From Lyngbya sp. HA4199-MV5 (GTDB taxonomy: Bacteria; Cyanobacteriota; Cyanobacteriia; Leptolyngbyales; Leptolyngbyaceae), in assembly GCA_019359375.1 (NCBI GenBank), contig JAHHHL010000032.1, positions 1 through 64,000 on the forward strand: 64,000 nt of DNA, given 5' to 3'. A model generated the notes under the pieces. That model was not told the origin of the DNA, did not search any database, and saw only the letters and a program-made list of their open reading frames with translations. The position numbers were made by a program, and so were the translations under genes. Positions 1 to 64,000 of this stretch are shown one piece after another (the stretch's first letter is position 1; each line of letters opens with the position of its first letter).

Positions 1-21
1 AAGATTGCCGCAGTGGGTTCT

Positions 22-88
22 GGTATAGTAAACACAACTTTTCAGGGGTGAGATGGACTTTGTTCCGCTCACCCCATTCTTCTATACC
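22..88. repeat. Nested inverted repeat at window start
   Basis: An outer stem GGTATAG (22-28) pairs with CTATACC (82-88), and an inner stem GGGGTGAG (45-52) pairs with CTCACCCC (68-75) around a 15-nt loop. It lies downstream of the truncated DUF1697 gene on the minus strand. There is no T-tract, so it is either a structured terminator or the edge of a small repeat element; the pairing is seen, the role is not. Confidence 0.45.
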
Positions 89-163
89 TTGTCCCTCTTC
101 CTCCAAATGGCTAAAGTCGAGCTAAGGGCTGAGCCTCCCTTCCCTCCCACTTTTGTCAGTCAA

Positions 164-610
164 TCAGCCGACACCCTCCGGTGCGTGAAGATAGAGAAGA
201 TAGAAGATACGACCCATTAAACAAAACCGTTCGCTTTCTTTCTTCAGACTTTCCAGCTTCTTCAAATTCGGGTTTTCTGGCACGCTTGCTAAAAAACCTA
301 AGTGCAACGAACTTGGTTCAAATTCTGCCTCTCGAAATGGATTGTTCGTCATTGCCATCTCAATTTCAGACGGTTCAATCACAAGCATATGTGGCTCGAA
401 TCCGCGTCGTTCTCTAATTTCAATGGCAAGTCTTTTAGAAAAGCTAGACATGTCGTTGGATTCATTTTGAAAGACCACATTGCCACTTTGAATATAAGTT
501 TTGACCTTGCTAGCACCCAGGCTCTCAAAAATAGACGTGAGATCCTTCATGGGTAAAACGTTCTTACCACCAACGTTTATGCCTCTGAAGAGCGCAATGT
601 ATGTGTGCAT
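164..610 (-). pseudogene. DUF1697 family protein, C-terminally truncated
   Basis: The N-terminus (MHTYIALFRGINVGGKN) is a classic DUF1697 start, a family of uncharacterised proteins usually around 175-185 residues long. Here translation stops after 148 residues, directly after YLHAPEGVG. In full-length members this point is normally followed by about 30 more residues, beginning with an RSKLA-like segment. After the TGA, the downstream sequence gives no recognisable family tail in this frame. The rest of the protein looks intact, so loss of the tail is probably recent. It may still make a folded product. No neighbour suggests a function. Family assignment is firm; calling it a pseudogene is an inference from length. 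Confidence 0.7.
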
Positions 611-655
611 CAGTTAATCATGAATTTACTATCTTTTCACCTCACACCCTCCTTT

Positions 656-1435
656 CTACTCCGGCGGAAAAACTCCTTCCCGCACGTCACTTCCATACGT
701 CTGCACTGCTTGCGTGATGCTTTCACGTAAATTGACATAGGACTTGGCAAAGGGCGGTTGCCGCACCGAAAGACCGAGTAAATCTGCCGTCACTAGAACC
801 TGCCCATCACAGTGGGGTCCTGCACCAATGCCGATCGTCGGAATAGACAATTTCTGCGTAATTTGATGCGCGAGGTCACTGGGCATATGCTCCAGCACGA
901 TCGCAAAGGCTCCCGCTTGCTCCAGGGCGATCGCCTCTGCCAGAATATGTTCTGCCGTTTCGGGCGATTTTCCCTGCTGCCGATAGCCCAGACGATGCAC
1001 CGACTGAGGCGTGAGACCCACATGCCCCATCACCGGAATGCCCGCCTGCACCAGTTGCGCCACTGTTTCTACGATTGCCGGATTGCCCCCTTCGAGCTTC
1101 ACTGCCTGGACACCCGTCTCCTTCAACGCCCGTCCAGCAGAATGCAACGCCTGTTGCACACTCTCCTGGTAGCTCATGAAGGGAAGATCTGCCACCAGCA
1201 GCGCCCGCTTTACGCCTCGTCGCACCGCCTTCGCGTGATGTAGAATCTCATCTAACGTAATGGGCAGGGTTGTGTCGTACCCTAATGCCACCATTGCCAG
1301 CGAATCCCCCACCAAAATTACGTCAACACCCGCCTCATCCAGCACATGCCCGATCGCATAATCCCAAGCGGTTAAGACCACGATCGCGCGCCCTTGCTGT
1401 TTCCATTGGGTGAGTTGATGAGTCGTAACAGGCAT
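656..1435 (-). CDS. panB: 3-methyl-2-oxobutanoate hydroxymethyltransferase (ketopantoate hydroxymethyltransferase)
   Basis: Cytosolic first enzyme of pantothenate synthesis: it transfers a hydroxymethyl group from 5,10-methylene-tetrahydrofolate to 2-oxoisovalerate, giving ketopantoate for coenzyme A. At 259 residues it matches the usual 260-280. Visible motifs are [15 protein letters not shown] near residue 22, the metal-site segment VGDSLAMV near 43, GHVGLTPQ near 137, and [10 protein letters not shown] near 180, which carries the conserved catalytic Glu. The start ATG gives the standard N-terminus MPVTTHQL. It appears to be transcribed alone: heptamer repeats separate it from the propeller gene upstream. 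Confidence 0.95.
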
Positions 1436-1444
1436 TGGGGGCTA

Positions 1445-1640
1445 GGGTGATGGGTATAGGGTATAGGGTATAGGGTATGGGGGACAGGGTGAAAGGGTTA
1501 GATTACCGAACATCTTGCCTGTTACCAGGTTGCCTAGCCATCGACCGATAGGCGCTAACCACGCAACCTACATCGCTCTCTCTTTAAACCCTACACTCTA
1601 CACCCCACACCCTATCCCCTGTCCCCTATTCCCTCCCCCC
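1445..1640. repeat. STRR-type heptamer repeat spacer with G-rich and C-rich arms
   Basis: A tandem GGGTATA block (about 1449-1480) continues into other G-rich runs. About 100 bp of non-repetitive sequence follows, then a C-rich arm (about 1587-1638) of CCCCACA/CCCTATC-like units. The arms are roughly complementary, so the spacer could fold as a long imperfect hairpin. The same plan recurs in other spacers of this window and inside three genes. Confidence 0.7.
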
Positions 1641-2765
1641 TCACCGCCCACTCCGACTAAACGTATTGTGCGCTCCTGTCCGAAACGTCGTCAGGCTCAC
1701 CCAGGCGAGCCCTTCGCTGGTGCCAACCCACAGTTTATTGCCGATGTCGGGGGTCAGAGAAAGCACGCGGCTCGAGGGTAGTGTGCCGATCGCCCCCGCA
1801 GAAGCCCCATTAAATGGATTGATTCGCACTAATCCCGTTGTAGTGCCCACCCACAGGCTATTTACCTTATCGAACTGGAGCGCCGTCACGTTGCGTCCCC
1901 GGAGTTGCGTGACCGATCGCACCTGCTGTCCAGCTTTGTCTAGTTCCAACAAACCATTCGGTGTGCCAATCCAGAGCGTACCCCAGCGACTCAGCGTCAG
2001 GGTTTGAACGGTGGTTCCGGGCAGGTTCCCAACGCGTTTCATCACTGTTGCGGTAGCCGTGTCAATTTGCACCAGGCTATCCAATGTGCCCACCCACAGA
2101 TTGCCGTCTTTATCGAGGCTGAGCGCATTCGCACTGACTCCGGGCAGATTTTTTAGTGTGGTCATCAGCAGTCCCCGATCGGGACTAATCAGCGCCAACC
2201 CATCATCGGTACCGACCCAAAGGTAGCCCCGTTTGTCAGTCAGCAGTGACAAAACCCGGTTTGAAGGCAGCGAAAAATTTTGTGCCGTTACCTCCCCAGT
2301 ACGCGGATCAAGGCGCACTAACCCGTCATAGGTGCCGACCCATAGCCGACCGACGCGATCGACCGCTAAGGCACCCACCGTCTGATTGGGTAAACGAAGG
2401 CGCGCCCGTACCTTGCCACTGCTGGGGTTAATCTGCGCCAATCCCTGCCAGGAACCCACCCAAAGCGTACTGTCACCCACGGGCTGAAGGGCACTTACTC
2501 GATAATCAGGGCTAACAGATTGCTCCTCTTGCCGCTGTCGTTGGTCAGGTAAGGGCGTGACTGCAGGGGGAGGCGCCGCAGAGGGGTATAGCGGTGCCGC
2601 GTTAGGATCACCCGTTGTCTGAGCCAGAATGACCGTACCCGTGTGATTGATTAGTCCTTGTAGGGTCAACAGTAGCAAGGCAACTCCCATCGATCGCCCC
2701 ACGAGTGTTCGCCCAGCAATTGTTTGCCCCACCCTCGATCGCTCTAACCCTTTAGCACAGCCCAT
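1641..2765 (-). CDS. Exported seven-bladed beta-propeller protein (two-component-regulator propeller type)
   Basis: The protein carries seven repeats built on an LWVGT-x2-GL core (LWVGSWQGL, LWVGTYDGL, LWVGTDDGL, LWVGTLDSL, LWIGTPNGL, LWVGTTTGL, LWVGTSEGL), spaced about 40 residues apart. This is the Reg_prop repeat found in periplasmic sensor domains, and seven copies would close one propeller. No kinase or DNA-binding domain follows, so it is a free propeller. A hydrophobic segment (GVALLLLTLQGL) and a Pro/Ala linker precede the repeats, which suggests export. I chose the ATG at 2765 because GGAGAGGGA lies just upstream; an in-frame GTG at 2828 would add 21 residues. The ligand or partner is unknown. 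Confidence 0.8.
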   Translation of the reverse strand: MGCAKGLERSRVGQTIAGRTLVGRSMGVALLLLTLQGLINHTGTVILAQTTGDPNAAPLYPSAAPPPAVTPLPDQRQRQEEQSVSPDYRVSALQPVGDSTLWVGSWQGLAQINPSSGKVRARLRLPNQTVGALAVDRVGRLWVGTYDGLVRLDPRTGEVTAQNFSLPSNRVLSLLTDKRGYLWVGTDDGLALISPDRGLLMTTLKNLPGVSANALSLDKDGNLWVGTLDSLVQIDTATATVMKRVGNLPGTTVQTLTLSRWGTLWIGTPNGLLELDKAGQQVRSVTQLRGRNVTALQFDKVNSLWVGTTTGLVRINPFNGASAGAIGTLPSSRVLSLTPDIGNKLWVGTSEGLAWVSLTTFRTGAHNTFSRSGR

Positions 2766-3056
2766 AAGTCCCTCTCCACCAACGATGACACGAGCAATCC
2801 AGGAACCAGAGCACGATCGCACGTTCACCAGGGTTGCCTCTTGCGCCCCATGATACTGCCAGTCGTTTCAGATGAACGTTAGACTTAGCAAGTCACCAGC
2901 CTGCGATCGGGTGCGATCGGGGAACCCACTTCATCCCTTCCTTCAGCCGTGCAAGACCGGGCTTTAAGGCGCGATCGTCCAGCCGTGATCATTCATCGTG
3001 ACGTGACGGGGAACCATAACCTTACCCACTTCATCCGGCGCTTGCCGTCCTCAGCC

Positions 3057-3278
3057 ATGTTTAGCCGTAAAGCAACCATTCCCATCCTTCTCCTTTTGGC
3101 GCTGATCTTTATCGGCTTCGGGGACCAATTTCTGCCCAAGCCCCTGAGCAGCGCCAGCTACAACACCCGCGTTGCCCTCGATCGCTGGATGACGGGTTCG
3201 TTCAAGCTCTGGCAGCCGAAGGCAAATCCCAATGCCCGCACCGAAAGAGCGGTAGAACAGCAAGAGTCAGGGAAATAG
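3057..3278 (+). CDS. Small membrane-anchored protein, unknown function
   Basis: A 73-residue protein starting MFSRKATIPILLLLALIFIG: one hydrophobic helix (about residues 7-21), then a polar tail with Arg/Trp residues (ALDRWMTGSFKLWQPKAN) and an Asn/Arg/Glu-rich end. The layout resembles small single-pass proteins common in cyanobacteria. An in-frame upstream start at 2949 would put a charged, non-hydrophobic stretch before the helix, so I prefer the ATG at 3057. Small size and lack of a named family keep confidence moderate. Confidence 0.6.
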   Translation: MFSRKATIPILLLLALIFIGFGDQFLPKPLSSASYNTRVALDRWMTGSFKLWQPKANPNARTERAVEQQESGK

Positions 3279-3576
3279 CCTTAAAGGATGGTTTAGAGTA
3301 GTTTTGTCACCCTGTAACTTGCTCTGGCAGAATGTGGAACAAAGCGCAAGTTTCCACATAGTTTAAGCACTTTACTGAGATGCCTTTAAATAGCCGCATT
3401 TCAATCTGCAAGACTTCTACAAGCACTGAAAATTCACAAGATAGCGTTCCCTTTCCTGTAAATCACTTGGCAAAAGACAATTAGGAAAAGAGAAGCAGAA
3501 TCCTTGTGTGTACCATGCGATATGCTTCAACCAAACTGTGTCAATGAGCGATCTCTTTTCAAGCAAAGAATAATAT

Positions 3577-3927
3577 ATGGCATCAATACATTTAGCAGTT
3601 ATTGGTGGTCAAAAAGAGATCGTTGCAACTTTGATCGCGAGAGGAGAAAAGATTAACATTTCTGACTTTCAAGGCAAATCCCCACTTCATCTAGCAGTAG
3701 AAAAGGATTATATCTCTATAGCAGAATTGCTCATTGCTAACGGAGCAGAAATCAACGCAAGGGCTGGGGCGCAAGGATTTACACCTTTATATTTTGTCAA
3801 ATCACCAGAAATGCTGACGCTACTCAAGGGAAATGGTGCAACAGTCCGAATGTATTCATGGGCTGAAGCTATCCACTTTGTATTTGGCGTTTTTGAAAAG
3901 CTGGTGTCATCCGGGCTATTCGGGTAG
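3577..3927 (+). CDS. Short ankyrin-repeat protein, possibly 5'-truncated
   Basis: Of 116 residues, the first 75 or so are ankyrin repeats: SIHLAVIGGQKEIVATLIARG, then GKSPLHLAVEKDYISIAELLIANGAEINA, then a partial third unit (GFTPLYFVKSPEMLTLLKGNGA). The ATG falls in the middle of the first repeat, with an in-frame TAA only two codons upstream. This suggests a longer ancestral gene has lost its 5' part. The C-terminal 30 residues are hydrophobic and do not match the repeat. Ankyrin repeats bind proteins; no partner is evident. Codon use is more AT-rich than in neighbouring genes. Confidence 0.65.
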   Translation: MASIHLAVIGGQKEIVATLIARGEKINISDFQGKSPLHLAVEKDYISIAELLIANGAEINARAGAQGFTPLYFVKSPEMLTLLKGNGATVRMYSWAEAIHFVFGVFEKLVSSGLFG

Positions 3928-3999
3928 TCTCCAATTTAGACCTACATTATCGATCAAAACTGGAGGTTAGAGCAGCGATCTTCTACTGTTCTTCCTCTG

Positions 4000-4950
4000 T
4001 CAACCACGTTTCCAACTCGGACAGACCAGAAAAGTCCAGCAACGCTTCCCCAATGCTTCGAGTTGAGTACGAGATAACGTATTGATTTGTGCGGTTACTG
4101 ACTCAGGTAGTGTTCCCACTTTGCGGGTCAGGAGCCGTAAAACGAGCGATCGCTCTCCCTGCTCAATCCCCTGCTCGATCCCTTGCTCGATCTCTTGCTC
4201 GATCCCCATACGCTCGACGCTGCTGATGTAGGGCATTTGTCGTTCCTCTTCGTAAACTTTCAACTCTTGCCAGAACTCGCGCTCTAACCCTTTTGGCAGG
4301 ATCATAACCCAATCAATAAACCGAAACAGGTTGAGAATGTCTTGTCGCTCATAGCCCTGCTCATACAATCGTCGAATTAAGCGTAACTTCGACTCTTTCC
4401 GTTGCTGAGAGTCCTGTTGCGTTTCCTGCGTTTTTAGGTGCGCAATGACGACAACGGCAAAGGGATTGCGATCGCGCTCCAGCTCAGCCCAGCGATCGCG
4501 GTAATCGAGCAACTTCACCATCCCGAAGCGGAACGTGAGTTCTGTATCAGGATCACCAAAATGATATTGATTGGGTCGCCATTTGGCATTACCGTCACAC
4601 AGAATCGCCAGACTGGTCGCGTGACTGTGAAAGCAATCGAAAATTCGCAGGTGATACACCAGCATTCGTTCGGCAAATCTGGCTTCGGCTTTCGCTTGAA
4701 CTTCAACATGCACCAGTAGCCAGAGTTCTTGTCCTCGCTTGAGCCACAATTTTACCAACTGATCGGCATAGCGTTTGCCGATCGCGGCTTCTGGCGCAAT
4801 TTGCTGAAATTCTTTATCTAGAAACTCATAGGGACGGTGCCAATCAATGCGTGCAGCAGTTTGTGGAAAGAAGAAGGCGATCGCATCCTGAAAATACTGA
4901 CGCAGAATGTCCTTCCAGGGAGAGTCTTGGTCTGAGCGAGGCGTGGGCAT
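4000..4950 (-). CDS. Rpn/PD-(D/E)XK transposase-like protein with DUF4351 tail, frameshifted near the end
   Basis: This is the cyanobacterial Rpn-like (PDDEXK nuclease family) protein with a C-terminal DUF4351 region. The N-terminal half has FLDKEFQQIAPEA, ADQLVKLWL and LLVHVEVQAKAEARFAERM, which carries the Glu-x-Gln of the nuclease core. A Gln/Glu repeat (IEQGIEQGIEQGE) leads into SLVLRLLTRKVGTLPE, typical of DUF4351. After LEALG the reading frame changes to an unrelated tail (KRCWTFLVC...). One added G in the run complementary to 4048-4051 restores EALLDFSGLSELETWL plus TEEEQ, ending at 3983. The gene is thus one base short of the family consensus. Relatives act in DNA cleavage or recombination. 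Confidence 0.8.
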   Translation of the reverse strand: MPTPRSDQDSPWKDILRQYFQDAIAFFFPQTAARIDWHRPYEFLDKEFQQIAPEAAIGKRYADQLVKLWLKRGQELWLLVHVEVQAKAEARFAERMLVYHLRIFDCFHSHATSLAILCDGNAKWRPNQYHFGDPDTELTFRFGMVKLLDYRDRWAELERDRNPFAVVVIAHLKTQETQQDSQQRKESKLRLIRRLYEQGYERQDILNLFRFIDWVMILPKGLEREFWQELKVYEEERQMPYISSVERMGIEQEIEQGIEQGIEQGERSLVLRLLTRKVGTLPESVTAQINTLSRTQLEALGKRCWTFLVCPSWKRG

Positions 4951-5137
4951 TGAGGCTGAAGCATTGACGGTATAAAATAGTTTGATTGTACTATATTGTT
5001 TGTGCGATGGTATGCTTCATCTCGCGGTATGATAGTGAGCCTGTAATCCACTTGTTGCCGTTGCTTTGCAGTGACAAAGTGACGGTGTGACGCAAAGCTT
5101 TTGCAGCGAAACTTAGCCCTTGCATTCACGGCACACT

Positions 5138-6226
5138 ATGACTCAGCATTACCGCATCACGCTTCTTCCTGGAGATGGCATTGGTCCCGAAATTATGGCA
5201 GTGGCGGTTGAGGTGCTGAACGTGATCGGGGCACAACTGGATCTGGCGTTTGAGTTTCAGGAAGCGCTGATGGGTGGGGCGGCGATCGATGCGAAAGGTG
5301 AACCCCTTCCTGCCGAAACGTTAGAGCTGTGCCGAAATAGTGATGCGGTGCTGCTAGCGGCGATCGGGGGCTACAAGTGGGACACCTTACCCCGTCATCT
5401 GCGTCCCGAAACGGGCTTGCTGGGGCTGCGGGCTGGCTTGGGGCTGTTTGCCAATCTGCGTCCTGCCAAAATTCTGCCCCAGTTGGTGGATGCCTCCAGC
5501 CTGAAGCGCGAAATCGTGGAAGGGGTGGATATTCTGGTGGTAAGAGAACTGACGGGAGGCGTGTACTTTGGGCAACCCAAAGGCATTTTTGCCACAGAGA
5601 CGGGCGAAAAGCGCGGGGTCAACACGATGGCGTATACCGAATCGGAAATTGATCGCATCGGTCGCGTGGGCTTTGAAACGGCTCAGAAGCGTGGAAAGAA
5701 ACTGTGTTCGGTGGATAAAGCAAATGTGCTGGAAGTTTCGCAACTGTGGCGCGATCGCATCACGGCGCTTGCCTCTGACTATCCCGATGTCGAACTTTCG
5801 CACATGTACGTAGACAATGCCGCCATGCAGTTGCTGCGCTATCCCAAACAGTTCGACACGATCGTGACCAGCAATCTGTTTGGCGATATTCTCTCGGATG
5901 CCGCCGCGATGTTGACCGGAAGCATCGGGATGCTGCCCTCTGCCAGTTTGGGCGCATCGGGACCAGGGGTGTTTGAGCCAGTCCATGGGTCTGCACCTGA
6001 TATTGCAGGGCAGGACAAGGCGAACCCGCTGGCGCAAGTCCTCAGTGCCGCCATGATGTTGCGCTATAGTTTGAACCAACCTGCCGCTGCCGATCGCATT
6101 GAGCAAGCCGTCAACACGGTGCTGGATCAGGGCAACCGCACGGGCGATATCATGTCTGACGGCAAGATCCTTTTAGGCTGTAAGGCAATGGGCGAGGCGT
6201 TGGTCAAAGCACTCCAGTCTGTGTAG
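5138..6226 (+). CDS. leuB: 3-isopropylmalate dehydrogenase
   Basis: Cytosolic enzyme of leucine synthesis: NAD-dependent oxidation and decarboxylation of 3-isopropylmalate. Length (362 residues) fits the family. Seen motifs: [12 protein letters not shown] at the N-terminus, the substrate loop [10 protein letters not shown], the dimer-interface and catalytic [13 protein letters not shown], the metal-binding [12 protein letters not shown] and [17 protein letters not shown], and the NAD-binding [12 protein letters not shown]. An in-frame TTG at 5120 lies upstream, but the ATG at 5138 gives the standard N-terminus ([12 protein letters not shown]). It appears monocistronic, divergent from the DUF4351 gene across a 187-bp spacer. 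Confidence 0.97.
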
Positions 6227-6422
6227 TTTTGTCAAGAATTGGCGCGATCGACTCGAATTTGCTGGGTGTGAGTATACTTTTACGAGGTTTCAGCCGTTTT
6301 GATCGTTGCCAAAGCGTGCCGTCTGACCGTCGAGGTGATAATCAAGGGTAAATTTAAACGAATCAACCCTTGCTGAGAACGTACAGATATACTAAAGTCA
6401 GCAAAAACAAAGGGGCAAAAAG

Positions 6423-6686
6423 GTGGTATACGTTTCGCAGAAGCAGAATCAAGGCAGGGTGGATGACTCGGACTTTACGGCGTTGCTAGACCCCGCTCTG
6501 ATTCGTTCAGCGCGGCTCATTTACACAACCTATTACGAAGTTCATCCCGGTCTCATCCAGCGTCCGCTAGGGGTTGCCATCAACCGCTTCACGCATCGGG
6601 GCAAGCTGATCTTTTCGGGCAAACCTGTCCTTTTGCCCCAAGAATGCTTTGTGCCGTTTAGCCAGATTGAGTCGGAGATGTATTAG
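6423..6686 (+). CDS. Conserved cyanobacterial-type small protein, unknown function
   Basis: An 87-residue protein beginning at GTG (MVYVSQKQNQ). It has no signal peptide or membrane segment. The body (LIRSARLIYTTYYEVHPGLIQRPLGVAINR) is well ordered and mixed in composition, consistent with a small folded domain. The purine-rich AAAGGGGCAAAAAG stretch before the GTG could be the ribosome-binding site. I do not recognise a named family. Its position just upstream of the prepilin peptidase gene, on the same strand and about 140 bp away, is not enough to link them. Confidence 0.6.
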   Translation: MVYVSQKQNQGRVDDSDFTALLDPALIRSARLIYTTYYEVHPGLIQRPLGVAINRFTHRGKLIFSGKPVLLPQECFVPFSQIESEMY

Positions 6687-6826
6687 GCGGGATGGGGAAT
6701 AGGGAGTAGGGAGTGGGGAGTCGGGTGAAGAGGAGCGATCGCAACCATTACTTTTTCTGTGCCATTGGGGTAACTTAAGCGGTGTACGCCGATCGCGTCT
6801 AATGCATTCCCTCACCCTTCTTTCTC

Positions 6827-7648
6827 ATGGATCTTTTGTTTGAGCTACCCGTGACGATCGCCGTCTTCATTCTAGGAGCCGCGATCGGTAGCTTCTTAAA
6901 TGTCGTGGTGTATCGCTTGCCTGCGGGGTTATCGCTGGTGCATCCACCGTCGCGCTGTCCTAAATGCTTACATCAATTAGGCAAGCGCGAGAATATTCCG
7001 GTGCTGGGCTGGCTGCTGCTGAAGGGGCGCTGTCGGCACTGCAAAAATCCCATTTCTGCCCGCTATCCCCTGGTGGAAGCGCTGGCAGGAATTTTGTTTG
7101 TCATTACCTTCTGGGCGTTTGGCTGGTCGTGGCAGACGATCGGCTACTGGGCATTTTTAAGCTGGCTGCTGGCTCTGTCGCTCATTGATCTGGATACGAT
7201 GACGTTGCCTAATCCGCTGACACAATCAGGGCTGGCGATCGGTCTCATCTTTCAAGCCATCCTGGGTTTTACGCTGACTGCCACTCTCGCAGGTGCCCTG
7301 ACGCAACTCATGCACGGCATTTTGGGTGCAGTGGTGGGACTATGGCTGCTAGACCTGATTACGATCGCGGGTTCCATGCTGCTGGGACAAGCCGCAATGG
7401 GTGCAGGCGATGCCAAACTCGCTGCCATGATGGGTGCATGGCTCGGCTGGAAATATTTGCTGCTGGCAGGTTTCCTTGCCTGCGCGATCGGTGCCTTTGC
7501 GGGTGGAGGCGCGATCGCCCTGGGCTGGATTAGCCGTCGTCAGGCAATGCCGTTTGGTCCCTTTCTGGCACTGGGCGCAGCGATCGTCGTTTTTTGGGGC
7601 AGCGCCATTCTTTCCACCTATTTTCGGGTGTTCTTTCCGCTGGCGTGA
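6827..7648 (+). CDS. pilD: Prepilin leader peptidase / N-methyltransferase (type IV prepilin peptidase)
   Basis: Bifunctional inner-membrane enzyme that cleaves the leader of type IV prepilins and methylates the new N-terminus; cyanobacteria use it for motility, natural competence and secretion. The N-terminal cytoplasmic domain carries two zinc-binding pairs (CPKC near residue 46 and CRHC near 70). Both catalytic aspartates are visible: LIDLDTMTLPN near 127 and the GxGD signature GAGDAKLAAMMGAWLG near 191. Six to eight hydrophobic segments follow the family pattern, and the 273-residue length is normal. No pilin genes are nearby, so it is probably an isolated locus, as often in cyanobacteria. 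Confidence 0.95.
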   Translation: MDLLFELPVTIAVFILGAAIGSFLNVVVYRLPAGLSLVHPPSRCPKCLHQLGKRENIPVLGWLLLKGRCRHCKNPISARYPLVEALAGILFVITFWAFGWSWQTIGYWAFLSWLLALSLIDLDTMTLPNPLTQSGLAIGLIFQAILGFTLTATLAGALTQLMHGILGAVVGLWLLDLITIAGSMLLGQAAMGAGDAKLAAMMGAWLGWKYLLLAGFLACAIGAFAGGGAIALGWISRRQAMPFGPFLALGAAIVVFWGSAILSTYFRVFFPLA

Positions 7649-7654
7649 GGGGAA

Positions 7655-7945
7655 GGTTAAGGAGGAGTTGTTGGTTGTTGGTTGTTGGTTGTTGGAAGGG
7701 CAGAAGGCAGAAGGCAGGAGGCAGAAGGTAGGAAGCAGCAGAGGAAGCACAGGAAGAAGAGGCTCAACTCAAAACTTGAAATTCTCTAGCGTAAAGCCTT
7801 CGACATCAAAGAAATGCAAAGCGCGTCTAATAGACTCAGCGGTGTATAGCGCTACTCAAAACTTTCCCCTACTTCCCTTGCTCCCCCATTCTCCCTCTGT
7901 CCCCTCTGCCCCCCATTCTCCCTCTGCCCCCCTGCTCCCTCTACC
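7655..7945. repeat. STRR-type composite spacer upstream of the TPR fusion gene
   Basis: From left to right: tandem TTGTTGG heptamers, a purine-rich block of GGCAGAA/GGCAGGA units, an AACTCAAAACT motif, a second CTCAAAACT, then a pyrimidine-rich block (CTCCCTCTGCCCC-like) reaching almost to the start codon at 7947. The order (purine block, ACTCAAAACT, pyrimidine block) is the same as in the in-frame inserts at 9919, 19167 and 43038. An open frame crosses this region from 7434, but it contains only repeat-derived residues. Confidence 0.7.
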
Positions 7946-7946
7946 C

Positions 7947-10910
7947 ATGTCATTCCCCACTACAGATCTGACAACTGAGAAGCTCACTGCCGCGCACCAG
8001 CATTACCAGTCGGGACAGTTAGCTGAAGCCGAAGCGCTGTACCGTCAGGTGCTAGAGGAGCAGCCGGAACACGTTGCCGCCTTAACCTGGTTGGCGTTGA
8101 TTGTAGATCAGTTGGGTCGAGCGGAGGAAAGTATTGCGTACTACGATCGCCTGCTGGAAATTGCGCCGAGTGCAGAAATCCATAGCAATCTGGGAACGGT
8201 GCTGTGTCGTCACGGTCGCGTAGAGGAGGGGATTGCCCACCAGAAACAGGCGATCGCGCTGAAACCGCATCAACCAGAAACGCACTACAATCTGGGCGTG
8301 ATTTTGGCTCAAACGGGTCAGCTAGAGGACGCGATCGCGCACTATCGGCAGGTCATTGCGCTGGCTCCCCAGTACGGTGCGGCACACAGCAATTTGGCAA
8401 CGGCGTTGTATAAGCAGGGCAAGCTAGACGCGGCGATCGCACATTATGAGCAGGCACTGGCGATCGACCCCACACATGTCAACGCGCACAATGGGTTGGG
8501 TGTTTCCCTGTTTCGTCAGGGTCAGGTTGAGGCGGCGATCGCTCATTACGAACAGGCGATCGCCCTCAAGCCCGACAGTTACAGCGCTTACAACAATTTG
8601 GGAACAGCACTCCAGCGGCAGGGCAAGCTAGAAGAAGCGACAGCCCAATATCGGCAGGCACTTGACATTAATCCCAGCTATGCCAGTGCCCACGATAATT
8701 TGGGAACGGTGCTACAGGAGCAGGGGAACGTAGGTGAGGCGATCGTCTATTACCGACGGGCGTTAGCGCTTGATCCCAACCTTGCCAATGCTTACAACAA
8801 TTTGGGATCAGCGCTTCAATCGCAGGGCTATATAAACGAAGCGATGAGCCACTGTCTGAAGGCGATTCAGCTTCAGCCCGATCATGCCGATGCTCACAAT
8901 AATTATGCCAGCGGTCTGGTGGAGCAAGGTGAGTTTGAACGGGCGATCGAGCATTACAGAGAGGCACTTCACTACAAGCCTGACCATGCCAACGCCCATT
9001 TGAATCTCGGTATTGTGCTGCTGCTGTTGGGCGATCTGAAGCAGGGCTTTGAAGAATATCACTGGCGCTGGGAGAGTCAGCAATGTGCGTCGCTACGCTA
9101 TCCAAACGCGCTCTGGGATGGGTCAGATCTCAACGGCAAAGTGATTCTGCTGACGGCAGAGCAAGGCTATGGCGATACCATTCAGTTTGCGCGCTACGCC
9201 ATTTTGGTCGCCCAACGCGGTGGTCATGTGGTGATTGCTTGCCAGAAACCACTCATCCGCCTGTTGAATACCCTGCCTGGAATCGATCGCTGTGTCGATC
9301 GCGCCAATGTCGATGTTCAAACGAATGTTCATGCACCCCTGCTCGACCTGCCATTGCTGTTGAGAACTACGCTAGAAACCATTCCCGGTAACGTGCCCTA
9401 TCTCACTCCATCCAGCGACTTTCGCCTGCCGATCGCCGATCATCAATTACCGACTCCCGACTCCCAACTCCCGACTCCCTTCAAAATTGGCATCATCTGG
9501 GCAGCCAACCCCGATAGCTCCACCAGCCGTAAGCGATCGTGCGGGCTAGACCGCTTTTTATCTCTCCTCCAAATTCCTGGTGTAGCGCTTTACAGCTTGC
9601 AGAAGCATCCGGCAGAAGCTGATCGAACTCTGCTGGAAGGGCATCCCACCGTGTTGGATTTGCATGAGCAGCTTGATGATTTTGCCGATACTGCCGTCGC
9701 GATCGCCCAACTCGATCTCGTCATCAGCGTGGATACTGCCGTTGCCCATCTTGCAGGTGCTCTCGGCAAACCTGTCTGGACGCTGCTGGCAAATGTCGCC
9801 GATTGGCGCTGGCTGCGCGATCGTGACGATACACCCTGGTATCCCACCATGCGTTTGTTTCGGCAAGAGAGAGAAGGCGATTGGGATGGGGTGTTTGAGC
9901 AAGTGAGAAAGGCATTGATTGGAGGAGAGGGGAGGCAGGAGGCAGAAGGCAGAGGGCAGAAGGGAAGAGAGGAGAGAGGGGAGAGGAGAGAGGAGAGAGG
10001 GGAGAGGAGAAAAGCAGAGGAGGCAGAGACTCTTTCCGAACTCAAAACTCAAAACTCAAAACTCAAAACTCCCACACCCCACACCCCACACCCCACACCC
10101 CTTATCGGTTTCAACCAACTCCAAACCTGCCGCCACGGGACGTTCCTCTACAATCGCAATGATCTCTACATTGGTCGATCGCTCGAATTATATGGCGAAT
10201 GGAGTGAAGGTGAGGTGTCGTTATTCCAACCGCTCATTCAGCCAGGAGATGTGGTGGTTGAAGTGGGCGCGAATATTGGCACGCATACAGTGTTTTTTGC
10301 GAAAGCGGTGGGGGCAAAAGGACGCGTGCTGGCGATCGAGCCGCAGCGCATTGTGTTTCAAACGTTGTGTGCAAATCTGGCGCTCAATAGCATTACAAAT
10401 GTGCACACCTACGCGATCGCCCTTGGGGAAGCGCCCGGTTTCGCGCAAATTCCAGCACTGGATTATCACCAGCTCAACAACTACGGCGGCGTGAGTCTCA
10501 GCCAGAATGCGTCTGGAGAACAGGCGGCTGGAGAAACCGTCCAAATTGCAACGCTGGACAGTTTTGCGTTAACCCAATGTCGCCTGCTGAAAATTGATGT
10601 GGAAGGGATGGAACTTGCTGTCCTGAAGGGAGCAACAGAAATGCTCCAGCGCTGTCAACCTATTTTATATCTTGAGAACGATCGCCAGGATAAATCAACC
10701 GCCTTGATTCAACATCTTGTAGCACTGGGTTATGAGCTGTACTGGCATTGTCCACCTATCTACAATGCTGATAATTTCTTACACAATCCGCAAAACGTTT
10801 TTGGCAACACAATCTCCGTCAATATGTTGGGGTTGCTGCCCATGCATCACCTTGCGATCGAAGGCTTAAAACGAGTCAGTCTTCATGATCAACCAACCTT
10901 TAACATCTAA
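7947..10910 (+). CDS. TPR - glycosyltransferase-like - FkbM methyltransferase fusion protein
   Basis: A 987-residue multidomain protein. Residues 1-375 or so are about eleven tetratricopeptide repeats (for example AIAHYEQALAIDPTHVNAHNGLG). The middle, about 385-655, resembles the GT9/GT41-type glycosyltransferase fold of TPR proteins (AEQGYGDTIQFARYA, FKIGIIWAANPDSSTSRKRS, LDLVISVDTAVAHLAGALGKP). Residues about 658-719 are a repeat-derived linker (Glu/Arg/Gly-rich, then SELKTQNSKLK, then [10 protein letters not shown]). Residues 720-987 are an FkbM-type SAM methyltransferase (VVVEVGANIGTHTVFFAKAV, LKIDVEGMELAVLKG). It probably modifies surface glycans or glycolipids in the cytosol. I chose the ATG at 7947 because TPR sequence begins there; an upstream in-frame ATG at 7434 would add repeat-derived residues. 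Confidence 0.88.
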   Translation: MSFPTTDLTTEKLTAAHQHYQSGQLAEAEALYRQVLEEQPEHVAALTWLALIVDQLGRAEESIAYYDRLLEIAPSAEIHSNLGTVLCRHGRVEEGIAHQKQAIALKPHQPETHYNLGVILAQTGQLEDAIAHYRQVIALAPQYGAAHSNLATALYKQGKLDAAIAHYEQALAIDPTHVNAHNGLGVSLFRQGQVEAAIAHYEQAIALKPDSYSAYNNLGTALQRQGKLEEATAQYRQALDINPSYASAHDNLGTVLQEQGNVGEAIVYYRRALALDPNLANAYNNLGSALQSQGYINEAMSHCLKAIQLQPDHADAHNNYASGLVEQGEFERAIEHYREALHYKPDHANAHLNLGIVLLLLGDLKQGFEEYHWRWESQQCASLRYPNALWDGSDLNGKVILLTAEQGYGDTIQFARYAILVAQRGGHVVIACQKPLIRLLNTLPGIDRCVDRANVDVQTNVHAPLLDLPLLLRTTLETIPGNVPYLTPSSDFRLPIADHQLPTPDSQLPTPFKIGIIWAANPDSSTSRKRSCGLDRFLSLLQIPGVALYSLQKHPAEADRTLLEGHPTVLDLHEQLDDFADTAVAIAQLDLVISVDTAVAHLAGALGKPVWTLLANVADWRWLRDRDDTPWYPTMRLFRQEREGDWDGVFEQVRKALIGGEGRQEAEGRGQKGREERGERREERGERRKAEEAETLSELKTQNSKLKTPTPHTPHPTPLIGFNQLQTCRHGTFLYNRNDLYIGRSLELYGEWSEGEVSLFQPLIQPGDVVVEVGANIGTHTVFFAKAVGAKGRVLAIEPQRIVFQTLCANLALNSITNVHTYAIALGEAPGFAQIPALDYHQLNNYGGVSLSQNASGEQAAGETVQIATLDSFALTQCRLLKIDVEGMELAVLKGATEMLQRCQPILYLENDRQDKSTALIQHLVALGYELYWHCPPIYNADNFLHNPQNVFGNTISVNMLGLLPMHHLAIEGLKRVSLHDQPTFNI
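9919..10104 (+). repeat. In-frame STRR-type insert forming a protein linker
   Basis: Within the TPR fusion gene, about 186 bp consist of GGAGGCAGAAGGCAG- and GAGAGGGGAGAGG-type purine units, an AACTCAAAACT triplet repeat and CCCACACC units. These are the same sub-blocks, in the same order, as in the spacer just upstream of this gene. No stop occurs in the coding frame. The segment lies exactly between the glycosyltransferase-like and FkbM domains. Confidence 0.85.
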
Positions 10911-10936
10911 ACCCTGATTGACTGACAAATCTTTCT

Positions 10937-10990
10937 TGCAGGTTGGGTTGAACAGGGTAAAACTCAACAATGGCTGAGTTTTGTTAGATT
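10937..10990. terminator. REP-like hairpin after the TPR fusion gene
   Basis: AAAACTCA (10959-10966) pairs with TGAGTTTT (10975-10982) around an 8-nt loop, followed by a T-rich stretch. The left flank (GCAGGTTGGGTTGAAC) matches the GTAGGTTGGGTTGA motif of REPs around the transposase at 25.97 kb. It could terminate the upstream transcript, or be a dispersed REP copy, or both. Confidence 0.5.
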
Positions 10991-11148
10991 TTATTAAACT
11001 CAACTCAGCCTACCGTTTGTACGCAAGTTTGTGTGGAATTGGTATCAGATCGATAACCTTATCTTTCATTAGAAAGACGCAATGATCAAACGGTCTCTTT
11101 AACATGGAAAGAGCTGAAATGGTAATCCCACAGATTTCGAGGCAAGTC

Positions 11149-11277
11149 TAGGGCGTGTCATCAATTAGCTCCGAAACCTTGCAATATCAGCAGTGTCACG
11201 CCCGTTCCAACACACCAGGCTAGGGGCTAGAACCCTTACTGCAAGCAATGTGTAGTAGTAATTGATGACAGCCTCTA
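11149..11277 (+). mobile_element. 125-bp MITE-like element, copy 1
   Basis: The element spans 11151-11275 between flanking TA dinucleotides (11149-11150 and 11276-11277). The left terminus is GGGCGTGTCATCAATTA; the right terminus reads GAGGCTGTCATCAATTA on the opposite strand, so the terminal inverted repeats are about 17 bp. The interior does not code. It matches copies at 16578, 44740 and 58471 along the whole length and is exactly the same size. Inserted in a gene-free spacer. Together with the REP-like hairpin it accounts for most of the gap from 10911 to 11376. Confidence 0.9.
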
Positions 11278-11376
11278 GTATCAACATAGCAGTGCTTGTG
11301 TCACATTTTGCTTTGCATCAGAACGATCGCGAAGGGCACTGACGTTGTCATTTTTTCTTTTAAGGAGTATCTAATC

Positions 11377-11589
11377 ATGTCGAAGCAATTTAAGAAGGGC
11401 GCTCGGGTAGAGTGGGAATCTTCTGGCGGCACGTCGCGGGGTGTAGTCAAAGAGGTTATCACCGAACCAACTGACTTTAAAAACCACCATTTTGAAGCAT
11501 CCAAACAGGAGCCTGAATACCGAGTGGAAAGCGAAAAAAGCGGCAAGGATGCCATCCACAAAGCCGAGGCGCTCAAAAAGATTGATTAG
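11377..11589 (+). CDS. DUF2945 / hypervirulence-associated TUDOR-like domain protein
   Basis: A 70-residue cytosolic protein, MSKQFKKGARVEWESSGG, with the family signature GxxVxWxSxGGxSxGxV near the start and a C-terminal PEYRVESEKSGKDAIHKAEAL segment. DUF2945 (HVA1) proteins are small SH3/Tudor-like barrels of unknown function, widespread in bacteria and fungi. The start at 11377 is fixed by TAAGGAGT nine bases upstream; an earlier in-frame ATG at 11296 would add residues unlike the family. A 78-bp repeat begins directly at its 3' end. It stands alone between a MITE copy and a convergent esterase gene. Confidence 0.85.
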   Translation: MSKQFKKGARVEWESSGGTSRGVVKEVITEPTDFKNHHFEASKQEPEYRVESEKSGKDAIHKAEALKKID

Positions 11590-11667
11590 GGCTTCCGCAA
11601 GCTTCGGAGGCTTGAACCAGGCATCAGGCAGCGCGACCAACGTTGCGGCTTAAACCTCCGAGGTTTT
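11590..11667. repeat. 78-bp two-hairpin repeat, copy A
   Basis: Aligns without gaps to 46415-46492. The left end holds the palindromic AAGCTTCGGAGGCTT (one wobble-type mismatch) and the right end the perfect AAACCTCCGAGGTTT; about 40 bp containing GCATCAGG and GCGACC separate them. It starts at the last base of the DUF2945 gene's neighbourhood and may act as a terminator there. Confidence 0.75.
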
Positions 11668-11690
11668 ACACTCTATCTTCGTCCTCCCTT

Positions 11691-12632
11691 TCACCCCTGC
11701 CGTAACCTGTGACGCTCAAAGAAACTCCAAATTTCCTCGCTACCATTAAGTAATTGGGTCGGTCCCGAACCACCTCTAGGCCAGACATGCCCAACCCCTT
11801 TAAGTGTGACAAGCTCGACTTCTGAACCGCCCTGGCAGTTAGCATAGCGAGCAACTTCGACACGTCCGCCCGTTAGCTGCTTCACCTGCACTGATGCGGG
11901 ACAGTTATTGTGACGCTGCCAGAAGTCGATCGTCCGAGGCACAGACAAAATTGAGCCATAGCTGAGGTTGCCCCCCTGCCAGGGCACTTTGCGATCGTCC
12001 GTCCCGTTAATCATCAGCATGGGGGAGGGTGCTTGAGGTTTGCAAGAGCCTTGTAACTGGCTGGGTAGCGTGGCAACGACTGATGCAAACGCTGCAATTT
12101 GAAACGACGATTCACAGGCAAGCCGCTGTACGAGAAACCCACCATTCGACACACCAGCCGCATATACCCGGCGTGAGTCGATCGCCCGAACGCGTTTAAT
12201 GTGGTCAATCAACGCAGGCACAAAGCCCACATCATCAACGCCCGTCAAAAACTTGTTAAGCGGGTTCCAGCGGCGATCAATGCCGTCAGGGTAAACCACC
12301 ATAAAGCCTTTCTGCTCTGCAATGTCGTTAAAGCCAGACCCATTCGCCAAATCTTTCCCCTGCGATCCGTAGCCGTGAAAAGCCAGCACCAATGGCAGTG
12401 GACGATCGAAGCGGTATGATTTTGGCGTATAGAGGTGATAGGTTCGTCGTTGCCCTTCGTACACCACCTCCCCTGTCATATCTCCAAGCTTCACTGGTTG
12501 AGCCGCAGAAGCCGCATCTGATTGCGGGGATTGTTCACGCTTCCCCGACGGTGTTTGACACGCGGTCAGCCCGATCGCGATCAATAGTGAAAGTAACCGA
12601 GCCGCACGCCCCCACCCGATAACTCTGTTCAT
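11691..12632 (-). CDS. Lipoprotein esterase, PHB-depolymerase/LpqC-like alpha/beta hydrolase
   Basis: An exported lipoprotein of 313 residues: MNRVIGWGRAARLLSLLIAI followed by the lipobox LTAC. The hydrolase body has the oxyanion region LVLAFHGYGSQG, the nucleophile elbow YAAGVSNGGFLVQRLAC (Ser in G-x-S-x-G), a probable acid in INGTDDRKVPW and the catalytic His in KGVGHVWPRGG. This arrangement matches the feruloyl esterase/poly(3-hydroxybutyrate) depolymerase group (LpqC). The natural substrate cannot be read from sequence. I chose the start at 12632 because it gives a clean signal peptide; an in-frame ATG at 12671 lacks a ribosome site. Confidence 0.85.
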   Translation of the reverse strand: MNRVIGWGRAARLLSLLIAIGLTACQTPSGKREQSPQSDAASAAQPVKLGDMTGEVVYEGQRRTYHLYTPKSYRFDRPLPLVLAFHGYGSQGKDLANGSGFNDIAEQKGFMVVYPDGIDRRWNPLNKFLTGVDDVGFVPALIDHIKRVRAIDSRRVYAAGVSNGGFLVQRLACESSFQIAAFASVVATLPSQLQGSCKPQAPSPMLMINGTDDRKVPWQGGNLSYGSILSVPRTIDFWQRHNNCPASVQVKQLTGGRVEVARYANCQGGSEVELVTLKGVGHVWPRGGSGPTQLLNGSEEIWSFFERHRLRQG

Positions 12633-13115
12633 CACAGCAGGCTTCACTCCCCTTAGAAAGGCACCAAACATGCACGATCGCCATACGGTAAAAGCGCCGT
12701 CACAAAGGCTTTATGACCCATTCATTTAGCCAGCAAGCTTAACAAAAATTTATAGAAAGCAAGTCTGTCTTTAGATTGATTGTCTGTTTTTTAGTACAAT
12801 TGTATTAATTAATTGATGAAAGAGTGCGTGTGCAAACTCAGCTTTAGCCATAAAGAGTCAGTACAAGGACTACTCCGACTCCTGACTCCTGATTCCCTTA
12901 TAGAACCAATCGCTTTAGCTCCTACCCCCTGAACCCTGAACCCTGCCCCCTGACTCCTGACTCCCCACCCTTGAAGTTCTCTTGCCAACCTATGCAACCA
13001 GTTCGTCTCTAGCTACAATGTGCCCACACAGAATGATTTAGCGATGACGGAACGATTTGTCAGACCGATCGAGGCTTTCATGTCACGGTTATTTTAAACT
13101 TACAAGGCACGCAGA
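12633..13115. other. Spacer with degenerate STRR repeats
   Basis: No gene is supported here. About 12870-12975 holds pyrimidine-rich CTGACTCC/CCCTGAA units of the STRR type, and 12790-12825 is AT-rich with short palindromes. The stretch separates the divergent esterase gene (minus) and the TIR-like gene (plus), so promoters for both probably lie in it; I cannot place them confidently. Confidence 0.5.
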
Positions 13116-13883
13116 ATGGCTATTATTGCCCTCAAAGCCTGGTATCTCCAGGAATACGAGCCGATTAAAGAATTAGAAAAGCGTCCCCACGATTTACGCT
13201 TGAGCAAAAATAGTTTGCTGAAGTCAGGGTTGCGGGCAGATTTTTTGGAAGACAGCGCCGAGGTAAAGCAAGCCCTCTGGTTTCAGCGCTACCTCGAAGG
13301 GGAAGCCGTCGAATTCTACATTGAAGGCAGCGGTAGCTATGCGATCGCCAACATTGACCTGCAAAGCCACGAAATCTACTTCTCCAAACAAGATGCCCTG
13401 ACGCATCTAGAACCCACAATTTTTCTCTGCTACCAGACTGAATACGCCGAGTCTAGCGAATTGCTCCGCGAAGAACTGCAAACCCTGGTGGAAAAACTCA
13501 ACCCTCGATCGCGCTTACCCCTAACGCTGGTTGAATCTCATCGCCTGACGGATGGACCCACGCGCTTAAGCAGCAAAATGATGCGATCGATTCGTCAGAG
13601 CCTCTTGTTCATTGCCGATGGCACCTCGATCGCCCACATTGACAGCACTCCACCCCAACTGATCCCCAGCCCCAAAGTGTGCGTTGAAGTAGGCTATGCC
13701 CTGCAATGCAAACGCGCTGACCAGATTATCCTCGCCCAAATGGAACGCTCCGACCAACCCGGACAGTTTCCCTTCGATCTCCCCAGCCAGCATCGACTCG
13801 TCTTCAAAGACAAAGCCCAACTCCACAAAAGCCTGCCGTCGCTGGTGCAGACGCAACTTCAGCGGTTCAACTTGTTGCCGTAG
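13116..13883 (+). CDS. Protein with C-terminal TIR-like / deoxyribosyltransferase-like domain
   Basis: A 255-residue cytosolic protein. Residues 1-95 are an uncharacterised N-terminal region (ALWFQRYLEGEAVEFYIEG). From about residue 100 (TIFLCYQTEYAESSELLREEL) the pattern matches a TIR-like or nucleoside 2-deoxyribosyltransferase-like Rossmann-type fold: MMRSIRQSLLFIADGT, then PSPKVCVEVGYALQCKRADQIILAQME, then FPFDLPSQHRLVFKD. The EVGYAL element with the conserved Glu is characteristic of that fold, including CBASS/Pycsar-associated effectors. No cyclase or partner is next to it, so a defence role is only a possibility. Normal HIP1 density argues against recent acquisition. Confidence 0.6.
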   Translation: MAIIALKAWYLQEYEPIKELEKRPHDLRLSKNSLLKSGLRADFLEDSAEVKQALWFQRYLEGEAVEFYIEGSGSYAIANIDLQSHEIYFSKQDALTHLEPTIFLCYQTEYAESSELLREELQTLVEKLNPRSRLPLTLVESHRLTDGPTRLSSKMMRSIRQSLLFIADGTSIAHIDSTPPQLIPSPKVCVEVGYALQCKRADQIILAQMERSDQPGQFPFDLPSQHRLVFKDKAQLHKSLPSLVQTQLQRFNLLP

Positions 13884-13981
13884 AAACCTTTGCAATGAGG
13901 ATATGCGCTTCCCAAGATATCCTGAGAATTCACCCTTAGGAATGGAAATTAAATCACTTCGATCACCTCAGCCCCTTAATT

Positions 13982-14052
13982 GTAAGGGCGCGGCATGCGG
14001 CAGATCGCTCTAGGTGAAGGCGAGGACTTTCTATCGCATGCCACGCCCCTAC
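13982..14052. repeat. REP-like long inverted repeat
   Basis: GTAAGGGCGCGGCATGCG (13982-13999) pairs with CGCATGCCACGCCCCTAC (14035-14052), two mismatches in 18, around a 35-nt loop. The outer GTAGGG/CCCTAC ends match the palindromes at 49465 and 60925, so it probably belongs to the same REP superfamily. No gene is seen in the rest of 13884-14295. Confidence 0.65.
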
Positions 14053-14295
14053 GCATCGAATGACACCTTCACAAAGCCTCCTTCCTTAGAAGCCCGGAAA
14101 GGGAACAATTTGGCGTGAAATAAAATTAAACGCGCTTTGCTGCATTGCGGCTTGACTCTTTGAGCAGGCTTCATGGGTTCGCACGCCAAGGCGATCGCTG
14201 CTGCTGTAGTCGATCGCAGGCACAGACCAGTGCATCGCTCCTGAAAGACGAATTGCAATGCTCCAAATGGTGATCAACGAGCGAGAGGAACTCTT

Positions 14296-14808
14296 ATGAG
14301 CAGGACATTCTTAAGCAAAAGAGCACTAAATTTACGCCCTGTAACCGCCGCTCAAGCGAGAGATTGTCAAAGTGGCGAAGCACCCGTCTTAACCCTCATT
14401 GGCTTAGCCATTGCAGGCGCATCACTTGTTGCCACCTTGATGACTGTGCCAGAATTTCGTGGCTACTTCTTTTCTGCGTCCGAACCCAAGCCAGCCCCCA
14501 GTGCAGCCGCACCAGACTTCTCAGCTCAATCACGTCCCGTTCAGCAATCAACTCCAACCCCAGTCGCGTCAACCTTTCAGCCAGTACCGACCACACAGCA
14601 GTCAGTCATGCCGTTCCCAAGACCACTGCCTCAAGTGACAGGAGCCGCAAGCGCGGCTCGACCGTTTGGGGCTGCATCAAAATCATGGTGTCTTGGCATG
14701 AAACAGCAGTGGCAATTTCGGCAGGAGCATTTCCAGCAGAAGGATGAGTCGATCAAGGCGGTGATGGAGGAGAAGGATTGTGGCTACTGGGGCATCAGGG
14801 CAGAATAG
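14296..14808 (+). CDS. Membrane-anchored Pro/Ala-rich protein, unknown function
   Basis: 170 residues. A cytoplasmic N-terminus of about 30 residues is followed by one hydrophobic helix (VLTLIGLAIAGASLVATLM), then a long Pro/Ser/Gln/Ala-rich linker (PKPAPSAAAPDFSAQSRP...). A compact C-terminal part has two cysteines and aromatic residues (SWCLGMKQQWQFRQEHF, EKDCGYWGI), which could form a disulfide outside the cytoplasm. I recognise no family. No clear ribosome site; the ATG at 14296 is the first that includes the helix. Confidence 0.55.
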   Translation: MSRTFLSKRALNLRPVTAAQARDCQSGEAPVLTLIGLAIAGASLVATLMTVPEFRGYFFSASEPKPAPSAAAPDFSAQSRPVQQSTPTPVASTFQPVPTTQQSVMPFPRPLPQVTGAASAARPFGAASKSWCLGMKQQWQFRQEHFQQKDESIKAVMEEKDCGYWGIRAE

Positions 14809-14958
14809 AGCTCTGTTAGTAGCCCTCCCAGCGCGATCGCCCACAATCAGAAAGCACTTTGAACGATATTTTTGAACCATTCGTGGGCAAAGTGAGTGTA
14901 TTCAACCCAACTGCACCGATAATTGGGAAGGTTCTCACACCATTAAGGGAACGAGTCT

Positions 14959-15297
14959 ATGACGAGCAACTTTAACCAACCAAGACCAGGCGATGCTGTC
15001 GCCGCAGAAACACCCGCCGCTTCGGGCGAGCAACGCCGCAGTAAGTATGCTCGCACGCCAACCGAATATGCGGTGCATCTCTTGATTGATGGTGGGCACC
15101 GCGAAGAAGTGCGGTTTGCCACGATTCAAGAATTTCAGAAGTGGTATAGCAGTGAACTGGTGCCGAAAGCCGCCTCTAATGATTTCATCACGGTGCCCAT
15201 TAAAAATGTGCAGGGCGAGTATATGGTGCTGCGACCCGCAAGGGTCTTGGGCATTCGGGTCGAACCCGTCTTTAGCTCTAGCGTCGAGCGGTTTTAG
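14959..15297 (+). CDS. Conserved cyanobacterial-type protein, unknown function
   Basis: 112 residues, soluble. A low-complexity N-terminus (MTSNFNQPRPGDAVAAETPAA) precedes a well-conserved-looking domain: EYAVHLLIDGGHREEVRFAT, FQKWYSSELVPKA and GEYMVLRPARVLGIRVEP. It ends eight bases before the mltA start on the same strand, so the two are likely co-transcribed. TTAAGGGAAC lies 5' of the ATG. Function unknown; the link to cell-wall turnover rests only on the gene pair. Confidence 0.65.
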   Translation: MTSNFNQPRPGDAVAAETPAASGEQRRSKYARTPTEYAVHLLIDGGHREEVRFATIQEFQKWYSSELVPKAASNDFITVPIKNVQGEYMVLRPARVLGIRVEPVFSSSVERF

Positions 15298-15305
15298 TCG
15301 CCAGC

Positions 15306-16541
15306 ATGATGAGCGCGAAGGGAGTGACTGTAAGCCGCTGGATTAGCATTATCTGTGCGGGCACCTTCTGGGTTGCGGCTAGCGTGCCAGCCCGATCGCC
15401 GAGCCAGGTCGTGCCCGATCGTCTACCCAAGCCAGTTCTCTCTCCGGCGACAAAAGCTACTGCCCCGTTGCTGCCCTTGCCGATCGCGCCATTTCGACAA
15501 TCGGCAGACAGCCCGTTTGATGGGGATTTTAAGACACCAGACGATCGTCGATCGTTGTTAAAGGCGATCGATTACAGCCTGCGTTACTTACAAACCGAGC
15601 GAGCGATCGCGGCGTATCGTTCCTCTCCAACACCAGGGATCACCCGTGAGCGAGTGGTTCGTAGCCTCAAGCGCTTTCGGCAATTGCTGCTGACGACGAC
15701 TTCTGCTACCGCATTGCAGGCGGCGATCGAGCGTGAATTTGTGTTTTACCAGGCGGCGGGCAACGATGGTCAGGGCACCGTTGCGTTTACAGGCTACTTT
15801 GAACCTGTTTACACTGCCAGTCGCCGTCCCACCGCAGACTTTCGCTATCCGCTGTTTCGGATGCCGCCTGACTTAGCACGCTGGGCAAAACCCCACCCAA
15901 CGCGACTCCAGCTTGAAGGAGCCGATGGGTTGCAGTTCCACAATCGTTGGTTGAAAGGTTTGGAACTGGTGTGGCTACACGATCGCCTGGAAGCCTTTCT
16001 CATTCAGGTACAGGGATCAGCGCGGCTGAACCTTACCGATGGCACTGTAATGACTGTCGGGCACGCTGGCACAACCGACTATCCCTATACGGGGATCGGT
16101 CGAGAACTCGTCAAAGCAGGCAAATTTAAGCTAGAAGAGCTGACGCTGCCGTTGCTGATCCAATACCTGACGGATAATCCCGCCGATCGCGATGTGTACC
16201 TTCCTCGCAACAATCGCTTTGTCTTCTTCAAGCGAACCAATGGTGCTGCCGCGATCGGCAGTATAGGCGCACCTGTGACAGCAGAACGGTCGATCGCCAC
16301 CGACAAAACTCAGTTTCCTCCCGGTGCGCTGGCGTTGATTCAAACCCAGATTCCCGCCGCCACTCCAGCAGGGCAGTTCGTTAAACGCTCAGTCAACCGT
16401 TATGTGCTGGATCAAGACACAGGCGGCGCAATCAAAGGGGCAGGGCGCGTCGATCTATTCATGGGTACGGGGAAACAGGCGGGCGATCGGGCGGGTCTCA
16501 TCAACGACACAGGGCATCTGTATTACTTGCTGCTGCGATAG
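15306..16541 (+). CDS. mltA: Membrane-bound lytic murein transglycosylase A
   Basis: A peptidoglycan lytic transglycosylase that cleaves glycan strands with 1,6-anhydro product formation, acting in the periplasm. A signal segment near the N-terminus (SIICAGTFWVAASVPA) has no lipobox Cys, so the protein may be soluble rather than a lipoprotein as in E. coli. The MltA domain spans about residues 130-270 (FTGYFEPVYTASRRPT, FLIQVQGSARLNL). The C-terminal 3D domain holds VDLFMGTGKQAGDRAG, whose Asp is the expected catalytic acid. Two adjacent ATGs (15306, 15309) are possible. Length, 411, is slightly above E. coli MltA (365). Probably in an operon with the preceding gene. Confidence 0.92.
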   Translation: MMSAKGVTVSRWISIICAGTFWVAASVPARSPSQVVPDRLPKPVLSPATKATAPLLPLPIAPFRQSADSPFDGDFKTPDDRRSLLKAIDYSLRYLQTERAIAAYRSSPTPGITRERVVRSLKRFRQLLLTTTSATALQAAIEREFVFYQAAGNDGQGTVAFTGYFEPVYTASRRPTADFRYPLFRMPPDLARWAKPHPTRLQLEGADGLQFHNRWLKGLELVWLHDRLEAFLIQVQGSARLNLTDGTVMTVGHAGTTDYPYTGIGRELVKAGKFKLEELTLPLLIQYLTDNPADRDVYLPRNNRFVFFKRTNGAAAIGSIGAPVTAERSIATDKTQFPPGALALIQTQIPAATPAGQFVKRSVNRYVLDQDTGGAIKGAGRVDLFMGTGKQAGDRAGLINDTGHLYYLLLR

Positions 16542-16577
16542 TCCGCCTGCGGCTCAAACCAGCACGCCTCCAAATGT

Positions 16578-16706
16578 TAGGGGCTGTCATCAATTACTAC
16601 TACACATGACTTTCAGCAAGGATTCCAGCCCCTAGCCTGGTGTGCCGGAACGGGCGCGACACTGCTGATATTGCAAGGTTTCGGAGCTAATTGATGACAC
16701 GCCCTA
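16578..16706 (-). mobile_element. 125-bp MITE-like element, copy 2
   Basis: Element 16580-16704 between TA dinucleotides at 16578-16579 and 16705-16706, in the opposite orientation to copy 1. Termini are GGGGCTGTCATCAATTA on the left and, on the opposite strand, GGGCGTGTCATCAATTA. It lies 36 bp beyond the mltA stop and does not touch the coding sequence. Confidence 0.9.
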
Positions 16707-17936
16707 GCGATCGTGCCCTTTCCACAAAGCGCTTTCAGGAGATCCTGGCTTGAACGATGCAAAGCTTTTCAAGTTGTCTTCAGGTTGCCTCCATTTTCAA
16801 CAGTTAAGGCGGTAAAAGCGCGATCGATTCGGGTATCTGTTCACCTTGCAGTGCCAGTGCATAACGAATAGCTCAACCCGTGTTTGAAGAACAGACAGCT
16901 TGAGTTAGTTGGTACTATCACAGCACGTAAGCTGACGCTTGAATACCGTTTGCAAAAGAAGATTTAGACGAAACCTTTTAATCATTTTATAGCTGAATAC
17001 AGTGGTTTCAAACTATTAGTTAAATTCTGTCTCTTTCACTCAGTAGATATTAATTTGCTTGCTACAATTGTCCCGATTCACGTATGCAGTGCATCTTGCA
17101 GTTCAAGTTGCCAGCGATCGGCGGTTTGTCTGACATTGAGCACTGACTGCTATAGGCTAAAAGCTGAAACTCAATCAGCATGGTCTTTACAGATTGTCGG
17201 GTTGCTAGAGCTACACTTGTTGGAGCGTCAAAAATCACTCAATTGAGTGTAGACAGATAGATGAAGATCGGCGCTAATAAATTGAGCAGGATGGGAGCCA
17301 AAGGCTGAACTAAATTTGGCTAGAGCGTCAAAGCCACAGTTGAATCCATAGATTTGCGGGATGGGCTATGGTCGCTTCATTAAGTGTTATAAACTGGCAA
17401 ACTGGAAGGATCTGCTTAGCTGAAAAACGTGCTGTAAGCTAGCCAGAGAGTGCTGGCGATCGTCGAGTTTACCCAAGCGGTAGGCTTTTTGTGAGCCGAT
17501 GAAAGGCAGCTTGTAAAGGCAAGATTTAGGGTGCAGGGTGTACAGGTTCTCTTCTTGCAGGGAGCGCCATTACAGGCATCAATACCATTCTTCGCAGCAA
17601 AAAAAATGCCTCATCTATGCGTAATTCTGCAATTCAAGCTGTAACCATTATTAACGGTTCTTCAAGGCTGAAAAGCATTAAACATTGCGCCTAAAAGCAG
17701 ATTCCTACCTTCGATTGGCTCAATGTATTACTTTTTCTTACAGTCAGCCGGATAAGGATCGTCCAACGTCTGGATTATACAGAACTGGAGGAAAGACGAT
17801 GCGGCTAAGCCGTCACGACAAAAAACGCTGTGATCTCAAACAGTGGTGTGTGTGAGTTAGAGCTTGTTTTCGCTTAAACAGTTTTTGTGCCCATAAAGCA
17901 ACACAAAAGGCAACAAAACGTTCATTTCAGCCCCCA
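16707..17936. other. 1.2-kb stretch without a supported gene
   Basis: I see no open frame with protein-like composition on either strand; the longest is about 63 codons and looks random. HIP1 sites are sparse. A perfect 14-bp palindrome, CACTCAATTGAGTG, is at 17236-17249. The stretch may be a long regulatory leader of the LuxR-type gene at 17937, may hold a small RNA, or may be the residue of decayed genes. Confidence 0.5.
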
Positions 17937-18515
17937 ATGAACACGATCATTATGAATTACTCAATTAATTTCGATAATTTACTGCAATCAATCTTAGAAA
18001 GCTTGATTGATGGTGTTTTAGTCATGACCGATCAACATGACCTCGTCTATGCCAATGGCATGGCACGTACTATTTACGCTCAACTGTGGCGTGACACCGC
18101 CGATCCGTTACCACGCGAAATTCAGCGTATCTATCAGTCACTGATTGAAAGCAAAGCCCTGTGCCCTACGCAGTCGATCGTGCTCGAATCAGAAGTGGTC
18201 ACGCCCAAAACGACCTTCCGCATTCGGGCACAGTGGTTGGCGCTGGAGATTGCCTCACGCCCCTGCTTATTGTTGCGCCTGCAAGACCAGAACCAATCAG
18301 TACAGAGTCTTGCGCTTGCCGAAGCCCAAAAATGGGGATTGACCCCCCGCGAAACGGAAGTCTGGTTACATCGACGATCGGGCTGTAGCCGTAAAGCGAT
18401 CGCAGCCAACCTCTACATTGCGCTGGATACGGTCAAAAAACACTTGAAAAACATCCACCTCAAGCAGCAAGCGGCAGAAGACGAGGCAGAGTGGCGATCA
18501 AGTCAAGCATCGTAA
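17937..18515 (+). CDS. PAS - LuxR-type HTH transcriptional regulator
   Basis: A 192-residue cytosolic regulator. Residues about 10-60 form a PAS-like fold (ILESLIDGVLVMTDQHDLVYANGMA). Residues about 128-180 form a GerE/LuxR helix-turn-helix: GLTPRETEVWLHRRSGCSRKAIAANLYIALDTVKKHLKNIH. It has no receiver domain, so it probably senses a ligand or redox state through the PAS part. A second ATG at 17952 would shorten it by five residues; neither has a strong ribosome site. A long non-coding region lies upstream. It converges on cobB/cbiA with 15 bp between stops. Confidence 0.85.
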   Translation: MNTIIMNYSINFDNLLQSILESLIDGVLVMTDQHDLVYANGMARTIYAQLWRDTADPLPREIQRIYQSLIESKALCPTQSIVLESEVVTPKTTFRIRAQWLALEIASRPCLLLRLQDQNQSVQSLALAEAQKWGLTPRETEVWLHRRSGCSRKAIAANLYIALDTVKKHLKNIHLKQQAAEDEAEWRSSQAS

Positions 18516-18530
18516 GGCAGTGTAGACCAA

Positions 18531-19961
18531 TCAACACGCACGGCTGTCATACCTGGCAGCACATGTTAGAAAGCGAGCAGGGCTTTCTGGATGCGCTCCC
18601 CAATGGAGATGGAGATAGGACGCGTGAAGATGGGGACGATGCCAGCCTTCAGGGGTAGGGTATGGGTTGTGGGTTGTGGGGTGTAGGGAAAAAAGCGGAG
18701 ATGTTGGTTCCTGAGTCAGAGAGGAGCGATGAAACTCATGTCCGCAAACAGTTGAATTATGCTCCAGCATCAGACTATCTTGATGGGCGATCGCCTGTCG
18801 GTAGCCCAGGGTCAGCCGTTTTCCCATGACTGCCGTAGTTGGCAACGTTCCTACCATTGGCAACGATTGACCGTCAAAGGTTGTGATCGCTTCGCAGAGA
18901 TACATCAGCCCACCGCACTCGGCATAGGTCGGCATACCAGCTTGAATCGCTTTTTGCACAGCTTCACGAGCCGTCACGTTCGCCGCTAACTGCTCTGCAA
19001 ACACTTCTGGAAAACCACCACCAAAGTAAAGCCCCTGCACGCCTTCTGGTAACGCGCGATCGTGCAGAGGACTCCAGGGAACCAGCTCAGCACCCAATGC
19101 TTCGAGTAAGTCCAGATTATCGGCGTAGTAGAAACTGAAGGCAGCGTCTTGAGCGATCGCAAGGCGGGGAGAAGAGGTGAGGGGTGAGGGGTGAGGGGTG
19201 AGGGGTGAGGGAGTGGATTTTGACTGCTGACCGCTAATGCCTCTCTCCTCTCTCCTCTCTCCTCTCTCCTCGCTCCTCTCTCCTGTTTGCTCCAACAATG
19301 GCATCAACCGTGCCCAATCAAAACACGTTTCGCCCAGATGAGCCAGCCGATCGACGATCGCGTTCAGGTTTTCGAGTTCAGCAGTGGGGATGAGTCCCAG
19401 ATGGCGATCGGGAATGGTAATCTCGTCCTGACGGCGAAGGACTCCTAGAATGGGGATACCGAGGGGTTCCAGGGCAGCGGTGAGAAGTTCTAGATGGCGA
19501 TCGCTGCCAACGCGGTTCAGCACCACTCCGGCAAACTTGAGGCGAGGGTCGAGCGATCGATAGCCGTGGGCGATGGCGGCGATCGAGTGAGACATCCCGC
19601 TGCAATTCAGCACCAGTAGAATGGAGAGCTCTAGCAACCGGGCGATGTGAGCGGTGCTGGCAAAATCTTTGCGTCCAGCCGCTCCGTCAAACAGCCCCAT
19701 GACTCCTTCAACGAGAGCATGGGTGGCGGTTTGAGCATGGCGATCGAAGCACTCCTGCACGTAGGCTTCGGAAGTCAACATCGGGTCAAGATTGCGGCAA
19801 GCGCGACCCGTCACATAACAATGAAACATGGGGTCGATGTAATCAGGTCCAACCTTAAACGATTGCACCTGTATCTTTCGCTGCCGTAAGCAAGACAGCA
19901 ACGCCAACGTGACGGTTGTTTTGCCCACCCCACTCCGTTCACCTGCAACAAGGAGAGACAT
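18531..19961 (-). CDS. cbiA: Cobyrinic acid a,c-diamide synthase (CobB/CbiA family)
   Basis: An ATP- and glutamine-dependent amidase of the cobalamin pathway that amidates cobyrinic acid at carboxylates a and c (in cyanobacteria leading to pseudocobalamin). The N-terminal dethiobiotin-synthetase-like domain has the P-loop GERSGVGKTTVT and FKVGPDYIDPMFH. The C-terminal class I amidotransferase domain has GGGFPEVFAEQL and the nucleophile Cys in YAECGGLMYL. Two stretches do not belong to the family: residues about 226-265 (Glu/Arg-rich, then [13 protein letters not shown]) at the domain junction, and about 430-445 (HPTTHNPYPTPEG). Both come from spacer-type repeats. Function is probably kept because they fall at surface or linker positions. 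Confidence 0.92.
   Translation of the reverse strand: MSLLVAGERSGVGKTTVTLALLSCLRQRKIQVQSFKVGPDYIDPMFHCYVTGRACRNLDPMLTSEAYVQECFDRHAQTATHALVEGVMGLFDGAAGRKDFASTAHIARLLELSILLVLNCSGMSHSIAAIAHGYRSLDPRLKFAGVVLNRVGSDRHLELLTAALEPLGIPILGVLRRQDEITIPDRHLGLIPTAELENLNAIVDRLAHLGETCFDWARLMPLLEQTGERSEERGERREERGISGQQSKSTPSPLTPHPSPLTSSPRLAIAQDAAFSFYYADNLDLLEALGAELVPWSPLHDRALPEGVQGLYFGGGFPEVFAEQLAANVTAREAVQKAIQAGMPTYAECGGLMYLCEAITTFDGQSLPMVGTLPTTAVMGKRLTLGYRQAIAHQDSLMLEHNSTVCGHEFHRSSLTQEPTSPLFSLHPTTHNPYPTPEGWHRPHLHASYLHLHWGAHPESPARFLTCAARYDSRAC
19167..19286 (-). repeat. In-frame STRR-type insert in cobB/cbiA
   Basis: On the coding strand, GAGAGGAGAGAGG-type purine units are followed by a short neutral part and then CCCTCACCC heptamers (GTGAGGG in tandem on the plus strand, 19180-19212). 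It encodes about 40 residues between the ATPase and amidotransferase domains without shifting the frame. Confidence 0.85.
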
Positions 19962-19966
19962 AAAAT

Positions 19967-20158
19967 AGTTGTTGGTTGTTGGTTGTTAGTGGTTAGTTCT
20001 AAACTCTAACAACTAACTGTACTGACTCAAAACATTAGCCCGTAGGGTGCTGTGTAGGCTTCGCCATCCAAGAAAAGCGTCAGCGTAACGCAACGCATAT
20101 TAAGGCTAACCTAACGATTCAATACATCTAACAACTAACAACTAACGACTAACAACTC
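19967..20158. repeat. STRR-type spacer (TTGTTGG / AACTAAC heptamers)
   Basis: TTGTTGG units at 19967-19990 and AACAACTAAC-type units at about 20005-20020 and 20128-20158 bracket the gap between opcA and cobB/cbiA. No gene. The two ends are complementary and could pair as a long hairpin. Confidence 0.65.
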
Positions 20159-20159
20159 T

Positions 20160-21491
20160 CTACCCGTGCAGCTTCAGTACTTTAGCAACCACGGCTAAGC
20201 TTTCTTCATACAGCACATCGTGTCCCCAGCGTTGAAGCTGCTGGCTCAACAAAAACTCTGCCTTCTGATCTGATAGCGATGAGACAACTTCGGTCTGGCA
20301 CGCCTGAGCACTGCCGCCTGCTTCCATGCGCATACAGCCTGTGGTTTCCGAGCAAAGGATCGTGCAGCAATTTGCTTGTAGGTTTGTGGATGTGATGCGA
20401 ATCCCGACGAGATCGCCCAGGATTTCGCCCCAATCGGCAGTTGGAATAGCAGCTAACTCAGCCGTAATTTCGCGCTGGTTGGCTCCCTTAAAGGTGATGT
20501 ATTTGAGGTCATAGTCACCACCTGCTTCTTTGAACGCGACAGGTTGCCAATCAAGCCGACTGGCAATCCAACCGAGGTAAAGAAGTGCCTGAGCAGCGTT
20601 CCCTTTTTCGTAGTCGATCGCAAGCTGGTCTGCTTCAATCAACGACGCGCGGCGCTCAGGGGGATCAAATGCGGCTGCCATCAGCTCTTGCCAGGGTTGC
20701 AGGCGATGCCAGTTCAGGTCGGCAATATAGGTGCCTTCGTCAATCAACTCTTGAATTTTGAGAAACTCAGACTCTGGATCACTGAAGTAGCAGGAGTCGA
20801 GAATCAGGCAGTTGCAAGTCTCTGCTAGCGCTTTGAAGAGGGCTTGATCGGGATTTGGGGTTGCTTTCCACCACACAAATTTGGGCAGATCGGGGATCAT
20901 GAGAGACGCAACCAGCGCTCCGACCCGCTCCAACGCTGCTTTTGTGCCCCGTAAGGTGATGTACTCGCAGCAGATGAGATTGCTGCCACTGCCTTGCTGT
21001 ACTGGGCAATAGGCAGAGACCTGAGCCGTTACGCCCTGATCTTCGCCTAACACCGGACAAAGGGTGATGATGCGACAGGGGTTTTGCACTGCGATCGCGT
21101 CACTGATGCTGAAGCCGCGCACGTTGGGGTTTGAGAACTTGATGCGATCGCTCGGCTTTTTGGTAAATTCTTCGCGGAGCTTCGCTAGAGTTGTAGGATC
21201 AACCCGCCCTGTAATGGATAAACCGTAGGCTTTCTGGGCATCCTGCACCGCCGCTTTAGTCATGGGACCATGAATACCGTCGATCGGTCCTTCGTAAAAC
21301 CCCAGTGCGGCTAATAGTTGCTGAAACTCTTCTGGCTCGTAAACGACCATGCTAAAGGTCGCTGCTCTGGTGGCACCTTGATTGGGTGAATCAGCATTCT
21401 GAGTCTGCCAAATGGCACCGAGTTCTGCCTCAATTTCATCAAGAGAAATATCTTTGGGTCGTTGTAACGCAACAAGTGGAGTGGTGGTCAT
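20160..21491 (-). CDS. opcA: Glucose-6-phosphate dehydrogenase assembly protein OpcA
   Basis: The redox-linked activator of glucose-6-phosphate dehydrogenase in cyanobacteria; it helps the enzyme oligomerise and gates carbon flow through the oxidative pentose phosphate pathway in the dark. 443 residues. An N-terminal peptidoglycan-binding-like helical domain spans about residues 50-110 (FQQLLAALGFYEGPIDGIHGPMTKAAV). It is followed by the OpcA core with several cysteines (PCRIITLCP, SNLICCEYITLRG, CNCLILDSCYF, ANCCTILCSE) that could take part in thioredoxin control. It is last in fbp-tal-zwf-opcA, about 220 bp after zwf. Confidence 0.95.
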   Translation of the reverse strand: MTTTPLVALQRPKDISLDEIEAELGAIWQTQNADSPNQGATRAATFSMVVYEPEEFQQLLAALGFYEGPIDGIHGPMTKAAVQDAQKAYGLSITGRVDPTTLAKLREEFTKKPSDRIKFSNPNVRGFSISDAIAVQNPCRIITLCPVLGEDQGVTAQVSAYCPVQQGSGSNLICCEYITLRGTKAALERVGALVASLMIPDLPKFVWWKATPNPDQALFKALAETCNCLILDSCYFSDPESEFLKIQELIDEGTYIADLNWHRLQPWQELMAAAFDPPERRASLIEADQLAIDYEKGNAAQALLYLGWIASRLDWQPVAFKEAGGDYDLKYITFKGANQREITAELAAIPTADWGEILGDLVGIRITSTNLQANCCTILCSETTGCMRMEAGGSAQACQTEVVSSLSDQKAEFLLSQQLQRWGHDVLYEESLAVVAKVLKLHG

Positions 21492-21499
21492 AGTCAGTT

Positions 21500-21712
21500 G
21501 TTGGTAATTAGTTGTTAGTTGTTAGAAAAAGGCAGGAGGCAGAGGGCAGGAGGCAGAAGGCAGTGATCAATCGTCAGTTATCAGTCTCCAGTCTTTAAGC
21601 AAACCATGTTGATGTACTGGTCACTAGTTCACTGATGGCTGCTCACTGTTCACTGGTCACTGTTTCACTGGTCACTGATTAAACTTTTTAGCCTTTAGCC
21701 TTTAGCCTTTCC
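21500..21712. repeat. STRR-type spacer between zwf and opcA
   Basis: Contains GTTGTTAGTTGTTAG, GGCAGGAGGCAGAGG, a run of TCACTGGTCACTG-type units (about 21618-21680) and TTAGCCT heptamers (21685-21712). Four unrelated tandem families are packed into 213 bp inside an operon, with no gene. It might affect processing of the zwf-opcA transcript. Confidence 0.65.
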
Positions 21713-23242
21713 TTAAAGTCTTCTCCAGTTCCGCCCATCGCTGTTGAGCAGCAGTTCCGATTCCACAGGTCCCCAGGTGCCTGCTTCGTAGAGGGGAATG
21801 CTTTCGGGGGTGGCAGGGGCATCCCAAACGTTCAGTAGGGGAGTCAAGATGCGCCAGGAGGCTTCGACTTCATCGCCACGCGTGAAGAGGGTCTGATCGC
21901 CGAGCATACAGTCTACAAGTAAGCGACTATAAGCATCCGTGTTTGCTTGCCCAAAGGCAGTGTCGTAGCGAAAATCCATATCGACCGATCGCGTCCTCAA
22001 AGACGTTCCTGGTGTTTTCACCTCAAAGCGCATCGCAATGCCTTCATCAGGCTGGATCCGCATTGTAAGAATATTAGGATTGGCTTGCTTCGCTGCTGAT
22101 TGAAACATCAAAAAGGGCACTTCTTTGAACTGAATGGCGATTTCTGAAACCTTTTTGGGCATCCGTTTGCCTGTTCGCAGATAGAAGGGAACGCCTTTCC
22201 AGCGCCAGTTGTCGATCGTCAGCTTGAGCGCCGCATAAGTTGGAGTCGTCGATTCTGGTGCCGCGCCTTCTTCTTGCCGATAGGCTGGCACTTGCTTGCC
22301 CTTCATCCAGCCTTCCGTGTACTGACCGCGAATGGCAGAATTGCCAAGCGTCTCTAGATCTGTCAGGTGAGTGGCTTGCAGCACTTTCGTCTTTTCGTTG
22401 CGGATGCTGTTGGCTTCAAGCGAGTTAGGGGCTTCCATCGCGGTTAAGCAGAACAACTGCATCAGGTGGTTTTGCACCATGTCGCGCAAGGCACCTGCCG
22501 TTTCGTAGTAGCCTGCTCGTCCTTCCAGCCCCACCGTTTCGGCTACCGTGATTTGAACGTGATCGACAAACTGACGGTTCCACAGTGGCTCAAAAATGGC
22601 GTTCGCAAACCGGAACACCATCAGGTTTTGTACGGTTTCTTTACCCAGATAGTGATCGATGCGATAGACCTGCTGTTCATCACAGACCTTTTGCACCACT
22701 CGATTGAGCGTTTGCGCCGAAGCCAGATCACGACCAAAAGGCTTTTCAATGACTAGCCGTTGCTTTTTGGGGTCTTCGATCATGCCCGAAGCGCCAAGCT
22801 GTTGAATGGCTTCAGCAAAGAACTTGGGCGCAACGGACAGGTAAAACACGCGATTGCCCCGTGTGCCACGCTGCTGATCAAGCTCTGCCAAAAACGTCTT
22901 CAGCTTCTGGTAATCGTCTTGGTTATCCAGGTCGCCGGGGTGGTAGAACAAGCCTTTGGCGAAGTCATCCCAGATAGCCTGTGTCCCCAGTCCACCACCA
23001 AATTCTTCGACCCCTTCGCGCATGTGCTCTCGAAAGTAGTCATGGCTCCAATCACGGCGGGCAACCCCTACGATCGTCAACTCAGGCGGCAACCGACGCT
23101 CTCGCTTCATCTGGTAGACCGCGGGCACGAGCTTGCGTTGCGTGAGATCACCAGACGCACCAAAGATAATCAGAATCTGCGGTTCGGGAATGCGGTCTTG
23201 CTGGAGACCAACGCGAAGGGGGTTTTCGAGCAGAGTAACCAT
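21713..23242 (-). CDS. zwf: Glucose-6-phosphate 1-dehydrogenase
   Basis: Catalyses the first step of the oxidative pentose phosphate pathway, glucose-6-phosphate to 6-phosphogluconolactone with NADP reduction, the main NADPH source at night and in heterocysts. 509 residues, normal for cyanobacteria. Visible: the dinucleotide motif [16 protein letters not shown] near residue 28, the active-site signature [15 protein letters not shown] (Lys and His), and the C-terminal [26 protein letters not shown]. The start ATG gives [12 protein letters not shown], as in other cyanobacterial Zwf proteins. It lies between tal and opcA in the same direction. Confidence 0.97.
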
Positions 23243-23352
23243 AGATGAGAGCGGGTAAGTTGGAGTTGAGCAGTTGACTGAAAGCAGTTGTTAGTTGTTA
23301 GTTGTTAGTTGTTGGATGGAAACTCTAACAACTAACAACCAAAAACCAACAA

Positions 23353-24501
23353 CTAAACGGCTGCCAGACGGTTTACTTTGTCTTCGAGGGATTTCATCAA
23401 CGACTGGAAGGGCTGGATGAATTTGTCGATGCCGTCAAGGAGGAGTTCGTCCATGACGTGATCCAGGTTGATGTTGATGTCGGGGTCTTTGAGGCTTTCG
23501 AGCAGATTGTACGACTCGTCAACGCCTGTTTCAATCCGATCGGCAACATTACAGTGATCGGCACAGGCTTCGATCGTGGCGGGTGGCAATGTGTTAACCG
23601 TATCAGAACCAATTAGTTCATCCACGTACATCACATCACTGTAGTCCGGGTTTTTGGTGCCTGTACTTGCCCAGAGGAGGCGTTGAACATTAGCACCTTT
23701 GGCACTTAGAGCCTTCCAGCGATCGCTCTGAATGATCTTCTTATACTCCTGGTAGGCAATCTTTGCGTTAGCGATCGCTACTTTTCCTTTAACTGCTAGC
23801 AAGCGATCGCGGATGGCGTTGTCGGGCACACCTGCTTTTAGCTTCGCGTCAATTTTGCCGTCAATGTTGGTATCGATGCGGCTCAGGAAGAAGCTAGCGA
23901 CGGAGGCAATCTTGCTAATGTCTTTCCCTTCTGCCACGCGCTTTTCTAACCCGCGAATGTATGCCCAGAAGGTTTCAACGTAGCTGCTGACAGAGAATAA
24001 GAGCGTGACGTTGACGTTGATCCCCTCACTGATGACCTGCTCGACAGCCGGAATTCCTTTCGACGTGCCGGGGATCTTGATCATCACGTTTTCTTTGCCG
24101 ATCGCTGCATAGTAACGTCGCGCTTCGGAAATCGTTTTCTCGGTGTCATCGGCAATATCGGGCGGCACTTCGATGCTGATGTAGCCGTCTAACCCGCCAG
24201 ATTCGTCATAGATGGGTTTGAAGATGTCACAAGCATCCCGAATGTCCTGAAACACCAGCGATTCGTAAATTTCCAGGGTGGACTTCTTGGCTTTGATCCC
24301 CGCTTCAATGTCAGCATCGTACATCGCATTCCCCGCGATCGCCTTCTCAAAAATCGCCGGGTTTGATGTGATCCCACGCAGTCCACGCGTTTCAATGAAC
24401 TTCTTCAAATCGCCGGATTTAATGAGATCCCGCGCCAGATTGTCCATCCAGATGCTCTGACCAAACTCTTTAATCTCAAACAGATGATTCGTCGCTGTCA
24501 T
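23353..24501 (-). CDS. tal: Transaldolase (long, cyanobacterial/actinobacterial type)
   Basis: A cytosolic enzyme of the non-oxidative pentose phosphate pathway that transfers dihydroxyacetone units between sugar phosphates. 382 residues, the longer subfamily found in zwf-opcA clusters. Motifs: GITSNPAIFEKAI near residue 45 and NVMIKIPGTSKGIPAVE, with the Schiff-base Lys, near 140. The start at 24501 is decided by AGGAGGAAG seven bases upstream; an in-frame start at 24564 would add 21 residues with no family match. Heptamer repeats fill the 110-bp gap to zwf. Confidence 0.96.
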   Translation of the reverse strand: MTATNHLFEIKEFGQSIWMDNLARDLIKSGDLKKFIETRGLRGITSNPAIFEKAIAGNAMYDADIEAGIKAKKSTLEIYESLVFQDIRDACDIFKPIYDESGGLDGYISIEVPPDIADDTEKTISEARRYYAAIGKENVMIKIPGTSKGIPAVEQVISEGINVNVTLLFSVSSYVETFWAYIRGLEKRVAEGKDISKIASVASFFLSRIDTNIDGKIDAKLKAGVPDNAIRDRLLAVKGKVAIANAKIAYQEYKKIIQSDRWKALSAKGANVQRLLWASTGTKNPDYSDVMYVDELIGSDTVNTLPPATIEACADHCNVADRIETGVDESYNLLESLKDPDININLDHVMDELLLDGIDKFIQPFQSLMKSLEDKVNRLAAV

Positions 24502-24581
24502 CGTACTTCCTCCTAAATCAGATTCCTGGTCATCAGCGTCAAACTTCTCTCTAACAACTAACAACCAAAAACCAACAACTA

Positions 24582-25634
24582 TTAATGTGCTGCGATCGCC
24601 TGCCGCGATCGTTCCTGAATAAACGACTCCACTAACGCCACATCCTCTTTACTGCCAATGATGAGTGGTGTCCGGGCGTGGAGTTTTTCTGGCACGGCAT
24701 CCAGAATGTCCTGTGTGCCAGTGCTGGCTCTGCCCCCAGCTTGTTCTGCCAAAAATGCCAGTGGAGCCGTCTCGTAAAGCAGCCGCAGCTTGCCCTCTGG
24801 CTTTTTGACTGTACCGGGATAGAGAAACACGCCGCCCTGAAACAGAATGCGATGGAAGTCTCCCACCAGGGCACCACTGTAGCGAGCGGTATAGCCCTCA
24901 TGCCGATGAACATAGCGAATGTAATCGCGGATTGACTCATCCCATTGCCAGAAGTTGCCCTCGTTGGTGCTGTAGATGGGACCATGCTCCGGCATTTGGA
25001 TATTTTCACTGGACAGAATAAACTCACCCAGGCTGGGATCAAGGGTGAAGGCGTGAACTCCTTTGCCGATCGAATACACCAGCACGGTACTGGGACCGTA
25101 GAGAATGTAACCCGCTGCAATCAACTTGCGTCCGCTTTGCAGTAAATCGCTGGCTGTTCCGTCCAGATCGTCGCCTTCTTGCTGACGCACCGCAAAAATG
25201 GAGCCAACGTTGATGTTGATATCGACATTGGAGGAGCCGTCGATCGGGTCGTACAGTAACGTATAACGCCCCAGCGGACAGTTTTCAGGAATGTAGTACG
25301 GCTTCTCCATCTCTTCAGAAGCCAAGCGGCAGACTAACCCGCTCTGCTTGAACACCGAGATAAAGACCTCGTTCGCGTACACGTCCATTTTCTTAACGGA
25401 CTCACCCTGCACATTCTCGCCACCCGTAAAGCCTAGCGCGTCTTCCATCAAACCCGCACGACTGAGACGACGAGCAATGAGCTTACCTGCCAGCGCAATC
25501 CGGTTCATGAGCGCGCTCAGATCCTGCGCGTCGGCAGAAAAGCTCTGGAGTTGCTGAAAGACGTGACGCGAAAGGGTCGTGCAGTCACGATCAAGCGCAT
25601 ATTCATAGTCTAGCGATTCGTAGGCTTCGACCAT
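24582..25634 (-). CDS. fbp: Fructose-1,6-bisphosphatase, class I
   Basis: Hydrolyses fructose-1,6-bisphosphate to fructose-6-phosphate, feeding gluconeogenesis and the oxidative pentose phosphate cycle. 350 residues. The metal and phosphate site [16 protein letters not shown] is near residue 125, and the substrate-binding [22 protein letters not shown] is near the C-terminus. AGGAGGTTAACC directly precedes the ATG. It heads fbp-tal-zwf-opcA, the order known from Nostoc, where it is expressed in nitrogen-fixing cells. Cyanobacteria also have a bifunctional FBPase/SBPase elsewhere, so this class I enzyme is probably not the Calvin-cycle one. Confidence 0.97.
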
Positions 25635-25788
25635 TGGTTAACCTCCTGATAGCCGAGCTTGGTCGGAATGACTCCGCTTTATTATGCGGTGTGCTTCCAC
25701 CTTCTATCTTAGGAAGGCATAAGAAAATCGGCATTTCCTTTAGAACAACTACAGAAATGAACCACTGACAGGTGTTGGAGAACACCGA

Positions 25789-25898
25789 GTAGGTTGGGTT
25801 GAGTCCGCGAAACCCAACAAAGCATCTTTTCGCGATCGCGATCAATTTAGTAGTAGGCAGAGTAGTAGGTTGGGTAGAGGACACGAAACCCAACAAGA
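25789..25898 (+). repeat. Two tandem REP units upstream of the RAYT gene
   Basis: R1 (25789-25822) and R2 (25865-25898) share GTAGGTTGGGT at one end and GAAACCCAACA at the other, forming GTTGGGTT/AACCCAAC stems around an 8-10 nt loop. Each is followed by CGCGATCGCGATCAATTT, so the whole unit is about 76 bp and present twice. They lie in the 336-bp gap between fbp and the transposase. Confidence 0.8.
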
Positions 25899-25970
25899 CA
25901 ATTTGCCGCGATCGCGATCAATTTTGCCCAGCATTGCCCATCCTGAATTTAGTCAGGTCGAGGGCAACTC

Positions 25971-26513
25971 ATGCACTACCGCCGTGCCAAAACACCAGGA
26001 GCAACCTATTTCTTCACCCTTGTAACCCATCAGCGGCAATCAATCTTTCAACATCCAGAGGTTGTTGAGCAACTCCGCCAAGCCTTTCGCTCCGTCAAAC
26101 AAACCCACCCCTTTACGATCGAGGCGATCGTCGTCTTACCAGATCACCTCCATTGCCTCTGGACGTTGCCACCAGAGGATGCCGATTTTTCTAACCGCTG
26201 GCGCTTGATCAAAAGTGGATTTACTCGGCGCTGCCCTGCACAATTTCGCCAGCAACGATCAACGGCTCGGCAACACAAGGGGGAACAAGCAGTATGGCAA
26301 CGACGCTTTTGGGAACATCAAATCTACGATGATGCAGATTTTTCACAGCATTGCGACTACATTCATTACAATCCTGTCCATCATGGCTTGGTGAAAGCAC
26401 CCAAGGAATGGGCGTATTCAAGCTTTCATCGAGCGGTGCGATGGGGAATGTATACGGAAGATTGGGGAGCCAATGGTAAGATTCAAAATTTAGATGGGGT
26501 AGGCAAAGAGTGA
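25971..26513 (+). CDS. REP-associated tyrosine transposase (RAYT, Y1/HUH family)
   Basis: A 180-residue single-strand transposase of the IS200/IS605-related RAYT group, domesticated enzymes that bind, cut and probably spread REP palindromes. It begins MHYRRAKTPGATYFFTLVTHQR. The HUH motif is LPDHLHCLW near residue 53, and the catalytic Tyr is in HCDYIHYNPVHHGLV near 128, with the WRRFWEHQIYDD-type segment before it. Full length, no frameshift. GTTGGGTT REPs lie on both sides in inverted orientation, the usual RAYT setting and the likely substrate. Confidence 0.92.
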   Translation: MHYRRAKTPGATYFFTLVTHQRQSIFQHPEVVEQLRQAFRSVKQTHPFTIEAIVVLPDHLHCLWTLPPEDADFSNRWRLIKSGFTRRCPAQFRQQRSTARQHKGEQAVWQRRFWEHQIYDDADFSQHCDYIHYNPVHHGLVKAPKEWAYSSFHRAVRWGMYTEDWGANGKIQNLDGVGKE

Positions 26514-26517
26514 TGAG

Positions 26518-26547
26518 TGTTGGGTTTCATGCTTCAACCCAACCTAC
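26518..26547 (-). repeat. REP unit downstream of the RAYT gene, inverted
   Basis: Read on the minus strand it has the same ends as R1 and R2 (GTAGGTTGGGTTGA at one end, GAAACCCAACA at the other). It starts five bases past the RAYT stop. The inverted placement makes the locus a BIME-like unit. Confidence 0.8.
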
Positions 26548-26597
26548 AAGATCCGCGATCGTACTGAATAAGCTAAAGCCTCAAAAGCTCTTTCTTG

Positions 26598-26623
26598 AAA
26601 CCAGCAAAGCTTGCTGGTTTTTT
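26598..26623 (+). terminator. Rho-independent terminator
   Basis: A perfect 10-bp stem, AAACCAGCAA (26598-26607) with TTGCTGGTTT (26611-26620), closes a 3-nt loop and runs into a T-tract ending at 26623. It lies after the RAYT gene and before the AT-rich gene, so it insulates the latter. Confidence 0.8.
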
Positions 26624-26706
26624 GTTGCCCAACTATAAGCGTTACATACTACTTGAGCCTTCCCTAAAAAAAGTATAAGCTTTCATCAGGAAATACTGGA
26701 GTATGT

Positions 26707-28080
26707 ATGTCGATAGGCGAAAGAACTTATTACTTTGGTCGGTTAAACATTGCTGCGATGTATGACAACAAAACAGAATATGTAATTAACGCTTTTCGTC
26801 AAGGGGTAAGGCTAGAAGAAAGGGGAAACATTTGGGAATTTATTGACGTTTCACGCCTTGAATATAATAACGACATTTACATACACGCATTTTTGACAAA
26901 GTACAGAAAATTATTTCCTGAAGAAATTGTAAACCCAGACACAAGCCAATCTGAACAAGGAGTAATTGAAAATTTAATAATTGCAAAGTCCAGCTTTTTT
27001 CTGCATATAAAATCTGGGACGATTGCTTATCAAGCTTCGTCAAATCAAATAAGAAGCAAACAATTTGATTCTCAATTTTGCAAGCTATTTGAAAAAGCTC
27101 ACAACCATTTCTTTGTTGATACTGACATACAAGCCATAAATGAAAGAGGCGATTTCATCGAAAGAATAAATGAGTTTCAGACTATTAAGAAAATTTCCTT
27201 TAAACTCCATCCTTCTAATCCACGATCACACCCAATTTGGAAAAGTCTTGATGATGATATAAAAGCTATTGGAGCTTCAAAATACACTGAAGAATATAGT
27301 TCTAAAAAAGATGGCTCAAACAGCCTTAACATTGATAGAATTAGATTAAGCGAAGAAATAAGAAGCAAAATTGAAATGGCAAATGATGGGTACGGTAAGG
27401 CTTCATTTTCTGGATTAATAAACGGTGAATTCAAAACAATTACAACTAGTGGTAATCCCATTAAGGCAACTGTTTTAATTCGTGAAAAAGTTGAAGATGT
27501 TTTTGATTCTGTAAAATCAAGTTTTGACAAAATTTTGAGAGGTTTAATAATTAATGCCGTGAAACTTGAAAACATAAAATACATATTATTATCTTGGGAT
27601 TTTCCACTTAGCATTGCGATTGGTGCATTGCTATATTTTTTGCTGCCTGAAACCGTGCCAAATGCTTTTGCAAAGGATGTGTACGGTGTTGCAATTTCTA
27701 TTCTTTCAATTATTTTCCCTTTGCATTTTGCAGCTTTAACTATAATAATGTCGTCGAGCGATGACAGTTTTGTTCTTTTTTTAGAAGAAAAAAATAGATA
27801 TACCGCAATTATTTTTATATTTAGGTTTTCTCTGCTTAGTTTATTTGCCGCTTTGGTTTTTTCTATATTTGCTTATGTCAATACATTAGTTTTAACGGTT
27901 GAGGGATTTTCAGACCAAAGAAAATATCTTTTTTCTATATTTGCTTCTATTTTTTCGTATGGCTTGTGCGCTACTTTAACAACTACTCTTGATGCTATTA
28001 CGTATGGGTTAATGAGATCAAAGTTTTTAAGAGCAAAAAAAGCGACAACAGAAGCAAAAAGCAACAAAGAAAACAAGTAA
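26707..28080 (+). CDS. AT-rich four-helix membrane protein with DUF4747-like N-terminus, unknown function
   Basis: 457 residues in two parts. Residues 1-280 are soluble and polar (YYFGRLNIAAMYDNKTEYVI, SSFFLHIKSGTIAYQ, FCKLFEKAHNHFFVDTDIQAIN). The order of a fold-start, a strand pair and a fallback helix resembles DUF4747 proteins, some of which occur in phage-defence loci; this is only pattern similarity. Residues about 305-445 hold four hydrophobic helices (FPLSIAIGALLYFLLP, VAISILSIIFPLHFAALTIIM, AIIFIFRFSLLSLFAALVF, LFSIFASIFSYGLCATLTT) and a Lys-rich tail. Base composition is far more AT-rich than the surroundings and HIP1 octamers are absent, which suggests transfer. A GGAG-like site precedes the ATG. 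Confidence 0.65.
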   Translation: MSIGERTYYFGRLNIAAMYDNKTEYVINAFRQGVRLEERGNIWEFIDVSRLEYNNDIYIHAFLTKYRKLFPEEIVNPDTSQSEQGVIENLIIAKSSFFLHIKSGTIAYQASSNQIRSKQFDSQFCKLFEKAHNHFFVDTDIQAINERGDFIERINEFQTIKKISFKLHPSNPRSHPIWKSLDDDIKAIGASKYTEEYSSKKDGSNSLNIDRIRLSEEIRSKIEMANDGYGKASFSGLINGEFKTITTSGNPIKATVLIREKVEDVFDSVKSSFDKILRGLIINAVKLENIKYILLSWDFPLSIAIGALLYFLLPETVPNAFAKDVYGVAISILSIIFPLHFAALTIIMSSSDDSFVLFLEEKNRYTAIIFIFRFSLLSLFAALVFSIFAYVNTLVLTVEGFSDQRKYLFSIFASIFSYGLCATLTTTLDAITYGLMRSKFLRAKKATTEAKSNKENK

Positions 28081-28420
28081 ACTTAAAATGAAATAAAAAC
28101 CATTTGTAAAATAAAACTGTCGCTAGGTAAGCACTTCAATAATTTGGCTATAGATAACAAGCAATACACTTCTGTAAAAGATAATTTTTTAAATGCAAAA
28201 TAACCCACCCTTTAGACGTGGTGAGTTAAGTATATAAATGCCAAAACTATTCAAATATCGATTTGGCAAGTGAAGGTCTCAAACTGACAAGCAGTCTTAG
28301 CAAGTTAGCGAATAGTGTTAAAGATTATCAAGAGGGCAAGCAGCAACAGAGCCAAAATATGATGAAGGGGCATAATCACGAGATTTTTTATACAACACTT
28401 GGTTGAGCGAAGGTCCCAAA
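28081..28420. other. AT-rich spacer with hairpin and gene debris
   Basis: AACCCACC (28202-28209) and GGTGAGTT (28220-28227) form an imperfect hairpin around CTTTAGACGT, similar in style to the subterminal hairpins of IS200/IS605 ends. Further on, an open frame without a start codon (about 28245-28403) reads IDLASEGLKLTSSLSKLANS, an amphipathic-helix-like piece. I take both as remnants of lost elements or genes. Confidence 0.35.
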
Positions 28421-28594
28421 ATGTTGACAATCTTGAACGAAATAAAAAGTCGAGTGCCGCATATCTACAAAAGTCGTCCATATCAATTGCCTGAATCTTA
28501 CTATCTAAGCCCTATAATGGATGCTGGCATCATCTTAGATGCAATTAGCGAGATGGAAAAAGCTGCTGAAGAGTTTGGAACGCATTTTAGTTAA
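28421..28594 (+). CDS. Possible 57-residue protein, unknown
   Basis: MLTILNEIKSRVPHIYKSRP... is a plausible helical protein ending EMEKAAEEFGTHFS. It is preceded by GAAGGTCCC and has no recognised family. It lies in the AT-rich patch and may be the tail of a larger lost gene. Low confidence because of size. Confidence 0.3.
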   Translation: MLTILNEIKSRVPHIYKSRPYQLPESYYLSPIMDAGIILDAISEMEKAAEEFGTHFS

Positions 28595-28673
28595 TTAAAG
28601 ATATTGAACTTCATCTTGCTGTTTAAGCTGCCGAACCAAGTCTTTAAAACCTGGCTAAAGTATTCAATTTGAA

Positions 28674-29177
28674 TTAAAGCGGAGGTTGGAAATGACAAAT
28701 CGATTCTGGCTTAACAGGACAAACTGGTTGGTCGATCGCATTCTTTGCAAAGTCAAGTTTTTGCAAGTTGGTGAGCGATCGCAGCGCACTAACATCCATC
28801 AAACGATTGTCCTCAAGATTCAATTCCCGTGACTGAGTGAGCGTACTTAACGGATTCAGGTCGCTAATATCGTTGCGGCGCAGGTTGAGCTGGGTCAACT
28901 GATGGAGAGGCCGCAACGGGCTGAGATCATTGATCTGATTGTCGCTCAAGCTTAGTTTTGACAGGTTGGTGAGCGATCGCAACGCCTCCAGATCGGTGAT
29001 TTCATTCTCGCCAAGCTTTAATTCTACTAATCTGGTGAGCCTATTGAGTGGCTTGAGATCGCTGATGGGGTTGCGACGTAGACCGAGAATCACCCGGTAT
29101 CGCAAGGGTTCCAATGGGCTGAGATCCTCGATTCTGTTGTCGCTGAGCAGGAGGGTTTTCAGACTGGTGAGCGATCG
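28674..29177 (-). pseudogene. Leucine-rich-repeat protein remnant (5'-truncated)
   Basis: The open frame runs from a TAG at 29178-29180 to 28674 and reads as LRR units from its first codon: RSLTSLKTLLLSDNRIEDLS, then ISDLKPLNRLTRLVELKLG, NEITDLEALRSLTNLSKL, NQINDLSPLRPLHQLTQLNL and so on, each about 22 residues, then a short non-repeat tail. There is no ATG near the 5' end; a TTG at 29114 falls in mid-repeat. So the N-terminal part, normally with a signal or kinase/GTPase domain, is missing. It is bounded on one side by the AT-rich patch. Full-length relatives bind proteins. Confidence 0.7.
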
Positions 29178-29654
29178 CTATCTTTTCTAGTAGCCAGACA
29201 TCGCTTCCTCCTTCTATTGGGTTGAGTGCAAGTGGCAGAGGCGATCTTTCAGAACGTGAAGAAGAATTGCTGTGAACTAATCGAGCGTTGGTTAGAATCA
29301 GTCATGGTTACTCAGCTCAATATCAACGAAGCTTTCAGTATCTCAAATTCAAGCTGATCCGTTGATCGGACTCTTCTCCGGCTCTCCTGAGCTTGGTACA
29401 CAGTCAGAAGATACAGCGTTTTCCAATTTACTGAGGTACACCTTACTCCCTTGATTCCTTGACTCCCTGCATGGGTCTGTACTTCACTTGATTGAAAATT
29501 GCTGTATTCTGCAGTCCGACATCACAGCCAACACTGGATGAACGTGGAAACAAAGCATCTTTCGCCCTCAACGATCGCCCCCTCACTAGCCATTACGACT
29601 GTTGCCTGAGTTGATTGTTCTAGAATGTCATTCACCGAGAAAAAAGTTAAACGT
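29178..29654. other. Spacer without a supported gene
   Basis: I find no protein-like open frame or repeat in these 480 bp. Part probably represents the lost 5' region of the LRR gene, and the right end must carry the promoter of the secreted protein at 29655. Confidence 0.4.
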
Positions 29655-30047
29655 ATGAAAATATCGAGAGTCTATCGTTCCTTCTTATTAACAGCAGCGG
29701 CGGTTGCGTTTCTTGCCTCTTCCGCTCAAGCTGAAGCTTGGTTTTTTGTTACCGAGAGTGATACGGATACTAAGTTTTTTGTCGATCGCGACTCTATTAA
29801 ACGTAAAGGAAACTTTTCTGAGGTGAAAACCTTTGAAGTTAACCAGAAGCCAGAAGACGACGGCACAGTTGCATCAATTGTGACGCGAGAATATGCCTGT
29901 AAAGAGAAGAAGTCTAGAGTCAAGCAGCTAGTTGCTCTTTTTGATGATCAGTCAATGAGAGTCTTTAAAGAAACGACAGCGTGGGAATTGGTCAAAGCAA
30001 ACACGGTAGACGCTGCGCTTTTGCAAAAGGCTTGTGTCTCTCAGTAA
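29655..30047 (+). CDS. Secreted surface-adhesin-E-like small protein
   Basis: 130 residues. The signal peptide MKISRVYRSFLLTAAAVAFL ends in a typical SSAQA-EA cleavage site. The mature part begins AWFFVTESDTDTKFFVDRDSIKRKG and continues as a short beta-rich domain with two cysteines (EYACKEKKSR, LQKACVSQ) that could pair. The pattern (W...v..d...yf.D..si...g) resembles the surface-adhesin protein E domain known in Haemophilus, a widespread small exported domain. Role unknown. Start chosen to give the signal peptide; an in-frame ATG at 29625 only adds a charged extension. Confidence 0.65.
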   Translation: MKISRVYRSFLLTAAAVAFLASSAQAEAWFFVTESDTDTKFFVDRDSIKRKGNFSEVKTFEVNQKPEDDGTVASIVTREYACKEKKSRVKQLVALFDDQSMRVFKETTAWELVKANTVDAALLQKACVSQ

Positions 30048-30171
30048 TTTGATTTTTCAACCATGTTCTGGTTCAGTTACCGAATCTGCAACGATCGCGT
30101 CCTTCCATCCCGAACATGACATCGTGGAAGTGTAGAAAGCATCATGCAATGTTTTGGTCAGGAGTGTAGCG

Positions 30172-31479
30172 ATGAATCGTGGGGAAGTAAGGCGTGCAGG
30201 GTTGGTGGCGATCGGTAGTTTGATGCTGCTGGGTTTAATAGGCTGTCTGAACGCAACAAGTCTGAAGGCAACGAGTCTGAAGGCAACGAATGTAAATCCG
30301 GCAATTGCCACTCCTCAGCCGACTCAACCACAACCGATCGCGATGCAGAAAGCTCAGACTGTTGATCCTAAACTCGTGACTGCAAATACGAGCTTTGGGT
30401 TCAAGCTGTTCTCAGAGTTGCTGAAGCACGATCGCGGCAAGAATGTGTTTGTGTCGCCGTCGAGTGTGGCGATCGCGCTTGCAATGGCTTACAACGGTGC
30501 CAGTGGCGAAACGCAGCGGCAGATGGCAAAAACCCTGGAGCTTCAGGGCATGAGCTTGAATGCACTCAATCAGGGAAACGCGAATCTAAAAGCATTGCTG
30601 GAGCATCCTGATAGTGGCGTGCAGTTGGCGATCGCCAATTCCCTTTGGGCGCGGCAAGGCGTTCCCTTTAAGCCGACTTTCATGCAACACAATCAGCAAT
30701 TTTACGGCGCACAGGTGACAGAGTTAGACTTTGCGGCTCCCGATGCCACCGCGACGATCAACAACTGGGTGAAGGAAAAGACGCGCGGCAAAATCAGTCA
30801 GATTGTGAATGGTTTAAAGCCGGATGACATCATGTTTCTGATCAACGCTATTTACTTTAAGGGCAACTGGACGACGGCATTTGAAAAAAGCGATACCACG
30901 AATAAACCTTTTTATTTAGCGAACGATCGTCCGAAAAGCCACCCCATGATGGCGCAAACTGGCAGCTACAAATACTACGAAAATGACCAGTTTCAGGCAG
31001 TGAGTCTTCCCTATGGCAAGCAGAAGGTAAGCATGTACATCTTCTTGCCAAAGCCATCTTCTAACTTATCTAGCTTTGCAAAAACGCTGACGGCTGAAAA
31101 CTGGCAGCAGTGGATGGGGCGCTTTAGAAAGCAACCGGGTTCAGTGCAGGTGCCGCGCTTCAAGCTGGAATACGATGTGGAACTGAAAAAAGTGCTGTCG
31201 GCTCTGGGAATGCCGATCGCCTTCGATGCCAGCAAAGCCACCTTCGACGAGCTAAGCACGGTCTCCACCAAGATCGATCAGGTCAAGCACAAAACCTTTG
31301 TAGACGTGAACGAAGAAGGCACTGAAGCTGCTGCTGCCACCTCTGTCGGTATTGTTGCCACTTCTATGCCCATGAATGAACCGTTTCAACTGGTGGTCGA
31401 TCGCCCCTTCTTCTGCGCCATCCGCGACAACCAGACTGGAACAGTATTGTTTATGGGTGCAATCGTCGATCCCAAGTAG
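30172..31479 (+). CDS. Serpin-family protease inhibitor, lipoprotein
   Basis: 435 residues. MNRGEVRRAGLVAIGSLMLL leads to the lipobox LIGC, then a short repeat (LKATSLKATN), then a complete serpin fold: NVFVSPSSVAIALAMAYNGASGET, INAIYFKGNWTTAFEKSDT and the C-terminal PFQLVVDRPFFCAIRD. The reactive-centre hinge is EEGTEAAAATS; small residues at P12-P9 are the mark of inhibitory serpins. Aligning to the GTEAA hinge puts P1-P1' at Thr-Ser within VATSMP. Such a loop would suit an elastase- or subtilisin-like protease. AGGAG eight bases upstream fixes the start; an in-frame start at 30154 is less likely. The protein is likely on the cell surface or in the periplasm. Confidence 0.93.
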   Translation: MNRGEVRRAGLVAIGSLMLLGLIGCLNATSLKATSLKATNVNPAIATPQPTQPQPIAMQKAQTVDPKLVTANTSFGFKLFSELLKHDRGKNVFVSPSSVAIALAMAYNGASGETQRQMAKTLELQGMSLNALNQGNANLKALLEHPDSGVQLAIANSLWARQGVPFKPTFMQHNQQFYGAQVTELDFAAPDATATINNWVKEKTRGKISQIVNGLKPDDIMFLINAIYFKGNWTTAFEKSDTTNKPFYLANDRPKSHPMMAQTGSYKYYENDQFQAVSLPYGKQKVSMYIFLPKPSSNLSSFAKTLTAENWQQWMGRFRKQPGSVQVPRFKLEYDVELKKVLSALGMPIAFDASKATFDELSTVSTKIDQVKHKTFVDVNEEGTEAAAATSVGIVATSMPMNEPFQLVVDRPFFCAIRDNQTGTVLFMGAIVDPK

Positions 31480-31563
31480 TCCTACCCTCCGCGTCCTCCG
31501 TGCCTCAGCGGTACAGCCTAAGATGGTAGAAGGAACCGCAGAGACGCAGAGAGCGCAGAGATT
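31480..31563. repeat. GCAGAGACGCAGAG-type spacer repeat
   Basis: CTCCGCGTCCTCCGTGCCTCAGCGG followed by ACCGCAGAGACGCAGAGAGC reaches to within three bases of the folC start. The two halves are roughly complementary. This kind of spacer repeat is common in filamentous cyanobacteria; a related copy in reverse appears at about 43740-43775. Confidence 0.55.
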
Positions 31564-32934
31564 TTGGATATTGACACGACACTGCAACAATTTGCTCGCT
31601 TTGGTGTTCGGTTGGGGCTGGAATCGATTCAGGAGCTTCTAGTCGCGCTGGGCAATCCCCAGGAGCAGGTGCCGATCGTACATGTGGCAGGCAGCAACGG
31701 CAAAGGCTCCGTCTGTGCGTATCTTTCGGCAGTGTTGACGGAAGCGGGCTATCGGGTGGGACGCTACACCTCGCCGCATCTGGTGCGTTGGGAAGAGCGA
31801 ATTTGTATCAATGAACAGCCGATCGCCGCTCAGGATCTCGAAACGGTACTCCAGCAGGTGATCACTGTTAGTAAGTCCCTTGACCCATCGCCTACTCAGT
31901 TTGAGGTTTTTACCGCTGCTGCATGGCTTTACTTTGCTCAGCAGAAGGTTGATCTTGCGGTGATTGAGGTTGGCTTGGGCGGACGGCTGGATGCGACGAA
32001 TGTATGCGATCGTCCCCTGGTCAGCATCATCACCTCCATCAGTCGCGAACACTGGCAACGGTTAGGTCCCACACTCGCAGATATTGCCTGGGAAAAAGCT
32101 GGCATCCTTAAGCACAGTGGCATCGCCGTCATTGGACAATTGCCATCAGAAGCCGCTGCCGTCATTCATCGCCGCACTGCCGAGCTAGAATGCCTCACCG
32201 TCTATCCTCAACCTGCAAAAGATTTGGGCGACGGGTGGGCAGAATATCAAGGCGTTGAAGAGTACGATATGCAGCCAGAATCGCCCGATGACGAAGCGGA
32301 GGGCGTAATCATGCTCAAAACACTCAAATATCGATCGCCCCTCCTCGGTGATATCCAACGCCACAATGCCGCACTGGCGATCGCGGCTCTCCAACTGCTG
32401 CGACAGCAAGGATGGCAGCTATCGGATGCAATGATCGTCAACGGCATTGCCAAAACAAAATGGGCAGGACGACTGCAATGGTTCAAATGGCAAGGACACG
32501 AGATCCTCATCGATGGGGCCCACAATCCAGCCAGCGCTGAAGTTCTACGTCAGTTTGTGGATAGCCTCGTGATCGATCGCCACCGCGACACCCCGATTCA
32601 TTGGGTGATGGGAATGCTCTCCACCAAAGATCATGCCGATGTGTTTAAGGCATTACTGCGAGGGGGCGATCGGCTTTACCTGGTGCCCGTTCCCGATCAC
32701 AGTTCTGCTGAGCCAGAGAAACTAGCGGCGATCGCCCACGAAGTCTGCCCCGATTTAGCAACCTGCCAAACCTATCCCGATGTGTTTTCTGCTTTAGAAG
32801 CCGCTACAAACAACCATTCAACATCTCAGCTTTCAGCCAGAATGCAGCCTCCAACAAATACGCCCCTCACCGTAGTATGTGGTTCACTGTATTTAATCGG
32901 GCATTTCTTTCAGGTTGTAGAGGCTGCACTTTAA
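31564..32934 (+). CDS. folC: Bifunctional dihydrofolate synthase / folylpolyglutamate synthase
   Basis: Adds L-glutamate to dihydropteroate and then to folates, in the cytosol. 456 residues. The Mur-ligase-type P-loop is HVAGSNGKGSVCAYL near residue 40, followed by YTSPHLVRWEERI; the central EVGLGGRLDATNV and the ITSISREHWQRLG segment carry family-typical metal and folate contacts. The C-terminal domain has ILIDGAHNPASAEVLR. The start is TTG (MDIDTTLQQFARFGVRLG), which matches the usual N-terminus; no in-frame ATG is near. A spacer repeat ends three bases before the start, so GAGAG inside it is the only ribosome-site candidate. Confidence 0.95.
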   Translation: MDIDTTLQQFARFGVRLGLESIQELLVALGNPQEQVPIVHVAGSNGKGSVCAYLSAVLTEAGYRVGRYTSPHLVRWEERICINEQPIAAQDLETVLQQVITVSKSLDPSPTQFEVFTAAAWLYFAQQKVDLAVIEVGLGGRLDATNVCDRPLVSIITSISREHWQRLGPTLADIAWEKAGILKHSGIAVIGQLPSEAAAVIHRRTAELECLTVYPQPAKDLGDGWAEYQGVEEYDMQPESPDDEAEGVIMLKTLKYRSPLLGDIQRHNAALAIAALQLLRQQGWQLSDAMIVNGIAKTKWAGRLQWFKWQGHEILIDGAHNPASAEVLRQFVDSLVIDRHRDTPIHWVMGMLSTKDHADVFKALLRGGDRLYLVPVPDHSSAEPEKLAAIAHEVCPDLATCQTYPDVFSALEAATNNHSTSQLSARMQPPTNTPLTVVCGSLYLIGHFFQVVEAAL

Positions 32935-32965
32935 GCTCAGATCGTTTTTACCTGCACCGTACTGA

Positions 32966-35113
32966 TTACGCAAAAAACTCCTCAGCCGGGGCATGGATGC
33001 CTTCTTTTATCAGGGTGGTGCGGTCTTTGACGGGTGCCCAGCCAAGCTGACGTTCTGCTTTGGAGGAGTCGAACATAGCCGCGAAACTGCGACCTTCCCA
33101 GTCGGCGTAGCTGGGGAAGGCGGCATTGGGGTCACGTCCGAGCTTTTTCACTGCCCACTTGACCAGCGACTCTGAGTAGTTCCGCCAGCTTGAGGTGGGA
33201 ATACGGCGCAGTTTCAAGCCTGCCTGCTGCTCAAATTCGTCAAGATAGTCGTTGGCGGTCACTTGAGGTTCGCTTGTGAGGTTAAAGGACTCGCCTTCGA
33301 TGCCAGGAACCTCGATCGCCCGTGCCATGGCATCCGCCACATCATCCACCAGCACGATCGGCAGTTTGCTGTTACCATCGCCCCACAGACGGCAGACGGA
33401 GTTATAGGGCCATGCAGCAATACCCCAGTGATACGGATTGCCACCGCGACCGAGAACGACACCGGGACGGAAGATGACGACAGGTAAGCCTTTTTCACGC
33501 TGCATCTGGAGTAAGAGCCGCTCGTTTTCGACCTTCGATCTCGGGTAAGGAGCCACTCGCAGCATCCCTTCATGGGGTTTTGTGGCTTCCGTAATCGTGC
33601 CAGCACTGTTGCCTGCATAGTAGATGGCGATCGACGAGGCGTAGAACAACCGCTTCACACCATGTTCCAGACACAGTTCTGCGACCTTGCGCGTCGGTTC
33701 CACATCGGTTTTGAGGTACTCTGCCCAGGTTTTGCCATTGCCGCGTGCCAGATGGTAGACGTACTCGATGCCCTCTAGCGCCGCACTAACGGCATTCGCA
33801 TCGGCAAAGTCGCCTTTCGCCAGTTCCACACCCAGGCTGCGGAGGGCGGGTGAGCAGTTGTTGGGGTCACGGGCAAGAATGCGAACGCCGTGCCCATCCT
33901 GCCGCAAGCGTTTCACCAATGCCTGACCGATAAACCCTGTGCCGCCAATCACCAGCACATTGGACTTCGGCAATTCGGCTACCGCAGGCTGATTCAAGGC
34001 AAAGGCATCGGTTTTTGGCTCTGGCAAATGCGTTTCGCGGGCAATCCACTCAGCCAGAGCGATCGCGCCTTCTCCCAGGGACGGATCAATCCGCTCATCC
34101 AGCTTGCTACGGCGTGTGGTGTAGAAACTCTCGACCGTCCGCGCAATGCTGTAGGAGAAAGGTGCAGATACTTTGGAAAGCCCAGCTTTGGCAAGCACCG
34201 CGTTTGTTAATGTGCCAGCCGCTTGCAGGAAGGATTCGCGGGCAGTGGCAGTAACGGTGGCGAAGCGATCGACATCCAGCAGGTAGGGCGTATGTTCCTG
34301 GCAGGTGTAGGTATTGTTCTCGAAGTCCACATGGGCAACCGCATTGGTGCCGCGTACATGGATGTAGTGTTCTGGGTAGCCGTCGATGAACGAGAACCGG
34401 ATGCGAATGCTGGTGTTGCCCTTCCAGCCGCGAATTTCCCAACGACGGTAGAACTCCAGCCCGCGAGGTAGATCGACGCGATCGTTCACGTCTACTGAGA
34501 GCGAATCGGGTTGTCCGATCAGATGCACCAGATGGGTGAAGGAGTGGGGTGCCACTTCAAACAGGATGTTCTTCGGGGTTTGCAGCATCCATGCACCGTA
34601 GGGTCCCCCGGTCAGTTGACCCAGTTCCTTGTTCCAGACGATATCAATTTGATCGACTCGTCCCAGCCGCCCACTGCGTAAGTCGGCGACGAGTTTTTCG
34701 TACACGGGGAAGTAGAGGAAGTTGTGGCTCACGCCGATCGTCTGTCCAGTCGTTTCGGCACGACGACGGAGTTCCTGGCAGTCGCTCACTCGATGGCACA
34801 AAGGCTTTTCGATAAAGGCATCGACCCCCGCTTCAACCACCTGACAGCCTGTAGCAAAGTGGACATGGGGCGGCGTAAGAATATGCACCACATCCAAATG
34901 CTCTTTGGACAGCATCTCACCCAAATCGCCATAGACTGTGGGGATGCCCTTTGCCTGAGCGAACTGTTCTGCCAGCCGCTTGTTCAGGTCACAAATGGCG
35001 CGTACCTCAACATTGGGCAAAAGGCGCAGTGCCGCGAGGTGATAGTCCGAAATGTAGCCCGCTCCCAGCAGTGCAACGGCGACGGGTTTGCTTTGTCCGT
35101 TAGTGGCTGTCAT
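32966..35113 (-). CDS. Fusion of Gfo/Idh/MocA oxidoreductase and NAD-dependent epimerase/dehydratase
   Basis: 715 residues in two Rossmann enzymes. The N-terminal part (1 to about 370) has VALLGAGYISDYHLAALRLL, EKPLCHR with the conserved Lys, and a Gfo/Idh/MocA C-terminal sheet. From about 381, NVLVIGGTGFIGQALVKRL begins an extended SDR epimerase with YASSIAIYYAG and the Tyr-x3-Lys in PYPRSKVENER. Both halves act on nucleotide or glycan sugars, so the protein may do sequential steps on one sugar. It begins three bases after the stop of the GT2 gene upstream, a clear operon, and likely works in surface polysaccharide synthesis. Substrates are unknown. Confidence 0.88.
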   Translation of the reverse strand: MTATNGQSKPVAVALLGAGYISDYHLAALRLLPNVEVRAICDLNKRLAEQFAQAKGIPTVYGDLGEMLSKEHLDVVHILTPPHVHFATGCQVVEAGVDAFIEKPLCHRVSDCQELRRRAETTGQTIGVSHNFLYFPVYEKLVADLRSGRLGRVDQIDIVWNKELGQLTGGPYGAWMLQTPKNILFEVAPHSFTHLVHLIGQPDSLSVDVNDRVDLPRGLEFYRRWEIRGWKGNTSIRIRFSFIDGYPEHYIHVRGTNAVAHVDFENNTYTCQEHTPYLLDVDRFATVTATARESFLQAAGTLTNAVLAKAGLSKVSAPFSYSIARTVESFYTTRRSKLDERIDPSLGEGAIALAEWIARETHLPEPKTDAFALNQPAVAELPKSNVLVIGGTGFIGQALVKRLRQDGHGVRILARDPNNCSPALRSLGVELAKGDFADANAVSAALEGIEYVYHLARGNGKTWAEYLKTDVEPTRKVAELCLEHGVKRLFYASSIAIYYAGNSAGTITEATKPHEGMLRVAPYPRSKVENERLLLQMQREKGLPVVIFRPGVVLGRGGNPYHWGIAAWPYNSVCRLWGDGNSKLPIVLVDDVADAMARAIEVPGIEGESFNLTSEPQVTANDYLDEFEQQAGLKLRRIPTSSWRNYSESLVKWAVKKLGRDPNAAFPSYADWEGRSFAAMFDSSKAERQLGWAPVKDRTTLIKEGIHAPAEEFFA

Positions 35114-35116
35114 TGG

Positions 35117-36157
35117 CTATCTCCCTGTGATTTGAACGGTATTGGCGACAGGCGTTTGAGCGCCTTTGTATTCAATGATTTTGTGCTGACGGTGGAGTAA
35201 GCGATCGCTCGTAAACTTGATGACTCCGAATGCTTCTGGAAACACCGACGCGCCGCAGGACAGACCCCAGGGGATGCTCTCCTCCCAGGAAAAGCCTCGT
35301 TTGTGGGTACCCAGAATGGTTCGTAGTGCCGTCAGTGGGTAACGTGCGAAGGCAAGGAGCGAAAGCCCAGTCGTGAAAGGGGCAAGGACGATCGCGCCCA
35401 CAGGCACTATCACGCCCCATAGCCAGGTACGTCGGATTTCCTTCACAAATTTGCGTTCTGGTGGCGCACCGTGCAAGCTGTTGACCTGAGCATAGGCATA
35501 GCCACAGCGTTTCGCCCGTTGCCACCACTGCGAGAGGTGATGGATGTTGGCATCGTGCAGCGTACTGGTGTGGTCAATCCGCAGAATCGAACCCTTAACT
35601 TGACGCAGCCGCACGCTGAGTTCATCATCTTCAGCCGCAATCACGCTGTTGCCATAGCCACCCACAGCCGCAAACGCACTGGCACGAAGCATCACGTCGC
35701 CACCAAAATGCATGGTTTCTCCAACCGAACCCATGCGCCACTCGACATCACAAATGCGGTTATAGGAACTGCGATCGGGATAGCGTTCGCGTCGCCAGCC
35801 ACACACCGCTACGACTGTAGGATTTTCATCCAGCGCGATCGCCGCTGCTTCCAGCCAACCCGCTACCACTTCGCAATCCCCATCAATGAATTGGACGTAC
35901 TCGACATCGGGGTCCTGTTCGCGCAGACGATCGAACCCTGCATTTCGGGCACGCGCCGCTGTAAAGGGAATCGATAAGTCCAGATTCACAACGGTAACAC
36001 CACGATCGCCAGCCGCCTCACAGCTTCCATCCGTCGAGCCAGAATCCACGTAGACAACGGGACGCGAGCCATCCACCACCGAATCTAAGCTGCGAAGTAG
36101 CCGATCGCCCTCGTTGCGTCCAATAACGACGACTCCAATTTTGTGTGAGCTAGTCAC
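35117..36157 (-). CDS. Glycosyltransferase family 2
   Basis: 346 residues. The GT-A fold is clear: IGVVVIGRNEGDRLLRSLDSV, YVDSGSTDGSCE, then VEYVQFIDGDCEVV with the DxD-like metal site, and a late EDDELSVRLRQ acceptor or catalytic segment, followed by RGWWQRAKRCGYAYAQ-like sequence. Two hydrophobic helices near residue 245-285 (LWGVIVPVGAIVLAPF, LSLLAFARYPLTAL) suggest membrane association. It precedes the oxidoreductase-epimerase fusion with a 3-bp gap. The donor sugar cannot be deduced. Confidence 0.9.
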   Translation of the reverse strand: MTSSHKIGVVVIGRNEGDRLLRSLDSVVDGSRPVVYVDSGSTDGSCEAAGDRGVTVVNLDLSIPFTAARARNAGFDRLREQDPDVEYVQFIDGDCEVVAGWLEAAAIALDENPTVVAVCGWRRERYPDRSSYNRICDVEWRMGSVGETMHFGGDVMLRASAFAAVGGYGNSVIAAEDDELSVRLRQVKGSILRIDHTSTLHDANIHHLSQWWQRAKRCGYAYAQVNSLHGAPPERKFVKEIRRTWLWGVIVPVGAIVLAPFTTGLSLLAFARYPLTALRTILGTHKRGFSWEESIPWGLSCGASVFPEAFGVIKFTSDRLLHRQHKIIEYKGAQTPVANTVQITGR

Positions 36158-36610
36158 GCACCCTCCCTCTCAACACCATTTGCCATTGCAGACCCTTGTC
36201 ATCGTGCGATCGTTCCATCCGGTCAGAATCAGTCTAGACTTCCAACGCGGTGATGGAATTAAGCGTAGAGTGCCCAAAAACATGTGCGGTGTTCATCTCA
36301 AATCGATAAAACAGCCCTTCATGCTTTTGCTGACTTCCAGTACAACATAGAAGCAGGTGGGGTTAAAGCCGAAGACGAGACTGGAACGCAAAATTATCAG
36401 TACATACGGAATTTGTGAAGCGGATATTAAGCGGTGCAGGAAGTAAAAAGCGTATGGGGTTTGGTGAGTAGAAGGCAGGAGGCAGGAGGCAGAGGGCAGA
36501 AGGGGGAGGAATGAGGGATGAAGTATAAAGGCTAAGTTTTTATCCTTTATACTTCCCTCCTCACTCAAAACTCCCAGGCTGACTGCTGCCCAACAACTGC
36601 TGCCCAACTA
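36158..36610. repeat. Spacer with STRR-type repeats
   Basis: About 36468-36605 holds GGCAGGA/GGCAGAGG units, a complementary pair ATAAAGGCTAAG / TTTTTATCCTTTAT at about 36526-36551, an ACTCAAAACTCCC motif and two CTGCTGCCCAAC repeats. Again the order is purine block, ACTCAAAACT, pyrimidine part. No gene in this 450-bp gap between uvrC and GT2. Confidence 0.6.
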
Positions 36611-38569
36611 CTAACTGACATTCGCCGACTCTGATTCAGCCGCTTCTTGTGACGGATGGAAGTAGTCGTAGATTTGCTGCGCCAGACGAGGACCAATACC
36701 AGGAACCGTGGCAATTTGAGCAGGACTCGCTTCACGGAGGTAGTCGATCGACCGAAACGTAGCAAGCAGTTGTTTTTGACGGTGTTGTCCCAAACCGGGA
36801 ATCTCGTCGAGGCGCGATCGTCTCATGCGATCGCTGCGCTGTTGACGGTGAAAGCTCACGGCAAAGCGGTGTGCCTCATCCCGCAAGCGCCGCAAGACTT
36901 GTACTCCGGGTTGTTCTGCATCGGTGCTTAAGGGTAAGGATTCTCCAGGTAAGAAAATCTCTTCTCGCTGTTTGGCAAGGCTCACGACTTTCACATCGTC
37001 CAGCAGGTTCATTTCTCGTAAGACCGCGACTACAGCTGAAAGTTGTCCCTTGCCACCGTCAATCATCACCAGATCAGGAAAGTCAGCCGTTGCAGAGACG
37101 TGACGACTGAGGACAGAATCGGTTTCCGCTTTCACCAATTCCCCCTTTTCTTTCATCGCGGCATACTTGCGGAAGCGACGACGAATCACTTCTGCCATGC
37201 TAGCGAAGTCATCCGAGTGACCAGAGGTGACAGTCGGGTTTTTGATTTTGTAATGGCGATAGTGCTGTTTGGCAGGTAGCCCGTCCATAAACACGACCTG
37301 TGAGGCAACGGCATCGGAACCCTGGATATGGGAAATGTCGTAGCCTTCAATGCGGCGAGGGAGTTCGGGTAAGTCGAGAATTTCGGCAAGATCGAGCATT
37401 GCCTGCGCGTTGCGATCGGCGAACCGCTGTGTTCGCGCTAACTCATACTCGGCATTGCGCTCCACCATTTCGATCATCTCAGCTTTCGTCTGACGCTGGG
37501 GCGCGACGATCGTCACCTTACGCCCCTTTGCCTCCGTCAGAAACTCTGCCAGCATGTCACCTTCGGGCAGTTCGTGCTGCACCATGATCTCAGCGGGAAT
37601 CTCCACCGCATCGACAGTCTGGTAGTGCTCTTCCAACACACGCTGCAAGATTTCTCCGGGTGTACCTGATTGAGCATCGGCAACAAAGCCCAAGCGTCCC
37701 ACTAAGCGCCCTGCACGGATCTGGAAGAGTTGCACACAGGCGTATTGATCATCGGCAGCCAGCGCGATCGCATCCCGTGAAATGGTATCGTCTGCCATCG
37801 ACACTTTCTGGTCAGCACCCAGCAATTTCAGCCCTGCAATCTGGTCACGAATTCTTGCCGCTTGCTCAAAGTTCAGTGACTCTGCTGCCTTTTCCATTTG
37901 AGCCGTCAGAATATCGGACAGTTCGCGCGATCGCCCCTGAAAGATCATCGCCACCTTCTGGACGATCTTGTGATACTCCTCTGGGGAAATCAACGCCTGA
38001 CAGACACCGGGACAGCGACCAATATCGTAGTTCAAGCACGGACGATCCTTGAACAGGGGTTGAGGACGTTGCCGCAGAGGAAAGATTCGCTTGACCAAAT
38101 GCAACGTTTGGCGCAGCAACCCCGTATCGACATAAGGACCATAGTAGCGATCCTTCTTTTCTTTGCCCGATCGCCGTTTGCGGGTAATAAAAATACGCGG
38201 ATATGCCTCTGACCAGGTGATGCAGAGGTAGGGATACTTTTTGTCGTCCTTCAGCAGCACGTTGAAGTGGGGTTGGTGCTGCTTGACCAGGTTCGCTTCC
38301 AGTGCCAGCGCTTCCGCTTCGGTATCCGTGACGATGAACTCAATCTCCGCCACTTGCTTCACCATTAAGGCAATGCGGGGACTCAAGCCTTGATTATCCC
38401 GAAAATACGAGCGGACGCGCGATCGCAGCTTTTTAGACTTCCCAATATAGAGAATCTGATCGTTCGCATCCCGCATGTAGTACACGCCCGGTTCCGGTGG
38501 AATTTCCTTGAGGCGGCTTTCCAAGCGATCCGGGTCTTTAACCAGTGTTAACGCTTTTGCAGAGGGCAC
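36611..38569 (-). CDS. uvrC: Excinuclease ABC subunit C
   Basis: The dual-incision nuclease of nucleotide excision repair, which cuts on both sides of a lesion marked by UvrA-UvrB. 652 residues. N-terminal GIY-YIG domain ([22 protein letters not shown]), UVR motif ([28 protein letters not shown]) near residue 220, the RNase H-like C-terminal nuclease ([44 protein letters not shown]), and tandem helix-hairpin-helix motifs at the end ([34 protein letters not shown]). The start codon is GTG. It is divergent from a 59-residue gene. Confidence 0.97.
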
Positions 38570-38717
38570 AACAACGCTTTGTGATAGGGCTTCATCTCAA
38601 TTTTAAACGAATCTATGGAGACTTCAAACATTGCTAGAGACGCACATCTCCGTAATCGCTAAGATCAGTGTGTAACTAATTAAACACTCTCACACTGATA
38701 TAGGTGGACCCTGTTAT

Positions 38718-38897
38718 ATGACGCTCGAAGAGTTTGAATCACAGACCCGTGAGGAATTAGAACAAACCCTCAACCAGTTACAATCCGCAACGCTACTTAT
38801 TGCAGAACTTACAGCTCAGATCTCACAGACAGGTAGAACTGTTCAGTCACTCAGTCAAAATATTGAAACGTTTGTCGCACAGCAACGAAGCCAGTAG
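38718..38897 (+). CDS. 59-residue coiled-coil protein, unknown function
   Basis: ATG at 38718 opens 59 codons: MTLEEFESQTREELEQTLNQ..., with hydrophobic residues at coiled-coil spacing throughout (L, L, L, A, L, I, L, I, V, L, I, F). It has no cysteine or membrane segment. The amino-acid pattern is clearly not random, and three-base periodicity is good. GGTGGA precedes by about 14 bases. Small coiled-coil proteins of this type are common in cyanobacteria; I know no function. Divergent from uvrC with a 148-bp spacer. Confidence 0.6.
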   Translation: MTLEEFESQTREELEQTLNQLQSATLLIAELTAQISQTGRTVQSLSQNIETFVAQQRSQ

Positions 38898-39098
38898 CCC
38901 CGATCGCATCGTCGCGTGTGCCCACAAGATTGGATTTAGGCTGAAAGCCCTACTCTGGATCCAGTCGTAGCCCAGATCTAAACGCCCTCATGATCGACAA
39001 GTGAATGATGCGAGATTTCGTCAAATTCATCGCGATCGTGCCTTCAACTGGATCGTCATGCTGGCTCATCGTGAAGAAGTTGAGGTGCAGGAGGTTAC

Positions 39099-39518
39099 TT
39101 ACTGCACCTTAAGCGCTTTGAGTTCATCATCAATAGCCCGTTGAATTTGAGGCAACATCACAGGCTTGACTAAATATTGACGAGCGCCCAGGCTTAGGGC
39201 ACGTTCTCGATCAGCTTGGAAAGCAAACGCTGAAATCACAATAATGGGCGTTTCTGACCACTCTACGGTTTGCTGTGCTTGCTCCAACACCGCAAAGCCA
39301 TCTATATCGGGCAGCTTCAGGTCAAGCAAGACCAGATGTGGGCAAAAGAGCGCCATTTCTCGCGCAAAGGTAGCACCGTTTGAAAGCGCACGAATTGAGT
39401 AACCGCAGTGCCTCAAAAAGTCAGTCATCAATTGACGACTGATATCATTATCCTCAACCAGTAAGATGCGAATGCTGGAGTTCAAGTTGGGTACAGGGGC
39501 AGCGATCGTTGTTTGCAT
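39099..39518 (-). CDS. Single-domain response regulator (CheY-like)
   Basis: 139 residues, one receiver domain: RILLVEDNDISRQLMTDFL (acidic pocket), VLLDLKLPDIDGFAVLEQ with the phospho-acceptor Asp, IIVISAFAF (Thr/Ser position) and RQYLVKPVMLPQIQ with the conserved Lys. It has no output domain, so it probably passes phosphate in a phosphorelay or acts by protein contact. No kinase is near. The start at 39518 gives a short leader before the domain; the in-frame ATG at 39599 would add 27 unlikely residues. Nothing else is seen between it and the mfd stop downstream except spacer. Confidence 0.88.
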   Translation of the reverse strand: MQTTIAAPVPNLNSSIRILLVEDNDISRQLMTDFLRHCGYSIRALSNGATFAREMALFCPHLVLLDLKLPDIDGFAVLEQAQQTVEWSETPIIVISAFAFQADRERALSLGARQYLVKPVMLPQIQRAIDDELKALKVQ

Positions 39519-39879
39519 AGCACCTTGTTGCTCTGTAGCGAACCAAGCCACCTTCCCTAAAAAGACCTTGAAGCCAGATGCAATCTGATTCTTCAGCACT
39601 CAGAAGACGGTTCAAGCAGAGAGAGACGCTTGGTTTGTAAGTTTGACATTCAGGAACCGGGTCGGCTGGTCAAATAGCTGACGCAGATGGTTGACGATAC
39701 ATCGTCTAAATGGCACTGTCAACGATCGAGATCACTCAACAGCTTACTCAGTACGTTGCTGATATGCTTGTGCCAATCGTAACTCGTATTTAAACATTTT
39801 GCTTCAGCATGTGTGACCTTCTGTGACAGCGATCGCTGCATGAATCGTACCGTTCTGGTTTGATTAAGAGACCTTTACT
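39519..39879. other. Spacer without a supported gene
   Basis: The 360 bp between mfd's 3' end and the response-regulator start contain no recognisable frame, hairpin with T-tract or tandem repeat. It presumably carries the response-regulator promoter. Confidence 0.4.
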
Positions 39880-42800
39880 TCATGCGATCGCGGGTTCGGG
39901 TAACGCGCCCTGCATTCGACCGAGCCAGTTGAGTAAGCTATCCAACTGCTGCTCTGCCTTGAGTGCCCCCAAACCGCGCACTGTGACTTTGCCGGAACTA
40001 TACACAAAGCGTGAGTGTAGATGATCAGGCAGGTTGGCTTTGAGCAGATTCCACGCGGGTTCTGCCATCGGTGTTTCTAGTGAAATATGTTGCGTGCCGT
40101 CGGGCTTGATGCGCGAGAAGCCCAGCTTTTTGGCGATTTGCTTCAGCTCTACAATGCGTATCAATTGCAAAGCAGCAGCAGGAATGGCACCGTAGCGATC
40201 GCTCCAGTCGGCGGCAATTTGCGTGAGTTCTTGCTTGGAACCAGCAGACGCAACGGCGCGATACGCACTCATCTTTTGATCCAGATCGGGGATGTAATCA
40301 GCAGGAATGAATGCGGTCAGGTTAAGGTCAATCTGCGTATCGTCAACGGTGGGAATTGCTTGTCCTCGAATTTCGCCGATCGCCTCTTCCAGCATTTCAA
40401 TGTAGAGGTCAAAGCCGATCGCGTCCAGTTGTCCAGACTGTTCAGCCCCAAGCAGATTGCCCACGCCGCGAATTTCCATATCCCGCACCGCTAACTGATA
40501 GCCAGAACCAAGCTGGGCAAATTCCTGAATCGCTCGTAACCGCTGGCGTGCTGTATCTGTCAACTGGCTTTGCTTGGGGTAAAACAGCCATGCGTGCGCC
40601 TGAATGCCTGCCCGTCCCACGCGTCCCCGTAGCTGATACAACTGCGACAACCCAAACCGTTGCGCGTCTTCAATCAGAATGGTGTTGACGCGAGGAATAT
40701 CCAACCCCGATTCAATGATGGTCGTGCAGAGGAGAATATCCGCCTCACCGTCGCTGAAAGTCAGCATGGTGGTTTCCAGTTCGGCTTCGGGCATCTGTCC
40801 GTGGGCGATCGCAATCCGAATACCAGGCACCATTTCACGAATCCGAGCCGCAATTTCTTCGATGCCTTCCACACGGGGCACAACGTAGAAAATCTGCCCG
40901 CCGCGATCGAGTTCCTGTCGCATGGCGGTTCGCATTACTTCAGGGTCGTAGGGTGACAGATGGGTTTTGATGGGACGACGGGAGGGCGGCGGGGTGGTAA
41001 TCAAACTCATCTCACGCACACCTGAAAGCGCCATGTAGAGTGTGCGTGGAATGGGTGTGGCGCTGAGTGTGAGCACATCCACTTGCGTTCTCAGGGATTT
41101 AATTTTTTCCTTCTGGTTTACACCAAATCGCTGTTCTTCATCCACCACGAGCAACCCTAAATCCTTTGGCTGCACGTCCTTGCTGAGCAACTGATGGGTG
41201 CCCACCACGATATCCAGTTCACCTGTTTTCAGCCGCTGGATAATGTCTTTACGTTCCTGGGGAGTCCGAAAACGGTTGAGCAAACCAATTTGAATGGGGT
41301 AGGGCGCAAACCGTTCTTTGAGCGTGTGGTAGTGCTGCTGGGTAAGAATGGTCGTGGGAGCCAGCATTGCTACTTGCTTCCCTGCCGTCACTGCTTTGAA
41401 GATGGCGCGAATGGCAACCTCTGTTTTGCCGAAGCCGACATCCCCGCAGACCAGCCGATCCATCGGGCGATCGCTCTGCATATCCTGCTTTACGTCCTGC
41501 GTTGCCTTGAGCTGGTCAGGTGTTGGCTGATAGGGAAAGGACTCTTCCATTTCCTCTTGCCAGGGCATATCTACCGGATAGGTAAAACCCGTTTGCTGTG
41601 CCCGTTGCGCGTAAAGCTGGAGCAGATCCACCGCCACTTTTTTGATGGCTTTGCGAACCTTGCTCTTGGTACGCTCCCAGGCTTTGCTGGACATTTTGTT
41701 GAGTTCGGGCGTAGTTTCGCCTGCCCCCCTAAAGCGCGAGAGGGAACTAAGCTGATCTGCTGCAACCCGCAACAAGCCATCAGCGTACTGCAACACCAGA
41801 TACTCGCGGGTTTCGTGGTTCAGCGTCAGGCTTTCCAACTTGAGAAAACGCCCCACACCATGATTTTTATGCACCACGAAATCGCCGGGACGCAGCTTGT
41901 TTGGGTCAACCTGTTTAGACGCAGCCCGACGGCGTTTGCGAACATAGCTGGGCGTGGTGAGAGAATGCTGCCCAAAAAACTCCCGATCGGTTACGACAAC
42001 CAACCGGAACGTCGGCAGAATGAAGCCTTCCAACTCCGCCAAGCCAGAATACTTCACCGCAACGGGAACGTGCTGCACCTGAAGCTTATCGATCGCCAAA
42101 AAGTCTCGCGGATTCGGGATGAACTGCGCGGGACAATCATGCTCTTGCAGCAGCGATACCGATCGCGACGGTTGCGCCGACACCAGCCAGATCGAAAAGC
42201 CCCGATCGCGCTCCTCTCGCAACGTTTCTGCTAGCCTGCCAAACTGATGGGGAATCGCAGGCACCGATCGACTCGCCAAATTCATAGGAGCCGCGCCTTT
42301 ATCCTCTGCTGTGCGAACCTTCGGCTCCTCCGCCAGTTCGGACAAGTAGAGACGATCAAACAACTCCACCTCTGTCAGCGACTCCGCAAACGATCGATGA
42401 ATGCGGAGGTGAGAGGTGAGGGGTGAGGAGTGAGGGGTGAGTTCTGCATATTGCTCTTCGGCGTGCTCAAACCAGCGATCGCCATGCGCTTCAGATTGGT
42501 CGGGTTCATCGATCGCAATCAGCGTATTTTCAGGCAAGTAATCTAGCAAAGAGGCAGGTTTGTCAAACGCAATGCCCAAGAAGCGACGGGAACCTTCTGG
42601 CATTTGCCCCTGGTCAAATTTCTCTTGATCTTCCTCAGACAGAAATGACTTGACGGCATCGGCTTTGCTGCCTGTCAGCGCTGACTGAATAATAGGCGCG
42701 AAGTTTGTCGGTGTGAGTACAAGCTGTTCAATGCGATCGAGCGATCGTTGCGTGGCTGGGTCAAACTCCCGAATCTGATCCAATTCGTCCCCAAACAACT

Positions 42801-43572
42801 CCAAGCGCATTGGCAACTCAGACGCAACTGGAAACACGTCAATAATGTCTCCCCGACGGCTCCATTGTCCTTCGGTTTCGACCAACGGGACGCGATCGTA
42901 GCCCAACCGCGCCAATTCATGCCCCAGGGTTTCTAAATCTAATTCCGCACCCCGCTCTAGCGTTAAACAGTAGGGTTTGAGAGCAGAGACAGGCGGTAGG
43001 TGAGGTTGAAGGGCGCGTTCGGTAGTGACGATCGCAAGAGGGTGTGGGGTGTAGGGTGTGGGGTGTGGGGGTGAGGAAGAGAGTTTTGAGTTTTGAGTAG
43101 CACCTTGCGCCGCTACGCTAGAGAGTTCGGAGTTGCTCCCCCCTGCTCCCTCTGCTCCCTCTGCTTCCTCTGCTTCCCTTGCTCCCTCAGCCCCCCCGAC
43201 TCCCAACTCCTCTCTCCTCTCCCCTCTCCCCTCTCCCCTCACCAGATCCGCCAACACCTGCAACTGCCCCCAAACCAGCTCCGACTCTGGATCAAACGGC
43301 TCGTAGGGCGATGATTCGGATGTGGGGTAGAAGTGAACGGTTTGCCAGCCCATTGCGTCGAGTTGAGCCGTCCAGCGTCCGGCTTCTTCGAGCGTGGCGG
43401 TGACGACGAGCAGATGACGGGACTGTGCCTGCGCCAGAGCAGAACTGACCAATCCTTTCGGCAACCGTGCCAAGCCATTCAGCTTCAGGTGTTGATGCTG
43501 CTGAAGTTTGGCTAGAAGTTCTGTAGTGAGGGGCGATCGCCCCAGCGCACGAGTGATGGAAGAAAACGCCAT
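39880..43572 (-). CDS. mfd: Transcription-repair coupling factor
   Basis: An ATP-driven translocase that pushes stalled RNA polymerase off lesions and recruits UvrA. 1230 residues, longer than E. coli Mfd (1148). N-terminal UvrB-like region ([16 protein letters not shown]), polymerase-interacting RID domain ([21 protein letters not shown] near 560), helicase motifs ([79 protein letters not shown]) and a C-terminal D7 domain. Residues about 112-179 are a repeat-derived insert, and about 380-392 ([12 protein letters not shown]) a second shorter one; neither belongs to the family. Both fall in the N-terminal UvrB-like half, leaving the motor intact. Confidence 0.96.
43036..43239 (-). repeat. In-frame STRR-type insert in mfd
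   Basis: On the coding strand: GAGGGGAGAGGGGAG-type units, GGAGGGAGCAAGGGAAG-type units, then ACTCAAAACT motifs, then CCCACACCC heptamers. It adds about 68 residues ([20 protein letters not shown]..., then [20 protein letters not shown]) without a stop or frame change. The sub-block order is the same as in the TPR fusion and cobB/cbiA inserts. A smaller repeat tract of GTGAGGG units is at 42412-42442. Confidence 0.88.
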
Positions 43573-43834
43573 GTTGAAGCTCTGCAGTCCGATAAGAAGA
43601 GTTACTTATCTTCATCATAGAAGGCTCATCGCGTGGCTTCAGCGTTGAGTAGAGCGATCGCCGCCACATCTGTCCATCGAAATCCATATAGAACACAGCA
43701 TCAAACTTGCGTTGGATCGTTCGTTGGTGGATACACCCCGTTTAGCCTCCACGCCCCCGTGTCTCTGCGTCAGCCTCCTCCCCCAATTGTTAGATTCGCC
43801 CCCTCGTTCAACAATTGTGGCAAGGACGAAGACA

Positions 43835-44668
43835 TCAAGGGTCTGGCGCTATCAACCGTTGCAGGGCTTCATCAAGTTCTGCGATCGCAGGTAACTGTAA
43901 ACGAAAAACATCAGTCAATGCTGCCCGCAATGCTTCTACCGTATTGAGAAGCTGTCGCTCTGTCCGACCATTTAAATAATGAGTGGTCAGTTGATGATTC
44001 AGCAGGACATGACGACGATCGGGATCGGGTCTGGTGACAATCAGCGAGGTGACAAACTGTGAGGCAGGATGCGTTGAGGCGTACCAATTGCTCACCTCAT
44101 AATCAGGTAGCTGGCGCACCTGTAAGTCAAAACAGTAGAGCGCTTTCCATGTCTGATTAATCAGGACTTGCAGAGTATACGTGTCATCAGTCTTCAGCAA
44201 GCGAAATGGTTCGTGGGGTGTCTGCTGTTCAAGGTCTGGTTTTAGCAGTATGGCTGTGGTGAGCGTCACTCCACCGAAGCCCGCATCAACGATGTATGGC
44301 GCGTTATCGATGTCTACCCGCAATAGCATGTGGCTGAGGGGTGTGATGGTGCCTTCGGGTCGATTCCACAAAACACGGGCGGCAAGATTGGTGACTTGAA
44401 AGCCGAGTTTAATCAGCGCTGCCCGCAGCAGCGAGTTCTGCTCAAAACAATAGCCGCCACGCCCACTGTGGATCAGCTTTTGTTGCAAGCTTTGAGTGTC
44501 TAAAAGGACGGGTTGCTTGAGCAGTGGATTGAGATTCTCAAACGCGATCGTTTCTGTATGTCGTTGGCAAAGGGCTTGTAGCGTTTGAAGGGTAGGAGCG
44601 CGATCGCCGTTATAACCAATGCGCTCAAAATAGGCATTGAGGTCGATCGAGTCTGGGTGGGTTTCCAT
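43835..44668 (-). CDS. nat: Arylamine N-acetyltransferase
   Basis: A cytosolic acetyl-CoA-dependent transferase acting on arylamines, hydrazines or amino-quinone-like metabolites; its natural role in cyanobacteria is unknown. 277 residues. The catalytic triad is visible: Cys in GRGGYCFEQNSLL near 72, His in PLSHMLLRVD near 112, Asp in IVDAGFGGVTL near 127. N-terminal IDLNAYFERIGYNG and FENLNPLLKQPV are also typical. Some relatives act in polyketide or ansamycin release, but no such genes are here. Its upstream side faces MITE copy 3, about 70 bp away. Confidence 0.95.
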   Translation of the reverse strand: METHPDSIDLNAYFERIGYNGDRAPTLQTLQALCQRHTETIAFENLNPLLKQPVLLDTQSLQQKLIHSGRGGYCFEQNSLLRAALIKLGFQVTNLAARVLWNRPEGTITPLSHMLLRVDIDNAPYIVDAGFGGVTLTTAILLKPDLEQQTPHEPFRLLKTDDTYTLQVLINQTWKALYCFDLQVRQLPDYEVSNWYASTHPASQFVTSLIVTRPDPDRRHVLLNHQLTTHYLNGRTERQLLNTVEALRAALTDVFRLQLPAIAELDEALQRLIAPDP

Positions 44669-44739
44669 AGCAGCCTAATGAACGCGATCATTTCCAGTGA
44701 TGTCGTTGAGAGTGTGGAGACAATCCGTTTCGTTCGGTT

Positions 44740-44868
44740 TAGGGCGTGTCATCAATTAGCTCCGAAACCTTGCAACATCAGCAGTGTCACACCCGTCCCA
44801 ACACACCAGGCTAGGGGCTGGAACCCTTGCTGCAAGCAATGTGTAGTATTAATTGATGACAGCCCCTA
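44740..44868 (+). mobile_element. 125-bp MITE-like element, copy 3 (in the stop codon of the GST-like gene)
   Basis: Element 44742-44866 between TA at 44740-44741 and 44867-44868, same orientation as copy 1. On the minus strand the TA at 44867-44868 plus the first G of the element is the TAG stop of the GST-like gene. Removing the element and one TA restores GTC-TAA, a stop at the same codon. Confidence 0.9.
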
Positions 44869-46086
44869 GACTCTAGCAAACTCAGCCGGATTTTGATCAC
44901 GGCGATGCTGTACAGGAATGGGAGTGCCCTGGCGATCGCCCACCAGAGCCGCTGTGGTTTCCAGCGCTGCTCTCAATCGCTTGGCGGCGTAGATCGACAT
45001 ATCGCGAGGGACGCTGATGCGATCGCGCAGATAGCGGAGTGCTACATCCCCATCTGCTGGGGGTATACATAGCTGACCCGTCATCAGATTTGTCAACGCG
45101 CAACGCAGAGCCACATCCATCACCCCATCGTCAGCGGGGTTCACGCGAATGATGTTGGCACGATGCTTCAGCACGCGATAAAGTGCCTCAGTCCGAGCGG
45201 TTTCGGGTTCGGGATAGGTGACATCGGGGAGACCATCCCAGGGACCTCGATCGACGCGAGACTGGTTGATTTTCGTCTGCGGATCACTGTTTTCCCAGCA
45301 GCCTCCCATCTGCGGCGGGAGGTCGTGTACATGGGTATGAAAGTCGCTTTGGGTACCTCGGTAAGTGGGTCGGCTTTCCATCGCATCAAACCAGTCGGAG
45401 AGGCGGGGGTTGACTTCGCGCAGAGAGTAGCCCTTGTAGTAGTAAAGGCTGGCGTTCATGCGCTCCACGTAGGGCGTGAAGATTACGTCCGCGGTGCTGA
45501 AGGTTTCCAGGAAGTACGGGCTAGGGGTGGCACTCAGCGCTGCTTCCACTTTGGCGACGACGCTGATGAATTGTTCGCGGTTGCCGTTTTCTTGCTGGGG
45601 CGATCGCGCAGGATAGCACAGCCACGCACACCAGGAGCGAAAGAGCAGACGTTCCAGATAGCGTAAGGGCAGCACGGTAGAGTCTTTCATGCCGAACACC
45701 AGCGGTTCAAACGCCTGTTCAAGAGCCAGCAAAATGTCATCGCTTTCGGTGATGAGGCGACCATCTAGCTCGATCGCGGGCAGCATTCCCGATGGCACTT
45801 TGCGCTTGTACCAGCGTTCCTTTTCCCCGTAGCAAAACATCGTCACTTTCTCGATGCGATAGGGAATCTGCTTCTCCTCCAGCCATAGCCACACCTTCTG
45901 GCAGTAAGGGCACCAGGCATGGTGATCGCGGTAGAGGGTCACGCGCACATCGGCTTCCGACTGTCCAAAGAGACGCAAACGGGTTTGAGCGTTGGTGGCT
46001 CCATTGACCAGAGCAACTGAGAAATCTGACAGGGCTTCAAGCTCTGCCCAACTGAGAGGCGCGATCGTGGTAGCAGTGGCGGTCAT
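44866..46086 (-). CDS. Glutathione S-transferase-like protein
   Basis: 406 residues. The N-terminal thioredoxin-like domain starts at about 45 ([30 protein letters not shown]) with a CPYC redox pair, as in glutaredoxin- or omega-like GSTs, and has the glutathione-site pattern [22 protein letters not shown] helical C-terminal half follows (about 150-260), then an extra 140 residues ([24 protein letters not shown]...) known in cyanobacterial long GSTs. It may reduce disulfides or detoxify electrophiles in the cytosol. The stop codon lies exactly on the edge of MITE copy 3. Upstream of its start comes a spacer with several repeats. Confidence 0.85.
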
Positions 46087-46324
46087 GTTGAAATTAAGTA
46101 AGTGACTAAGAAGATCGGCTCAAGCGGTGAATTGACATCGGTTGGGCTAACGTTGTTTGCCCGTCATGCGCTCGTGGAGGCGATCAATGCCGAGCGATCG
46201 CTACTGCTAGTTTAAAGCAAGGCTACCCCTCGATCGCGGTACGTGAATCCGTCAGAGCAAAGGACTCCAAGCCCATGCGTCTACGATCGTCAGCCTGCCC
46301 TTATTGATCAACGACGCGCTATTC

Positions 46325-46362
46325 CCTGTCAGCAAAGCACCTTGAAACCCTGTCAGCAAAGC
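46325..46362. repeat. Short direct repeat CCTGTCAGCAAAGC
   Basis: Two perfect 14-bp copies, 24 bp apart (46325-46338 and 46349-46362). They lie in the spacer upstream of the GST-like gene; role unknown. Nothing else is seen between 46087 and 46414. Confidence 0.55.
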
Positions 46363-46414
46363 GCAAACTCGCAAGGAAGGAGGGTTGCGACTCAACCATG
46401 AGCCTCAAAGAGTC

Positions 46415-46492
46415 GGCTTACGCAAACCTCGGAGGTTTGACCCAAACATCAGGTATCGTGACCGAGGTAATCGCTTAAACCTCCGAGGTTTT
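46415..46492. repeat. 78-bp two-hairpin repeat, copy B
   Basis: Aligns gap-free with 11590-11667. Here both end palindromes are perfect: AAACCTCGGAGGTTT near the left and AAACCTCCGAGGTTT at the right. It lies between a CTCAAAGAGTC motif and the 21-bp minisatellite, as if inserted into that region. Confidence 0.75.
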
Positions 46493-46514
46493 GGTCAATG
46501 CGTGAGTCCTGAAA

Positions 46515-46808
46515 GAGTGAACGACGAAGCTCAAAAACTCAACGACGAGGTTCAAAGACTCAACGACGAGTATTTATGACTCAATGATGAAGTTCAAAGA
46601 CTCCCGCACGAGTATTTATGACTCAATGACGAAGCTCAAAGAGTGGACGACAAGGTTTAAAGACTCAACGACGAGTGTTTGGGACTCAATGACGAGGTTC
46701 GAAGAGTGGATGACGAAGCTCAAAGAGTGGACGACAAGGTTTAAAGACTCAACGACGAGTGTTTGGGACTCAATGACGAGATTCAAAGAGTGGATGATGA
46801 GTATTAAA
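46515..46808 (+). repeat. 21-bp minisatellite, 14 units
   Basis: Fourteen contiguous 21-bp units (consensus about GACTCAACGACGAGGTTCAAA), 294 bp in total with no gap. A higher-order pattern is visible: a block of four units (from GAGTGG..AAGGTTTAAA) recurs. Since 21 is divisible by 3, each frame gives a heptad: LNDEVQR in one (broken by TGA and TAA), RFKDSTT/SVWDSMT in another (open for 107 codons from 46584). It may be a decayed coiled-coil gene or a non-coding satellite. It ends 15 bp from the stop of the next gene. Confidence 0.85.
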
Positions 46809-46822
46809 AGCTCTCTAGCGGC

Positions 46823-49357
46823 TTACCATCCTACAATGACCTTCCACATAAGGGAGCCGATCGCCAGCATTGCCAGGTGTTGCGGTAGGAGATTGAGCAG
46901 CGACTGACGGGCAATCTTTTGGGTGAGTACGACACTGAGCCAGAACGAGAAAATGAGCGCAACGCTTTGTAAAAAGGCAATCACGGCAGGATCAGCAATG
47001 GCGATCGGCAGGTTGGCGGTCCCAAAGCCAAAGGTGGCAAAGGTGACGGGCACAATCTGTCCGGCTTCCGTCAAGCCAAGCCGCAAGTAGTGTGCCAGAC
47101 TTGCGCCCAGAACGAGGGGCAGATAGCCATACGCCAGTTCTAAGAAGGGGCGCGGTTTGCAGTTCCGTTGCAAGAGTTGAATGATGGCATAGGCAGAGAG
47201 GGCGATCGTGCTGGGCAGCAGTAACGCTAATACCGAAACGCCTGCATGAATGCCAAAGTGATCGAGGTGGAGATTCCAGCCCCACTCTGCTTCAATTTCG
47301 GGCAAGCGATGGAGGAAGACGGCACCAAAGAGCAGAAACAGCAGGCAAACTTCCGCATAGGTCGGCTGGTGGGTTGTCCAAAGCTCAATGCCCGGTGGTC
47401 GTAGGTTTAGCTCGACGGAACGGTGGGGGCAGGCTTTGAGGCAGGTCATGCACAAAACGCAATCGCGATTGTCTTCCAACTGGGCGGGATGGGAATAGAG
47501 CGGACAGCCGCCTGTTTCTTGCCCTTCCCCTTTTTCGGGACCACCTTTGTAGCACTGGTAGGTCGTGCAGGTAGCGGAACAAATACCCTGCTGGGCGCGG
47601 AGTTCGACCATCGACAGCTTGGCAAAGAGTCCATTCATACCCCCGATCGGGCACAGATAGCGACACCAAAACCGTCGCTCAAACAGCAGCGAGAAGATCA
47701 CTGCCCCAGCGGTAATCAGCAGCAGCAGGCAACCGGATAGATACGCCGTGTCCTCCAGATTCCACAGTTCTTCCCACAGGAGAATGAGGGTAAACATGCC
47801 AAACAGAAACCAGCCACCCCACTTTTCGGCTTGCTGACGGGGCCAGGGCAGCAGTTGGCGCGGGTAGAGCCAGAGGGAGAATTTTTGCGCGAGTTCGCCG
47901 TAGATCATAAACGGGCACACCGAACACCAGAGCCGTCCTACAAAGGGGAATGCGGCTAGAATCACCATCCACCACCATGCCCAGAAGAAATTGAGCGCGA
48001 TGTTGCGATCGCGGCTTTGCGGTCCCAGCATGAGTACGGCAACCACGACAGCGAAGAAGCCCAGGGTAAAGCCATAGTTGATGCGATCGGGATACCAGGG
48101 ACTCCGCAAAAACTGACGAAACTTCGGTGACGCGTTGAGCAGATTCACCCGAAACCGTCTGGTTTTCCCGCCGACTGCCCAAAAGACTTCTTCCGTGAGT
48201 TCTGATGCCCCGTCGGATTGCAACAGTGCCCGCTCGACCAGGCTTTCTAACTCAGTCAGATTTCCAGGAAAGTCGTAGCCCTGGAGCCGTCGCAGCGCTT
48301 CTGGAGCCACACCCGGTTTCGCAAGCCCTCTCGCCCGACACAATAAGCTGAGGTAGTATTCCACCTGCGCCTGGATATCCGCTTTTCGCACTCGCAAGGG
48401 TGGCACACGAATAATCTGTCCGACCAGTCCTTTGCGCTCCAGCGTGGGCAGCACTTTCTCGGAGGTCATCATGATGCGAGCCTGACATTGACGCGGGGTG
48501 GGTGGGTTTTCAGCATCGCGTCTGACGGGATCGTATTCGCCCGTTTCTAGCAGTCGCACGACCTTATCTTGCAGTTCGGCTGGGAGTTCCTGCACGTTAT
48601 TCAGCAGCAGGGTACCTTCGCCTAGCCATTCGATGAGTCCCGGTTTGCCGCCCACGCGCCCAAACAGTTCAGACCCACTGGCTTGCAAGGTGTCGCAGTT
48701 GATTTTGATCATCGGCTCGTGTCGATCGCGCGACCCAAAGTGAATCAGCGCCGTTGCATTGTCTTTGCCCAACCCCGGTTCACCAAACACCAGCACCGAT
48801 CGCCGATCGCCCGCTGCCTTCTTAATCTCCTGCCGCAACCGCGTAGCATAGCGACTGGAGCCCACAATCCCCCGTCGCACTTTGGGCACCAGATAGGGAC
48901 GTAGCGCTGTTTGCCGTTCCCGCTCATACGCCAGTTGGGCAGACACCTGATCCAGTTCCGTGGCAAGCTGACGCGAGAGGGTCTGGGTAATTTCGGGATG
49001 CTGCTGGACGATCGCCAAAAAGTCAGCTTTGGGAATGCTCCACACCACGCAATCGGTGAGTGTAATTACCGTCTGTTCGACAGGCTGATCGAGCGCCAGT
49101 TCCTTCAGGTGCAGTACCGTTCCTGGCAGCAGACTAACGGCATTCGCTAACTCTGTTTTGCTGGTGCGGTAGCTTTCCAGGCGACCTGCCTTGAGAATGT
49201 ACAGCGCTTCGGGTGCCGTATCCTCCAAAACCAGCCGTCGATTTTCCTGCACAGCGTCTTCCTGAATGGCGGCGGCGATCGCCTCCAGTGCTCCCTCCGA
49301 TAGGGACGACAGACTTGTGTTTTCGCGTAGCCATGCCACTTTTTCTGCCTGCTCCAT
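46823..49357 (-). CDS. Chimeric membrane protein: cNMP-binding - sigma-54-activator-like AAA - polyferredoxin
   Basis: 844 residues. Residues about 10-130 are a CRP-type cyclic-nucleotide-binding fold (LSEGALEAIAAAIQ, GTVLHLKELALDQPVEQTV). About 165-395 match the AAA domain of sigma-54 activators: Walker A VFGEPGLGKDNATALIH, SELFG, RVPPLRVRKADIQ, YDFPGNLTELESLVERALL. The GAFTGA loop is absent and the Walker B acids are replaced by Asn (TLLLNNVQEL). From about 420 there are membrane helices and NapH/CcoG-type iron-sulfur motifs: CSVCPF, CRYLCPIGGMNG, CVLCMTCLKACP. There is no DNA-binding domain. It looks like a membrane redox protein with an ATP- and nucleotide-gated cytosolic part. Its substrate is unknown. 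Confidence 0.82.
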   Translation of the reverse strand: MEQAEKVAWLRENTSLSSLSEGALEAIAAAIQEDAVQENRRLVLEDTAPEALYILKAGRLESYRTSKTELANAVSLLPGTVLHLKELALDQPVEQTVITLTDCVVWSIPKADFLAIVQQHPEITQTLSRQLATELDQVSAQLAYERERQTALRPYLVPKVRRGIVGSSRYATRLRQEIKKAAGDRRSVLVFGEPGLGKDNATALIHFGSRDRHEPMIKINCDTLQASGSELFGRVGGKPGLIEWLGEGTLLLNNVQELPAELQDKVVRLLETGEYDPVRRDAENPPTPRQCQARIMMTSEKVLPTLERKGLVGQIIRVPPLRVRKADIQAQVEYYLSLLCRARGLAKPGVAPEALRRLQGYDFPGNLTELESLVERALLQSDGASELTEEVFWAVGGKTRRFRVNLLNASPKFRQFLRSPWYPDRINYGFTLGFFAVVVAVLMLGPQSRDRNIALNFFWAWWWMVILAAFPFVGRLWCSVCPFMIYGELAQKFSLWLYPRQLLPWPRQQAEKWGGWFLFGMFTLILLWEELWNLEDTAYLSGCLLLLITAGAVIFSLLFERRFWCRYLCPIGGMNGLFAKLSMVELRAQQGICSATCTTYQCYKGGPEKGEGQETGGCPLYSHPAQLEDNRDCVLCMTCLKACPHRSVELNLRPPGIELWTTHQPTYAEVCLLFLLFGAVFLHRLPEIEAEWGWNLHLDHFGIHAGVSVLALLLPSTIALSAYAIIQLLQRNCKPRPFLELAYGYLPLVLGASLAHYLRLGLTEAGQIVPVTFATFGFGTANLPIAIADPAVIAFLQSVALIFSFWLSVVLTQKIARQSLLNLLPQHLAMLAIGSLMWKVIVGW

Positions 49358-49464
49358 CCCATCGCCCTCTAACAGTTTTGCACCTGGCTTTTGCTAACGG
49401 CGATCGTACCTGAGTTGCCGCAGCAGACCGCATTCCTCAATATTTCGATGCATGAATCACCTGG

Positions 49465-49492
49465 GTAGGGACGTTACATGTAACGTCCCTAC
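49465..49492. repeat. Perfect 28-bp palindrome (REP-like)
   Basis: GTAGGGACGTTACA and its exact complement meet without a loop. The outer TAGGGAC/GTCCCTA matches the palindrome at 60925. It lies in the 390-bp gap between the divergent chimeric gene and the sugar-transport operon, in which I see no gene. Confidence 0.8.
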
Positions 49493-49744
49493 GATAGAAG
49501 GAATCGCTATTTTTTGCTCACACAGCGAGAAAATCGCGCTATAGATTAAAAAGAAGAGGATTTGAACCAGGGGTGTTTCATTTCAGTGAGCGAGTATGTT
49601 TGGCAACAGATTTGTAGCGGATGAAGCGGATAAATGCTCTGTAAATAGTGATGCAGACATCTGTTTCATCCGTTTGCTATCCGTTGCCAGTGTTCTAGCA
49701 GCAGAATGAAATAGCTATGGAATTTGAATGATGTAATACCAGTG

Positions 49745-51037
49745 ATGAAAGTCAGTTTACGGCGAGTTGGGTTGAGTTGTTTATTGCTTGGGACGATCGG
49801 TCTAACAAGCTGTCGCCCACAAGCGCTATTTTCAGGGAGTAAAAATGCACTCAAAGCAGAACATTCAACCGTTACGATTACCTTAAGTGGTTGGCAAAGT
49901 AGCCCTAACGAAACGCAGCTTTTGCATCAGGTGATTCGGAACTTCGAGGCAAAAAATCCGGGTATTCGCGTTAAATACGAAGTCATTAATAGCGAATACA
50001 TGGATGTGATCAAAACGCGGCTCATCGGGGATGTCGCACCGGATGTGTTTTATCTAGATGCCCTTGAAGCGCCATTATTGATGCAATATAATGTGCTGGA
50101 ACCGCTGAATGGTTACATCACACCTGCATTTAATCTGGCTGATTTTGAACCCTCCATGCTCAATGCATTTAAACACAAGGGTAAGCTCTACGGTTTGCCA
50201 AAAGACTTTTCGACTCTTGCCTTAATTTACAATAAAAAATCCTTTGCATCGGCTGGTATTGCTCAACTACCCAAAACATGGGACGAGCTGATTACCACAT
50301 CTAAAAAACTGACGATCGACCAGAATCAGGATGGTAAACCGGATCAAATTGGCTTTGGGCTTGCACCTGAATTAGCGCGACAAGTCTTTGTGCTGAAGGC
50401 TTTTGGTGGACAGTTAATCAACTCTAATGGCTATGCAACGTTTGCTGAATCGAATAGCTTAAAAGGTCTACAACTTGTGATTGATCAATATCGGCACGAT
50501 CGCACCTCAGCCCAACCCACCGATGTCGGCGCAACCTCAGGAAGCGAGATGCTGGGTCAGGGAAAAGTTGCCATGACGCTTGAAGGTAATTGGGCAATTC
50601 CCTACTTCAAAGAAACCTTTCCAGACCTTGATTTTGCTACCGCAGAAGTCCCTACGATCAATGGCAAACCTGGCACAATGGCATTTACCGTTGCCTATGT
50701 GATGAACCGCAAAACAAAGCATAAAGAAGCCGCCTGGAAATTGATTGCCTATTTAACGGGTGCTGAAGGGATGAAAGCGTGGGCAAAACAAGGATTGGCA
50801 CTACCCACTCGCCGATCGGTCTTAGCAGCATTAGGCTATGAACAAAGTCCTTTGTATGCCCCCTTCGCTAGAGGTGCCCGGTATGCAACAATCTGGCAGG
50901 CAAATCAGAACTTGCCCACGATTCGGATGAATTTCAATAATCAATTTATCAGCGCTTTATTAGGAGAACAGACATTGCCACAAGCGATGAAAAAAGCGCA
51001 AGACACTGCCAACCGAGAAATTTATTTAGCTAATTAG
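49745..51037 (+). CDS. ABC sugar-transporter substrate-binding lipoprotein
   Basis: 430 residues, family 1 extracellular solute-binding protein. A signal peptide (MKVSLRRVGLSCLLLGTIG) ends in the lipobox LTSC. The mature part has VTITLSGWQSSPNETQLLHQ, FEAKNPGIRVKYEV, GDVAPDVFYLDALEAP, LYGLPKDFSTLALIYNKKSF and GQGKVAMTLEGNWAIPYFK, all typical of sugar or polyol binders. It delivers its ligand to the two permeases that follow. In cyanobacteria such systems include the glucosylglycerol/sucrose/trehalose importer (ggtBCD); I cannot confirm that specificity. Start chosen for the signal peptide; an in-frame ATG is at 49724. Confidence 0.92.
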   Translation: MKVSLRRVGLSCLLLGTIGLTSCRPQALFSGSKNALKAEHSTVTITLSGWQSSPNETQLLHQVIRNFEAKNPGIRVKYEVINSEYMDVIKTRLIGDVAPDVFYLDALEAPLLMQYNVLEPLNGYITPAFNLADFEPSMLNAFKHKGKLYGLPKDFSTLALIYNKKSFASAGIAQLPKTWDELITTSKKLTIDQNQDGKPDQIGFGLAPELARQVFVLKAFGGQLINSNGYATFAESNSLKGLQLVIDQYRHDRTSAQPTDVGATSGSEMLGQGKVAMTLEGNWAIPYFKETFPDLDFATAEVPTINGKPGTMAFTVAYVMNRKTKHKEAAWKLIAYLTGAEGMKAWAKQGLALPTRRSVLAALGYEQSPLYAPFARGARYATIWQANQNLPTIRMNFNNQFISALLGEQTLPQAMKKAQDTANREIYLAN

Positions 51038-51044
51038 AGAGACC

Positions 51045-51077
51045 AGATCTCCGCTTTATCGAAGAAATCGGAGATCT
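51045..51077 (+). promoter_or_regulatory. Intergenic stem-loop between binding protein and permeases
   Basis: AGATCTCCG (51045-51053) pairs perfectly with CGGAGATCT (51069-51077) over a 15-nt loop, with no T-tract. It lies 8 bp after the binding-protein stop. In other sugar operons such hairpins protect the upstream message, giving more binding protein than permease; here that is inferred from position. Confidence 0.65.
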
Positions 51078-51099
51078 AAAAGCAGGGTAGGTACTTATT

Positions 51100-52008
51100 A
51101 TGAATGCATCCAGTAAAAATAGCCAAAAGCAACGAGCTGTAGATGAAAATATTACAGGATATCTCTTTATGGCTCCAACGATTCTAATTGCTGGGGTTTT
51201 CTTGATACTGCCGATCGCCTGTGCGGTCGCCCTCGCTTTTCAAAAAGTGCAATTGTTAGGCGATGTAAGCTTTCAGTTTACAGGATTGAAAAACTTTTTG
51301 CGGATTGCTCAGGACGATCGCGTGTGGATTGCGCTCAAGAATACCGCTTCCTATGTGGCGATCGTGGTGCCCATTCAAACAATCCTTGCGCTTGTTTTGG
51401 CGCTGATTTTGAACAGTCAAATTAAGGGACGATCGTGGTTTCGCGTGGCGTTTTTTCTGCCCACCGTCACCTCATCAGCGGTATTAACCTTAATTTTTAT
51501 GTGGATCTATAATTCTAACGGGTTGCTGAATAGTCTACTGAGTCTTTTACACTTACCAACCTACAACTGGTTAGGCGATCCAAATGTTGCGCTGAAGGGC
51601 ATTATGATCATGAATATTTGGTCAACAGCACCGCTGTTTATGGTGATTTATTTGGCAGCATTGCAAGACATTCCAGAAACACTCTATGAAGCAGCCACAT
51701 TAGATGGAGCGAACCGTTGGGAGAAATTGCTGCACATCACCATTCCCTTTCTACAGCCTGTGACCTTTTTCGTTGTTGTCATGGGAATTATCGGGACATT
51801 TCAACTCTTTGATCAATCGTATATTTTCTCTGCAGGGTCAGGTGGTCCGAACGATTCCACGTTGACGATCGTGCTTCTCATCTATCAATACGCCTTCAAA
51901 AACTTGGATATGGGCTATGCCTTAGCGCTTACATTAATCCTGGCAGCTATCTTGATGATCTCAACCATCATTCAGCGCACGTTGTTTAAAGAAGAACGTT
52001 TGGATTAG
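51100..52008 (+). CDS. ABC sugar-transporter permease (MalF/UgpA type)
   Basis: 302 residues, six membrane helices (first: IAGVFLILPIACAVALAFQK). The cytoplasmic EAA loop that contacts the ATPase is ETLYEAATLDGANRWEKLLHITIPFLQP near residue 200. Typical of the first of two permeases in carbohydrate uptake family 1. Preceded by AGGTACTTATT. It is 9 bp from the second permease and co-transcribed with it. Confidence 0.94.
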   Translation: MNASSKNSQKQRAVDENITGYLFMAPTILIAGVFLILPIACAVALAFQKVQLLGDVSFQFTGLKNFLRIAQDDRVWIALKNTASYVAIVVPIQTILALVLALILNSQIKGRSWFRVAFFLPTVTSSAVLTLIFMWIYNSNGLLNSLLSLLHLPTYNWLGDPNVALKGIMIMNIWSTAPLFMVIYLAALQDIPETLYEAATLDGANRWEKLLHITIPFLQPVTFFVVVMGIIGTFQLFDQSYIFSAGSGGPNDSTLTIVLLIYQYAFKNLDMGYALALTLILAAILMISTIIQRTLFKEERLD

Positions 52009-52017
52009 GAGCTTTAT

Positions 52018-52845
52018 ATGAAAGCCATACGTTTGTCAAATACGATTCTCTATATAGTTCTAATCGCCTACACGCTGATTACTCTATTACCGTTTGTCTG
52101 GGCGTTATCTGCATCCTTTAAATCGCTGGCAGAAATCTCAGCAGGGGGCTTAAGTTTGGTGCCCAAACAGGTTATATTCGCAAATTATCAGACAATTTTT
52201 ACACAAGAACCGCTCTTTGGTCGCTGGTTGATGAATAGCGCGATCGCGGCAATCTCCGTCACCTTATTGAACCTTTTATTCAACTCAATGGCAGGTTATG
52301 CCCTGGCAAGAATTTGCTTTCCGGGGAATCAGTTCTGGTTCTTCCTGATTCTGGCTGTGCTGATGGTGCCAGGACAAATTACGCTCCTGCCTAAATTTCT
52401 GATTCTCAAATCGCTGGGTTGGCTGAATACCTATCAGGGCTTAATTGTGCCCTCCGCCGTCAATGCTACCTTCATTTTTATGATGCGACAGTTTTTTATT
52501 AACTTCCCCAAAGAGCTAGAAGAAGCCGCTGCGTTGGATGGCTTGGGTCGTTTTGGCACCTTTTTTCAAATTGTTTTGCCCCTCGCCAAACCTGCCTTAG
52601 CCGCTCAAACTATTTTCGTGTTTATGGGTTCCTGGAATGAATTTCTCATGCCGCTCGTCATTCTATCTGACCCCGAAATGTTCACCTTGCCCCTCGGCTT
52701 AAATGCCTTCAAAGGACAATACATTAGCTACTGGAATTACATCATGGCAGCCTCCATGATTTTCACCCTACCTGCCTTAGCCGTCTACGCCTTCTTCAAC
52801 CGCTACTTTATTCAAGGCGTAGCGTTTACAGGTGGGAAAGGATGA
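52018..52845 (+). CDS. ABC sugar-transporter permease (MalG/UgpE type)
   Basis: 275 residues, six membrane helices. The N-terminus (NTILYIVLIAYTLITLLPFVWALSASFK) and the EAA loop (FPKELEEAAALDGLGRFGTFFQIVLPLAKP) are diagnostic of the second permease. AGGAGC precedes the ATG in the 9-bp gap. No ATPase gene follows: the next 230 bp are STRR repeats, then yebC. The ATPase is presumably a shared MsmK/UgpC-type subunit encoded elsewhere, as is common in cyanobacteria. Confidence 0.94.
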   Translation: MKAIRLSNTILYIVLIAYTLITLLPFVWALSASFKSLAEISAGGLSLVPKQVIFANYQTIFTQEPLFGRWLMNSAIAAISVTLLNLLFNSMAGYALARICFPGNQFWFFLILAVLMVPGQITLLPKFLILKSLGWLNTYQGLIVPSAVNATFIFMMRQFFINFPKELEEAAALDGLGRFGTFFQIVLPLAKPALAAQTIFVFMGSWNEFLMPLVILSDPEMFTLPLGLNAFKGQYISYWNYIMAASMIFTLPALAVYAFFNRYFIQGVAFTGGKG

Positions 52846-52852
52846 GGAAGAA

Positions 52853-53040
52853 AGGCTAAAAGATAAAGGCTAAAGGCTAAAGGATGAAGGCTAAAAGTTT
52901 GAGGTTAAAAAATTATTCGTTTACGAATAATTAGTTGCTGATAGTGACAGGATGCTGAATTGCTGAGAACAAATGATTGCCTCTACTTTTTATACTTTAT
53001 ACTTCATCCTCTAGCCTTCCCCCCTCCCTACTCCCCCCTC
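52853..53040. repeat. STRR-type spacer (AAGGCTA heptamers)
   Basis: AAAGGCTAAAAGAT and AAAGGCTAAAGGCTAAAGG units fill 52853-52905; the right part (52985-53035) is pyrimidine-rich (CTTTATACTTCATCC, CTCCCTACTCC). Same left-purine, right-pyrimidine arrangement as elsewhere. No gene. Confidence 0.65.
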
Positions 53041-53082
53041 CGTTGTCTATCCTGTTAATGGCGTTAGTACGATCGACGTGAC

Positions 53083-53895
53083 ATGGCAGGACATAGTAAG
53101 TGGGCAAACATCAAACGGCAGAAAGCCAGAGTTGATGCGGTGAAGAGCAAGGTGTTTACCAAGATTTCGCGGGAAATTATTGTAGCGGCGCGGAGTGGAG
53201 TGCCCGATCCCGAAGGGAATTTTCAACTGCGGACGGCGATCGATAAAGCCAAGGCAGCAGGCATTCCCAACGACAATATTGAACGGGCGATCGCCAAAGG
53301 GGCAGGCAAACTTGGTGCTGATAATGCGGCGCTAGAAGCCATTCGCTACGAAGGCTATGGACCCGGTGGTGTGGCGATTCTCATCGAAGCGCTGACCGAT
53401 AACCGAAACCGGACGGCAGCAGATCTGCGGGTTGCTTTCAGCAAGAATGGTGGCAACCTGGGTGAAACGGGCTGTGTGGGCTGGATGTTTGAGCAAAAAG
53501 GGGTGGTGGAAGTCTCTCTTACTCCGGTCGAAACGGGACGCAAACGCCGATCGGACGAAACCGTTGCCATTCAGGAAGACGACCTGTTGGAAGCCTTTCT
53601 CGAAAGCGGGGCAGACACCTATGAGTTGATTGAAACCGAAGAAGGCACGTCTGCGGAAGCGATGACCGAGGTGGCAAACCTGGAAACCCTGAGCCAAACG
53701 CTGAAAGACAAGCACTACAGTGTCAGCCGCGTTGAACTACGCTGGATTCCTGGGAACACGCTAGAGGTGAGCGATCCCGACCAGGCACGATCGCTCCTCA
53801 AGCTAATGGATGCCCTCGAAGACCTGGATGATGTGCAGAGCGTCACGGCTAACTTTGAGATGACCGATGAACTGATGGCGCTCAGTGTGGCTTAA
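53083..53895 (+). CDS. yebC: YebC/PmpR family protein
   Basis: 270 residues, slightly above the usual 240-250. The N-terminus MAGHSKWANIKRQKARVDA is diagnostic. Other motifs: ARSGVPDPEGNFQLRTAIDKAKAAGIPNDNIERAI, YEGYGPGGVAILIEALTDNRNRT and NGGNLGETGCVGWMF. YebC proteins bind DNA and, in some bacteria, act at the ribosome to relieve stalling on proline stretches. A short insertion (SLTPVETGRKRRSDE, near 155) explains the extra length. It precedes an acidic repeat protein by 80 bp. Confidence 0.95.
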   Translation: MAGHSKWANIKRQKARVDAVKSKVFTKISREIIVAARSGVPDPEGNFQLRTAIDKAKAAGIPNDNIERAIAKGAGKLGADNAALEAIRYEGYGPGGVAILIEALTDNRNRTAADLRVAFSKNGGNLGETGCVGWMFEQKGVVEVSLTPVETGRKRRSDETVAIQEDDLLEAFLESGADTYELIETEEGTSAEAMTEVANLETLSQTLKDKHYSVSRVELRWIPGNTLEVSDPDQARSLLKLMDALEDLDDVQSVTANFEMTDELMALSVA

Positions 53896-53975
53896 CTACA
53901 CATCGATCGTTGAAAAAAGCGTGTGCTGTGCCCTATGCAAGCTAGGATAGCGGTAAGTAGAAAGGGATTTTGGTG

Positions 53976-54725
53976 ATGGTAGAGCGTCCAATTAAGAAGT
54001 CTGAACGTCAGGCTAAGCCCGAAGGCGACAGTAGCGAAACCGTTGCAAAAGCATTGCCAATACGGAATGTCGAGCGCCCTGTGCTGAACAAAGATAAAGA
54101 GAAAAGCACAGAAGCCGTTCAAAGCAAAGAGAGAGAGCGTGGCAATGACCGCGATCGAGGGAGCGATCGGGGCGGTGAGCGCGATCGGGGCAAAGGTAGA
54201 GGCAAAGGGAAAGGACGTGATGAAGAGCCAAGGCAGGTCGTGAACCCGGCACTGGCACGAGGACCTAAGCCAACCAAACCCAAGCCACCAGAGCCAGAAG
54301 TAGAAGAAGTCCCAGCAGAGGTGATTGAGGAAGTCGTCGCTGAGGAAGTGGTGGCTGAAGAAGCTGTGGTAGCGGAGACTCCAGAAGTTGCCGCTGAAGC
54401 ACCTGTAGTAGAACCTACGGTGGTAGAACCTGCGGCAGTAGAAACGCCAGAAGCTGTGACAGAAGCACCTGTGGTAGAAACAGCCTCAGAGTCTACGGCT
54501 GAAGCCCCTGTAGCAGCGGAGCCTGTGGCAACAGAAACGCCCGAAGCTGTGGCTGAAGCACCGGATGCGGAACCTGCTGCCATCGAGACTCCTGAAGTCG
54601 TCGCTGAAGCACCTGCTTTGGAAGAGACGGTAGCAACCGAAACGCCCGAAGTGGTGGCTGAAGAACCCGATGCGGAACCCGATGCGGAACCCCCGAAGGT
54701 TGTGGCTGCTAGCGAGAATGCGTAA
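53976..54725 (+). CDS. Acidic Glu/Val/Ala/Pro repeat protein, unknown function
   Basis: 249 residues, entirely low-complexity. Residues 1-100 are basic and polar (MVERPIKKSERQAKPEGDSS, then an Arg/Asp/Gly-rich GSDRGGERDRGKGRGKGKGR), resembling an RGG-type nucleic-acid-binding stretch. Residues 110-249 are about ten degenerate units around ETPEVVAEAPVVEP, very acidic. So it is a basic head plus an acidic tail, probably disordered. I see no enzyme domain. GTG at 53973 and TTG at 53970 are alternative starts; the ATG at 53976 is preferred. Co-direction with yebC hints at a nucleic-acid role but no more. Confidence 0.7.
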   Translation: MVERPIKKSERQAKPEGDSSETVAKALPIRNVERPVLNKDKEKSTEAVQSKERERGNDRDRGSDRGGERDRGKGRGKGKGRDEEPRQVVNPALARGPKPTKPKPPEPEVEEVPAEVIEEVVAEEVVAEEAVVAETPEVAAEAPVVEPTVVEPAAVETPEAVTEAPVVETASESTAEAPVAAEPVATETPEAVAEAPDAEPAAIETPEVVAEAPALEETVATETPEVVAEEPDAEPDAEPPKVVAASENA

Positions 54726-54851
54726 AGCAGGCGATCGTGGTTTAACCCGTTGCTAACCACGATCGCCTCCCTGATCCAATCGCAACCTCCGGACTGTTCT
54801 TGCGTCAACGTGTAAATTGGGTTTTATTGGCTAAACGAACTCAGCTTACCT

Positions 54852-56336
54852 ATGATGCGTCGCAAAAGTGTTGTAGCTAGCCTGGTGGTGATCGCGCTGT
54901 CCATCAGTCTGTTCACTCATTGGCTGGTGGATAGCCCTTCTCAGGCTCAAGCCCTCGATGAATGCCAACAGACAACAGCCGCCAGCAACCAAAAAGCAGC
55001 CCTGCTTCAAGCGGCGATCGCGGGTGATGCAGAAGCTCAACGACCCTATGAAGCGACCATACGGCAGCAGGGGCAACAGCTACAGCAGTGCCGCAACCAG
55101 AGCCAGTTTCAGACTCAGGGGGTTTGGCTGCGTCTGTATCCTTGCGACAGCAAACCAGGGGTATTGGATACGGTACTCGATCGCATCGTCGATCGCGGCT
55201 ACAACCAGATTTATGTGGACACCTTTTCTAACGGTCAGGTGCTACTGCCATCGAGCGGCAACCCAACCCCGTGGTCTTCTGTTGTCCAAAATCCAGGCTA
55301 TGAGCAAACCGATCTGTTGGCGCAGGTCATTCAAAAAGGGCACGATCGCGGGCTGAAAATCTACGCCTGGATGTTTGCCCTCAATTTTGGCTACACCTAT
55401 GCCACGCGACCCGATCGACAGCAGGTATTGGCACGCAACGGGCAGGGCGAAACCAGCCTCACCGTAGGCACGAAAGTCAGTCAGGATACCAGCCTGGATC
55501 TGACCGTGCAGGACGAAATCTTTGCCGATCCGTACAACGCACAGGCACAAGGCGATTACCTTCAGCTTTTGCAGGCTGTGTTGCAACGACGACCGGATGG
55601 CGTTCTGTTCGATTACATCCGCTATCCCAAAGGCGTTGGTGGAGCCTCCATTGCCAGTAAGGTCAAAGATCTGTGGATCTACGGCGATGCCTCCCAGCAG
55701 GCACTCTATCAACGTGCCCAAAACCAGCAGGGGCTAGACCTCATGCGTCGCTATCTTCAGCAAGGCTCGGTCTCCGCAAGCGATGTAGCAGCCGTTAAAA
55801 AATTGTATCCCACTGAGAAAGAACCGCTCTGGCAGGGACGTTCGACCGGAGCCGCTTCCAAAGGTCTGTCCACCATTCAAGCAGATTTGTGGACGCTGGT
55901 AGTGGCTCACGCCATGCAGGGGCCGATCGACTTTCTCACTACAGCGTCTAAGCTTGTCCAACAGCAAGGCATTCCTGCCGGAGCCGCGTTTTTCCCGGAG
56001 GCAAACCAGGCGATCGGCAAAGGCTTTGATTCTCGCTTGCAGGCATGGGATCGCTTTCCAGCCGCGATCGAGTGGCACCCAATGGCATACGGGCTGTGTG
56101 GTGATACAAGCTGCATCAACGCCCAGGTGCAAAAAGTGCTCAGTCTGGCTCCAGCGGGAGCGATCGTCGCCCCAGTCCTCACAGGACAATGGCAGCAAGC
56201 GACTGAGCGCCCCTCGTTAGAAGCGCAAATGGGGGCATTGCGATCGCTCACACCACCCATCCGATCAGTTAGCCACTTCTCCTTTGGCTGGCAAGAACGG
56301 CAGCTAGAGCGCGATCGGCAGTTTTGTCGGCTGTAA
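54852..56336 (+). CDS. Exported GHL10-like (family 10-type) glycoside hydrolase
   Basis: 494 residues. An N-terminal signal or anchor (VVASLVVIALSISLFTHWLV) precedes a Gln-rich helical segment, then a TIM-barrel-like domain from about residue 95: GVWLRLYPCDSKPGVLDTVL, NQIYVDTFSNGQVLLPS, GLKIYAWMFALNFGYTYA, PDGVLFDYIRYPKG and AIEWHPMAYGLCGD. These match the GHL10 family of putative glycoside hydrolases, some linked to peptidoglycan or exopolysaccharide. Acidic residues in VLFDYIRYP may be catalytic. It acts outside the cytoplasm. It converges with bciB, with only 4 bp between the stops. Confidence 0.82.
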   Translation: MMRRKSVVASLVVIALSISLFTHWLVDSPSQAQALDECQQTTAASNQKAALLQAAIAGDAEAQRPYEATIRQQGQQLQQCRNQSQFQTQGVWLRLYPCDSKPGVLDTVLDRIVDRGYNQIYVDTFSNGQVLLPSSGNPTPWSSVVQNPGYEQTDLLAQVIQKGHDRGLKIYAWMFALNFGYTYATRPDRQQVLARNGQGETSLTVGTKVSQDTSLDLTVQDEIFADPYNAQAQGDYLQLLQAVLQRRPDGVLFDYIRYPKGVGGASIASKVKDLWIYGDASQQALYQRAQNQQGLDLMRRYLQQGSVSASDVAAVKKLYPTEKEPLWQGRSTGAASKGLSTIQADLWTLVVAHAMQGPIDFLTTASKLVQQQGIPAGAAFFPEANQAIGKGFDSRLQAWDRFPAAIEWHPMAYGLCGDTSCINAQVQKVLSLAPAGAIVAPVLTGQWQQATERPSLEAQMGALRSLTPPIRSVSHFSFGWQERQLERDRQFCRL

Positions 56337-56340
56337 GGCT

Positions 56341-57537
56341 TTATACTCTCGGCAACTTGTACTGCCCCACAATGCGCTTGGCGTACTCTGGCACATGCGC
56401 GTCGAGCTTTTCAGGGTAGTGGCGCTTGACGTACAGGTAATTGCGGGTGAAGTGGGAGTCGATCGAAAACCGTGCGTATTCTAGCCCCTTTGGACCCATC
56501 TTTTCGATCACGACACCCATTAGTTTGGCTGCCCACATGGGTAACGTCACGCCTTTGTCGTAGGCAGGAATGCTGTTTTGCACCGCATCGTGACGATCGC
56601 CCTGGGACATCACGGGTTGGGTTTCGATTTGATCCTGTACGAGATCCAGCATCTCCTGTCCGCGATCGTTCCGCACTACAATCCACTGCCAGCCAAAGGG
56701 CGCACCCATGTAGCCCACAACGAGATCCGCTAAAGAATTGACGTAATCAAAGCAGCTCATGCAGGATGGCGCAAATACATCTTTAAGTTGATTGGTTTTC
56801 AACCCAAAAAACGGCACTGTTTCCACTGAACCATCTTCATGCTTAAAGTGGACGCGGAAATCCTGCATAAATTCGTAGTGGACGACCGTTGAGGGCGATC
56901 GGCTGGTCGTATCCAGAAATTTCTGGAGTCCAGCGCGGGTTACATTATCGACACAGGGCGTACCCAGCACGTATAGCTTCTCTAAGCCCAACTGCTGCTC
57001 GACTGCTCGGAGCGCTTGAATCTGACAGCCAACGCCAATCACCAGCAGCCGCTTCATGCCCGATCGCTCGATTTCTTCCAGCACCGAGAGGTTTGGTGAA
57101 AGGGTAGGCTTGTTCACTTTTGCCGCGAGAATTTCTTCTGGGGTACGCGCCAGGACGGGCTTGGGCTGAAAGCGATCGTCCTCCGTGTTCTGCACACACA
57201 CGACCCCTTCCACCAAGCCACGCGTCAGCATTTCAATGGCGATCGTGCTGACAATGCCCGTCCACTGTGCGCCTTCCACTGGCTCAGTCTTGCGGGCTGC
57301 CGTCATGCTCTGGCTCACGCCAAAGTACCACTCATCCGGATTGTCCAGATTGCGGCTGCGATCGTGGATCTGCGTCTCCAACTCGGCAATCTGCTGATGC
57401 AAGAAAGCACAGGCATCTTTGACGTAGTGAATGTAATAGGTATCACAAAGCCCACACTCGCTGCACAGTGCTTTGGCGGGGCGGCGACTATTGGGCTTGA
57501 GAGCTTTCGCCTTTTGGTGGGAGGGCGCTACGGTCAT
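56341..57537 (-). CDS. bciB: 3,8-divinyl (proto)chlorophyllide 8-vinyl reductase, BciB type (F420H2-dehydrogenase beta family)
   Basis: 398 residues. Iron-sulfur flavoprotein family with FrhB-like domains. Near the N-terminus, RRPAKALCSECGLCDTYYIHYVKDACAF provides cluster cysteines; others are in LLVIGVGCQIQALRAVE, YVLGTPCVDN and FAPSCMSCFDYVNSLADLVVGYMGAP. Length and N-terminus match the cyanobacterial Slr1923 group (ferredoxin-dependent reduction of the 8-vinyl group, needed for normal monovinyl chlorophyll a). The related 7-hydroxymethyl-chlorophyll reductase has the same fold, so specificity rests on the cyanobacterial context. Acts at the membrane-cytosol interface. Confidence 0.82.
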   Translation of the reverse strand: MTVAPSHQKAKALKPNSRRPAKALCSECGLCDTYYIHYVKDACAFLHQQIAELETQIHDRSRNLDNPDEWYFGVSQSMTAARKTEPVEGAQWTGIVSTIAIEMLTRGLVEGVVCVQNTEDDRFQPKPVLARTPEEILAAKVNKPTLSPNLSVLEEIERSGMKRLLVIGVGCQIQALRAVEQQLGLEKLYVLGTPCVDNVTRAGLQKFLDTTSRSPSTVVHYEFMQDFRVHFKHEDGSVETVPFFGLKTNQLKDVFAPSCMSCFDYVNSLADLVVGYMGAPFGWQWIVVRNDRGQEMLDLVQDQIETQPVMSQGDRHDAVQNSIPAYDKGVTLPMWAAKLMGVVIEKMGPKGLEYARFSIDSHFTRNYLYVKRHYPEKLDAHVPEYAKRIVGQYKLPRV

Positions 57538-57804
57538 GGAGATTAACGGGTGAAAAGGTCACTGTTGATCACAATAACGTAATGGGGTGCCGTGGGATAG
57601 GCTTTGCCACTTGATTTAATGGGGTCTACTGGTCTCTATAACAGCAGTACTGATGGGGTGTCAGATTGCGCTTCGAGGCTATGTAAACGAGACAAACTGT
57701 CTATAGAGAGAGGTAGCTTTCTTGACGACAAGGGCAAACTTTAAACAAAGCGTTTGCAGCGTCAGACGATCGCCTCAATCTCCACCACATACCAGTAATA
57801 GACC

Positions 57805-58473
57805 ATGAAACGGTTGCTGACCTGCTTGATTGGGGTCTTGGCTTTCACCACATCAAGCTGTGCCCTTGCGTCTCTGTTGACCGTGCCCCCTAAAGACCTG
57901 ATCGGACAGACGGTGAGTTGCCCAACAGGAGAGCAAGCAAAAGCAGAAGGGTTCACGGTTTTGAGCACGCAATCATGGTCTCAAGGAGTCATTGTCCTTT
58001 ACAGTGCTCGTTGTCCAGTCGTGGTGAGTCGCGATCGCACCACGATGCAGCCAGTTTTTGGTCACAAGATTGTTACGTGGCACGGCACCACATGGCAGGT
58101 AAGCGGGAACGGGAGCTATGGCACTGCCCCCACCTCAGCACCGACAAAGCAACTGGTGGAATATGGCATTAGTCGCTCTGCTAGTGTCAACCGCTCTTCC
58201 CCGCCCGGTGAACGCTACACCATTCTGTACGGTCGAGTGCTTCAGCCTCAAGTGGCGGCAATCGAAGCCACGTTTGACAATGGCAAGATTTTGCGCGGTA
58301 GAAGTAGCAACGGTGTGTTTGCGTTGCTTTCTGCGGGAGCTACAGGAGTTTGCGAGTTGCGCCTTTTGGGATCAGACAACCAGATTTTGCAACAAGACAA
58401 TCTGGTTGCCCCCAAGCGGTTTGCTCAGACGGGGCGATCGACTCAATGCTTGCCGATGTCACATCAGCTTTAG
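57805..58473 (+). CDS. Secreted protein, unknown function, ending in a MITE
   Basis: 222 residues. The signal peptide is MKRLLTCLIGVLAFTTSSCA; TSSC could be a lipobox. The mature part is beta-rich (SWSQGVIVLYSARCPVVVSR, HKIVTWHGTTWQVSGNGSYG, QVAAIEATFDNGKILRG) without a named family. The stop TAG at 58471-58473 consists of the target TA and the first G of MITE copy 4. Removing the element and one TA gives CAG-CTT-TAG again, so the protein end is probably original. Cysteines in the mature part may form disulfides. Confidence 0.7.
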   Translation: MKRLLTCLIGVLAFTTSSCALASLLTVPPKDLIGQTVSCPTGEQAKAEGFTVLSTQSWSQGVIVLYSARCPVVVSRDRTTMQPVFGHKIVTWHGTTWQVSGNGSYGTAPTSAPTKQLVEYGISRSASVNRSSPPGERYTILYGRVLQPQVAAIEATFDNGKILRGRSSNGVFALLSAGATGVCELRLLGSDNQILQQDNLVAPKRFAQTGRSTQCLPMSHQL

Positions 58474-58599
58474 GGGCTGTCATCAATTACGACTACACAT
58501 CACTTTCAGCAGGGGTTTCAGCCCCTAGCCTCGTGTGTTAGGTCGGGCGCGATGATGCTGATACCGCAAGGTTATGGAGCTAATTGATAACGTGCCCTA
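58471..58599 (-). mobile_element. 125-bp MITE-like element, copy 4 (in the stop codon of the secreted-protein gene)
   Basis: Element 58473-58597 between TA at 58471-58472 and 58598-58599, orientation as copy 2. It is the most diverged of the four internally (for example TGATAACGTGCCC at the right end). Overlaps the upstream gene by three bases, the stop codon. Confidence 0.88.
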
Positions 58600-58681
58600 G
58601 CGATCGCGACTACTCACCAAATGAAAACGGGAGCGATGATGCGATCGCCCCCGTTCAACTACTTACTGAGAGTTTCGAGAT

Positions 58682-60568
58682 TTAGATACGAGCAGCATAC
58701 GCTTCCTTCTCAGGAATGTTTGTATACTCAGAAACGATCTGCCGAAACTCATCGCCATCAATGGTTTCCCGTTCAATCAGCAGGTCTACCAGACGATCGA
58801 TCACCGTGCGGTTCTCACGGATAATGCGACGGGCATCATCGTAACAATGCTCGACGATCGCACGCACCTGGGCATCAATCCGAGAGGCGATTTCCTCAGA
58901 ATATTCTGAGCGCGTCATCCAATCCCGACCGAGAAACACCTCACCCTGCTGGCTTTCCAGCGAGAGCGGTCCCAAATCGGACATGCCGAAGCGAGTCACC
59001 ATCTGACGCGCCATATTTGCCACTTGCTGAATATCGTTGCCTGCACCCGTTGTGACTTCGGCATCGCCAAAAATGACGATTTCAGCGGCACGTCCACCCA
59101 GGGCACCCGTAATCCGCGCCAGGATCTGCGATCGAGAAATCAATGTCTGGTCTTCTCCCGGTGTAAACCAGGTTAAGCCCTGTGCCTGACCACGCGGAAT
59201 CAACGTGACCTTTTGGACGGGATCATGATCCTTCACCAGCGTACCGATAATGGCATGACCAATCTCGTGATAGGCAATCAGACGCTTGCTCTTGCTGTCT
59301 ACCAGCGGGGTGCCTTCCATGCCAGCCACCACCCGATCGACCGCATCATCCACTTCCAGCATGGTCATCGCTTCTTTGCGGCGACGCGCGGTGAGAATCG
59401 CTGCTTCGTTGAGTAAGTTCGCCAGATCAGCCCCCGTAAAGCCAGGAGTACGACGGGCGATCGCTTCCAGAGACACTTCTGGACTCAGCTTTTTGTTCCG
59501 AGCGTGAACTTGAAGCACTTCCAGACGACCTTTCATGTCGGGCGCATCGACTGTCACCTGGCGATCGAAGCGACCGGGGCGGAGCAAGGCAGAATCCAGC
59601 ACATCGGGACGGTTCGTCGCCGCGATGATGATGATGCCTGTGTTGCCCTCAAACCCATCCATCTCAGTGAGCAACTGGTTCAGCGTCTGCTCCCGCTCAT
59701 CGTTGCCACCCCCAATGCCCGCACCTCGCTGCCGTCCCACCGCATCAATCTCATCGATAAAGATGATGCAGGGCGCATTCTCTTTCGCTTTCTTGAACAA
59801 ATCCCGCACGCGTGAGGCACCCACGCCGACGAACATCTCCACAAACTCAGAGCCAGAGATGCTGAAGAAGGGTACACCTGCTTCACCCGCGATCGCCTTT
59901 GCCAACAAGGTTTTACCCGTACCAGGAGGACCAATCAGCAACACACCTTTGGGAATCCGTGCCCCGACAGCCGTAAAGCGTTCAGGCTTTTTGAGGAAGG
60001 TGACGACTTCTTGGAGTTCTTCTTTGGCTTCTTCGATACCAGCGACATCATCAAACATCACCCCGGTTTTGGCTTCCATTTGAAAGCGGGCGCGCGATTT
60101 GCCGAAGCTCATCGCCTGTCCAGGTCCACCTGGAACATTGCCAGAACGACGGAATAAGAAAAACAATCCACCCAGTAACAGGACAGGAAAGATCAAGTTG
60201 CCGAGCAGTCCCCAAATGGCACCATCGTTGCGAGTTGGGTGAGAGTCGAAGCTAATCTTGTCAGTTCTCAGTCGGGTAATGACTTCTGGTGCGTTTCCAG
60301 GAAGGTCTACGCGCAGTCGCTGCACGCGATTGTCCAGCTCAGGATCTATAGCTTCGACGATCGCCGTCCGTCCATTCTCATAAAAATCAACGCTTGTCAC
60401 CCGATGAGCATCCAGATACTCCAGAAACCGTCCGTAGGTCATCCGAGTACTGGCAGCATTGTTGCCCATGTTGACAGACGTGCTCATGGACGAACCTTGC
60501 CAGAGAAAAAAGCCGATGACGACGGCTGGCAATGTCCATAGCAAGACTGTTCGCCAAGAAAATTTCAT
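58682..60568 (-). CDS. ftsH: ATP-dependent zinc metalloprotease FtsH (FtsH2/Slr0228 type)
   Basis: A thylakoid or plasma-membrane protease that extracts and degrades damaged D1 protein in the photosystem II repair cycle, normally as a heterohexamer. 628 residues. An N-terminal helix ([17 protein letters not shown]) and a second at about 120 ([15 protein letters not shown]) bracket a lumenal domain. AAA motifs: [34 protein letters not shown] and the SRH region. The zinc site is [11 protein letters not shown], with the third ligand in [13 protein letters not shown]-terminus [11 protein letters not shown] and [19 protein letters not shown] closely follow Slr0228. Divergent from a quiet spacer. 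FtsH2 versus a close paralogue is inferred. Confidence 0.95.
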
Positions 60569-61066
60569 ACGCTAGCGCCCTCTCACTACAACTAAAGCAA
60601 TTTGATAACGACCGGGTGCCATCACCCGCAACTTTTCATGCATGTCATAAACCAGCAATCGTTAATATCCTTTTCTAAAGCTAGAACCCTCACATTGCTT
60701 CACAAGCGACGATCGCACGCCTGCGAACACGCAATACCTTCCTGTATGAGAGCAATTGTTAACTAAATTTAACGTATTTACTCAGATCAAAGCAACCGAG
60801 TTCTCTCGGTACGATCGCTTAGCGCTAAAAATATTCTTTAGAGAATAATGGGTGGCATTAGAATAGCCAGCGCTCAGCCGTTTACTCTTAGGATCACAGA
60901 TTGATTAAGGTGCAATTCTCTGCATAGGGACATGGCATTGCCATGTCCCTAACAAACCTCAGCTTTACAGATTATTTCATTCACGATCCTTAGTTAAGAC
61001 TTACCCGCAACCTGTTCCGACGACCGACTTCTGACGGAGCCGCCGCGCTGAAGCCTGACGATCTCA
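60569..61066. other. Spacer upstream of ftsH
   Basis: Apart from the palindrome at 60925-60951, I see no gene or tandem repeat. The 350 bp next to ftsH contain AT-rich stretches that could hold its promoter. Confidence 0.4.
60925..60951. repeat. 27-bp palindrome (REP-like)
   Basis: TAGGGACATGGCA (60925-60937) and TGCCATGTCCCTA (60939-60951) pair perfectly around a single T. It shares the outer seven bases with the palindrome at 49465. No T-tract. Confidence 0.78.
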
Positions 61067-61567
61067 TTATTGACGCTTCTCTGTAATGCGAAGCACATAG
61101 GCAGGCGCACGGTTTTTCGCGTAGGAGCTAACCCAAATCTTATATGTGCCACGAAGCCATTGCCCCGAGACACCAGGGTTTTTGCCCTGATAATCGTCGT
61201 TGCACCAAACACCACCGGGACCTTGAATGGCTAACGCCGTATCTTCTGAACTTTGCACGACAAGGCTCAACGATTCAAAAAAATCGGTTAGCTCGATCGT
61301 TTGGTTTGGCTGCGTTTTGGTATAGCCAATGCATTCTCCCGTAGGGGTTTTAGGAAGTTTTACCACCTCTTTAAGAGGCATATCGCCACCCGCTACGCCC
61401 TGCACCTCTAACGGATTGGGTGAAAAGCGAGGACCAATCGTGACAATATCAAGGTTTTGAATGGATTGAGCGTGCAGAGGCGCGATCGCAAACAAGAAAA
61501 GGGGCGCGATCGCAAGTACAACAAGACCTGCACCTACCTGTAAACCTCGGTGGTTGGTATAAAACAT
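61067..61567 (-). CDS. Secreted protein, unknown function
   Basis: 166 residues. The hydrophobic signal segment (VGAGLVVLAIAPLFLFAIAP) ends at LHAQS. The mature part is beta-rich: FSPNPLEVQGVAGGDMPLKE, GECIGYTKTQPNQTIELTDF, SLSLVVQSSEDTALAIQGPG and RGTYKIWVSSYAKNRAPAYVL. The GPGGVWCNDDYQGKNP...GTYKIWVSS pattern is like the pre-peptidase C-terminal (PPC) beta-sandwich found in many cyanobacterial exported proteins. Two cysteines could pair. The role is unknown. Confidence 0.7.
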   Translation of the reverse strand: MFYTNHRGLQVGAGLVVLAIAPLFLFAIAPLHAQSIQNLDIVTIGPRFSPNPLEVQGVAGGDMPLKEVVKLPKTPTGECIGYTKTQPNQTIELTDFFESLSLVVQSSEDTALAIQGPGGVWCNDDYQGKNPGVSGQWLRGTYKIWVSSYAKNRAPAYVLRITEKRQ

Positions 61568-61619
61568 GCTTGAAACGGTGACAGTGGGAACAATGACGCG
61601 TCGCTGAGGGTAGAGTTCC

Positions 61620-61785
61620 TGGGGGGAGGAGAGGGGAGAGGAGTGAGGTGTGAGGGGGCAGGGGGGAAGCGTTGATCGAGCGGTCAGCTATCAACAATCA
61701 GCCGTTAGCTTTTTAGCCTTTAGCCTTTAGTTTTCTGCCTTCTTCCCTTCTAACAACCAACAACTAAAAACTAACAACTAACTTG
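61620..61785. repeat. STRR-type spacer between gltX and the secreted-protein gene
   Basis: GGGGGGAGGAGAGGGGAGAGG-like units at 61620-61665, TTTAGCCTTTAGCCTTTAG at 61710-61731 and CAACAACTAAAAACTAACAAC at 61755-61780. Three of the heptamer families seen elsewhere occur together. No gene. Confidence 0.65.
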
Positions 61786-61789
61786 CCAA

Positions 61790-63241
61790 CTACTCCCCTC
61801 TCGCTGCTTCTAGCGCTGCCTGAAGACGAGTTTGATCGATGCCGTGTTGGTGGAGCAGCAGCCAGGATTGCACCAGATCGGGTCCATTCATGGCTCCTGT
61901 AAGAGCGGCGCGAAGGGTTCGCATGACCAGTCCTTTTTTCAAATTTTGCTCTTTAACAACCTGTTTGATCAAGTCCTGAACAGTTGTTTCGGTGAGCGGT
62001 TGGTGGTCTGCGATCGCAGCCGAAACTGCTTGAATGGCTGTTGCAGACCCCTCTTGCTTGAGTTGGGCGATCGCGTCTTCTGTAAAGCCAACCGAATCTT
62101 TGAAGAGATATTCACTCATCGGTACGGCTTCATCGAGGCGTGAGAGGCTGGGACCGATGACGGCAGCCAGTCGTTCGAGCCAGGAGCGATCGTTCCAGTC
62201 AGACTCAAAGCCAGCCGCTTGCCAGTAAGGAATTAACAAGTCAGTAAGCTTGTTCGCAGGCAGGGCGTGCAGGTATTGACCATTGAGCCAGTTGAGCTTA
62301 TCCCAATCAAACTTGGCACCTGCCCGATTGACGCGCTCAAACCCAAAATGCTGCGCCGCTTCTGCCAACGTAAAAATTTCGGTCATCCCTTCTGGTGGCG
62401 ACCAGCCCAGCAGCGTCATGTAGTTCACTAGCGCTTCTGGAACATACCCCATGCGCTGAAAATCTGAGATGGACGTAACCCCATCCCGCTTAGAAAGTTT
62501 TGCCCCGGCTTCGTTGAGGATTAAGGGCGTGTGCCCAAAGGTTGGCAGGGCGGCTTCGAGCGCTTCGTACAGCAAAATCTGCTTGGGTGTATTGCCGATG
62601 TGATCTTCACCGCGAATGATGTGAGTGATCTTCATGTCGATATCATCCACCACGACCACAAAGTTATAGAGTGGCTGACCAAAATCACTCCCAGATGCGG
62701 CGCGAGCAATGACCATATCGCCACCAAGATCGCGTCCTTTCCAACTCAGGTTGCCTCTTACAAGGTCGTTCCAGGCAATCTCACGATCGTCCTCAATGAT
62801 GAATCGAATGACGGACGATCGCCCTTCTGCTTCGTAAGCCGATCGTTGCTCTGGGGTCAGATTACGGTGACGGTTATCGTAGCGAGGTGCTTCCCCTTTT
62901 GCTTTTTGCGCCTCTCGCATGGCATCCAGCTCTTTAGGTGTGTCATAGGCACGGTACGCCAGGCCTTTGTCCAACAACGCCTGCACCTTCTGCTGATACA
63001 GATCCAACCGTTTGCTCTGGTAAAAGGGTCCTTCATCCCAGGTCAAGCCGAGCCAGGTCAAGCCATCCAGGATGTTCTGCGTATATTCGGTGCGCGATCG
63101 CTCCTGATCGGTGTCCTCAATGCGCAACACGAAGGCACCACCGACATGGCGTGCATACAGCCAGTTAAAGATGCCTGTGCGAGCTGTGCCAATGTGAAGA
63201 TTTCCGGTGGGACTGGGAGCAAGGCGAACGCGAACGGTCAT
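61790..63241 (-). CDS. gltX: Glutamate-tRNA ligase
   Basis: Charges tRNA-Glu, which in cyanobacteria also feeds tetrapyrrole synthesis through glutamyl-tRNA reductase, and may charge tRNA-Gln for amidation. 483 residues. [22 protein letters not shown] carries the HIGH-type motif and KLSKRDGV the KMSKS equivalent; [13 protein letters not shown] is also typical. The start at 63241 matches the family; an in-frame start at 63271 would add ten residues. AGGAAAGG-like sequence is unclear upstream; the region contains AGGCTAA repeats. Confidence 0.96.
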
Positions 63242-63389
63242 AAGAGGAAAGGCTAAAGGATTAAGGCTCAAGGCTAAGACTTACTCTTACGAGTCGTAGC
63301 CTTAAAAGCCAACGTTACTAAAGTCTAGGGAAGAACGACAAAAAAGTTCAACTAATCTCACCCTTTCCACCTGGCTGTTCGCTACTGTC

Positions 63390-63602
63390 TTAGGCGGTTG
63401 GTGGCTTTGCCTCGTTGGGATGCATGATCCCCCACAGTTTTTCGGCATCGTCGCCTGATAACGTCACGACGCTGTTTTTGTCAGAGGCATCGCCAGCAAG
63501 ATGAACAAAGCCTTTGAGCGTTTCGTTGGTTGACCAGATGATGCGGGTAATTTGCTCTGTATTTAAGGTTGCCTGGGTAGAGGGAAAGTAGATAAAAGCC
63601 AT
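63390..63602 (-). CDS. Small protein, unknown function
   Basis: 70 residues: MAFIYFPSTQATLNTEQITR, then WSTNETLKGFVHLAGDASDKN and ending PNEAKPPTA. It has no signal or membrane helix; the composition suits a small folded protein. AAGGA five bases before the ATG at 63602 supports this start; an in-frame ATG at 63680 would add 26 unlike residues. Upstream of gltX on the same strand, but with 150 bp between. Confidence 0.65.
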   Translation of the reverse strand: MAFIYFPSTQATLNTEQITRIIWSTNETLKGFVHLAGDASDKNSVVTLSGDDAEKLWGIMHPNEAKPPTA

Positions 63603-64000
63603 ATGTGATTCCTTAACGGTGTAGATTCGCGCTGATACATTTCGCCCAAGCGACAGCCAGAGATGCTTTGAAGCCAGCACATTAGCTCATTTAACTGTGG
63701 AACGGTGCAAGGCTGATCATCTTGTCTGCGTGTTTACAAAAACTTGTCAAATTGACTGATTAAGTCGCTTTGGGGAACGGGCGATCGTCGCAGCAAGCGT
63801 GTCGGTAGCAAGCGTACCGCAGTCCATTTATCCTCTACATCATCCATAGGGTTAACGCGATGACTGCGTGAGTGACTACGATGCTGTTGTCTCATCGAGT
63901 CTTAAGGGCACTCTAGCGAGAGTACGATCGCGGAAACGTATGCTTGCTAGAGTTTGGAGTGCATCACTGGTTGGAATCGATGCGGTTAAAGTCGGCGTAG
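63603..64000. other. Right edge of the window, no supported gene
   Basis: I see no convincing open frame. GCAAGCGTGTCGGTAGCAAGCGTACCG around 63793 contains a short direct repeat (AGCAAGCGT). A gene could begin just outside the window. Confidence 0.4.

Follow-up and report, generated by a model that had tools for sequence, protein, structure and literature searches.

A protein-coding gene of Lyngbya sp. HA4199-MV5 stops where a 125-bp repeat starts, its TAG stop codon being the left TA of a TA-flanked element plus the first G of that element. Did the element create this stop, or did it land on one that was already there, and are such landings commoner than the supply of target sites would predict? 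The locus lies in a window of 64,000 nucleotides (contig JAHHHL010000032.1, positions 1 to 64,000 of the forward strand), to which the coordinates below refer unless a contig is named.

Structure of the insertion and the empty site

The host gene was called as an open reading frame on the + strand (57805..58473) encoding a 222-aa protein with a signal-peptide-like N-terminus and no match in Pfam. It terminates in CAT-CAG-CTT-TAG, the protein ending in ...SHQL*, and the local sequence runs CATCAGCTT-TAG-GGGCTG...GTGCCC-TA-GCGATCGC. The element, with left end GGGGCTG, occupies 58473..58597 (+), as delimited by its genome-wide copies and a consensus built from 126 of them. Its left terminal inverted repeat (TIR), GGGGCTGTCATCAATTA, covers 58473..58489 (+) and the right one, GGGCACGTTATCAATTA when read inwards, 58581..58597 (-), both located by pattern matches; the 17-bp terminal repeat reported in the preliminary description is present at both ends, but is imperfect (13/17 here, 14/17 in the consensus). 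The left copy of the TA target duplication (58471..58472, +) forms the first two bases of the present stop, which the element's G completes (58471..58473, +), whereas the right copy (58598..58599, +), together with G58600, is what remains of the original TAG. Further downstream, a convergent gene on the - strand (58682..60568; 628 aa by ORF call), probably encoding an FtsH-type AAA protease, is untouched by the insertion.

Of 58 genomes, 25 (a count that takes in the window's own) have an orthologue of the host gene, at identities of 36-76% within the family. The comparison with an empty site in a related strain, which the preliminary description had proposed, was possible in congener G006, where the site (L202) reads CATCAACTC-TAG-CGATCGCCC. 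Bar point differences, this is the window sequence minus the element and one TA: CTC-TAG-CGATCGC in G006, with TAG directly abutting CGATCGC, against CTT-TAG[125 bp]TAG-CGATCGC here. The element is absent from the 3' end of the gene in all nine relatives compared there, and each of them stops at the corresponding residues (...SHQL, LHQL, TQQL, SQQL or SNQL). Because the empty site and the nine orthologue ends agree, the insertion entered a pre-existing TAG and made the protein neither longer nor shorter. A tyrosine codon, TAT or TAC, struck by the element would likewise yield TAG, and the stop might on that account have arisen by insertion and shortened a formerly longer protein; yet a G follows the right TA, so that the empty site reads TAG, and the TAG of G006 at the same position, with the corresponding ends of the nine relatives, refutes such truncation, which we regard as next to impossible. 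It is thus confirmed that the element entered a pre-existing TAG stop at its TA and left the protein unchanged, and the sequence, the ORF end and the genome-wide copies bear out the original description of a MITE lying inside, and remaking, the stop codon of a secreted-type protein gene.

The element family and its transposase

The element has the properties of a MITE, being 125 bp long, bounded by TIRs, flanked by TA, devoid of a transposase and present in many copies. A genome search with its body scored 40 matches at E <= 2.4e-36, at least 40 places being similar to it over its length, and the TIR pattern, with up to two mismatches, gave 625 matches genome-wide against 2 for a reversed control, from which about 300 copies are estimated. 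Within the window, the same pattern occurs 9 times (0.8 in shuffles) and four MITE copies are present: besides the copy described above, one at 44740..44868 (-) likewise occupies a stop codon, that of a minus-strand GST-domain gene, and two, at 11149..11277 (-) and 16578..16706 (+), are intergenic. Six congener orthologues of the GST-domain gene have open frames of similar length, lengths alone being compared.

A tiled sample comprising 2.73 Mb of the own genome contained 126 copies of 120-135 bp, 105 of them with TA on both sides. Since the median identity to the consensus was 90% and no copy reached 97%, the expansion is old. With one mismatch allowed, the TIR pattern matched 545 times in the own genome, 63 and 74 times in congeners G002 and G006, and not at all in G001 and G005; the expansion is strongly lineage-specific. 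No copies were found in the plasmid collection. A 771-bp TIR pair elsewhere in the own genome (C2:55330-56100) was considered as a parent element and rejected, being a MITE copy split by an insert of about 640 bp, whose 135-aa reading frame resembles, by our assumption, an IS200/IS605 TnpA.

IS630/Tc1-mariner elements duplicate TA, and IS5-type elements prefer YTAR; the preliminary description had named both families. In another cyanobacterium, an 838-bp element (L224) has the ends of the MITE on either side of a two-frame transposase with the domains DUF4096 and DDE_Tnp_1, and its protein scores 289 bits against the NCBIfam IS5-family model NF033580 (cut-off 110). Two more such elements, 847 and 837 bp long and TA-flanked, are found on plasmids of Leptolyngbya sp. 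NIES-3755 and BL0902 (AP017311.1, NZ_CP046157.1); the TIR encloses a DUF4096/DDE_Tnp_1 transposase at L224, L325 and L326. The ends of the two plasmid elements, TAGGGCGTGTCATCAATT (TAGAGCGTGTCATCAATT in the first of the two), are like those of the MITE; these elements represent the autonomous type with a transposase, whereas the MITE retains only the ends. The MITE therefore shares its termini with an IS5-family transposon, and it also has a YTAR-type target, 103 of 105 sites being CTAG or CTAA/TTAG.

Duplication of TA would suit an IS630/Tc1-mariner origin as well, but is indecisive, as the IS5-family elements described here are also TA-flanked. The own genome has ten DDE_3 matches, not one of which lies between this TIR pair in the manner of an insertion sequence. 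As these ends do not bound its IS630-type transposase loci, an IS630 parent was rejected. Among these loci, L231 has a single TIR and L232 a MITE copy nearby. Because IS5-family elements share the ends and IS630-type loci do not, the MITE is assigned to the IS5 type, and the IS630 half of the earlier proposal is dropped. A search of the own genome found no IS5-family element bearing these ends, its two matches being distant (30-32% identity) and lacking these TIRs, and the mobilising transposase is accordingly inferred from other genomes.

Target choice and rebuilding of stops

The 105 TA-flanked sites comprised 57 CTAG, 46 CTAA/TTAG, two others and no TTAA, although only 33% of non-coding TAs conform to YTAR. 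TTAA accounts for about 10% of non-coding TAs and fits YTAR, yet it was used at none of the 105 sites; the target rule requires an outer C or G on at least one side. At six sites where the target was a TAA stop (first gene model), the stop after insertion is TAG in all six. Because TAA targets yield TAG, the G belongs to the element and the duplication is TA only; a four-base YTAR duplication was rejected, TAA targets showing TAG on the left side.

Both ends of the element begin with G in 102 of 105 copies, so a TAA or TAG stop becomes TAG whichever way the element enters, and copies in stop codons lie in the orientation of the gene 12 times and in the opposite one 11 times. The earlier proposal that insertion into a stop is silent in either orientation thus holds, except that the GGG on which it was based is unnecessary: any TA-duplicating element beginning with G or A would act alike, and three Gs are not needed.

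The same balance of orientations (12 and 11) bears on the possibility that copies in stops are retained for a useful hairpin, as a transcript 3' end or a stabiliser. The predicted RNA fold of the element is indeed strong (-46.5 kcal/mol, z = -2.7), but folding is expected of any TIR-bearing element, a terminator-like T tract is absent, the element has no match in Rfam, and orthologues without it have the same gene; retention for such a function is very unlikely.

Insertions at stop codons and gene 3' ends

Genes were called with a home-made hexamer model on the sequence after removal of the elements. Of the 105 insertion sites, 24 fell in stop codons, 78 in intergenic sequence and three in coding sequence, where 65 would be expected without selection. 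With each site matched for its tetranucleotide and coding sites excluded, 7.9 of the 102 non-coding copies in the 2.73 Mb would be expected in stop codons, and 24 lie there (P = 7e-7), an excess of about threefold; P values here and below are nominal, several cut-offs and two gene models having been tried, and genes missed by the model would inflate the distant intergenic null. The host genes are real insofar as each of the stop-codon host proteins scanned (15 of 24) passes the curated cut-off of a Pfam family; they include a cytochrome P450, Hsp33, a cytidine-deaminase-type protein, Maf and an ABC-transporter ATPase.

When only the best-scoring genes were kept and the whole intergenic null was used, 12 stop insertions stood against 4.5 expected (P = 0.0017). 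A second sample of 23 copies from other contigs had two in stops, close to its null of about 1.8; the two samples do not differ significantly (P = 0.16), and pooled they give 26 of 125 (P = 3e-6, at the null rate of the first sample).

The excess extends beyond the stop itself. Density relative to expectation was 3.1 at stops, 2.8 at 1-10 nt behind them, 2.1 at 11-30 nt and 0.5-1.0 farther away. Compared with other matching sites within 100 nt of gene ends, stops were still favoured (24 of 55 against 13.8 expected, P = 0.002), whereas within 30 nt they were not (24 of 40 against 20.8, P = 0.19). Because the excess spans the stop and the first 30 nt or so behind it, rebuilding of the stop need not be its cause, and there is no evidence that the excess is peculiar to stop codons. 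Of the predicted surplus of copies in stops over TA frequency, the surplus therefore stands, while specificity for stops does not, and the smaller second sample had only 2 of 23 there. That YTAR choice, TA duplication and terminal Gs were themselves selected, making stops a specific refuge with TAA slowly becoming TAG, seems decidedly unlikely.

Hsp33 provides a second gene of interest. In the own genome a copy lies inside its stop, and in G006 a separate copy, in the opposite orientation, begins 22 nt behind an intact TAA stop (L319). The left TA of the G006 copy reads GA. Five other congeners have no copy at the Hsp33 3' end, and four of these five end at the same point in the alignment; protein length is 301 aa in five of seven genomes, the own included, and 300 and 302 aa in the other two. 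Such a picture, of independent copies in two congeners, would be expected of a recurrent safe zone.

These two copies could also be read as steering, in which the transposase or the state of the DNA (supercoiling, terminator structure) directs insertion to stops or 3' ends; the persistence of the threefold excess after tetranucleotide matching and its reach to 30 nt downstream fit that idea too. The near-total absence from coding sequence, however, denotes strong selection, and selection by itself would leave copies surviving at 3' ends; copies are also over-represented in convergent gaps (19 present, 11.9 expected), a pattern published for pneumococcal repeats and ascribed there to weaker selection (PMC3049150). 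Steering is accordingly unlikely.

Discussion

We hold it about 85% probable that an IS5-moved MITE with a YTAR target, together with purifying selection sparing the 3' ends of genes, explains these data. An IS5-family transposase would move the non-autonomous MITE, as the shared termini suggest, recognising CTAG, CTAA or TTAG, cutting at TA and duplicating TA only. One copy fell on the TA of the host gene's TAG stop, the element's G restoring TAG. Purifying selection would remove copies in coding sequence, those at or just behind 3' ends surviving best, and stops, which lie in this safe zone and often conform to YTAR, would thus come to hold about a fifth of copies. We infer that selection rather than targeting causes the 3'-end enrichment; most simply, stop codons are in excess because insertions do least harm at the 3' ends of genes.

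The locus offers a clean, countable case of a small mobile element occupying a gene without changing its protein. If one in five to six copies lies in a stop, some 50-60 genes would, by extrapolation, end at an element-supplied TAG. The combination of target rule, coding avoidance and 3'-end enrichment makes selection and targeting experimentally separable. It also serves as a warning that a switch from TAA to TAG and a new 3' untranslated hairpin are possible without any visible change in the protein.

Nezha MITEs (Zhou et al. 2008, as cited in PMC10969869) are likewise short cyanobacterial MITEs, the comparison being by their description in that citing text. Small repeats of pneumococcus favour convergent gaps, which the relevant passages of PMC3049150 explain by weaker selection behind genes. 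RUP of Streptococcus pneumoniae resembles the present element in being a MITE (~107 bp) that duplicates TA and, according to the same passages (PMC3049150), in being over-represented between convergent genes; RUP is tied to IS630-Spn1, whereas the ends of the MITE described here match IS5-family elements. The BOX repeats of S. pneumoniae come closest in effect: as small interspersed repeats supplying gene stop codons, they provide the stop of 36 annotated genes, and the portion of PMC3049150 that treats them gives no good evidence that the proteins are shortened. Unlike the present MITE, BOX repeats are modular and not TA-flanked in the same way, and that portion offers neither a per-gene empty-site proof nor a test against target frequency (PMC3049150), both of which are given here. 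No published test of a stop-codon excess for a MITE was found in the open-licence literature. The phenomenon is thus known in kind, and what is new here is the empty-site proof, the target-matched count and a simple reason in the sequence for why the stop is kept.
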